Source of the DNA: Spirochaetes bacterium ADurb.Bin133
GTDB taxonomy: Bacteria; Spirochaetota; GWE2-31-10; MWDO01
Direction of reading: 5' to 3'
NCBI GenBank assembly: GCA_002070605.1
Contig: MWDO01000029.1
Location: 1 to 34,401, forward strand
Length of the DNA stretch: 34,401 nt
A program made the position numbers and the translations under genes. This document shows, piece after piece, positions 1-34,401 of this stretch (within the stretch, counting starts at the first letter, position 1; each line of letters begins with the position of its first letter). The notes under the pieces are model-generated. The model had not been told where the DNA came from and searched no databases. It saw only the letters and a list, made by a program, of their open reading frames with translations.

Positions 1-7
1 TTTTCAT
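1..7 (-). CDS. 5' tip of a paralogue of the element-borne tandem RHH-like protein (partial, runs off left edge)
   Basis: Only the start codon and the next codon are inside the window, read on the minus strand from position 7. The call rests on the upstream sequence: on the minus strand, positions 8 to about 118 match the leader of the complete gene at 11762 almost base for base. That match includes the AGGAG ribosome binding site (complement at 17-21), the TTGTTATATATAT stretch and the block around TCATTTTCTAAAAATTTAT. The following codons (ATG AAA A..) also agree. The rest of the gene cannot be seen, so an intact reading frame is assumed, not shown. Confidence 0.55.
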
Positions 8-121
8 AAAATTTTCTCCTTTTTTCTTTATATATATATAACAACTAAAAGTAGAAAACTCTTTACAAAAATTTGTATAAATTTTTAGAAAATGATAAAT
101 AATTTACTAATAAAAAAAATA

Positions 122-325
122 TTTCATATGTGTCAATTTTTCATCGAGGAGCGTTGCGTTTCATATGCGTTATTTTTCTCTACTTTCCAAAGCGCTGAAG
201 TTACCTTATCCGAAAATATCTGTTTCATATGCGTCAGTTTTTATGCGACAATTGTCGCGCGTTATCGACGCGACGCATATGTGTCAAAAAATTAAGATAA
301 AATATGACAACGCATATGCGTCCAT
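122..325. repeat. CATATG/CAATTG palindrome array (locus 1)
   Basis: CATATG cores start at 125, 162, 226, 276 and 313, several of them within imperfect GACGCATATGCGTC palindromes. One perfect 14-bp palindrome GCGACAATTGTCGC lies at 245-258. It is followed directly by the hairpin CGCGT-TATCG-ACGCG at 258-272. The CAATTG core is 23 bp from the preceding CATATG and 27 bp from the next. The array lies between two divergent genes. Confidence 0.85.
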
Positions 326-452
326 TTCCTTACCCCAAAAAAACAGCCGGGATACCATTTATCGTATTTTTTTAATTGAAATTATTTTAAATATGTGATA
401 GTCTGACTTGATATTGAACTATTACGAAGCGACTTAAAAAACAGGAATTTAA

Positions 453-1283
453 ATGAAAGATGTTTTAAAAAGACCTACGATTGTCGAAGGAATTTTTTAC
501 CCCGAGAATCCCGACGCTCTGTCGGCTATGATCAAGTCCGGGATAGCGTCCATCCCTTCGGTAAAGAATAAAAAACCGTTTGCTTTAATTACTCCTTACG
601 CGAGTTACCTTTTTGCTAAGGAGGCTTTCTCCGCCGCATATTCGCAGATAGTCGGAGAACGTTACGATACGGTTATAATTATTTCGCCTTTACACAAAAT
701 GGCGTTTCAAGGAATAGCTCTTACGGAAAGCGATTATTTTACATCGCCGCTCGGGGAGATAGAGATTGACAAGGAGACGAATGAGTTTTTGAATGGATAC
801 AACGAAGAGTTTATCTATTACGGAGAAAAATATCATTTAACCGAACACTCTATTGAGACTCAACTGCCTTATATATCGACGGTTCTTAGTAGAGACACAA
901 AAATAGTCCCTATTATTATGGGAGAACCTAATACGAAATTCACTATACTATTATCTAACGCCATACAGGCTTTGATCGAAAAAGGGAAGAAAGAATACCT
1001 TGTTATAGTTACTACAAATCTCAGTCATAATGAGAAATACGACGTCGCCAATGAAAAGGATAAAAAATTTGTCGATATTCTTAAAAAAATGGATCCCGAT
1101 TATTTAGCGGAGCAACTGGCTCTAAGACAGATCGAGGCTTACGGCGGCGGTTGCGTCGTAACGTTGCTTAGAATAGCAACTCGTTTGGGTAAAGACAAAA
1201 TAAATATTCTTAAACAGTACAATTCGGGCGATATTTCAGACGATAAATTGAAAGTTGAAGGATTTATTTCCGCGTATATTTAG
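453..1283 (+). CDS. MEMO-family protein (AmmeMemoRadiSam system protein B-like)
   Basis: The 276-aa product has the length and motif order of the MEMO1 / AmmeMemoRadiSam protein B family. It shows a PHAGY-like motif as PYASY (residues 48-52), SPLH (about 82-85), the TSPLGEIEID segment, EHSIETQLP, a TNLSH motif in place of DLSH, and a C-terminal Sgd..VeGf..A pattern. The family is related to extradiol-type dioxygenases; human MEMO1 binds metal but its biochemical role is unsettled. Two usual metal-ligand positions look substituted here: the His of PHAGY is Tyr49, and the Cys of the ECGGGP-like motif is Tyr230 (EAYGGGC). The AMMECR1 and radical-SAM partners are not in the window. The ATG is preceded by AGGA at suitable spacing. 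The 3' end overlaps the convergent neighbour by 4 bp. Confidence 0.8.
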   Translation: MKDVLKRPTIVEGIFYPENPDALSAMIKSGIASIPSVKNKKPFALITPYASYLFAKEAFSAAYSQIVGERYDTVIIISPLHKMAFQGIALTESDYFTSPLGEIEIDKETNEFLNGYNEEFIYYGEKYHLTEHSIETQLPYISTVLSRDTKIVPIIMGEPNTKFTILLSNAIQALIEKGKKEYLVIVTTNLSHNEKYDVANEKDKKFVDILKKMDPDYLAEQLALRQIEAYGGGCVVTLLRIATRLGKDKINILKQYNSGDISDDKLKVEGFISAYI

Positions 1284-2122
1284 TAATTTCTTTTTATACC
1301 TTTGATTCTAAAGTCGTTAATAATCTCCTCCGTATAGTCGCGGACTTTCTTCACGCAGTCGGTATGGAGCAGCCCCTTAAAAATCGTTTGAAAGTTACTA
1401 CCGTCTACGCATTTGATCGCCTTGACCGCAATTTTTTTATCGGCCAGATAGACTCCGTCGGAATCCAATACTTTGTTTAACGCATCGAGAATATCGTTCA
1501 ACAAAAAAGCGGTTTCCTGTAAAATAAATCTATTTTCAAAATCAATTTTCTTCATATCTTGCGGTTTTCTGTTAAGCGCGTCTATATATTGTCGCGATAT
1601 GGGCATAATACCGGTATAATCATAGTTTGTTAATAATTTGTGATAATAAGCGCTAAATTTATCGTTATTTGAGTAGTATTTATTATCGCGAAAAATCAAA
1701 GTTATAGCAGGCCAATAATCGTTAATCAAAGTCCTGACAGCTCCCAAGAGTCGTTCGATCTCTTCCGAAGCGTCCCGATGAAGAGAAATTCTGGGATAGT
1801 TTTGGATTTTTTTCAGATTTTCTTCATAAACCTTATCGGCAAAACTTTTTTTATCGACGGTTTTTTTATCTTTTTTGTCGACCACTTCTATACTTTCAAT
1901 ACTCCTCTTTATCTCTTCCCTTTTGTAAAGTTCCGTAACCGCCTCTATCTCCGCAAGAAGAAACGTCGACAGGTCCATTTTTGATCTCAACGTTTTCGCA
2001 TATCTGTCTTCAAAATTTTCCAGCAGAACTCTGCTTTTTTTAAATTCTTTTATTATATCTTCATATTTTGACTTTATTTTCCTTACTGCCAAGTTTATTT
2101 CAGAACTACTTAACTCTTTCAT
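1280..2122 (-). CDS. conserved-looking hypothetical protein, helical
   Basis: I do not recognise this 280-aa protein. It has no signal peptide or membrane segment. The N-terminal third is charged and probably coiled-coil (many Lys/Glu, residues 1-110). Two more helical regions follow, containing the pieces NDYWPAITLIFRDNKYY and ILDALNKVLDSDGVYL. Codon use resembles the neighbours. AGGATAAGAG upstream of the ATG is a good ribosome binding site. It is a single gene, convergent with the MEMO gene (4-bp overlap of the 3' ends) and divergent from the yraN operon. The 190 bp between its start and yraN are AT-rich with no other gene visible. Confidence 0.7.
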   Translation of the reverse strand: MKELSSSEINLAVRKIKSKYEDIIKEFKKSRVLLENFEDRYAKTLRSKMDLSTFLLAEIEAVTELYKREEIKRSIESIEVVDKKDKKTVDKKSFADKVYEENLKKIQNYPRISLHRDASEEIERLLGAVRTLINDYWPAITLIFRDNKYYSNNDKFSAYYHKLLTNYDYTGIMPISRQYIDALNRKPQDMKKIDFENRFILQETAFLLNDILDALNKVLDSDGVYLADKKIAVKAIKCVDGSNFQTIFKGLLHTDCVKKVRDYTEEIINDFRIKGIKRNY

Positions 2123-2316
2123 CTCTTATCCTAAAATATATATAGTATATCTTCGATAAATACGGCTAAAAAAATAAATATTTTGATAATTTTGTATAAT
2201 ATTAAAAAAATAAATTGTTATATATAATCAGATAGATTCAATCGCGGGTATTAATGCCTTCAATCGGGGCTTTATCCGACTATAGCGGTCTATTTATGAG
2301 GAAAGGAAACCTGATA

Positions 2317-2706
2317 ATGATAAATAATAGCGGATCTGGAAAATACAATAAAACGCGAGTAGGACGATTTGGCGAAGATATTGCGATAAAATTTTTTGAA
2401 AGCAGAGATATTAAAATCATAAAAAGGAATTATTTTACTAAATTTGGCGAAATAGACCTAATCGGAATTGAAAATAAGACGATAATTTTTATTGAGGTTA
2501 AACTAAGATTTGATCGTAGTTTCGGCGCGCCTTTCGAATCTATCGATCAAAAAAAGTGGGAAAAACTTCAAAAATCTGCAGAAATGTTTTTAATTGAGAA
2601 TGATTTTTTGGACAAAGAGTGCAGATTTGATATGCTGAGCTTACTATATTCAGACGTTTACAAATCATTCAAAGTTGAATGGTTAAAAAATCAAATTTTT
2701 TATTGA
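2317..2706 (+). CDS. yraN: YraN/UPF0102 family nuclease-like protein
   Basis: The product shows the UPF0102 pattern in order: GRFGEDIAIKFF, KRNYFTKFGEIDLI, then IIFIEVKLR. This is the GEIDLI...FxEVK arrangement of restriction-endonuclease-like folds, with the acidic residues and Lys of a PD-(D/E)XK site. Family members are about 115-130 aa. I chose the ATG at 2317 (129 aa) because it follows AGGAAAGGAAAC and fits the family length; the same frame is open from an ATG at 2254, which would add 21 residues of no family similarity. It is the first gene of the operon that continues to mutS. The molecular role of the family is not well established. Confidence 0.85.
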   Translation: MINNSGSGKYNKTRVGRFGEDIAIKFFESRDIKIIKRNYFTKFGEIDLIGIENKTIIFIEVKLRFDRSFGAPFESIDQKKWEKLQKSAEMFLIENDFLDKECRFDMLSLLYSDVYKSFKVEWLKNQIFY

Positions 2707-2735
2707 TTTATTATTATTTTGAGGGTATTATATAT

Positions 2736-2870
2736 ATGGTAAAAAAAGCGCGACCAAAAAATCCTAAAAGGATAAGAGAGTTGAAAATAAAAATTAATAA
2801 TCAGGCATATCTGGAGAAGGCTATATCCCGAATTGCCGCGTTGTTATCTGAGGAGATACTGGGGCTGTGA
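2736..2870 (+). CDS. small basic protein, 44 aa
   Basis: This is a short frame of 44 residues, rich in Lys/Arg/Pro at the N-terminus (MVKKARPKNPKRIRELK) with an amphipathic helix after it (YLEKAISRIAALLSEEIL). The ATG at 2736 has GAGGGT upstream. The frame is also open to an ATG at 2679 inside yraN, but that has no ribosome binding site and would give an unlike segment. Its stop overlaps the GTG start of the next gene by 4 bp (GTGA), which is typical of translational coupling and supports it being real. I do not know its function. Confidence 0.65.
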   Translation: MVKKARPKNPKRIRELKIKINNQAYLEKAISRIAALLSEEILGL

Positions 2871-3478
2871 GCAAAAGGCGAAATAAAAATAGTAGAGGCC
2901 GGGAAAATTTTTCATATAATGAAAAAAAAGTTATAAAAAATCTAAACGGGCATGAGATAAAGTCCGTCGTTACGACAAATTTCTCAAAGAAAAGCGGCGA
3001 CGACGGAGTTAAAGAGGTTGAGGTAAAAAAGCATCCGCATAAAGTTGTCTTGAATAAAGCTATTTTCAACAAAAAAGCCGAAACAAAACCTACCGATAAA
3101 AAAAACATATCTTCAATAATTCAAAAATATTTCGATTCTGAGAAAAAGAAAAACGAGAAAATTCGCGTTAAACGAAATAGAACTATTATTCCATATAAAA
3201 TTAACTCCTTTCAAAAAGAAATTTGTCCAATATGCAATAAGATCATCGTAAATATGTCGCAATCTATTATGCACAAAGAAAAGAATAAGCCGGCTCACTT
3301 CGATTGCGTATTTGAAGAGGCAAAGAAGTTATTTTTTCTAAAACAAACGGAAAGATTTGCGTATATGGGTAGCGGAATTTTTGCCGTTATAGAAGACGTC
3401 AAAACCGAAGGGAAGCAAAAATTCGTAATTAAAGATAAAATACAATACATAGATAAAGAAAAAAAAATCGATAGATAA
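2867..3478 (+). CDS. basic protein with a CPxC zinc-knuckle-like motif
   Basis: The product is 203 aa and starts at GTG 2867, coupled to the preceding gene by a 4-bp overlap. Residues 1-110 are very basic, low in hydrophobic residues and probably disordered. The C-terminal 90 residues hold CPICNKII, then HKEKNKPAHFDCVFEEAKK. This Cys-x2-Cys...His...His-x2-Cys arrangement is suggestive of one zinc site. The fold continues with FAYMGSGIFAVIEDV. A nucleic-acid role is plausible from charge and from its neighbours (yraN, miaB, mutS), but this is inference. miaB starts immediately after the stop codon. Confidence 0.7.
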   Translation: MSKRRNKNSRGRENFSYNEKKVIKNLNGHEIKSVVTTNFSKKSGDDGVKEVEVKKHPHKVVLNKAIFNKKAETKPTDKKNISSIIQKYFDSEKKKNEKIRVKRNRTIIPYKINSFQKEICPICNKIIVNMSQSIMHKEKNKPAHFDCVFEEAKKLFFLKQTERFAYMGSGIFAVIEDVKTEGKQKFVIKDKIQYIDKEKKIDR

Positions 3479-4780
3479 ATGAGGCGTTTTTTTATAGAAA
3501 CCTATGGTTGTCAGATGAACAAGGCGGATTCTTTATCCTTGTCGGAAAAACTGAGGCTCTCCGGTTATTCGGAAGGTCGGGACCCTGAAAATTCAGACAT
3601 TATTATTATCAACACCTGTTCCGTAAGAAAAACCGCCGAAAATAGAATTTGGGGGAGATTGGGGTATTTTAAGAACCTCAAACGCAAAAAAGATATTATT
3701 GTCGTCGTCATGGGCTGTATGAGCCAAAGAATCGGCGACGAAATAAAAAATTCCGGTTACGGAGTAGATCTTGTCGTCGGGACATTTTATAAAGATAAAA
3801 TCCCCTATTTAATCGAAAATTTCAATAAAAAAAACGGGAACGTCTTTACCGACGAAAAAGAGCTCCCTTTCAGTTATTCGTCGCCGGAAGCGGGCAATCC
3901 CGCGAAAGCTTTCGTTACAATCAGCTCGGGTTGCAACAACTTCTGTTCGTATTGCGTCGTTCCGTATCTCAGAGGCAGAGAAATCTCAAGAAATTCCGCG
4001 GAAATTATAGACGACGTCGTCAAACTGACTCAAAAGGGGGTTATACAGGCTACTTTGCTGGGACAAAACGTTAATTCTTACGGATTAGACAAAGGAGATA
4101 TAACTTTTCCCGAGTTATTAAAAAAAATTGCCCGTGAAACCGATATAAAATGGATCAAATATCTTTCCAGTCACCCCAAAGATTTTACCGACGAATTAAT
4201 CGAGGTTATAAGCTCCGAAGAAAAAGTTGCAAACTATCTTCATCTCGCCGTCCAATCGGGCTCGAATAGGATTCTGGAAAAAATGAACAGAAAATATAAA
4301 ATTGAAGATTATATCGATAAAATTACAAAGCTAAAAAACCTTGTACCGGGTTTAAATCTCACGACCGATATAATAGTAGGATTTCCCGGCGAAACGTCGT
4401 CGGATTTTCAGGATACTCTAAATCTTATGAAAACAGTCGAGTTCGACGACGCTTATATGTATAAGTACAATACCAGAGAAAACACTTACTCTTCCGACAA
4501 CTTTGCCGACGACGTTTCCGACGAAGAAAAATTAGAGCGTCTGCAAACGATTATTGATCTGCAAATTGAAATAAGAAAAAAGAAAAAAACGAGCCGTATC
4601 GGCGATATTTTTGAAGTTATTCCGGAGAGAAAAAGTAAAAATAATCAAAACGAAATATTAGGTTTAACAAAAGAAGACCTTATGATAATATACAATAGCC
4701 CCGATTTTGAGATCGGTAAAATCGTAAAATTGAAAGCGGTCAAATTAACGGGAAATTCGCTCTTTGGAGAGAGGGTTTAG
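3479..4780 (+). CDS. miaB: tRNA-2-methylthio-N6-dimethylallyladenosine synthase MiaB
   Basis: MiaB is a radical-SAM methylthiotransferase that adds a methylthio group to i6A37 of tRNAs reading UNN codons. The 433-aa protein has the full architecture. An N-terminal UPF0004 domain carries the three cluster cysteines C11 (ETYGCQMN), C47 (NTCSVR) and C80 (MGCMSQ). The radical-SAM motif is C152-x3-C156-x2-C159 (GCNNFCSYC). The C-terminal TRAM domain covers about residues 370-433. MiaB rather than MtaB or RimO is favoured by the ETYGCQMN start and VVPYLRGRE after the radical-SAM motif. The ATG abuts the upstream stop codon, so translation is coupled. The TPR/SPOR gene follows after 2 bp. Confidence 0.95.
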   Translation: MRRFFIETYGCQMNKADSLSLSEKLRLSGYSEGRDPENSDIIIINTCSVRKTAENRIWGRLGYFKNLKRKKDIIVVVMGCMSQRIGDEIKNSGYGVDLVVGTFYKDKIPYLIENFNKKNGNVFTDEKELPFSYSSPEAGNPAKAFVTISSGCNNFCSYCVVPYLRGREISRNSAEIIDDVVKLTQKGVIQATLLGQNVNSYGLDKGDITFPELLKKIARETDIKWIKYLSSHPKDFTDELIEVISSEEKVANYLHLAVQSGSNRILEKMNRKYKIEDYIDKITKLKNLVPGLNLTTDIIVGFPGETSSDFQDTLNLMKTVEFDDAYMYKYNTRENTYSSDNFADDVSDEEKLERLQTIIDLQIEIRKKKKTSRIGDIFEVIPERKSKNNQNEILGLTKEDLMIIYNSPDFEIGKIVKLKAVKLTGNSLFGERV

Positions 4781-4782
4781 TT

Positions 4783-5958
4783 ATGAGTAAAAAAATATTA
4801 CTAATAATTTTTTTAATCCCCTTTGCATATTTGTTTTCTCAAACCAAAGAGCTCGATATATACAAAAAAGCTCTATCGTTCGATCAAATAAAAAACTACA
4901 AATCTGCCGTTAAATATTACAAAGAATACTTAAAGATATCCAAAGATAACTCTCAAAAAGAGAAGGTTCAACTTAGAATAGCAAGAATTACCTCAAATTT
5001 TGACGCGTCGGTAGTCGAATACCGAACTTTTCTATCGGAATATCCAAAATCGAGATTCAGATTCTTAGCCCGATACGAATTAGCGTCCCTCTACAAATTC
5101 AAAGGAAAATTTAGAGAGGCGCTAACGGAATTTTATGAAATATCTCAACGCTCGAAAGGGACGCCGTATTGGCAAAAAGCGCTGTTAGCCGCCTCTGAAA
5201 TCGATTACGAATTGTTAAATTTTAAAAGCGCGATTAAGAATTTATACGAAATTCTTGAAGAGATAGAAGATTACGAAGATTTAGCCCGCGCTTACTTCCT
5301 TCTTGGAGCGGTTATGTCAAAACAGGGATTACCCGACGACGCGGAGCAGTTTTATCTTATAACCGCCGGAACTTTTCCGCTCAGCTGTAAAGCGCCGGCG
5401 GCTCTGCTGGAGCTATTAAAAATTTATTTGGCGCAAAATAAGCTCGATTACGCAAAAAAGGTTCAGATAATGATCGGCGAATTATATCCCGATAGTCCGC
5501 AAAATCACGAAGCCCAAAAATACTCTAAAGAGCTTAAAGACGTTAAGGAGCTGGACGAATTCATAGAGTTGCATTTGATAAACCTCGAAGAGAACAACGA
5601 CTTTAAAAAGAAATCTTTAGCGCGCCTTCGAGCCGATATAAAACTTTCCAACGAAGAATTTATCAAAAAAGTAGAAAAAACCGAGGGAGATAAAAAAGAG
5701 ACAAAAAGAGGATATTATCTTCAGATAGGTTATTTTTCAAGCGAAGAAAATTCCAAAAATTACGTAGAAAGTTTTAACAAAAAATGGGGAGAAAAAGCTT
5801 TTTATTCGGAAACCGTTTCGTCTAAAACGGGGCTTACCAACTATAGAATACTGATAGGTCCTTTTAGCGATAGATCAAAAGCCAACGATAAACTTATAGA
5901 GCTAAAAGAGAAAAATATAGAAGCGATAACTTTAGAACTCGGCGGTAGTTATGATTGA
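4783..5958 (+). CDS. exported TPR protein with C-terminal SPOR domain
   Basis: The 391-aa product starts with a signal peptide (KKILLIIFLIPFAYLFSQ) without a lipobox. Residues 25-270 are helical with TPR-like repeats (ALSFDQIKNYKSAVKYYKEY, YELASLYKFKGKFREALTEF, AYFLLGAVMSKQGLPDDAEQ). Residues about 305-391 form a SPOR domain (YYLQIGYFSSEENSKNYVES ... YRILIGPFSDRSKANDKL), which binds denuded peptidoglycan glycan strands. A periplasmic, septum- or wall-associated role is therefore likely. GGAGAGAGGG precedes the ATG. The 3' end overlaps mutS by 8 bp. Confidence 0.85.
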   Translation: MSKKILLIIFLIPFAYLFSQTKELDIYKKALSFDQIKNYKSAVKYYKEYLKISKDNSQKEKVQLRIARITSNFDASVVEYRTFLSEYPKSRFRFLARYELASLYKFKGKFREALTEFYEISQRSKGTPYWQKALLAASEIDYELLNFKSAIKNLYEILEEIEDYEDLARAYFLLGAVMSKQGLPDDAEQFYLITAGTFPLSCKAPAALLELLKIYLAQNKLDYAKKVQIMIGELYPDSPQNHEAQKYSKELKDVKELDEFIELHLINLEENNDFKKKSLARLRADIKLSNEEFIKKVEKTEGDKKETKRGYYLQIGYFSSEENSKNYVESFNKKWGEKAFYSETVSSKTGLTNYRILIGPFSDRSKANDKLIELKEKNIEAITLELGGSYD

Positions 5959-8554
5959 ATCTAACACCCCGATGATGCGGCAATACAAAGAGGTTAAACA
6001 AAAACACCCCGACGCGTTTCTGTTTTTCAGATGCGGCGATTTCTACGAAATGTTCGGCAACGACGCCGTCGAAGCGTCGAAGATACTAAATATTACTCTT
6101 ACAAAACGCGGCGACGTCCCAATGTGCGGCGTCCCCTACCATGCGATCGAAGGGTATTCGGCGAAAATACTCGCCGCGGGGCGCAAGATAGCGGTATGCG
6201 AGCAACTTGAAGACCCCAAATTAGCCAAAGGGATTGTCAAGCGGGACGTTGAAAATATTTTAACGCCCGGAACTATCGTCGACGGCGGATTATTAAACAA
6301 CAAATCAAACAACTTCCTTCTCGCTCTTAATAAAAAAGGGATATATCTTGAATTCGCCGTATTGGATTTATCAACCGGCGACTTCGAATTCAACGAAATA
6401 GATATTACCGGAGATTTCTCTATTTTCAAAGGAGAATTGGTCAGAATCGCGCCGAAAGAAATTATCGTCCCCGAAGACCTCTGGACGGGCGACGAACGTA
6501 TCCGATCGACAATAATGGAATACGAAAATATACTTGTAAACAGATTCCCGTTATGGTACTTTGAATCGGAAAATAACGATAAAATTCTTGAAGATCAATT
6601 TGGCTCGGAAATATTTGACGAAATAGAAAAATACGCCCTTCAAACAAACTTCACCGCCCCCTGCGCGATACTAAAATACGTATCGGAGAATATCAAAGGG
6701 CTCGCTTCTCATATATGGAAAATCAATTTCAATAATGATAAAAAAACGATGATTTTAGACGAATCGACGATAAAAAACCTCGAATTAATCAAAAATCTGC
6801 AGGACGGAACCTCAATAAACAGTCTATTGGAAGTTCTTGATTACACCTCCACGCCGATGGGAGGACGTCTGCTGAAAAAGACGATCGTCGAGCCTCTGTT
6901 ATTCCCCGACGACATAAATAAACGTCTGGATATAGTAGAATATTTTATCAAAAATCAAAACGTTATGGATAAAATCGAGCGCGAAATAAAAAATATTATG
7001 GACCTCGAGCGTCTTATATCGAGAATCGCTATGGATAGGGCAAATCCTAAAGACTTGGTTAGCCTTAAAAACTCGCTGATTTATTGTAAAAACATCGAAA
7101 AACTTATCGAAAACGTTAAACCTCTCGCCGAATTTCACAACTCTATCGAAAATCTGGACGACGTCGTAGAATACGTTGAAAAAGCGATAATAGAAGAACC
7201 TTCCGCCGTGATAAACGAAGGCAACATAGTCCGCAAAGGTTACAACAAAAAACTTGACGAACTGCGGGATTTGAGTTTTAAAACCAAAGAAATAATCAAC
7301 TCCGTCGAGCTTGAAGAGCGCGAAAAATACAATACGCCGACTTTAAAAATAAAATACAACAAAATTCTGGGATATTTTTTTGAAGTATCCAAATTGCAAT
7401 CAAAAAATATTCCCGATTCGTATATACTCAGACAGAATCTTGTCAACGTCAATCGTTACACAAGTAAAACGCTCAGCGAGTACGAATCAAAAATACTAAA
7501 CGCCAGAGAAGAGATAAACTTGATCGAACAAAATATTTTCTTCGAAGTACGAGACGTAATATTAAAAGATATTAGAAAAATTCAGAATAACGCCAAAATT
7601 ATAGCGCAGATAGACGTATTAATCTCGTTTGCCAACGTCTCGCTTATCGACAGATATACCCGACCGATAGTAACAAACGGCGCTTCCATTAATATAAAAA
7701 AAGGGAGACACCCCGTAGTCGAAAAAAAAATCGGTCGGGACGACTTTATCGATAACGACTTCGACGCGGATAACGACGGCGATTTTTTCTTCATCATAAC
7801 CGGTCCCAATATGTCCGGTAAATCTACGTATCTACGTCAAACGGCGTTGATAGTACTCCTCGCTCAGATCGGTATGTACGTACCGGCTATGGAGGCTAAA
7901 ATCGGCGTCGTCGATCGGATTTTTACCAGAATCGGCGCATCCGACAACCTCGCAAGAGGACAATCGACGTTTCTTGTCGAAATGTCCGAGACTGCAAATA
8001 TTCTCAAAAACGCAACCGCTAAAAGCTTAATAATAATGGACGAGATCGGCCGCGGCACTTCGACTTTCGACGGGCTTTCGATCGCATGGGCTTGCGTCGA
8101 ATATATTGCCGATAAAAAATATCTCGGCGCTAAAACTCTTTTTGCGACCCACTACCACGAATTAACAAAACTTTCCGATAGTAAAAAAGGGATAAAAAAC
8201 TTGAGCGTAGCGATTAGCGAGGACGGCGAGGATATAATATTCCTGCATAAAATAATCGAAAAGCCGTCCGAGAAAAGTTACGGTATACACGTCGCCAAAA
8301 TCGCTCAAATGCCGAAAGAAACGATCACGCTTGCCGAAAATATTCTCGCAAAACTTGAAAACAAAGAATCCGTTCAAAATAAAATCGAACTTGTTAAAAC
8401 CCAATACGATCTTTTTGATTTTTCCGACCCGCCCGCCGCCAATAAAGATAACGAAAAAATACTAAACGACTTGAAATACATTGATCTGGATAGAATCACC
8501 CCGCTTCAAGCGCTAAATATACTATCCGATTACCAAAAAAAACTAAAAAAATAG
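5951..8554 (+). CDS. mutS: DNA mismatch repair protein MutS
   Basis: MutS recognises mismatches and small loops and starts methyl-independent repair with MutL. The 867-aa protein is full length. The N-terminal mismatch-binding motif is F31-Y32-E33 (DFYEMF), followed by the connector, lever and clamp domains. The ATPase has a Walker A ITGPNMSGKST (around residue 614), the motif SASDNLARGQSTF-type loop (IGASDNLARGQSTF), Walker B SLIIMDEIGRGTST and the FATHYHEL switch. The C-terminus has the short helix-turn-helix TPLQALNILSDYQKK. Start ATG 5951 overlaps the preceding gene by 8 bp. It is the last gene of the operon; the next gene is on the opposite strand. Confidence 0.97.
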   Translation: MIESNTPMMRQYKEVKQKHPDAFLFFRCGDFYEMFGNDAVEASKILNITLTKRGDVPMCGVPYHAIEGYSAKILAAGRKIAVCEQLEDPKLAKGIVKRDVENILTPGTIVDGGLLNNKSNNFLLALNKKGIYLEFAVLDLSTGDFEFNEIDITGDFSIFKGELVRIAPKEIIVPEDLWTGDERIRSTIMEYENILVNRFPLWYFESENNDKILEDQFGSEIFDEIEKYALQTNFTAPCAILKYVSENIKGLASHIWKINFNNDKKTMILDESTIKNLELIKNLQDGTSINSLLEVLDYTSTPMGGRLLKKTIVEPLLFPDDINKRLDIVEYFIKNQNVMDKIEREIKNIMDLERLISRIAMDRANPKDLVSLKNSLIYCKNIEKLIENVKPLAEFHNSIENLDDVVEYVEKAIIEEPSAVINEGNIVRKGYNKKLDELRDLSFKTKEIINSVELEEREKYNTPTLKIKYNKILGYFFEVSKLQSKNIPDSYILRQNLVNVNRYTSKTLSEYESKILNAREEINLIEQNIFFEVRDVILKDIRKIQNNAKIIAQIDVLISFANVSLIDRYTRPIVTNGASINIKKGRHPVVEKKIGRDDFIDNDFDADNDGDFFFIITGPNMSGKSTYLRQTALIVLLAQIGMYVPAMEAKIGVVDRIFTRIGASDNLARGQSTFLVEMSETANILKNATAKSLIIMDEIGRGTSTFDGLSIAWACVEYIADKKYLGAKTLFATHYHELTKLSDSKKGIKNLSVAISEDGEDIIFLHKIIEKPSEKSYGIHVAKIAQMPKETITLAENILAKLENKESVQNKIELVKTQYDLFDFSDPPAANKDNEKILNDLKYIDLDRITPLQALNILSDYQKKLKK

Positions 8555-8576
8555 TCAAAACTACGTTTTTATTTCG

Positions 8577-9293
8577 CTATTTCTCGCCGAGACTTAACGT
8601 TCTTAAATCGAGAGGTTTCAGAAAATATACAATATTTTCCGAAAGGTCTTTATTAACTCTTACCGATATTACCGAGCCGGCGTCGACGGGCTTGTTGTTG
8701 TTGAGTATAATTTTTTCATTAGAAGCAAACTTCTTTCTGCCGCCGTTAAAAAACGCGGGATTATCGACAAATTTTATTTCGCACGACGAATAAGCGTCGT
8801 TCTCGACAATAAGCTGTTTCATATCCTTCGACAAAGATACCTGATACTTAATTTCCGGCAACTCTAACTCTTCGGCGGTCTCGTAACCTTCGGGATCTAC
8901 CGTCAACATAACGTCTGAAAGATTGTCGGATTTATCGATAACTTCAATATGATAATCGCCAAGAAGAACTTTTTTTGCGTTGCCAATCTCAATAAAAGAA
9001 AAACCCGACAAAGTCTTATCGTTCCACTCGACTTTTGAGAGATTTTCCGCCTTGACAATCCACGAATATTCGGTATCTATATGAGTAATCTTGACCTCTT
9101 CTATATCCTCAAATCCGTTCTCGTCGCTCAAAATAAAATATATCGAAAGGTATATATAGTCGTTCAAAATATTCTCAAAACATCCCGCCTGATAAATAAG
9201 AATATTGTAGTTTGGAAACGAAATCGACGGCGGCTCGTTACCGCATGATATGAGAACGACGATTATAATTATAAACAACGCGATTTTCTTCAT
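8577..9293 (-). CDS. hypothetical lipoprotein
   Basis: I do not recognise the 238-aa product beyond its export signal. It has a type II signal peptide with lipobox VLISC (Cys17), followed by GNEPP. The rest is predicted to be beta-rich, with the look of an immunoglobulin- or fibronectin-like exported protein (segments such as YIYLSIYFILSDENGFEDI and VKITHIDTEYSW). There is no Shine-Dalgarno sequence. A promoter with -10 only 7 nt before the ATG suggests a leaderless mRNA, and the promoter spacer contains the window's repeat palindrome (see 9301-9329). It lies between mutS (convergent) and glgX (same strand, upstream). Confidence 0.75.
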   Translation of the reverse strand: MKKIALFIIIIVVLISCGNEPPSISFPNYNILIYQAGCFENILNDYIYLSIYFILSDENGFEDIEEVKITHIDTEYSWIVKAENLSKVEWNDKTLSGFSFIEIGNAKKVLLGDYHIEVIDKSDNLSDVMLTVDPEGYETAEELELPEIKYQVSLSKDMKQLIVENDAYSSCEIKFVDNPAFFNGGRKKFASNEKIILNNNKPVDAGSVISVRVNKDLSENIVYFLKPLDLRTLSLGEK

Positions 9294-9300
9294 TGATAGT

Positions 9301-9329
9301 AAAGTAGCGCATATGCGTCATTTTGTCAA
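9301..9329 (-). promoter_or_regulatory. promoter of the 9293 lipoprotein gene with GACGCATATGCGC palindrome in the spacer
   Basis: On the minus strand TTGACA (complement at 9324-9329) is followed by a 17-bp spacer and TACTTT (complement at 9301-9306). The -35 is a perfect consensus; the -10 is weak. The spacer contains GACGCATATGCGC, the same palindrome that forms the intergenic arrays elsewhere, with its CATATG core at 9310-9315. This placement between -35 and -10 is that of a repressor operator. The ATG is 7 nt downstream of the -10. Confidence 0.5.
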
Positions 9330-9333
9330 AATT

Positions 9334-11475
9334 TTATTTCAATATCAAAACCGCTACGCTTCTCGGATTAACGAGATACTTCGATTGATTATTTAGTTTT
9401 ATCTCTTTACCTTTCTCAAAAAAATCTTTGCCGCCGTCGGCGCTGGTATCTGCGACTCTATACCACGTCATATCTTTGTTTACATCGGGCAATAAAACCG
9501 TATGTTCGTTATGATCGGCGTTAAAAATATAAAAGAGGAAGTATTCGTTTTTTTCTTTAATCGGCGCTTCGCTTCCATCAATCAGGCAACATACCAGTTT
9601 CGCATTCGGATTATTCCAATCCGGCGGATCAAGATTCTCGCCGTACCATTGTATATCTGCGATCATATTATCATTCTGATCATGTCCGGTAAAAAATTTC
9701 CTTCTTTTATACACCGCGTAATCTTTTCTAAACTGTATAGCTTTTTTAATAAACGTAAAAATATCTTTGTTCTTTTCAACAAGCGTCCAATCGAACCAAT
9801 TAATATCGTTATCCTGACAATACGAGTTGTTATTTCCATTTTGCGTTCGTCCGAATTCGTCGCCTCCAAGCAACATTGGGGTGCCGAATGAAAACATCAG
9901 ATAACTTATAAAATTCTTTATCTGCCTAGTTCGTAAAGCGTTTACGTCGGGATCGTCCGTATCCCCTTCAAAACCGCAATTCCACGAATGATTATCGTTA
10001 GAACCGTCGTTGTTGTTTTCCAGATTGGCTTCATTGTGTTTGCGGTTATATGAAACCAGGTCTTTCAGACAAAAACCGTCGTGACAGGTAATAAAATTTA
10101 TCGAATTATACGCAGATCTGCCGTCGTCTTGATATAAATCGGCCGAGCCGGTAAGACGCGCCCCAAGTTCTTTCAACTGTCCGGCTTCTCCCTTAACAAA
10201 TTTCCTTATATTATCTCTGAATTTACCGTTCCACTCCGCCCAGTCTATAGGAAAGTTGCCGACTTCGTAAGTTCCAAGATCCCACGGCTCGGCTATAAGT
10301 TTTACTTTACATAAATCCGGATCTTGCGATATCGCGTCGAAAAAAGACGATCCCTTATAAAAACCGTTTTTTTCCCTTCCCAATACGGAAGCGAGATCAA
10401 ACCTAAATCCGTCCACGCGCATCTCTTTTACCCAATATCTCAACGAATCCATTACTAATCTTATTACCGCGGGGTGGGCGAGATTTAGCGAATTGCCGCA
10501 ACCTGTATAGTTCATATAGTATCTTTTTGGTTGCGAGGCGTCGCCGGTTAAGACGTAATAAGTAGGATTGTCTATCCCCTTAAGCGATAGCATAGCTCCA
10601 AGTTCGTTCCCTTCCGCAGTATGATTGTAAACGACGTCCAGTATTACTTCTATTCCGGCTTTGTGAAGCTCTTTAACCATTGTTTTAAATTCTTCAACCT
10701 GACATCCCGGACGCTTTTGAGTGGAATACGATATCTCCGGAGCAAAAAAACCCACAGTATTATACCCCCAGTAATTAGTCATTTTTTTATCGACAAGAAA
10801 ATCCTCGTTATAAATTTCATGAACCGGCAAAAATTCTATAGCGTTTATGCCAAGCTCTTTCAAATAAGGTATCTTATCTATTACTCCGAGATATGTTCCG
10901 GGCGCGTTGGATCCGGACGACTTATGCGCAGTCAGCCCTTTAACGTGCGCCTCGTAGATTATCAGATCCTCAAACCTCACGTCGGGGCTTTTATCGTCTT
11001 CCCAGTCAAAAGAGTCGTCTATGACTATCGATTTTGGAACTATTTTGGTATTATCCGTCTTATCCATAACAAGATCCTTACTTTGAGCGAAAGGATTGTA
11101 AGGCAACAACAAATTGTGTTTATTAAAATATTTCCCGGAAAACGCTTTAGAATACGGATCGGTAAGAAGTTTATTCTCGTTAAATCTCAGTCCGTATTGG
11201 GGCATATAAGGTCCCGCTATTTTATATCCGTAAAGTTGCCCGGCCTTGACGTTATGGACAAAGACATGCCAAATGTTTCTATCTCGATTTTCGACCCGGA
11301 TTATGTCCGTCGGATCGGCGTCGGGCGCGTCGAATAACAATAAGTAAACCTCCGTAGCGTTCTCCGAATAAATAGCAAAGTTTACTCCGTCCCCGACAAT
11401 TGTCGCGCCCAACGGATAAAACTTTCCTTCAGATATCTTCCTTTTTGTATGATGTTTTAATTTATAACTTGACAT
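9334..11475 (-). CDS. glgX: glycogen debranching enzyme GlgX (GH13 family)
   Basis: GlgX hydrolyses alpha-1,6 branches of phosphorylase-limited glycogen. The 713-aa protein begins with a CBM48-like domain (PLGATIVGDGVNFAIYSENA). It then has the GH13 TIM barrel, with region I VILDVVYNHT, region II DGFRFDLAS (nucleophile Asp360), region III LIAEPWDL (acid/base Glu396) and region IV ITCHDGF (Asp466). The isoamylase/GlgX-type LLGGDEFGRTQNGNNN follows. A C-terminal beta domain ends with NPRSVAVLIL. The ATG at 11475 follows AGGGGTTAGGAT. No other glycogen gene is adjacent, although an exported alpha-amylase lies at 27674. The gene starts just left of the element at 11541. Confidence 0.93.
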   Translation of the reverse strand: MSSYKLKHHTKRKISEGKFYPLGATIVGDGVNFAIYSENATEVYLLLFDAPDADPTDIIRVENRDRNIWHVFVHNVKAGQLYGYKIAGPYMPQYGLRFNENKLLTDPYSKAFSGKYFNKHNLLLPYNPFAQSKDLVMDKTDNTKIVPKSIVIDDSFDWEDDKSPDVRFEDLIIYEAHVKGLTAHKSSGSNAPGTYLGVIDKIPYLKELGINAIEFLPVHEIYNEDFLVDKKMTNYWGYNTVGFFAPEISYSTQKRPGCQVEEFKTMVKELHKAGIEVILDVVYNHTAEGNELGAMLSLKGIDNPTYYVLTGDASQPKRYYMNYTGCGNSLNLAHPAVIRLVMDSLRYWVKEMRVDGFRFDLASVLGREKNGFYKGSSFFDAISQDPDLCKVKLIAEPWDLGTYEVGNFPIDWAEWNGKFRDNIRKFVKGEAGQLKELGARLTGSADLYQDDGRSAYNSINFITCHDGFCLKDLVSYNRKHNEANLENNNDGSNDNHSWNCGFEGDTDDPDVNALRTRQIKNFISYLMFSFGTPMLLGGDEFGRTQNGNNNSYCQDNDINWFDWTLVEKNKDIFTFIKKAIQFRKDYAVYKRRKFFTGHDQNDNMIADIQWYGENLDPPDWNNPNAKLVCCLIDGSEAPIKEKNEYFLFYIFNADHNEHTVLLPDVNKDMTWYRVADTSADGGKDFFEKGKEIKLNNQSKYLVNPRSVAVLILK

Positions 11476-11580
11476 ATCCTAACCCCTTAAGATTCAATTT
11501 TATAACTTTTTTAAAAAAAGTAAAGTTAAATATAAAAAAAGAGCGCCCGTCGATTTTTTTGGAGAAGGAGGAAAATAAAT

Positions 11581-11640
11581 TGACACATATGCGTCGATAA
11601 CGCGCGACAATTGTCGTATAAAAATCGACGCATATGTGTC
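11581..11640. repeat. palindrome array of copy E3
   Basis: CATATG cores at 11586 and 11631 flank a CAATTG core at 11608, with spacings of 22 and 23 bp. The orientation is opposite to the other arrays: the hairpin partner (GATAACGCGCGAC) lies to the left of CAATTG. This is the shortest array in the window. The CAATTG box is slightly degenerate on one side (GCGACAATTGTCGT). Confidence 0.85.
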
Positions 11641-11649
11641 AAATTTTTT

Positions 11650-11761
11650 AAGTAGTAATTTATTTGTCATTTTCTAAAAATTTATCCAAATTTTTGTATA
11701 ACGTTTTCTATTTTTAGTTGTTATATATATTAAAGAAATATTAAAAAAAGGAGAAAACTTT
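11650..11761 (+). promoter_or_regulatory. conserved leader/promoter region of the element gene
   Basis: This 110-bp AT-rich stretch between the array and the gene is almost the same as positions 118-8 read on the minus strand in copy E1. Shared blocks include TCATTTTCTAAAAATTTAT, CAAATTTTTGTA, TTTTAGTTGTTATATATAT and the ribosome binding site AAAAAGGAGAAAA. Conservation of a non-coding leader between two copies, next to palindromes, suggests a promoter under control of the array. A TATATT/TATATA -10 candidate lies at about 11723-11731, but I cannot fix a -35. Confidence 0.5.
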
Positions 11762-12277
11762 ATGAAAAACAAAAAACATCTATTTCACTTTATAGTATCA
11801 GAATCTATGAATACCAATGTTATAAATTTTTTACTAAAAGAGTTCAAAATTAATACGTTTAGCGAGTTATTTGAAACGATGTTTCGTCTCATTAACAAAA
11901 AAGTCCTAAAGATGAAAAGAATAATAGGAAATCATCGCTCCGAATACGCCGTTATAGATAGCTCCGACGATAAAAGGCTGGATAAATATCTCCGGATTAA
12001 CGAATCTGATTATCTTCAAATAAAAAGATGGCATTCGTTGTATAACGAATTCGGTATGGCCTCGACGGTTCGCGATATTATACTGTTTTTCTATAACGGC
12101 GTTATGAAATACGGGTTGGAAGAATTTCTTGTGATCGTTGGTAAGAAATTGAAGATGGATAAATTGAAAAACGACTTTTTGGATAAAATGACACAACTGT
12201 TAAATATAACCGCTCGAAAACGGCTATTACACACGCTCGTAATCGAAAATTACCCAAAATACGTCTATTCTACGTAA
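11762..12277 (+). CDS. element-borne protein, possible tandem ribbon-helix-helix DNA-binding protein
   Basis: This 171-aa protein has no family I can name with certainty. By eye it has two similar strand-helix-helix units. The first is FHFIVSESMNTNVINFLLKE followed by FSELFETMFRLI (residues 8-48). The second is KYLRINESDYLQIKRWHSLY followed by MASTVRDIILFFYNGVM (about 76-120). Both resemble the ribbon-helix-helix fold. Two units in one chain would act as a pseudo-dimer, as needed for palindromic sites. It has some resemblance in style to the multi-copy DUF1564 proteins of Leptospira, which I cannot verify. A partial paralogue at 34168-34401 is about four-fifths identical over 77 residues, and a third copy starts at position 7. 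AGGAG precedes the ATG. The gene ends right at the element's right end. Confidence 0.75.
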   Translation: MKNKKHLFHFIVSESMNTNVINFLLKEFKINTFSELFETMFRLINKKVLKMKRIIGNHRSEYAVIDSSDDKRLDKYLRINESDYLQIKRWHSLYNEFGMASTVRDIILFFYNGVMKYGLEEFLVIVGKKLKMDKLKNDFLDKMTQLLNITARKRLLHTLVIENYPKYVYST

Positions 12278-12310
12278 AAACCGACGGCGGCGCGCGAATA
12301 TTTTTAATAT

Positions 12311-13483
12311 TCATTTAATCAGATTATCAACGATTTTTCTTGAAATATTTTCTATTATATCGACGTTCTCTATGGTTATATCGTTTTTCTCAACGTCTCT
12401 ATCCTCCGCAAATATATCCAGAGCGCGTTCCATGTATTTTTCGATATCTAAAAAACTTATAGTTGTTTTCAGGAAATAATCCACAAGCCGTTCGTTAACG
12501 CAGTTATAAAAAGCAGGATAAAGCCCGCCGTTTTTCCCGGACGCGTATGCAAAAGATAGCATTTTATATTTACTAAAATCTACCGGAAACAGTTGAAAAT
12601 TGACCGTTTTGCTAAAATCAAACCTGTTATACCGGTTTTCAAGAATTTCCGGGTAAAACAACGAATTCTGTATGGGGATAGCCATATCGTTAGGGCCTAT
12701 TTGAGCGTATATCTCGCCGTCTTTCATCTCTATCATCGAATGAATCAAAGATTGCGGATGGATAAGGACTTTTATACGGTCGTAGTCTATATCAAAAAAC
12801 TCTTTTGTTTCAATTACCTCGAGCCCTTTGTTAGCCATAGTCGCCGAGTCTATAGATATTTTACTTCCCATTTTCCATGTCGGATGATTGAGAGCCTCCG
12901 CGACCGTTATTTTATTCCATTCGGATTTGTCTAAATTTAAAAAAGGTCCGCCGGACGCCGTCAGATAAATTTTATCAATATCTTTACTGTTTTTATCTCT
13001 CAATAATTGAAAAATAGCGCTATGTTCCGAATCGACGGGAAGTATTGAACATCTGTTTTGACGCGCAGTTTTTTTTAAAAGGGGTCCGGCGCAAACCATG
13101 CTCTCTTTATTTGCCAGAGCGAGGTCGATGCCGTTTTCCAGACACTTTAGCGACGGAATAAGCCCCGATTTGCCCGATACTGCGTTCAGTATAATATCGT
13201 TTTTTTTATCCGAGCATAATTGTAATAGATACTCTATTCCCGAAAATATTTTTGTGTTTTTTATTGTAGCTCTATCGGAATTAAAATGCTCTTGACAACT
13301 CCCTTTATCCGTTATAACGGCGTATTCGGGAGAATGTTTTTCAATAATTTGTATCAATTTTTTTATATTTTTATTGGTAGAAACCGCGACAAGATTGAGA
13401 TTTTCTTTAAAATTCTCAAGTACTTTTAAAGCGGAATCTCCGATAGAACCGGTCGCGCCTAGTATTGAAAAATTCTTTCTCAT
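12311..13483 (-). CDS. dxr: 1-deoxy-D-xylulose 5-phosphate reductoisomerase Dxr
   Basis: Dxr converts DXP to 2-C-methyl-D-erythritol 4-phosphate, the committed step of the MEP isoprenoid pathway, using NADPH. The 390-aa protein has the nucleotide-binding GATGSIGDSAL near the N-terminus, ANKESMVCAG, the metal and substrate motif PVDSEHSAIFQ, TASGGPF, and the loop HPTWKMGSKISIDSATMANK with the following GLEVIE. The start overlaps the cdsA stop by 4 bp (ATGA), so translation is coupled. In many bacteria rseP follows dxr; here the operon ends and the E3 element comes next. Confidence 0.96.
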   Translation of the reverse strand: MRKNFSILGATGSIGDSALKVLENFKENLNLVAVSTNKNIKKLIQIIEKHSPEYAVITDKGSCQEHFNSDRATIKNTKIFSGIEYLLQLCSDKKNDIILNAVSGKSGLIPSLKCLENGIDLALANKESMVCAGPLLKKTARQNRCSILPVDSEHSAIFQLLRDKNSKDIDKIYLTASGGPFLNLDKSEWNKITVAEALNHPTWKMGSKISIDSATMANKGLEVIETKEFFDIDYDRIKVLIHPQSLIHSMIEMKDGEIYAQIGPNDMAIPIQNSLFYPEILENRYNRFDFSKTVNFQLFPVDFSKYKMLSFAYASGKNGGLYPAFYNCVNERLVDYFLKTTISFLDIEKYMERALDIFAEDRDVEKNDITIENVDIIENISRKIVDNLIK

Positions 13484-14406
13484 TTCTTAATAGCAAAATA
13501 GAGCTGTATTAAGATAAAATACGGCGGTAAGGTATAGAGAATAGAATCTACCGAATCAAGTATTCCGCCTCGTCCCATAATAATATTCCCCGAATCTTTG
13601 ACGTTAGCCGATCTTTTAAACACAGACTCGACAAGATCGCCGATGGGAACTATAAAACCCGTGATAATAGGAAATATGAAGTAAAACCACCAATCAAATC
13701 TGATAAATTGATTGAAAATTAAGTAAAATAGAGCGACCCAAAAAAATGTCGACAAATAACCGCCAATGTAGCCTGCCCAAGATTTCTTAGGACTTGCCGC
13801 AAGCCCGATAACGCTTTTTTTACCGAAAGCCATACCAAAAACGTAGGCAAAAATATCGTTAGACCAAACCAACACAATGAAAAAAACCGCCAGAAGCGAT
13901 CCGGTCATAGTTCCGGACGATTCGACGTTGAAAAAAATCGGAACCGGATTATCGGGCGTTCTATTCTGAATATTCAATAAAAACGGAACTAAAAAGGACG
14001 GAAGCCCAATGTACAAAACCCCAAAGAGCGAGTACGACATCTTTTCAAACGACCGCGTAAGATCCCTTTTAAAAATGTCCCTCGCGTAAATATACATAAT
14101 TACGGAAACAATATAGAGCGCAAATAAAATAAGCGTAAATTTCGATTTCTGCATATTAAATGCGTTTAAAGAGTACAAATATGCAAATATGTATATAACA
14201 CTATTTATTATCGGTAAAAAATATCTCCTGACGTTTATACCTTTCTGATAAATAAGATTACTAATCTCATAACTGCCAAAAATGGTAACTAATATTCCAA
14301 ATCCTATAAACACAAGGATATGATTAGATAAGGGCCAAAATAACGCAAAAAAAACTGCGGGAATAGCCGTCAAGGTCAAAATAAGTCTTTTCTGAAAATT
14401 TGTCAT
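13480..14406 (-). CDS. cdsA: phosphatidate cytidylyltransferase CdsA
   Basis: CdsA makes CDP-diacylglycerol from phosphatidic acid and CTP, the precursor of membrane phospholipids. The 308-aa protein is an integral membrane protein with about eight hydrophobic segments. The family signature is present near residues 180-215 as WSNDIFAYVFGMAFGK followed by SPKKSWAGYIGGY. A second conserved part is near the C-terminus, GDLVESVFKRSANVKDSG and GGILDSVDSIL. It overlaps uppS upstream and dxr downstream by 4 bp each. Confidence 0.95.
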   Translation of the reverse strand: MTNFQKRLILTLTAIPAVFFALFWPLSNHILVFIGFGILVTIFGSYEISNLIYQKGINVRRYFLPIINSVIYIFAYLYSLNAFNMQKSKFTLILFALYIVSVIMYIYARDIFKRDLTRSFEKMSYSLFGVLYIGLPSFLVPFLLNIQNRTPDNPVPIFFNVESSGTMTGSLLAVFFIVLVWSNDIFAYVFGMAFGKKSVIGLAASPKKSWAGYIGGYLSTFFWVALFYLIFNQFIRFDWWFYFIFPIITGFIVPIGDLVESVFKRSANVKDSGNIIMGRGGILDSVDSILYTLPPYFILIQLYFAIKK

Positions 14407-15089
14407 TTAACGCCCCCATATCTTCTGTCTCTATTATAAAAACTCTCGATCGCCGAGTCCATCTCTTCCGTTGTAAAATCAGGCCAATAACTCTTAGAAA
14501 CATAAAACTCCGAGTAAGCCGCCTGCCACAAAAAATAATTGCTGATACGAAATTCGGCGCCGGTTCTGACAATCAAGTCGGGATCCGGAAACCCCGAAGT
14601 TTTCAAGTATTTAGTAAAAACCTCTTCGGTAAACTCGCCGCCGTTCTCTGAACAACGTTTTGCCGCCTGTAAAATATCGTATTTCCCGGAATAATTCAGA
14701 GCCAACAGCAACGTAATCGAATCAAAATCTTTTGTCTCTTTTTCAACCCTGTCTATCGCTTTAAGAACTTTCACTGGAAGTTCTTCTCTATCCCCAACGT
14801 GCGCTATTCTTATCTTATTCTTAATGTAAAAGTCAAACTCTTTTTCCAGATGACTCGTAACAAGCCCCATAAGAAACGAGACCTCTTCAACCGAGCGCTT
14901 CCAATTCTCTTTTGAAAACGTATAGAGCGAAATATAAGGAATCTTAAGCTCTCTTGCCCGCATTACAATCTCTTTGGCTTTTTCAACGCCGGCGCTATGT
15001 CCGGCCGTTCGCGCTAAGCCCTTGTTTTTCGCCCATCGCCCGTTTCCGTCCATTATAAACGAAATATGCCTTAATTCGTTAGATTTCAA
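14403..15089 (-). CDS. uppS: undecaprenyl diphosphate synthase UppS (cis-prenyltransferase)
   Basis: UppS extends farnesyl diphosphate with isopentenyl units to the C55 carrier lipid of cell-wall synthesis. The 228-aa protein starts HISFIMDGNGRWAKNKG, with the catalytic Asp of MDGNGRWA. It has SLYTFSKENWKR and the conserved C-terminal block PDPDLIVRTGAEFRISNY followed by FLWQAAYSEFY. The usual RTSGE is RTGAE here, a mild change. It is slightly shorter than the usual 240-250 aa. Its start lies inside the 3' end of frr (11-bp overlap). Confidence 0.95.
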   Translation of the reverse strand: MKSNELRHISFIMDGNGRWAKNKGLARTAGHSAGVEKAKEIVMRARELKIPYISLYTFSKENWKRSVEEVSFLMGLVTSHLEKEFDFYIKNKIRIAHVGDREELPVKVLKAIDRVEKETKDFDSITLLLALNYSGKYDILQAAKRCSENGGEFTEEVFTKYLKTSGFPDPDLIVRTGAEFRISNYFLWQAAYSEFYVSKSYWPDFTTEEMDSAIESFYNRDRRYGGVK

Positions 15090-15636
15090 GAATTTCCTTT
15101 TCCTTTTTTTCTAAAATCGAGTTTATCTCTTTAATGTAATTATCCGTTGATTTCTGAATATCGTCTAATCCCTGTTTCTCTTGATCTTCGGTAATAGCGC
15201 GATCTTTTAAATATTTTTTGAGACTTTCATTGGAATCTCTTCTCAAATTTCTTATCGATACCCGCGCTTGTTCTCCGACGGCTTTTGCGTTCTTTACAAG
15301 TTCAAGTCTCGTCTCCTCCGTGAGCGGCGGTATAACAATCCTTATAACGTTGCCGTCGTTTGAGGGATTAAATCCCAATTCAGCTTTCTGTATGGCTTTT
15401 TCGATATTTTTTATCGTCGTTTTATCCCACGGCTGAATGAGTATAAGACGCGCCTCCGGGATAGAAATAGACGCGGTTTGATCTATCGGAGTCGGAGTTC
15501 CGTAATAATCCACCATTACGCCATCAAGAATCGCCGCGCTAGCCCTTCCCGTCCTTATTTTCTTAAGCTGTTCTTGAAAACTTGCAATACTCTTTTTTGC
15601 TTTGTCGTCAAAAGACTCCTTAACGCCGTTTAACAT
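15079..15636 (-). CDS. frr: ribosome recycling factor Frr
   Basis: Frr splits post-termination ribosomes together with EF-G. The 185-aa length is normal. Typical segments are visible: IRTGRASAAILDGVMVDYYG, PIDQTASISIPEARLILIQP, the AIQKAELGFNPSNDG region, and IRIVIPPLTEETRLELVK. AAGGAGAG, which overlaps the end of pyrH, provides the ribosome binding site. Confidence 0.97.
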   Translation of the reverse strand: MLNGVKESFDDKAKKSIASFQEQLKKIRTGRASAAILDGVMVDYYGTPTPIDQTASISIPEARLILIQPWDKTTIKNIEKAIQKAELGFNPSNDGNVIRIVIPPLTEETRLELVKNAKAVGEQARVSIRNLRRDSNESLKKYLKDRAITEDQEKQGLDDIQKSTDNYIKEINSILEKKEKEILEI

Positions 15637-15637
15637 A

Positions 15638-16351
15638 TTAACTCTCCTTAACTAAAGTTCCGACAATCTCGCCTCTGCAGGCTCTCTCCAGAGAGTCGTT
15701 GTCGTTCATATTAAAAACCATCAATTTCTGCTTATTTTTCTTAAGCATCAAAATTGAAGTCAAATCCATAACCTCTATCTCGCGACTTATAATCTCGTCG
15801 TAAGATATAGCGTCAAATTTTTTTGCGCCGCTGAATTTTTCAGGGTCCTTATCGTATATTCCGTCGACCTTAGTCGCTTTAAATAAACAATCCGAATTTA
15901 TCTGCAAAGCTCTTAGCGCGGCGGTTGTATCGGTAGAGAAAAAAGGATTGCCCGTGCCGCCGCAGAAGACAACGCATCCGTTTTTTTCGAATACCTCTTC
16001 AACCCTGTCTCTGTTGAACAGATCGACGATCCCTTCGATCTTAACGGCGGATTGCAGTAAAACCGGAATATTACGGTATCGGAGTCTCTCGGTAATTAGC
16101 AGACTATTAACGACGGTCGCCATCATGCCGACGCCGTCTCCGTATAACCTGTCAAAACCTTCCAGTTCGCCGCGAACTCCCCGGAAAATATTTCCTCCTC
16201 CTACTACTATTCCAAGTTCAACCTCTTTTTTTAGAATAATCTTCGCCAAACGTTCGCAGAATAAATTTAGAAATTCCAAAGAGATACCGGAAGGGAGATC
16301 CCCTTTAAGTACCTCCCCCGATATTTTTAACAGATACCTGTTTTTCTTCAA
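15638..16351 (-). CDS. pyrH: UMP kinase PyrH
   Basis: PyrH phosphorylates UMP to UDP and is usually regulated by GTP and UTP. The 237-aa protein has the amino-acid-kinase fold motifs LLKISGEVLKG, VVGGGNIFRG, GDGVGMMATVVN, FCGGTGNPFFSTDTTAALRA and FKATKVDGIYDKDP, then EVMDLTSILML. It follows the rpsB::tsf frame with a 2-bp gap and precedes frr by 1 bp, in the classical order rpsB-tsf-pyrH-frr. Confidence 0.96.
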   Translation of the reverse strand: MKKNRYLLKISGEVLKGDLPSGISLEFLNLFCERLAKIILKKEVELGIVVGGGNIFRGVRGELEGFDRLYGDGVGMMATVVNSLLITERLRYRNIPVLLQSAVKIEGIVDLFNRDRVEEVFEKNGCVVFCGGTGNPFFSTDTTAALRALQINSDCLFKATKVDGIYDKDPEKFSGAKKFDAISYDEIISREIEVMDLTSILMLKKNKQKLMVFNMNDNDSLERACRGEIVGTLVKES

Positions 16352-16353
16352 GC

Positions 16354-18264
16354 CTAAGCTCCGATTGTAAATCTGTAGAAAGTTTTTACCTCTATCTTAG
16401 CCCCAAGAGCTTTCTCCGTATCCGCTATGTATTTTTCAACGGTTATTTTATCGTCCTTAACAAATTTTTGATCAAGCAGACATATCTCGGATAAATATTT
16501 GGCTATTTTACCTTTTACTATATTTTCGACAACCTCGGCCGGTTTGTCGCTCTCTTTCATTTGCTTATCAAAAATAGATTTTTGCTCCGCAATCTCGCTC
16601 TCCGGAACTTCCTCTTTTCTCGTATAAAAAGGAGAATTAGCCGCTACGTGCAGACAAATATTCAGAGCGAACTCTTTAAACTGCTCGTCGGTCTTTAACT
16701 CCGGTTTATCGATTTCGAACAGCGACAAAACTCCGATCTTGTTTGCCCCGTGAATATAAGTTGAAACATATTGATTTTCAGCGACGTCAATATATTTTAC
16801 TCTCTTCAACTCGACGTTTTCTTTCGTCTGGCTTATTACCTCTTGTATGTCGTCTTTGTAAAAATCCAACTCTTCGTTTTTAGAACTCAAAACTTTATCA
16901 AGAATTTTTTCTTTGGACGCTTTAAATATATCGTTCCCCGATACAAAGTCGGTCTCGCAACCTAAAAGGATCATAGCTACTTTATCGCCGTTATCTTTGA
17001 TAAAAACTCCTCCTTCCTTTGTTTCTCTGTCGGCTCTTTTCTTCGCGTCGGCGAGCCCTTTTTCTTTAAGGATTTTTACGGCTCCGTCAAAATCCCCGCC
17101 GGCTTCGGTCAGAGCTCTTTTGCACTCCATCATTCCCGCTCCGGTTACGTCTCTAAGTTGTTTTACCTGATCGGCGGATATAGTCATAGCGTTTCCTCCT
17201 GCTTCTTTTTTAGCCTCTTTTTTAATTTCTTTTTTAGTTTCTTTACTAGTTTCTTTATTAGTCTCTTTTTTCTTGTCGGCTTTCTCGGCATCCTTGGCTT
17301 CAACGCCTTTCTCCTCTACGACGTCCTCTTTAGCCGCCTCTACTTTCTTTGATTTTTTCTCTACTTTCTCGGTCTCTTCTTTTACCGAGTTTACCGCGTT
17401 CTTTGGGGAGCTCGAAACCTCCTTTTTAACGCTTTTTACTTTTGAACTATCGCTTACCTTCTCGTCGTCTCCGGTTATTTCAGCTATAGCCTCTTTATCT
17501 TTGGTTACGGCGTCCACCGACTCGATAATCTTTTCAGAAATATCCTCCGCCTCTTCTTCGTCGGTAATAATACTTATCCCTACTTCGTTATCGGCTTCGG
17601 AACAAGCGTTTGATATAATCGAACAAAAAAGGTTGATCGCTCTGATAGCGTCGTCGTTGCCCGGTATCGGATAATCGACAACGTCGGGATTACAGTTCGT
17701 GTCTACCACCGCTACTACCGGAATACCCAGCGTTTTAGCTTCGGCTACCGCTATAGCCTCTTTTTTGGAATCTATGATAAACAGCGCTCCCGGCAGTTGG
17801 GTCATATCTTTAATACCGCCGAGATTTTTTTCAAGTTTTTCTTTCTCTTTGAGAATAACAATTTTCTCTTTCTTTGTAATGGAGTCAAAAGTCCCATCTA
17901 CTTCCATTTTTTCAATTTTCTTAAGTCTTGTGATCGACTTTTTTATGGTAGTAAAGTTGGTAAGCATCCCCCCAAGCCATCTGTTATTTACGTAAAACTG
18001 ACCGCACTTTTCAGCTTCTCTTTGCACGGCGGCTCTGGCTTGTTTTTTTGTGCCTACAAAAAGAACCGGTTTATTTGCTAAAACCACCTTCCTTATAACG
18101 TCGTAGGCTTTCTTGATCTCGACTATAGTCTTCTGCAGATCGATGATGTGAATTCCGTTTCTCTCGGAAAAAATAAAACGGGACATTTTTGGATCCCATC
18201 TTCTTGTTTGGTGTCCGAAATGAACTCCAGACTCCAATAAACTTTTCATTGTTACAACCGACAA
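16354..18264 (-). CDS. rpsB-tsf: in-frame fusion of ribosomal protein S2 and elongation factor Ts
   Basis: One open frame of 636 codons encodes both proteins. Residues 1 to about 230 are S2 ([29 protein letters not shown]-type [25 protein letters not shown]). Residues about 231-359 are a low-complexity, charged Lys/Glu linker that ends in KET/KEA repeats. Residues 360-636 are a complete EF-Ts ([25 protein letters not shown] at 436-441), 277 aa from Met360. The TTG at 18264 is the start: AGGAGG lies 7 nt upstream, and MSVVTMK fits the S2 consensus. A second AGGAGG lies 7 nt before the Met360 codon, so EF-Ts may also be made alone. A stop codon lost in the A-rich linker, genuinely or by sequencing error, is the alternative to a functional fusion. 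Confidence 0.9.
17185..17200 (-). promoter_or_regulatory. internal ribosome binding site for free EF-Ts within the S2::EF-Ts frame
   Basis: On the minus strand AGGAGG (complement at 17195-17200) is followed by 7 nt and ATG (17187-17185). That codon is Met360 of the fused frame and is the natural first residue of EF-Ts ([16 protein letters not shown]). The spacing and sequence are identical to those before the S2 start at 18264. The site codes for AGGNA in the fused protein, a segment not expected to be kept for protein reasons. Confidence 0.75.
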
Positions 18265-18388
18265 TTTCGTTCCTCCTTAATGTAAATCGCGCTTCTCTTC
18301 CGTATACGATAAGGTCAAAGACCGTCGCTTTGTAAACTAAAAAGTTTATCAGAAAAAACCATATTTCTCAGACCCAAAGTCCGGAAGA

Positions 18389-18976
18389 TTAAAATATATC
18401 ATATTTTATTGTTTTTAGCATATCATAGAGAGTTTCAAGAGGAAGTCCGACTATATTTGTATAAGACCCCTCTATTTTATCTACCGTTAGGGCAAATATC
18501 CCTTGAATTGCATAGCCGCCAGCATAACCTTTCCAATGATTATTGTCAAGATAGAATTTGATAAATTCTTCAGAGAAATCTTTAAACCTTACTTTAGAGA
18601 GAACGCTTTGCGTAAAATTTACGCTCAAAGAACTGTTTACGAGCGATATACCGGATACGACGCTATGCCATTTGCCCGACATATCCCTGATATTTGCGTC
18701 GGCTTCTTCTACGCTTTTCGGCTTTCCGAGTATCTTATCGCCGCAAACTACGACGGTATCTACCCCAAGTATAAATTTGTCGTTATATTTCGGCAAATTC
18801 CCGATAGAGAGAGCTTTTCCAAGAGCCGCGTTTTCGACGTATAGTATAGCGTCGCTTTTATCCGCCGTATTTTCGTCATATTTATGATCTATCGCTTTAA
18901 ATTTTATCCCAACCGACTTCAACAACTCCTTTCTACGCGGAGATTTCGAAGCCAAGATAAGATATTTGCCGTTCAT
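18389..18976 (-). CDS. maf: Maf-family nucleotide pyrophosphatase
   Basis: Maf/Ham1-like proteins hydrolyse non-canonical or canonical NTPs (dTTP/UTP in many members) to monophosphates. The 195-aa protein has the family motifs ILASKSPRRKELL near the N-terminus, LGVDTVVVCGDKILGKP with the general-base Asp, and DMSGKWHSVVSGI, then GGYAIQGI and GSYTNIVGLPL. Maf starts 3 bp after the pheA stop, so the two are cotranscribed. A 124-bp gap separates it from rpsB downstream, with an inverted repeat (TAAACT-AAA-AGTTTA) in that gap. Confidence 0.93.
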   Translation of the reverse strand: MNGKYLILASKSPRRKELLKSVGIKFKAIDHKYDENTADKSDAILYVENAALGKALSIGNLPKYNDKFILGVDTVVVCGDKILGKPKSVEEADANIRDMSGKWHSVVSGISLVNSSLSVNFTQSVLSKVRFKDFSEEFIKFYLDNNHWKGYAGGYAIQGIFALTVDKIEGSYTNIVGLPLETLYDMLKTIKYDIF

Positions 18977-18979
18977 AGC

Positions 18980-19783
18980 CTAATAGCTCCCCAAATAATC
19001 GAAATAATCGCACTTTTTCTTAATCTCGCCGATGAGTTTGGCGTTTTTAGCGCTATTTGGAGAGTTTTCATACTCTACGATAAACACATACTCCCAATTT
19101 TTCTCTTTCGACGGTCTCGATTCGATTTTTGTCATATTTATTTTTTGATTTTTAAAAACCTTCATTATCCTATAAAGCGCGCCGGGTTTGTTCAATAATG
19201 AAAAAATTATCAGCGACTTTTGCCCCGCTAGAGTTTTAAATTTTTTGGATACAATATAGAATTTTGTCTGATTATCCTTTTTGTCATTAATATCTTCTCC
19301 GAGAATATTCAAGTTATACTCTTTTGCAAGCAAATAAGGTCCTATCGAAGCGGAATTCGGCTCTTCTAAAGCAAATATAGCCGCTTTAGCGTTAGACGCC
19401 GTCTCTATGCATTCGCAATTCGGAAAATTTTTCTTGATATAGCCGGCGCATTGAAAAAACGATTGCGGATGAGAAAAAATCTTTTTTATATCCTTTTTAT
19501 CCGAACAAAGAGATATTAAATTTTGTTTAATATTTAACGTTATTTGATCGTAAATTTTCAGATCGGTTTTGATAAAAAGATCCAAAGTATCGCCTATCGC
19601 CCCGCCGACCGAATTCTCCGCCGGCGCCACTCCGTAATCGTAGTCGTTTAGAGTTATTTTGTCAAATACGTCGTTTATCCTATTAATCGGCTCGTAATCG
19701 CAATCGTCCCCGAAGTATTTAACCGCCGCTTCGTGAGAAAATGTAAATTTGGGACCCAGATATACTACTTTGCGCCTTTTCAT
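18980..19783 (-). CDS. pheA: prephenate dehydratase PheA with ACT domain
   Basis: The enzyme converts prephenate to phenylpyruvate in phenylalanine synthesis. The 267-aa protein is the stand-alone form without chorismate mutase. Motifs seen are VYLGPKFTFSHEAA (usual YLGPxGTFS), GVAPAENSVGGAI, SHPQSFFQC and DNQTKFYIVS, with the catalytic Thr of the TRF-like TKF. A C-terminal ACT domain has NKPGALYRIMKVF and INMTKIESRPSK, the likely phenylalanine-binding regulatory site. There is no Shine-Dalgarno sequence. The promoter -10 lies so close to the ATG that the mRNA is probably leaderless. Confidence 0.94.
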   Translation of the reverse strand: MKRRKVVYLGPKFTFSHEAAVKYFGDDCDYEPINRINDVFDKITLNDYDYGVAPAENSVGGAIGDTLDLFIKTDLKIYDQITLNIKQNLISLCSDKKDIKKIFSHPQSFFQCAGYIKKNFPNCECIETASNAKAAIFALEEPNSASIGPYLLAKEYNLNILGEDINDKKDNQTKFYIVSKKFKTLAGQKSLIIFSLLNKPGALYRIMKVFKNQKINMTKIESRPSKEKNWEYVFIVEYENSPNSAKNAKLIGEIKKKCDYFDYLGSY

Positions 19784-19791
19784 TGTCCGAT

Positions 19792-19821
19792 ATTATTATA
19801 AAAAAACGGAATTGTTGTCAA
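19792..19821 (-). promoter_or_regulatory. pheA promoter, probably giving a leaderless mRNA
   Basis: On the minus strand a perfect TTGACA (complement at 19816-19821) is followed by TATAAT (complement at 19795-19800) with a short 15-bp spacer, or by AATAAT (19792-19797) with an 18-bp spacer. The pheA ATG is at 19783, 8 to 11 nt after the -10. A transcript from here would start within a few nucleotides of the ATG. Confidence 0.5.
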
Positions 19822-19847
19822 ATATTATTAAATAATTGTTAAATGTA

Positions 19848-19877
19848 TTGTATAATTTTAAAATTAAATTGTATAAT
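19848..19877 (+). promoter_or_regulatory. promoter of the 19886 lipoprotein gene
   Basis: TATAAT at 19872-19877 lies 8 nt before the ATG at 19886, with TTGTAT at 19848-19853 as a weak -35 (18-bp spacer). The sequence TTGTATAATTT occurs twice, 21 bp apart, which may mean two overlapping promoters. No Shine-Dalgarno sequence lies between the -10 and the ATG, so translation would be leaderless. Confidence 0.4.
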
Positions 19878-19885
19878 TTCGAAAA

Positions 19886-20746
19886 ATGAAAAAATATTTT
19901 CTGGTTGCCGCTATATTAAACATTTTTCTTCTAACGTCTTGCTCAAAAAACCTTATGTTTAATAGGCAAGTAAATATCAAGTATAGAGAAAAAAATCCCC
20001 TCGAATCGATACGCGTCAATTCTCTGAAAGGCGACGTCGATATAACCGGATGGTCCAAAGATTTTGTAGAAATAGACACAAATAAAAAAATTTTTACCGG
20101 ACTTGCTTCCGACATAAACCTTATGGATACAGTCTTCTATTTCGACGAAGTTTATAAAGAGTTAAACATTAAAACTAAGATCCCAACGCGAATTAACGGG
20201 AGCATCGACATTAAGATATTCGTTCCTTTCACCTTGCTTAAACTATATATTAATTCCGGCGAAGGAGACGTTACCGTTAACAAACACCTCGGAGATATAG
20301 AGCTCGTTTCAAGCAGCGGCAATAACGATATTGATTTTCAAGGAAATATTCTGCGCATAAATTCTTACAAAACTAAAACTTTTCTCAAAGTTCTATCGTA
20401 TAGCTCTTCCGATATAATAATAAATTCCGAAGAGGGCTCGCTTAATTCTTATATCTATTCGGTAGGAGACGCCTCCTATTTAGACATCGCGACTCTAAAC
20501 GTAACCGTTAATCTTAGTATATCGCAAGATATAGACCATAAACTGATAGTTAAAAACAAATCTAAAGGGATTAACGTCAAATACGACCTGGACGACCCAA
20601 ATTCCATTCAAGGGACTTATAATATATTTACCGGAAATTACGGAAAAAAATATCAAGAGTTCATAATAGATATTAATAGCGAGGGCGGCGCTATCGACGT
20701 CTCTCAAATTATATCTAAAGAACCGACCGAGCGGCGTTTTTACTAA
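19886..20746 (+). CDS. lipoprotein with a beta-repeat (DUF4097-like) domain
   Basis: The 286-aa protein has a type II signal peptide with lipobox LLTSC (Cys19). The mature part is made of repeating short beta segments of the adhesin-like kind: SIRVNSLKGDVDITGWS, LYINSGEGDVTVNKHLGDIE and LVSSSGNNDIDFQGN, ending with IDINSEGGAIDVSQI. This pattern is typical of putative auto-transporter-adhesin or DUF4097 proteins, whose function is unknown. It is a single gene, divergent from pheA and convergent with the cyclase. Its stop is followed directly by the palindrome locus at 20765-20960. Confidence 0.75.
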   Translation: MKKYFLVAAILNIFLLTSCSKNLMFNRQVNIKYREKNPLESIRVNSLKGDVDITGWSKDFVEIDTNKKIFTGLASDINLMDTVFYFDEVYKELNIKTKIPTRINGSIDIKIFVPFTLLKLYINSGEGDVTVNKHLGDIELVSSSGNNDIDFQGNILRINSYKTKTFLKVLSYSSSDIIINSEEGSLNSYIYSVGDASYLDIATLNVTVNLSISQDIDHKLIVKNKSKGINVKYDLDDPNSIQGTYNIFTGNYGKKYQEFIIDINSEGGAIDVSQIISKEPTERRFY

Positions 20747-20764
20747 ATCGGCCAGGCGTTTTAC

Positions 20765-20960
20765 CGACGCAACTTACGACCGCATACCCGGCGCATATGC
20801 GTCAAAAATAAATTTAACGCATATGGGGCTAAGGTAAAAATCGGCGCATATGCGCCGCTAAGAACAAATTGACACATATGGAGCTAAGATAAAAATTGAC
20901 GCATATGCGCGTCGATTTTTATGCGACAATTGTCGCGCGTTATCGACGCGCCGCATACGA
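20765..20960. repeat. palindrome array (locus 4), most regular copy
   Basis: CATATG cores start at 20794, 20820, 20847, 20875 and 20902. The CAATTG core is at 20927 and a degenerate CATACG at 20954, so spacings are 26, 27, 28, 27, 25 and 27 bp. Between boxes a second motif recurs, GCTAAG followed by an A-rich stretch and TTGAC (three times). GCGACAATTGTCGC and the CGCGT-TATCG-ACGCG hairpin are intact. Clear element ends are not visible; TTTTACCGACGC at 20760-20770 may be a degenerate left end. The locus lies between the 3' ends of convergent genes. Confidence 0.85.
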
Positions 20961-20971
20961 TATTTAAATTT

Positions 20972-21163
20972 TTACTTGTCTTTAAATTCGTAAACGCCGT
21001 TCCACTCTTTTAAAAATCCCGACGCCTGTTTCGCTTTAAGCCTAACCGTCCTATTCAGATAAAAATTTATCAGAGGATCGAAGCATAAATCCTTTTTATA
21101 TTTATGAGGTCCGAGTTTTTTAATAAGCGCCGCGTATATTTTTTCAGCTTGGCTAAACTTGCC
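20972..21163 (-). pseudogene. detached C-terminal repeat of the cyclase, beyond an in-frame TAA
   Basis: Directly after the cyclase stop codon (TAA, complement of 21164-21166) the same frame stays open for 63 codons to a TAA at 20972-20974. It encodes GKFSQAEKIYAALIKKLG, then PHKYKKDLCFDPLINFYLNR and a tail ending EWNGVYEFKDK. This is the TPR-like piece that normally closes spirochaetal class III cyclases: a helix, then Gly-Lys-Phe..A...Y, then D.p...fylnR. Together with the end of the upstream frame (KYLDDAFNYYI) it reads as one uninterrupted helical hairpin. The piece has no start codon or ribosome binding site of its own. Confidence 0.7.
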
Positions 21164-22804
21164 TTAGATATAATAATTAAACGCGTCGTCGAGATATTTT
21201 TGAATACTTCGTTTTATTTTAATAGTTCTATCGTCTTCGTAATCGTAAACCTCAAAAATAGTAACCGGTTGTTTTTTCCCTTTAACGATAGCCAGATCGA
21301 CCGCTCTTATATGATGAGGAATAGTCAGTTTGTTTTTTAAATCCTCGGATATCAAAATCCCAATACCGTAATATTTAGTTAAAGACTCCAGCCGGCTCGC
21401 CGTATTAACGATGTCCCCGATTAATGTATAATCCATTTTTGACGCCGAGCCGATATTGCCTACGACCGCCGTTCCGTAGTTAATCCCGATTCCGTTATTT
21501 ATAATTTTAGATTCCGGCCTATTATTGGAAAGTTCGGGAATTTCGCCGGCGTTAAATTTTGCCAGTTCCCTGCGCATCTCTATCGCCGAAATTACCGAAT
21601 CGTCCGGATCTTTAAAAGCGGCCATTATACAGTCGCCTATCAATTTATCAATCTCCCCTTTATTCCCCATAATATGGTTATTCATTTTATCAAAATATCT
21701 GTTCAGTAAATTAACGACTTGCATAGGGCTAAGACGCTCCGATAATTCGGTAAAATCTCTAATATCGGAAAACAACACCGATATTTGCCTGTTTTCTGGC
21801 TTATATTTTGTGGGATCGCCCCCTTTTGCTACAAAATCCACCAAAGATCTTCTTGTATAAACCTCCGTTATCCTCAATCTCCGTTCAGATTCCTTAGCGG
21901 CTTTTTCCCTTTCGTTGTTGAATCTCTCAATATTGTCCGCCATTTGATTGAAGTTTACCGTAAGATTATAAATCTCCTTTATAGAAGATTCGACGTTTGC
22001 TCGATAACTAAAGTCGTTGCCAAAAGTTTTTACCGCGTCCGTAATCTTAAGCACCGGCCTAGTTATAGTGTTGGTAACGTACAAAGATATAAACAACGCG
22101 ACGATAAATACGACTAAACTTGTAATAACGCCGTTCAAAAAAAGCTTCCTGAGAAATTTATCTATATTTTTGTTAGATATATCTATTCCTACGACGCCAA
22201 AAAAGTCGCCGTTTATTTTATCAAATATGGGACCGAATCCCATCATAGACCACGAATCGTAATCCTTATCGTAAACAAAATCTTTTTCTATCATCATTTT
22301 TCTTTCGTAAAGAGCGGCGACTGCGACGGGTTGATCGGTTATGTCGTATCTCAAGTTAAAATGCGATATTTTATCCGAAGCGGCGCCGGTTTTTTTTACT
22401 TCGTCTATAAGCCTCAACGCGTCGGCGTCTACAAGGAATCTTGCATAATTTTTATCATTATCGGGGACTAAAATATAAACGTATAGTATAAGATCGGGAT
22501 TGGCGTCGCGGATAGTATTCAAAAAAGAGTATATTTTTAAGTAATCTTCCGATCTTTCGACTTTGCTTATCTCAGAATCGCTTATTTCGGATAAATTAAT
22601 CTTTTTTGTAAGATTTCTCATCGCGTCGTCGTCTACTAATCCGGTAGCAATGGTAAGATTGGATCTTAATCTTTCGACGACTTCATTCATAAGATTTGCT
22701 CTGGAATTCAAGAAATAAACCACCGTAGTAAATAAAACTACAAAAAAACAGAGCGCAAGTATTATTACTCCGACGTAGATTTTAAATTTAACCTCTTTCA
22801 TCAT
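21164..22804 (-). CDS. membrane-bound class III adenylate/guanylate cyclase with Cache-type sensor and HAMP
   Basis: The 546-aa protein has a first membrane helix (about 10-32) and a periplasmic sensor region (33-220) ending in FFGVVGIDIS as Cache domains do. A second helix follows (225-247), then HAMP (ITRPVLKITDAVKTF, about 247-300) and a short coiled coil. The cyclase domain covers about 338-525. Metal-binding Asp347 (LFSDIRDF) and Asp391 (KLIGDCIMAAF) are present, as are transition-state residues Asn467 and Arg471 (IVNTASRLES). Lys387 with the YTLIGD segment favours ATP. GAGGAAAA precedes the ATG. The frame stops at TAA 21164-21166, just before a conserved C-terminal repeat, so the protein is probably truncated. 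The catalytic domain is complete. Confidence 0.88.
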   Translation of the reverse strand: MMKEVKFKIYVGVIILALCFFVVLFTTVVYFLNSRANLMNEVVERLRSNLTIATGLVDDDAMRNLTKKINLSEISDSEISKVERSEDYLKIYSFLNTIRDANPDLILYVYILVPDNDKNYARFLVDADALRLIDEVKKTGAASDKISHFNLRYDITDQPVAVAALYERKMMIEKDFVYDKDYDSWSMMGFGPIFDKINGDFFGVVGIDISNKNIDKFLRKLFLNGVITSLVVFIVALFISLYVTNTITRPVLKITDAVKTFGNDFSYRANVESSIKEIYNLTVNFNQMADNIERFNNEREKAAKESERRLRITEVYTRRSLVDFVAKGGDPTKYKPENRQISVLFSDIRDFTELSERLSPMQVVNLLNRYFDKMNNHIMGNKGEIDKLIGDCIMAAFKDPDDSVISAIEMRRELAKFNAGEIPELSNNRPESKIINNGIGINYGTAVVGNIGSASKMDYTLIGDIVNTASRLESLTKYYGIGILISEDLKNKLTIPHHIRAVDLAIVKGKKQPVTIFEVYDYEDDRTIKIKRSIQKYLDDAFNYYI

Positions 22805-23006
22805 TTTTCCTCATTATTTAGAATAATTTTTACCGCCATTCGCTTATAAGATTTAACAGACTATCGCATAAAAAACCGAAAGCCCATAATTCATTATAAG
22901 ACTTTAATCAATAATTACAACTAATAATTAGAAAAATAATAAAATTTAAAAAAAATTATCATTATCGATTTAACAAATATTGTTTAAAGTAAAAATCAGA
23001 AATTTT

Positions 23007-23074
23007 GAGGCGCCCCGTCGGTTTTTTGGGGAATAAAGAATAATTTAGCGATTAAAAACATTTGTTCCATATGC
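23007..23074. repeat. solo element end with one residual CATATG box
   Basis: GAGGCGCCCCGTCGGTTTTTTGG (from 23008) followed by GGAATAAAGAATAATTTAG matches the element end at 34131-34168 and the left end at 27471. One CATATG core remains at 23068. There is no CAATTG box or opposite end. The piece lies just downstream of recX and looks like the remnant of an element. The rest of the 282-bp gap (22805-23006) is AT-rich and holds no gene. Confidence 0.55.
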
Positions 23075-23086
23075 TAAAAGCGCTTG

Positions 23087-23557
23087 CTAAAATTCTCTCT
23101 CCAACGCTCTTTTTATAGATTCCGGAGAAAAGCCCCTGTTAAAGAGTTTGTTTGAGATTTTTTGATATTCCGCCGAGGAGATTCTTTCCGATTTAGCGCC
23201 CCCTATCTTATCAAGATATTTTGCGACGCTCTCCGTTTCATCGTAATCTGTAGTTTCAATGTAGGACAATATTTCGTCGGACGTTTCGCGATCGATCCCG
23301 CGTTCGGCCAACTTTTTGCGGGCGTAGTTTTTGCCGTAATATTTCCGACCTATCAAACTCAGGGCGTACGACAAGCCGTTCTTATAATCGTCGATATACC
23401 CTTCTTCTTTCAGATCGTTTACGACTTCTGAAATAACTCCCTCGTCAAACTCTTTTTTTTTAAGTTTTTCGCGTAGACTCTTCTCGCTCTGCAAAGAGGC
23501 GCCGATTATTCGCAAGGAAACGTCGTAAGCGTAACGGCGTAGATCGTCGTTACCCAT
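23087..23557 (-). CDS. recX: RecX-family regulatory protein
   Basis: RecX proteins modulate RecA filaments. The 156-aa protein is built of three-helix repeats typical of the family: LQSEKSLREKLKKKEFDEGV followed by EVVNDLKEEGYIDD, then LIGRKYYGKNYARKKLAERG followed by IDRETSDEIL, then ISNKLFNRGFSPESIKRAL. recA is not in the window. The ATG overlaps the 3' end of the STAS gene by 8 bp, so the two are coupled. Confidence 0.9.
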   Translation of the reverse strand: MGNDDLRRYAYDVSLRIIGASLQSEKSLREKLKKKEFDEGVISEVVNDLKEEGYIDDYKNGLSYALSLIGRKYYGKNYARKKLAERGIDRETSDEILSYIETTDYDETESVAKYLDKIGGAKSERISSAEYQKISNKLFNRGFSPESIKRALEREF

Positions 23558-23930
23558 TTGTTAACGAACCGACGGCCTCGTCGACCGTATCGACAATTTT
23601 AAGAATACTAGACATCTTGATCAGATGAAATATCTCTTTGACCCTTTTCTGTAAATTAGAAAGAACGACTATTCCGTTCTTCTCCTTGACGGTTTTATAA
23701 AACGAGGTAAACGCTGCTATCCCCGAAGAGGAGACGTAATTTAGCTCCTCGCAGTTAAATACGACGTTCTTATAGCCTGATTGCAATATATTATTCACTT
23801 CGCGCTGAAAGTCAAAAAAATTGTTTGAATCAATAAACCCTATAACTTTAAGAACAATATATTTTTTATCCGGATCCGAAGTTTCTTCCGCAAGCGTTAA
23901 AGAGTCGCCTATTATAAGATTTTCATCCAT
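23550..23930 (-). CDS. STAS-domain anti-sigma factor antagonist-like protein
   Basis: The 126-aa product is a single STAS domain: LKVIGFIDSNNFFDFQREVN, KNVVFNCEELNYVSSSGIAA and GIVVLSNLQKRVKEIFHLIK. The phosphorylatable Ser of the DSSG-type loop is within VSSSGIAAF. Such proteins bind an anti-sigma kinase or phosphatase partner (SpoIIAB/RsbW type). I chose the ATG at 23930 because AGGGAG lies upstream; the frame is open 19 codons further to 23987 without a binding site. No kinase partner is adjacent, although a degenerate kinase-like protein lies at 25642. Confidence 0.88.
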   Translation of the reverse strand: MDENLIIGDSLTLAEETSDPDKKYIVLKVIGFIDSNNFFDFQREVNNILQSGYKNVVFNCEELNYVSSSGIAAFTSFYKTVKEKNGIVVLSNLQKRVKEIFHLIKMSSILKIVDTVDEAVGSLTNG

Positions 23931-24077
23931 AAAAAACTCCCTGTTATTAGGTAGAGTTACTCTAAAATATGTTAACCAAAAAATCAACCTTTATTTATCA
24001 AATTCATAAATTTTGTATTATTTTGTTTTTTTTGATTTCCGGTATAATTTTTTAGTCTGTCAACGTCGTAAAGAATT

Positions 24078-24213
24078 TTGACACATATGCGTCGATTTTT
24101 ATGCGACAATTGTCGCGCGTTGTCGACGCGACATCATATGTGTCAAACTATAAAACACAGCGACGCATATGCGTCGAATTTATTCCCCCTCTCAAAAAAA
24201 CCTACGGGATAAA
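24078..24213. repeat. palindrome array with right element end (locus 5)
   Basis: CATATG cores at 24084, 24135 and 24166 surround a CAATTG core at 24107 (spacings 23, 28 and 31 bp). GCGACAATTGTCGC is intact and is followed by CGCGT-TGTCG-ACGCG, whose loop has changed but whose stem is kept. A right end TTATTCCCCCTCTCAAAAAA then CCTACGGG occupies 24180-24209. No left end is clear. The array lies upstream of both the STAS gene and aspS, which are divergent; the rest of 23931-24303 holds only the aspS promoter. Confidence 0.85.
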
Positions 24214-24233
24214 AAATAGTCCGACATATTTTC

Positions 24234-24262
24234 TTGATTTTTATCCATAAATATCATATAAT
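24234..24262 (+). promoter_or_regulatory. aspS promoter
   Basis: TTGATT at 24234-24239 is followed by a 17-bp spacer and a perfect TATAAT at 24257-24262. The aspS ATG is 41 nt downstream with GGAGAG as ribosome binding site. The promoter starts about 20 bp beyond the end of the locus 5 repeat. Confidence 0.65.
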
Positions 24263-24303
24263 CCCCGACATTCATCGAATTTTTCTTACTATGGAGAGCG
24301 AAA

Positions 24304-25641
24304 ATGAAAGAGCTAGAATTGTTGCAAAATGTAGATACCGCTATAAACTTTACCGATAATATAGACAAGGAGATCGAATTAACCGGTCAGGTTTCAAATA
24401 TCAGAATACTCGGATGGGGAGCGTTTATTATTTTACGGACGCCGCGGTATACTATTCAGACCGTCGCCGATAAGAATAGCGTTTCGCTCGATCTATCTAC
24501 CATAGCGGTAGAGTCGACTGTAAAAGTCAGAGGAGTCGTTAAAAACTCGAATATTAAAGATATTTCTATTTATCCCAGAGATATAGAGATTAGTTTAAAT
24601 TACATAGAGACGATATCGGCGCCGTCGATCTCCCCTTTGCCGATAGATACTACTAAAAAAGAGTTAAATATATCACTTGAGACCCAATTTGACTTGAGAC
24701 CTCTATCGTTAAGGCATCCCAAATTGAGATCAATTTTTAAAATAAGCGCCGCAATATTCAACGAATTCGGAAATTTTCTTACTAACAACGGATTTACAAG
24801 AATTTGTTCCCCCAAAATCGTTTTTTCGGGAGCGGAAGGGGGAGCCAATATATTCAACATCGACTATTTTAACAAAAAAGCGTTTCTCGCTCAATCTCCG
24901 CAATTTTACAAACAGATGATGGTCGGCGTTTTTGGCAGAGTTTTTGAAACCGGTCCGGTATTCAGGGCGGAAAAACACGACACGTCGAGACATTTAAACG
25001 AATATATCTCCCTCGATATAGAGACAGCGCTATCCGGCGGTTTTGAAGAGCTCGTTCAAATCGAGTCGGCCGTATTAAACTCTATTTTTAGTAAAATGAA
25101 GGAGACCTGCAAATATGAAATAGATTTGTTGAATATAGAAGTTCCGGAAATAACAAAAATTATAACTTACAAATTTAACGAGATTAAAGAGATTATTTTT
25201 CAAGAGTATAAAAAAGATTTCAGAGGAGAGAACGACTTATGTCCGGAAGAGGAGCGCCTCATTTCAAAATTTGTTAAAGAGAAACATAATTCGGATTTCG
25301 TATTCGTAACTCATTATCCGACGGAAAAAAGACCCTTTTACGCCGCTCATGATCCGAGCGCCCCCAAAGAGTCTCTCTCCTTCGATTTGCTGTTTAGGGG
25401 ATTAGAAATAACGACGGGCGGTCAAAGACTCCACAGGTACGAAGATTATATCGCTAAGATGTCCAAATTAGGCATGAACGTCGAATCTTTCGAGTCCTAT
25501 CTGCAATGTTTTAAATACGGAATGCCGCCGCACGGGGGACTAGGACTTGGTTTGGAAAGACTAACCTCGCTTCTTTGTAATTTGTCTAACGTGAAAGAAG
25601 CCAGTTTATTTCCGAGAGATGTAAACAGGCTCGAACCGTAA
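24304..25641 (+). CDS. aspS: aspartyl-tRNA synthetase, archaeal/eukaryal type
   Basis: The enzyme charges tRNA-Asp (and tRNA-Asn if non-discriminating). At 445 aa it lacks the GAD insertion of the usual bacterial AspRS of about 590 aa. The N-terminal OB fold is at about 20-105 (IELTGQVSNIRILGWGAFII). Class II motif 2 appears as VFETGPVFRAEKHDTSRHLN, followed by EYISLDIE. The aspartate-binding region FRGLEITTGGQRLHRYEDY and motif 3 GGLGLGLERLTSLL are the archaeal-type forms. Whether it is discriminating cannot be told here; gatCAB and asnS are not in the window. It has its own promoter, and its stop touches the stop of the convergent gene at 25642. Confidence 0.9.
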   Translation: MKELELLQNVDTAINFTDNIDKEIELTGQVSNIRILGWGAFIILRTPRYTIQTVADKNSVSLDLSTIAVESTVKVRGVVKNSNIKDISIYPRDIEISLNYIETISAPSISPLPIDTTKKELNISLETQFDLRPLSLRHPKLRSIFKISAAIFNEFGNFLTNNGFTRICSPKIVFSGAEGGANIFNIDYFNKKAFLAQSPQFYKQMMVGVFGRVFETGPVFRAEKHDTSRHLNEYISLDIETALSGGFEELVQIESAVLNSIFSKMKETCKYEIDLLNIEVPEITKIITYKFNEIKEIIFQEYKKDFRGENDLCPEEERLISKFVKEKHNSDFVFVTHYPTEKRPFYAAHDPSAPKESLSFDLLFRGLEITTGGQRLHRYEDYIAKMSKLGMNVESFESYLQCFKYGMPPHGGLGLGLERLTSLLCNLSNVKEASLFPRDVNRLEP

Positions 25642-27012
25642 TTATTTCAGCTTATTTATAAGGTTTTCTATCTCAAGAAGCATATTATTGTAATAATATT
25701 CTATATTGTCTAAATTTGATTCGATCCCTTTCTTTTTTATTTGATGTAAAACGTCTATTAGTCTTTGGTATTTGAATATCTTTATTATCTCTTTAAAATA
25801 TAAACAGTCGTAAATCAAAGCTTCGCAATCTTTTTTATCAATATCCTCCCGAATTTTATTTACAATCTTATTATGATCATTAATAAAAATATTTATCACG
25901 TCTCCGCTTACACTGTCCAAATTAGAAAAAAAAGATTTATCTTTGCCGCTTTTGTTATCATTAATAGAATACGTTTCATTAGAAACGACGCGCTTGCATT
26001 TGGTCAAATAATTGAGAAATTTATCAACATTTAGGGGGAAATAAACTATTATGTCGGCAAGCCTATCTTTGTATTCGTCCTCGTTAAGGTAATTATTCGA
26101 ATAAGATAAAATAGCCAACAAAGCGTCGTCATTTTTTATTACGCTTTTTTTAAAGTCGGGATATTTATGAAAAGTATTATCGTCAATTAAAAAACAGTCG
26201 TATTCTCTTGTTTTATCCTGAATATCTGCAATATCTGAAATTACAACGACATTTTGGTTGTATTTCTGTAATTTTTGAAAAATATAAGCGTTTAGCAACT
26301 CGTCGCAAATCGATAAACCGATGTTGTATTTTGGAAAGACGTCGTTTTTACGCGGTTTTTTCTCAATATTTTGTATACTGTTTTTTTCCGCAACTTTAAA
26401 CGGTATCTCAAAACTAAATTTTATCTCTTTTTTACCGTTTTTCTTTATTTTAAGGGATATAAAATAGTTTTTTAACAATCCCGTTATAATTTTTAAATTT
26501 TTAATATTATCCTCGCGATTATTTTCAATATCGTCATAATTAATATCAAAAAGAGTCGACAATCCGAGCGAGCCGTTTGTTTTATAAACCAACGAAAAAC
26601 ACAACCCAATTTCATTAATACTTATGAACCGATAATCCGCAAATAGGGTTATTTTACCGTATTTCGAGTTAATAATTATAAAATCAATCAAATAATTTAA
26701 CGCGTCCTCAACTAAAGATACGTTTCCAACGATATTCGACGGTATATCGCTTTCAATAAAATAATTAAAATCAATCAAACTAATCCGGCTTTTTTCAAGA
26801 TTAAATTTGATTATTTTGTTTATTATCGATTCGAAAGTATGACTGTTTCCTTTAAATCTATCGGCTAGCGAATCTTTATACTTTGTATTTAATATATTAG
26901 AAAGAATATCGTCGTTATCTCCGCCAAATATATTTCTTTCAAAGAATTTCTTTTTAAACCGCGCCGAGTAATCGGCCGGATTTTTTCTGTTTTTAATTAT
27001 AGCCTTTTCCAT
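25642..27012 (-). CDS. degenerate hybrid histidine kinase-like protein (kinase + receiver + HPt remnants)
   Basis: The 456-aa soluble protein reads like a hybrid kinase that has lost its chemistry. Residues 60-200 resemble the end of a dimerisation helix and the ATPase domain: DIPSNIVGNVSLVEDALNYL then IDFIIINSKYGKITL follows the pattern lP..v.GD..rl.Q.L.NLl.NAikf...G.i. Both N-box Asn positions and the preceding Asp are changed, and no G boxes are visible. Residues 230-345 resemble a receiver (YDCFLIDDN keeps an Asp, ILSYSN a Ser), ending with FPLNVDKFLNYL. The C-terminal 80 residues form an HPt-like helical bundle in which no His sits at the phospho-acceptor position. It may be a scaffold or pseudokinase. 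It is convergent with aspS. Confidence 0.6.
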   Translation of the reverse strand: MEKAIIKNRKNPADYSARFKKKFFERNIFGGDNDDILSNILNTKYKDSLADRFKGNSHTFESIINKIIKFNLEKSRISLIDFNYFIESDIPSNIVGNVSLVEDALNYLIDFIIINSKYGKITLFADYRFISINEIGLCFSLVYKTNGSLGLSTLFDINYDDIENNREDNIKNLKIITGLLKNYFISLKIKKNGKKEIKFSFEIPFKVAEKNSIQNIEKKPRKNDVFPKYNIGLSICDELLNAYIFQKLQKYNQNVVVISDIADIQDKTREYDCFLIDDNTFHKYPDFKKSVIKNDDALLAILSYSNNYLNEDEYKDRLADIIVYFPLNVDKFLNYLTKCKRVVSNETYSINDNKSGKDKSFFSNLDSVSGDVINIFINDHNKIVNKIREDIDKKDCEALIYDCLYFKEIIKIFKYQRLIDVLHQIKKKGIESNLDNIEYYYNNMLLEIENLINKLK

Positions 27013-27077
27013 ATAAATTAAGTATAGCAGGAATATTTTATAAATTCAAATATTTAGCCAACATTTTAGTATAAATT

Positions 27078-27389
27078 TTATACCGATAGCCCGATAGCCT
27101 TTCTAATCGACTCTAACAAAGTGGTCTTGCCCTCCATACGCCCCTCGATATCCGGAATTTCAACAATAAGGGGATACTCGCCGGACAACTGCCACTCCAT
27201 TATTTTCTCCTCTATTCTCGAACTAACTCTGTCAGTCAAAAGCAAAATCCCTATCTCTCCGTAACGCTTATTTATAACGTTATCAAATTCGGCATTAATC
27301 TCCTCGTCGCTTTCGACTATAACCCCCTCGATACCTACAAACTTGAAACCCAAAGTTACGTCTTCGCTCCCCATTACAAAAAAAGTCAT
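27078..27389 (-). CDS. ntpG/atpF (V-type F): V-type ATP synthase subunit F
   Basis: Subunit F belongs to the central stalk of V/A-type ATPases. The 103-aa product has the family's layout: an N-terminal strand-helix (FFVMGSEDVTLGFKFVGIEG), a middle segment GEIGILLLTDRVSSRIEEKI, then YPLIVEIPDIEG and a C-terminal helix ending IRKAIGLSV. The Rossmann-like GxEDVTLGFKFVGI motif is characteristic. No other ATPase subunit gene lies next to it, which is unusual, because F is normally inside an operon. GGGAG precedes the ATG and the gene has its own promoter. Confidence 0.88.
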   Translation of the reverse strand: MTFFVMGSEDVTLGFKFVGIEGVIVESDEEINAEFDNVINKRYGEIGILLLTDRVSSRIEEKIMEWQLSGEYPLIVEIPDIEGRMEGKTTLLESIRKAIGLSV

Positions 27390-27425
27390 ATCTCAACTCC
27401 CGCAAATATACCGAACCTCTAAGCA

Positions 27426-27454
27426 ATTATAAACAATTTATACCGTTTGTCCAA
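27426..27454 (-). promoter_or_regulatory. promoter of the V-ATPase F gene
   Basis: On the minus strand TTGGAC (complement at 27449-27454), a 17-bp spacer and a perfect TATAAT (complement at 27426-27431) lie 37 nt before the ATG at 27389. The -35 begins 17 bp from the left end of the palindrome element at 27471, so the element sits directly upstream of this promoter. Confidence 0.65.
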
Positions 27455-27470
27455 TAAAAAATAAAATAAT

Positions 27471-27648
27471 CCGCGCCGCGTCGGTTTTTTTGGGAATAAA
27501 AAATATCTTGTTTCATATGCGTCGATTTTTTTTGACACATATGCGTCAACTTTGTCCTTAGCGCCATATGCGTCCATTTTTTATGCGACAATTGTCGCGC
27601 GTTATAGACGCGGCGCATATGCGTCCATTTTCCAAAAACCGACGGGCG
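27471..27648. mobile_element. compact palindrome element with both ends, no gene (copy E6, MITE-like)
   Basis: The left end is CCGCGCCGCGTCGGTTTTTTT then GGGAATAAA (27471-27500). The right end is TTTTCCAAAAACCGACGGGCG (27628-27648), its inverted counterpart. Inside, CATATG cores start at 27514, 27538, 27565 and 27616, with a CAATTG core at 27588. The box spacing is 24, 27, 23 and 28 bp. The hairpin is CGCGT-TATAG-ACGCG. At about 178 bp it has the same ends and boxes as E3 but lacks the leader and gene. It lies between the 3' end of the amylase gene and the promoter of the V-ATPase F gene. A target-site duplication is not clear. Confidence 0.7.
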
Positions 27649-27673
27649 TAAATAAAACTTCCGCGTATAAATT

Positions 27674-29359
27674 CTATCTTATTCTCTCCCCGACGCCAAA
27701 TATATAGACTTGCATACTCGCGGGCTCTATATCGCCGACGGTAAATTTGCTAAGATTTTCGTCGGTTAGGGATAAATTCTTTCCGGCGGTTTTTCCAAGC
27801 AGTAGAGTTACCTCCCCTTTAGGAACGTCGATTCCGCTAAAATCAAGCGAAACGCTTTTAGTCTCCTTATTAAAGCCGGCTACAATCAACATTGTTTCGC
27901 TATCGTTATACCTCAAAAAAGCCAGCGTTTTGCCGTCGTCCGAAGGAACTCTTTTATAGCCGCCGGTTCTTAAAGCCGAATAACTCTTTTTCAGTTTGAT
28001 AAAATATTTATGCCAGTTGAGTATCGAATCTTTATCGGCTAAAAGACTTTCGATTTTTTCAAGTTCGATTCTAGTTCTATGCCTCATATCCCCTTTAGCT
28101 TTGCCGTCCGCCATCCCAAGTTCGTTGCCGTTATATATAAAAGGCGAACCATGAGCTAAAATCGCTAATCCCGCCGCCAGTATACATTTGTCAATATTTC
28201 CGCCGTAATCCGTAAACGGTCGAGAGGCAACCTCGTCGTGATTTGTCAAAAACGGAGCGTTAACCGCGCCTTTTGGAAGAGTATTTTCAATATATTCAAA
28301 ATAGTTATTTAGATTTTCTACTTTTGCGGCCGACCTCTCTCCGGATTTGACGGTATCTCTGATAGTATACGCCATCGGAAAATCAAAGCACATATGCAAT
28401 TCGTCGGTTCCGTTTCCGTAATAAGGCAGTATCTTGTCTTTATCGGTCCACGCCTCTCCAACCATCATTTTAGCGTAGCCGGCGGCATTGTATTTCTCAA
28501 ATATATCCCCGCGCATTTTCTTAAAAAAAACGTGAGTATCCGGTCTATCCGCCGCCGCGTCCGGTCCGTCTTCAGATATATACCTTACTGCGTCGATTCT
28601 TACTCCGTCAAATCCTTTATTGAGCCAATATACCAAAACATTCGCCATCTCCTCTCTGGTATCTCTGTTTTTTAAGTTTAGATCCGGCATTCCGCTCCAA
28701 AAAGCTCCGTAATAATACCAATCCGCATGTCTGTGCCAAACGTTTGTCCAATTGCCTCCTCCCCAAGCCCTCTGCCACTTTTTAGTTTTGGTATCTTCTT
28801 TCGACGGATTTTTTTTCCATATATACCAATCCCTTTTTTCGCCGCCGTTTTTTGAATCCAAAAACCACGGATGCTTTGACGAAGTGTGATTAACTACGTA
28901 ATCAAAAATTACTCTGATTCCTCTTTTATGAGCCTCGGATAAGAGTTCGATAACGTCCGCCTCTGTCCCGAATTTTTCGTTTATTTTATAATAATCGACG
29001 GTATCGTATCCGTGCATATTATCACCTTTAAAGTCGCATTCAAATATAGGGGAGAGCCATATTCCGGTAACGCCGAGATCGTTAGAAGTAGACGGATCGC
29101 CGTCGTTCAAATAATCGAGTTTTTGAATTATACCTCTTATATCGCCGATACCGTCGCCGTTTGAGTCGGAAAACGCTTTGACCCATATATGATAAAAAAC
29201 TGCGTCGCCATGCCACGGGGTCTCGGCTTTTAAGGAGTATTTTTCGTCCGGATTTATCGGGTTGAAATTTCCAAAGAAATTCGGATCGTCGATTACTTTC
29301 GACGTCGAAACGCAACTTAATAAAAGCGTAAAAAGACATAAAGATATAACTCTTTTCAT
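27674..29359 (-). CDS. lipoprotein alpha-amylase (GH13)
   Basis: This is a GH13 alpha-glucan hydrolase anchored by lipidation. The 561-aa protein has lipobox LLLSC (Cys16). The barrel motifs are DYVVNHTSSKHPWF (region I, about 153-166), GFDGVRIDAVRY (region II, nucleophile Asp256), MMVGEAWTD (region III, acid/base Glu302) and LTNHDEVASR (region IV, Asp375). A domain B insertion carries several Trp residues (KWQRAWGGGNWTNVWHRHAD). A C-terminal beta domain follows. Whether it acts as an amylase, maltodextrin glucosidase or cyclomaltodextrinase cannot be fixed by eye. AGAGGAAT precedes the ATG. It is flanked by palindrome elements on both sides. Confidence 0.92.
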   Translation of the reverse strand: MKRVISLCLFTLLLSCVSTSKVIDDPNFFGNFNPINPDEKYSLKAETPWHGDAVFYHIWVKAFSDSNGDGIGDIRGIIQKLDYLNDGDPSTSNDLGVTGIWLSPIFECDFKGDNMHGYDTVDYYKINEKFGTEADVIELLSEAHKRGIRVIFDYVVNHTSSKHPWFLDSKNGGEKRDWYIWKKNPSKEDTKTKKWQRAWGGGNWTNVWHRHADWYYYGAFWSGMPDLNLKNRDTREEMANVLVYWLNKGFDGVRIDAVRYISEDGPDAAADRPDTHVFFKKMRGDIFEKYNAAGYAKMMVGEAWTDKDKILPYYGNGTDELHMCFDFPMAYTIRDTVKSGERSAAKVENLNNYFEYIENTLPKGAVNAPFLTNHDEVASRPFTDYGGNIDKCILAAGLAILAHGSPFIYNGNELGMADGKAKGDMRHRTRIELEKIESLLADKDSILNWHKYFIKLKKSYSALRTGGYKRVPSDDGKTLAFLRYNDSETMLIVAGFNKETKSVSLDFSGIDVPKGEVTLLLGKTAGKNLSLTDENLSKFTVGDIEPASMQVYIFGVGERIR

Positions 29360-29401
29360 AACTATTCCTCTTTTAAATTTATTTTATTTTAATTAAATAT
29401 A

Positions 29402-29557
29402 TTTGACGCATATGCGTTATTTTACTCTTAACACCATATGCGTTATTTTATTCTTAACATCATATGCGTCGAATTTTTATGCGACAATTGTCGCGCGTTG
29501 TCGACGCGCCGCAATGCGTCCATTTTATTTCCCCGCTCCAAAATACCGACGGGGCGC
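29402..29557. repeat. palindrome array with right element end (locus 7)
   Basis: CATATG cores start at 29409, 29435 and 29461, the CAATTG core at 29485 and a degenerate GCAATG box at about 29511, so spacings are 26, 26, 24 and 26 bp. On the minus strand the inter-box motif TTAAG plus an A-rich run appears twice. GCGACAATTGTCGC is intact and the hairpin is CGCGT-TGTCG-ACGCG. The right end is ATTTCCCCGCTCCAAAATAC then CGACGGGGCGC (29527-29557). There is no clear left end. The locus lies between the amylase start and the 3' end of the next gene upstream. Confidence 0.85.
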
Positions 29558-29562
29558 AAATA

Positions 29563-30108
29563 TCAGAAATATTCTACTTTAAATCTTAAAACAATCGCGT
29601 TATAAAACAGATTTTCGAGAATATCGGCCATTCTTTGCTTATTTGTTTGAATATCGCCTGAAAGAGATACAAATTCTTTAAATTTGGATATGATTTTGTC
29701 GTCGATAAAACCGCGATAATCCTCGACGTCGTCGCTCGAAACATTGAAGATCGTCCCGCTCCCCTTTGCCAATCGCGTTTTACCGGTCTTAACGGTAAGA
29801 TTAAATTTTTCAGGAATCTCGGAGCAATAAATCCCCGGCATATCCATAAAAACGTAACTGAAAGAGACGAGCGACGATAAAAAAGCGTCGAGGGTTTTTA
29901 TCAAATCCAGACGCTCTTCGCCAACGATATCGTTATCGTCCGCCAAAGAACGCGTTATCGTTTTTTTTACGCAGAGAAGTTTAGCTATGGAATTTTCGTA
30001 GTCTTTTTTAGATAAAAACGGCGAAACGTCCCGGTTTTTGTCGTCAAAATCCGGCGTCGCCGTAAATGAAAAATTCCCGGCTTTCTCAAAAGCAAAGTTT
30101 GTAACCAT
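29563..30108 (-). CDS. hypothetical protein
   Basis: I do not recognise this 181-aa protein. It has no signal peptide or membrane helix. The N-terminus is beta-like (NFAFEKAGNFSFTATPDFDD). The middle is helical, with a hydrophobic stretch LDAFLSSLVSFSYVFMDMPG, and the last part is again helical and mixed (QRMADILENLFYNAIVLRF). It starts 11 bp after the stop of the lipoprotein gene at 30120 and probably shares its transcript. No strong Shine-Dalgarno sequence is seen before the ATG. Confidence 0.65.
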   Translation of the reverse strand: MVTNFAFEKAGNFSFTATPDFDDKNRDVSPFLSKKDYENSIAKLLCVKKTITRSLADDNDIVGEERLDLIKTLDAFLSSLVSFSYVFMDMPGIYCSEIPEKFNLTVKTGKTRLAKGSGTIFNVSSDDVEDYRGFIDDKIISKFKEFVSLSGDIQTNKQRMADILENLFYNAIVLRFKVEYF

Positions 30109-30119
30109 TTTTTATAATT

Positions 30120-30803
30120 TTAAAAACTCATCATAAAATTCATAGACTTCTTACTAGCGTCCAGCATATCGTTAACCTTAAAAGAGTAAGATACGGATTT
30201 GCCGTCTTTACCTAAAACGACGCCGGAAGATTTTTTAATCGGAGTTTTGGTAGTAATAGAAAAATCAAATTTGGCTTTTTCGGTAAGCAGTTTGTAAAAA
30301 TCAACGTCGTCCTCTTTTAACTGCTCGATAAAATCTTCAAATATGCCGTCTTTATCCATCTCTTCAAAATTCATAACTTGATTAATCGTAGTTAGATCTT
30401 TATCCCTCTTGATTGTCAGCCCCGATACCGCTTTGGGAAGTAAAGCCAGAGACTTCTCAAAATCTTTGAAAGTAATTACTACGTTTCCTTTATAAAAGCC
30501 GCTTTTTTCGTCTTTTTTTATAAATACTTTCTTTAACGTTATCCCTTCCATCTTATTTTTGTCGATAGAATCAAAATATTCTTTCATAGCGGCGGCGTCT
30601 ATCAGTATGAAAGGATCAAATTGTTCGCCGTCTTCCATAGGAATGTTGGATAAAATTATCGATATAAGCTGAAAATAATCGTCGTTAATATCGTAATCCA
30701 TAGTCATAGTTCCGCCGGCTTTATCTGCGTTAAGATCTATCCTTAAATTGAAACATGAAACCAAAGTCGTCGCTATAATAAAAATAAGCGCAAATTTTTT
30801 CAT
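30120..30803 (-). CDS. hypothetical lipoprotein
   Basis: The 227-aa product has a type II signal peptide (KKFALIFIIATTLVSC) with the lipobox Cys17. The mature part starts with a beta region containing GGTMTMDYDI, as in several exported proteins of unknown role that bear a transmembrane-free, LppX/YceI-like look; I do not assign it to a family. I chose the ATG at 30803 because AAGGGGGC precedes it and it gives a proper signal peptide. An upstream in-frame ATG at 30821 has neither. It is divergent from the lipoprotein at 30996 across an AT-rich region. Confidence 0.75.
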   Translation of the reverse strand: MKKFALIFIIATTLVSCFNLRIDLNADKAGGTMTMDYDINDDYFQLISIILSNIPMEDGEQFDPFILIDAAAMKEYFDSIDKNKMEGITLKKVFIKKDEKSGFYKGNVVITFKDFEKSLALLPKAVSGLTIKRDKDLTTINQVMNFEEMDKDGIFEDFIEQLKEDDVDFYKLLTEKAKFDFSITTKTPIKKSSGVVLGKDGKSVSYSFKVNDMLDASKKSMNFMMSF

Positions 30804-30918
30804 AAAAGCCCCCTTTGCCAAATAGTCGCACTATTTTTTTTTATACTAAAAAGAATATATTATATAAATAAAAAAATACAATACTAAATATACAATTTTA
30901 CAATTAAGATAAAATATA

Positions 30919-30947
30919 TTGAGAAAATATATATTTTATGGTATCTT
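30919..30947 (+). promoter_or_regulatory. promoter of the 30996-34095 gene pair
   Basis: TTGAGA at 30919-30924, a 17-bp spacer and TATCTT at 30942-30947 lie 48 nt before the TTG start at 30996. The region between the two divergent lipoprotein genes (30822-30983) is otherwise AT-rich with no gene and no repeat box. Confidence 0.45.
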
Positions 30948-30995
30948 GCGCGGAGGGAATTTTCGCCTAAATTTTATATTTCCTTGGAGAGAACT

Positions 30996-31790
30996 TTGAA
31001 AAAAATAATTGCTTCGCTTTTTATTATAATTTTTACATTATATTCTTGCAAAACAATATACGTTAAAGACAAAGAGACGACCGCTAATATTCTATTAAAA
31101 AACCTCCTCAGAGAGTCCGAAAAGATCGGCGACGTTACGGTATCGGGTATGATACGTATAAACGGAGTCCCGGAGATACCTTCGACGGCGTATATTTCAT
31201 TTACATTCGCCGGCAATCTCAAAGATGAAAAAGGGACGTTCGGCATATATTTATTGAAAAAACCGGTTATGGAGATAATTTTTGATAAAAAAGAGGTCTT
31301 GATCGTCAACCGAAAAAGTTTGCAGTATAAAAAAATCAACGTCGACGAAACGGATTATTCTAAACTAATCGGCGTAAATTTTAATCCCATCGAGGCGTGC
31401 TACTTTTTGCTCGGTAAAATCCCTTATTCTGAAAATATGACGCTGATTAATTACGATTGGAACTCCAAAGAGCATATTATGGATTTGTCTACTTCGGTAT
31501 CGACGTACAAGATAAAGCTAAACTACGACGAACTCATCGTATGGAGCGAAATAAATAACCAGTTTTTTGAAAAGATTTTTCTGGATTCGATAAAATACGT
31601 TAAAAACGACGATAACGCTTACGTTCCAAAGCAAGCGACTTTTAAAACGGACGACGAAAAGAGGACTCTATATTTCATAATCGACAAGACCTCGCTAAAT
31701 ACCAAATATACTACCGACGTTAACTCGATTGATTTAACCGGATATTCGGAGGTAAAATCGCTTGAAGATTTTGATATGAAGGCGAAGTAA
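30996..31790 (+). CDS. lipoprotein, LolB/DUF4292-like
   Basis: The 264-aa product begins MKKIIASLFI from a TTG at 30996. GGAGAG lies 8 nt upstream, which decides the start. The lipobox is LYSC. The mature part has a layout reminiscent of LolA/LolB-type half-barrel proteins, with long beta segments (VTVSGMIRINGVPEIPSTAY, ISFTFAGNLKDEKGTFGIYL) and later KIKLNYDELIVWSEI. Such proteins often occur next to outer-membrane biogenesis genes, and here the next gene, 16 bp downstream, is an Omp85-like barrel. The family assignment is tentative. Confidence 0.65.
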   Translation: MKKIIASLFIIIFTLYSCKTIYVKDKETTANILLKNLLRESEKIGDVTVSGMIRINGVPEIPSTAYISFTFAGNLKDEKGTFGIYLLKKPVMEIIFDKKEVLIVNRKSLQYKKINVDETDYSKLIGVNFNPIEACYFLLGKIPYSENMTLINYDWNSKEHIMDLSTSVSTYKIKLNYDELIVWSEINNQFFEKIFLDSIKYVKNDDNAYVPKQATFKTDDEKRTLYFIIDKTSLNTKYTTDVNSIDLTGYSEVKSLEDFDMKAK

Positions 31791-31806
31791 CTATGAATTT
31801 TGAATT

Positions 31807-34095
31807 ATGAATTTTGTAAGAATATTTTTTCTCATAATTTTATTATCTACCGCCGTCCTATACTCCCAAGATTTATCCGTCGATACGGCGCCCCTCCCTC
31901 CAATAATAGAAAATATATCGTATATAGGCTTAAAATACGCCGGAATCAGAGTAACTAGCGAGATTCCGATAAAAAAAGGCGATTTATGGGACGATATTAA
32001 GAAAAAAGCGGTTATAGAGTATCTAAAGCGCCTCGAATCGGAAAATATTTTTGAAAAAGACGGCGTCAAAATCGAAGAAAATCCTCTGCCGAACGGCTCG
32101 GTCGAAATAGTAATATCCGTATCCGAATCGCTCCCCTTTTTTATGTTCGCTCTCCCTTTTTACTCGACTACAAAAGGATTTAAAGCAAAAATCAAATATT
32201 GGCAATTCTTTACTAACGGATTTAAAACGCCGCTCGAGGGGCAGCTGGAATATTTAGCAAAAGATAATTTTAATCTGTTCGTAAGAACGAACGAGCCGAT
32301 CAATATTAACGACGCGGTGAAATTTTCTTTCGACGTCGATACCTATACGACGATTGTCAATTATATATCTACCCTCCCCGATTGGAATAACCGCCTGTGG
32401 GAAAACGGAATAAAAAACGTCTCTTTGAATTTTGATTTTACAATACCCGTCGTCGACATGAGGATCAATCCGATATTTTCTTTCGGCTACGGCAATTTAC
32501 TCTCAACCGAACCGGCCGGCGATATAATGAAACTTAAAGATCAAGACCATATAACTTTGTTAAATCCTAATCTATACCTGCATTTACCGATCGGCGACGA
32601 CGATTCATACATAGCTTCTCACCTCGGCTTTGGTTTTAAAAATCTATTTTCTCAATCATACAAAAAAATCAACTTTAACAAAAATGAATTCAGCGTTTCG
32701 CTCTTCGGGAACAACCCAAAGGAGATAAAAGACCCGTTGTCCAACCCCGTTAAGATCGCGGCGGGCTTTTTTAACTTTCCGTCGATCGACTCGTCGTTAT
32801 ATACCGATATTAATTTCGCTTTCAAAAATACCGTTAATCAAAATTCCGACGGCGCTCTATACGACAACCTTCTATTAAAAGAGTTCGGATTCTCAGTATT
32901 CGAAGACGATATTCTCGACAAAATAAAAACTGACGCGGAAAAACAATTTTTAAAATCTATGTATTACAAAAATTATGAAGACGGCAAATACATATTGACG
33001 GACGCGGCTTCCGGCGCCGACAAAGAAAAAATATGGAATATCCTAACCGGAATTAATTTTGTATATAGCGCCGGTTTTGACTTGAATCCCAACCTTAGAT
33101 TTACATTTAATATTCCTACGACCGAACTCTATTTTACGCCCGGATTTATATTTTACTATAACTCAAAGTGGGAGCCGGCTTCTTTAGGTAAAATAAACTC
33201 TACCGCTAATAACATAACTCTCGGAGGAACTCTGGGCGTAAAATATAACGTTCCCTATATCGACGTTCCGATAAATATTAATATCGATCTGAGATATGCG
33301 AGAGACTGGGAGGCAAATTACTTAACGGGAGATTACAATTATAACGTTGTAAACAAATTTATTATTTACGATCTCAGCGCCCGGTTTGAAAAAGATTTTA
33401 AATTTAGCGATCATTATCTCAAATCCCAAAAAGTATCCAAAGACCTCGTTGAAAATGCGGGGCATAAATTAAAAATGAATTTTGCGCTAAAAGGCTCGCC
33501 CGTTTACGAAGACAGTTATAAATCCGGAGTATCATATGTGTCAAATAACCTGCAAACCTCTTTTGAACTATTATACCAACTGTACCTGCCGGTTTATAAA
33601 GATCACAAATTTAAAGCGCGCGCGCTGATCTATTCAACTTACAATCATAGCGTAGACTCCTCGTTTGGCTCGACTTTCATTGGAAATTGGATCAGGGGTA
33701 AAGGATTTAGCTCTTATTCGGGATATTTTGGACTAGTAATCAATCTTGATTACTGGATACCTCTATTTACCATCAATACGCCAGGTTTTCTTGGCAAAAA
33801 ACTAAAAAAAGACCTTATTTGGCAGGTTTATTGGGTATTATATACAGATATAGCGATTTCTTTGACGGAAGCGGAAACTCCTTACACGCTTGATAAAAAT
33901 ATGGCGCATATATTGCCCGCGTTGACGGTCGGTACGGCTTTCAGAGTCTACCCCAAATTCGTACCGCTGATAATAAACGTCGAAGTTAACGTCAACGCTT
34001 ATAATATGGTAAAAGATAAAGGGTCGTTTACGAGCTACATCTACTTTGAATTCAGTATTGCGAGAGAAATTAACGCAAGCTGGTTTATGCTGTAA
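31807..34095 (+). CDS. Omp85-superfamily outer-membrane protein with a single N-terminal POTRA-like domain
   Basis: The 762-aa protein starts with a signal peptide (FVRIFFLIILLSTAVLYSQ). Residues about 32-115 resemble one POTRA repeat (IIENISYIGLKYAGIRVTSE ... VEIVISVSES). The rest is a long series of amphipathic beta strands. An Omp85 signature is visible near residues 618-650: WIRGKGFSSYSGYFGLVINL then DYWIPLF, corresponding to the VRGF motif and the following strand of BamA/TamA. BamA itself has several POTRA repeats and a C-terminal aromatic, whereas this ends SWFML. It is thus more likely a specialised family member. Upstream, ATGAATTTTGA is duplicated in tandem (31793 and 31807), so the first ATG would give only a five-codon frame. 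Confidence 0.7.
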   Translation: MNFVRIFFLIILLSTAVLYSQDLSVDTAPLPPIIENISYIGLKYAGIRVTSEIPIKKGDLWDDIKKKAVIEYLKRLESENIFEKDGVKIEENPLPNGSVEIVISVSESLPFFMFALPFYSTTKGFKAKIKYWQFFTNGFKTPLEGQLEYLAKDNFNLFVRTNEPININDAVKFSFDVDTYTTIVNYISTLPDWNNRLWENGIKNVSLNFDFTIPVVDMRINPIFSFGYGNLLSTEPAGDIMKLKDQDHITLLNPNLYLHLPIGDDDSYIASHLGFGFKNLFSQSYKKINFNKNEFSVSLFGNNPKEIKDPLSNPVKIAAGFFNFPSIDSSLYTDINFAFKNTVNQNSDGALYDNLLLKEFGFSVFEDDILDKIKTDAEKQFLKSMYYKNYEDGKYILTDAASGADKEKIWNILTGINFVYSAGFDLNPNLRFTFNIPTTELYFTPGFIFYYNSKWEPASLGKINSTANNITLGGTLGVKYNVPYIDVPININIDLRYARDWEANYLTGDYNYNVVNKFIIYDLSARFEKDFKFSDHYLKSQKVSKDLVENAGHKLKMNFALKGSPVYEDSYKSGVSYVSNNLQTSFELLYQLYLPVYKDHKFKARALIYSTYNHSVDSSFGSTFIGNWIRGKGFSSYSGYFGLVINLDYWIPLFTINTPGFLGKKLKKDLIWQVYWVLYTDIAISLTEAETPYTLDKNMAHILPALTVGTAFRVYPKFVPLIINVEVNVNAYNMVKDKGSFTSYIYFEFSIAREINASWFML

Positions 34096-34126
34096 ACTAT
34101 ACGTATAACCGACCGATTACTTTAAT

Positions 34127-34148
34127 AAAAGAGGTCCCCGCCTTTTTT
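34127..34148 (+). terminator. possible terminator of the Omp85 gene within the element end
   Basis: AAAAGAGG (34127-34134) can pair with CCTTTTTT (34141-34148), with one G-T wobble, around the loop TCCCCG. The T run forms one arm, as in bidirectional A/T-armed terminators. The same bases form the end of the element copy at 34131, so the element end may have supplied the terminator. Confidence 0.4.
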
Positions 34149-34401
34149 ATGGAATAGAAAAGTAATTTTACGTATATCTGGGATAATTTTCGATTGCGAG
34201 CGCGTATAATAGCTGTTTTTGATCGGCGATATTTAACAGTTGTGTCATTTTACTCAAAAAGTCATTTTTCAATTTATCAACCTTTAACTTCTTACCAATA
34301 AGCTCAAGAAATCCTTCTAGTCCGTATTTCATAACGCCGTTATAAAAAAACAGTATAATATCGCGGACTGTCGAAGCCATACCGAATTCGTTATACAAAG
34401 A
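34131..34401 (-). mobile_element. 3' part of a gene-bearing palindrome element (truncated by window)
   Basis: GAGGTCCCCGCCTTTTTTAT then GGAATAGAAAAGTAATTTTA (34131-34170) matches the solo end at 23008 over about 38 bp with a few differences. It lies directly after the stop codon of the element gene, the same arrangement as the right end of E3. The array and leader of this copy must lie beyond the right edge of the window. Confidence 0.55.
34168..34401 (-). CDS. C-terminal part of a second paralogue of the element-borne RHH-like protein
   Basis: The frame is open through the right edge. The 77 visible residues begin SLYNEFGMASTVRDIILFF, which is identical to the 11762 gene over its first 29 residues. 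The rest differs at about 15 positions, mostly conservative (for example KKLKVDKLKNDFLSKMTQLL against KKLKMDKLKNDFLDKMTQLL). The C-terminus ends NYPRYT, three residues shorter. The TTG codon at 34398 is not a start; it is the Leu of SLYN. Conservation of the reading frame with mostly conservative changes suggests that both copies are under selection. Confidence 0.8.
   Translation of the reverse strand, partial: SLYNEFGMASTVRDIILFFYNGVMKYGLEGFLELIGKKLKVDKLKNDFLSKMTQLLNIADQKQLLYALAIENYPRYT

Follow-up and report, generated by a model that had tools for sequence, protein, structure and literature searches.

The question raised by this locus is what kind of element carries a small gene between inverted ends and palindromic boxes at several places of one contig, and by which enzyme it was moved. 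The window, i.e. the whole stretch of 34,401 nucleotides analysed here, is the entire contig C29 of the genome (G000; 2,985,136 bases, 103 contigs, 95.6% complete) of an uncultured member of the Spirochaetota. The nearest relative compared was a sister species (G001), represented by a MAG of about 490 contigs and 86% completeness; between both species the genes of the window differ with dS values of 0.55–0.75 and dN values of 0.036–0.114. Box counts were additionally compared with six further members of the order. According to our analysis, the locus is probably a transposase-less cassette with an autoregulator, which resembles the mobile insertion cassettes (MICs) and was moved in trans by an enzyme that is lost or was not recognised.

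The cassette and its copies in the window

The central copy consists of inverted ends, a box array, a promoter-like leader and one gene. The features of the window are as follows (coordinates, strand, description).

11543..12293, plus: gene-bearing cassette with inverted ends, box array, leader and ORF, in a layout matching that of other copies
11543..11562, plus: left terminal inverted repeat GCGCCCGTCGATTTTTTTGG (consensus end CCGTCGGTTTTTTGG)
11580..11591, plus: box TTGACACATATG
11605..11616, unstranded: palindrome CGACAATTGTCG between two CATATG palindrome boxes (14-bp form GCGACAATTGTCGC)
11631..11642, minus: box in reverse orientation, CATATGTGTCAA, nearest to the gene, its end 119 bp before the start codon
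11643..11761, plus: conserved leader of about 120 bp with an AT-rich promoter-like stretch and a GGAG ribosome site, common to the gene-bearing copies
11762..12277, plus: intact ORF of 171 amino acids, protein P0001
12277..12293, minus: right terminal inverted repeat AAAACCGACGGCGGCGC
1..356, minus: second gene-bearing copy, ORF running off the contig start; boxes shared with the main copy, leader 90% complementary to it over 87 nt
34137..34401, minus: third copy, truncated where the contig ends; identity of 81% over 77 codons and of 86% over 227 nt
20786..20955, unstranded: box array of tandem 55-bp units, ends lost
23010..23042, plus: lone left-type end
24071..24213, unstranded: box array and one decayed end (AAAAAAACCTACGGGATA)
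27473..27649, unstranded: MITE-like cassette without the gene, both ends and a box array present, flanked by AAATAATCC and AAATAAAAC
29403..29556, unstranded: gene-less cassette, right end intact, left end lost

The three loci with paralogous genes and the same ends, which the original prediction had described, are present, and two of them are truncated by the assembly, since the contig ends cut the copies at 1..356 and 34137..34401. Loci that keep ends and boxes without the gene had likewise been described; they correspond to the cassette at 27473–27649 and to decayed gene-less copies near 20.8, 23.0, 24.1 and 29.4 kb. Elsewhere in the window, a 636-amino-acid ORF on the minus strand (16354–18264) has an N-terminal match to ribosomal protein S2 and a C-terminal one to elongation factor Ts; it is an apparent rpsB-tsf fusion and contains a 12-bp tandem repeat (17203–17271).

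The family proved to be larger than originally described when the genome and its relatives were searched for the ends and the protein. Within its own genome, the 171-amino-acid gene has 83 matches, with many partial ones cut by contig ends; 55 copies are near full length (at least 165 of 171 residues, 83–100% identity). The end motif occurs at 163 + 153 = 316 sites (at most one mismatch; reversed-pattern control 0/0), and three sites were found in the sister species at the same threshold among the matches listed. For the 14-bp palindrome, 133 sites were counted (at most one mismatch; control 0). The box itself has 429 + 362 = 791 exact sites (control 0/0), compared to 39 in the sister species and 0–1 in each of the six other members of the order.

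Gene-bearing cassettes measure about 0.7–0.9 kb and gene-less ones 90–310 bp, and inverted ends are common to both. These ends are imperfect, about 20 bp long and arranged as inward-facing pairs of the pattern G[C/T][G/A].CCCCGTCGGTTTTTTGG (forms GCGCCCCGTCGGTTTTTTGG and GTAATCCGTCGGTTTTTTGG), and each array holds one to five boxes. Probably more than 100 gene-less derivatives exist in the genome. One of them (L121:480–780, contig C14) shows a perfect 9-bp duplication, ATTTTCTTA, and a GC-richer inner segment between its boxes. In two contigs of the sister species (L195, C305; L197, C477), box palindromes (GACGCATATGTGTC) lie inside coding-like repeats rich in ACGACTACG; boxes are thus also found in repetitive sequence outside cassettes.

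Transposition and the search for the moving enzyme

Mobility was assessed by target-site duplications (TSDs) and by empty sites in the sister species. Among 69 elements with both ends located, exact 8–9-mer border repeats were present in 12, while shuffling of left against right flanks (300 rounds) gave 0.44 on average and never more than 3; at a looser threshold 22 of the same elements had border repeats, with 3.3 expected. Many cassette copies are without a detectable TSD, and no clear one was recognised at the borders of the copy at 11543–12293. The flanks of this copy lie on two different contigs of the sister species, neither of which has a cassette at the break.

At two other gene-bearing loci, the orthologous site of the sister species is empty: 28 bp replace about 750 bp at L003, and 108 bp of other sequence replace about 800 bp at L010, whose target TAATAGAGA is doubled in G000 with one copy on each side. 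The MITE at C21:34856 is flanked on both sides by GTAGTTTTA, and 7 bp stand in the sister species in place of 126 bp. Empty sites were also found for the window elements at 20.8 kb (orthologous site without boxes), 23.0 kb (22953–23083 missing), 27.5 kb (cassette missing) and 29.4 kb (156 bp in comparison to 33 bp).

These observations show that the cassette transposed via a reaction which duplicates 8–9 bp of the target. The comparison of orthologous sites likewise shows that the tested copies were inserted after G000 and the sister species had separated. Copies, ends, TSDs and empty sites together bear out the prediction of a mobile family that is dispersed and comprises a gene-bearing and a MITE-like form. 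The explanation as fixed regulatory repeats, against which border duplications and empty sites had been proposed as a check, is ruled out, since both were found.

The gene-bearing copy had been regarded as the autonomous form of the family. This part of the prediction is wrong or at least unproven, because ends and duplications are the same in copies that have no gene, so that the gene is dispensable in cis, and there is no sign that it encodes a transposase. The elements are therefore transposed but most likely non-autonomous. Shared terminal inverted repeats, TSDs of 8–9 bp and insertion polymorphism are all typical of MITEs, as is the lack of coding capacity in the gene-less copies. The gene-bearing form does have coding capacity and is thus MIC-like rather than a MITE, with a passenger gene between IS-type ends and no transposase.

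Inverted ends together with a duplication of 8–9 bp are marks of DDE-type transposases. As the original prediction had stated, no known transposase is encoded inside the cassette, judged by ORF content and protein family searches. A transposase gene with cassette ends was found neither among matches to PF03050, PF01609 and PF00872 nor at the loci examined. IS66, to which the GTAA-like ends of the cassette had pointed, was rejected as donor because the genome has no match to PF03050, and an IS4/IS5-type donor because it has none to PF01609 (DDE_Tnp_1). Two matches to PF00872 (IS256) are degenerate remnants without cassette ends, and an IS256 donor was therefore also rejected. One of the IS256-type pieces is a 5' part that is directly followed by an antitoxin-like/PIN-like gene pair (L246:1411–2440, contig C36).

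A further candidate for an autonomous element was L115:614–1711 (C9:45813–46910), where 1.1 kb between perfect cassette ends contain a PIN-like/antitoxin-like gene pair. A gene-less cassette lies on either side of the pair, reminiscent of a composite element with a captured toxin-antitoxin pair, and this candidate was discarded for want of a transposase. Hypothetically, the trans-acting enzyme is lost or was not recognised. A DDE-type transposase that has since disappeared, or that is of another type than those searched, may have moved the cassette, which most likely spread in the G000 lineage once this had separated from the sister species.

The box, the encoded protein and the retention of its copies

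The box nearest to the gene lies at a median distance of 115 bp upstream of it in copies of the mobile subfamily (55 of 56), and the number of boxes tracks the number of genes across genomes. A single member of this subfamily exists in the sister species, and a second subfamily (mostly 38–46% identity) is represented there by about a dozen copies and in G000 by three full-length ones. These three stand at orthologous places in both species, so the second subfamily is older. Clear inverted ends are mostly absent from it, and the box is kept, mostly 107–150 bp before the start. As gene and box outlast the ends, the box is tied to the gene and not to transposition.

From the position of the box and its co-occurrence with the gene, i.e. 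from correlation, P0001 probably regulates its own promoter through binding to the box. If P0001 binds TTGACACATATG, its reach would extend to hundreds of boxes in gene-less arrays throughout the genome. In the sister species, a perfect tandem array of 22-bp units with five boxes precedes a promoter-like stretch and a lipoprotein-like gene (L192:93–192, contig C6); this is a candidate for a host promoter controlled by the same protein.

For P0001, no convincing relatives were found in Pfam, PHROG, NCBIfam and PDB sequences, none in viral, phage and plasmid collections, and an Rfam search gave no match. Two further genomes of the order encode weak relatives (about 26–32% identity), and the relatives inspected have no evident boxes nearby. 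An AlphaFold model from 12 sequences, of low confidence (mean pLDDT 44), places strand-helix-helix units at residues 5–13, 18–27 and 35–56 and at 72–80, 81–96 and 101–117, with further helices after them. With low confidence, this pattern may represent two ribbon-helix-helix (RHH) units in tandem and serves as a lead rather than a fold assignment. The earlier description of the protein as RHH-like thus fits the predicted secondary structure twice, but the pLDDT is low, and no profile match was obtained, also not in a comparison with the Arc repressor profile.

Pairwise comparison of 47 gap-free copies gave a median dN of 0.057, a median dS of 0.45 and a minimum dS of 0.18. Against the consensus, the median omega of all 47 copies is 0.12 (range 0.07–0.23), a value which may be slightly low, as this set was picked to be stop-free and of equal length. 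Free of that selection bias is the stop count: none of the 55 near-full-length copies has an internal stop within the match. Neutral drift from the consensus would leave 1.4 of 47 copies stop-free; if the neutral age were as low as 0.05 substitutions per site, the number would still be no more than about 24 of 56. These substitution and stop counts show that purifying selection has kept the gene copies intact.

The decay of TSDs gives a rough average insertion age of 0.15 substitutions per site. The insertions would thus be younger than the divergence of the copies, which suggests that part of the divergence predates insertion. The argument from intactness is independent of this age, because intactness of all copies is implausible even for far younger insertions.

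Linkage between variable sites drops to the background level within about 20 bp (near pairs 0.066 vs. 0.025; permutation maximum 0.033), apparently due to gene conversion among the dispersed copies; recurrent clustered mutation might produce the same pattern. The tree of copies is star-like with 85% of its length in the tips, as after a single burst, but the linkage decay points to exchange instead, and with exchange between copies the shape of the tree is unusable for dating a burst. Neither the selection nor this exchange had been noticed in the original prediction.

The question raised is why purifying selection acts on dozens of regulator genes although these are redundant. One possible, though rather doubtful, answer is a host-adopted regulon, in which the genes and box arrays of the spread cassettes now control neighbouring host genes and each gene copy is conserved for this use. 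The omega of every copy examined (0.07–0.23) compares with about 0.05–0.15 for the window genes between species, the three older genes of the second subfamily are retained at orthologous sites in both species, and the five-box array before the lipoprotein-like gene would agree with such control. By rough ORF calls, 42 of 48 copies are upstream of at least one neighbour, 21 being between divergent and 6 between convergent genes. This placement agrees with copies inserting or surviving upstream of genes, with effects on neighbours being possible, but intergenic insertion or survival could explain the bias without a regulon. Moreover, 55 similar copies far exceed the needs of a regulon, and the tested copies are missing from the sister species. 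Similarly tentative is the idea of a self-spreading regulatory network, in which the cassette disperses regulator and operator boxes and the host keeps more than 50 copies, homogenised by gene conversion, as a control layer installed by transposition.

RHH proteins, whose secondary-structure pattern P0001 is predicted to share, usually dimerise. If a multimer were pooled from all copies, defective variants would be harmful and purged, and no copy would need a job of its own. Such poisoning or addiction would account for selection against amino acid changes in redundant copies, but selection against early stops or promoter loss would not be expected, and stops are absent from the near-full-length copies; we consider it unlikely as the explanation. 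No more probable is selfish turnover, in which transposition continues and dead copies are deleted so fast that the survivors look selected. Bacteria do delete junk DNA, and the TSD decay suggests insertions younger than the divergence of the copies. However, near-identical pairs are missing (see the minimum dS), the pieces at contig ends, examined as possible recent copies, share more than 97% identity only over short stretches, and at a neutral age of 0.05 only about 24 of 56 copies would be expected to be stop-free. Quite improbable is that the 171-amino-acid protein acts as the recombinase, or as a part essential to it, which would make the gene-bearing form autonomous. The gene is the only conserved one of the element, and the polar residues R104, H91, E96 and D66 are invariant or near-invariant; the predicted two b-a-a DNA-binding-like units plus helices, the missing match to transposase families and the second subfamily, most members of which keep gene and box without clear ends, speak against this role.

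The transposase-less cassette with an autoregulator remains the preferred reading. P0001 would be a tandem RHH regulator that binds the box and controls its own promoter, and its copies may be kept functional mainly by local regulatory use in the host or by the purge of defective subunits from a shared multimer; a role in controlling the movement of the cassette would be a third option.

Comparison with known systems

MICs are transposase-less, carry a passenger gene between IS-like ends and are thought to be moved in trans; examples are MIC231 of Bacillus cereus and the qnrS2 and qnrD MICs. The spirochaete cassette shares this organisation; it differs in that no donor IS was found among the families searched and in its passenger, which is DNA-binding-like, has its own box array and is kept by purifying selection in about 55 near-full-length copies. 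The term mobile insertion cassette is used in PMC6542083, PMC5444012 and PMC3913671.

The gene-less copies of 90–310 bp with inverted ends and TSDs resemble MITEs such as NEMIS/Correia, ERIC, RUP and Nezha (reviewed in PMC10969869). Unlike these, they coexist with a gene-bearing form as their apparent source and carry the apparent binding sites of its gene product. High-copy intergenic palindromes containing CGTC are shared with REP/REPIN-RAYT systems and with the CGTC-tagged palindromes, in a survey of which Spirochaetes were among the carriers and no dedicated transposase was found (PMC3733652). In the cassette, however, the palindromes lie inside an element with terminal inverted repeats, TSDs and a linked protein family, and the duplications of 8–9 bp argue against membership in REPIN-RAYT.

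Arc, CopG and the omega repressor are small b-a-a autoregulators, the operators of which are repeated short boxes near their own promoters. P0001 is also small, with a predicted b-a-a pattern and boxes near its own gene, whereas the two tandem units with a C-terminal helical part, the missing sequence match and the distance of about 115 bp between the upstream box and the start set it apart.

The kind of element as such is already known. A passenger that resembles a regulator, boxes dispersed together with it, about 55 copies under selection and exchange between these copies were not found in combination in the papers searched, which were limited to open access. The cargo of a non-autonomous element would be expected to be dead or incidental, but here selection keeps the cassette genes intact, and the family provides a natural system for how transposition can rewire bacterial regulation.
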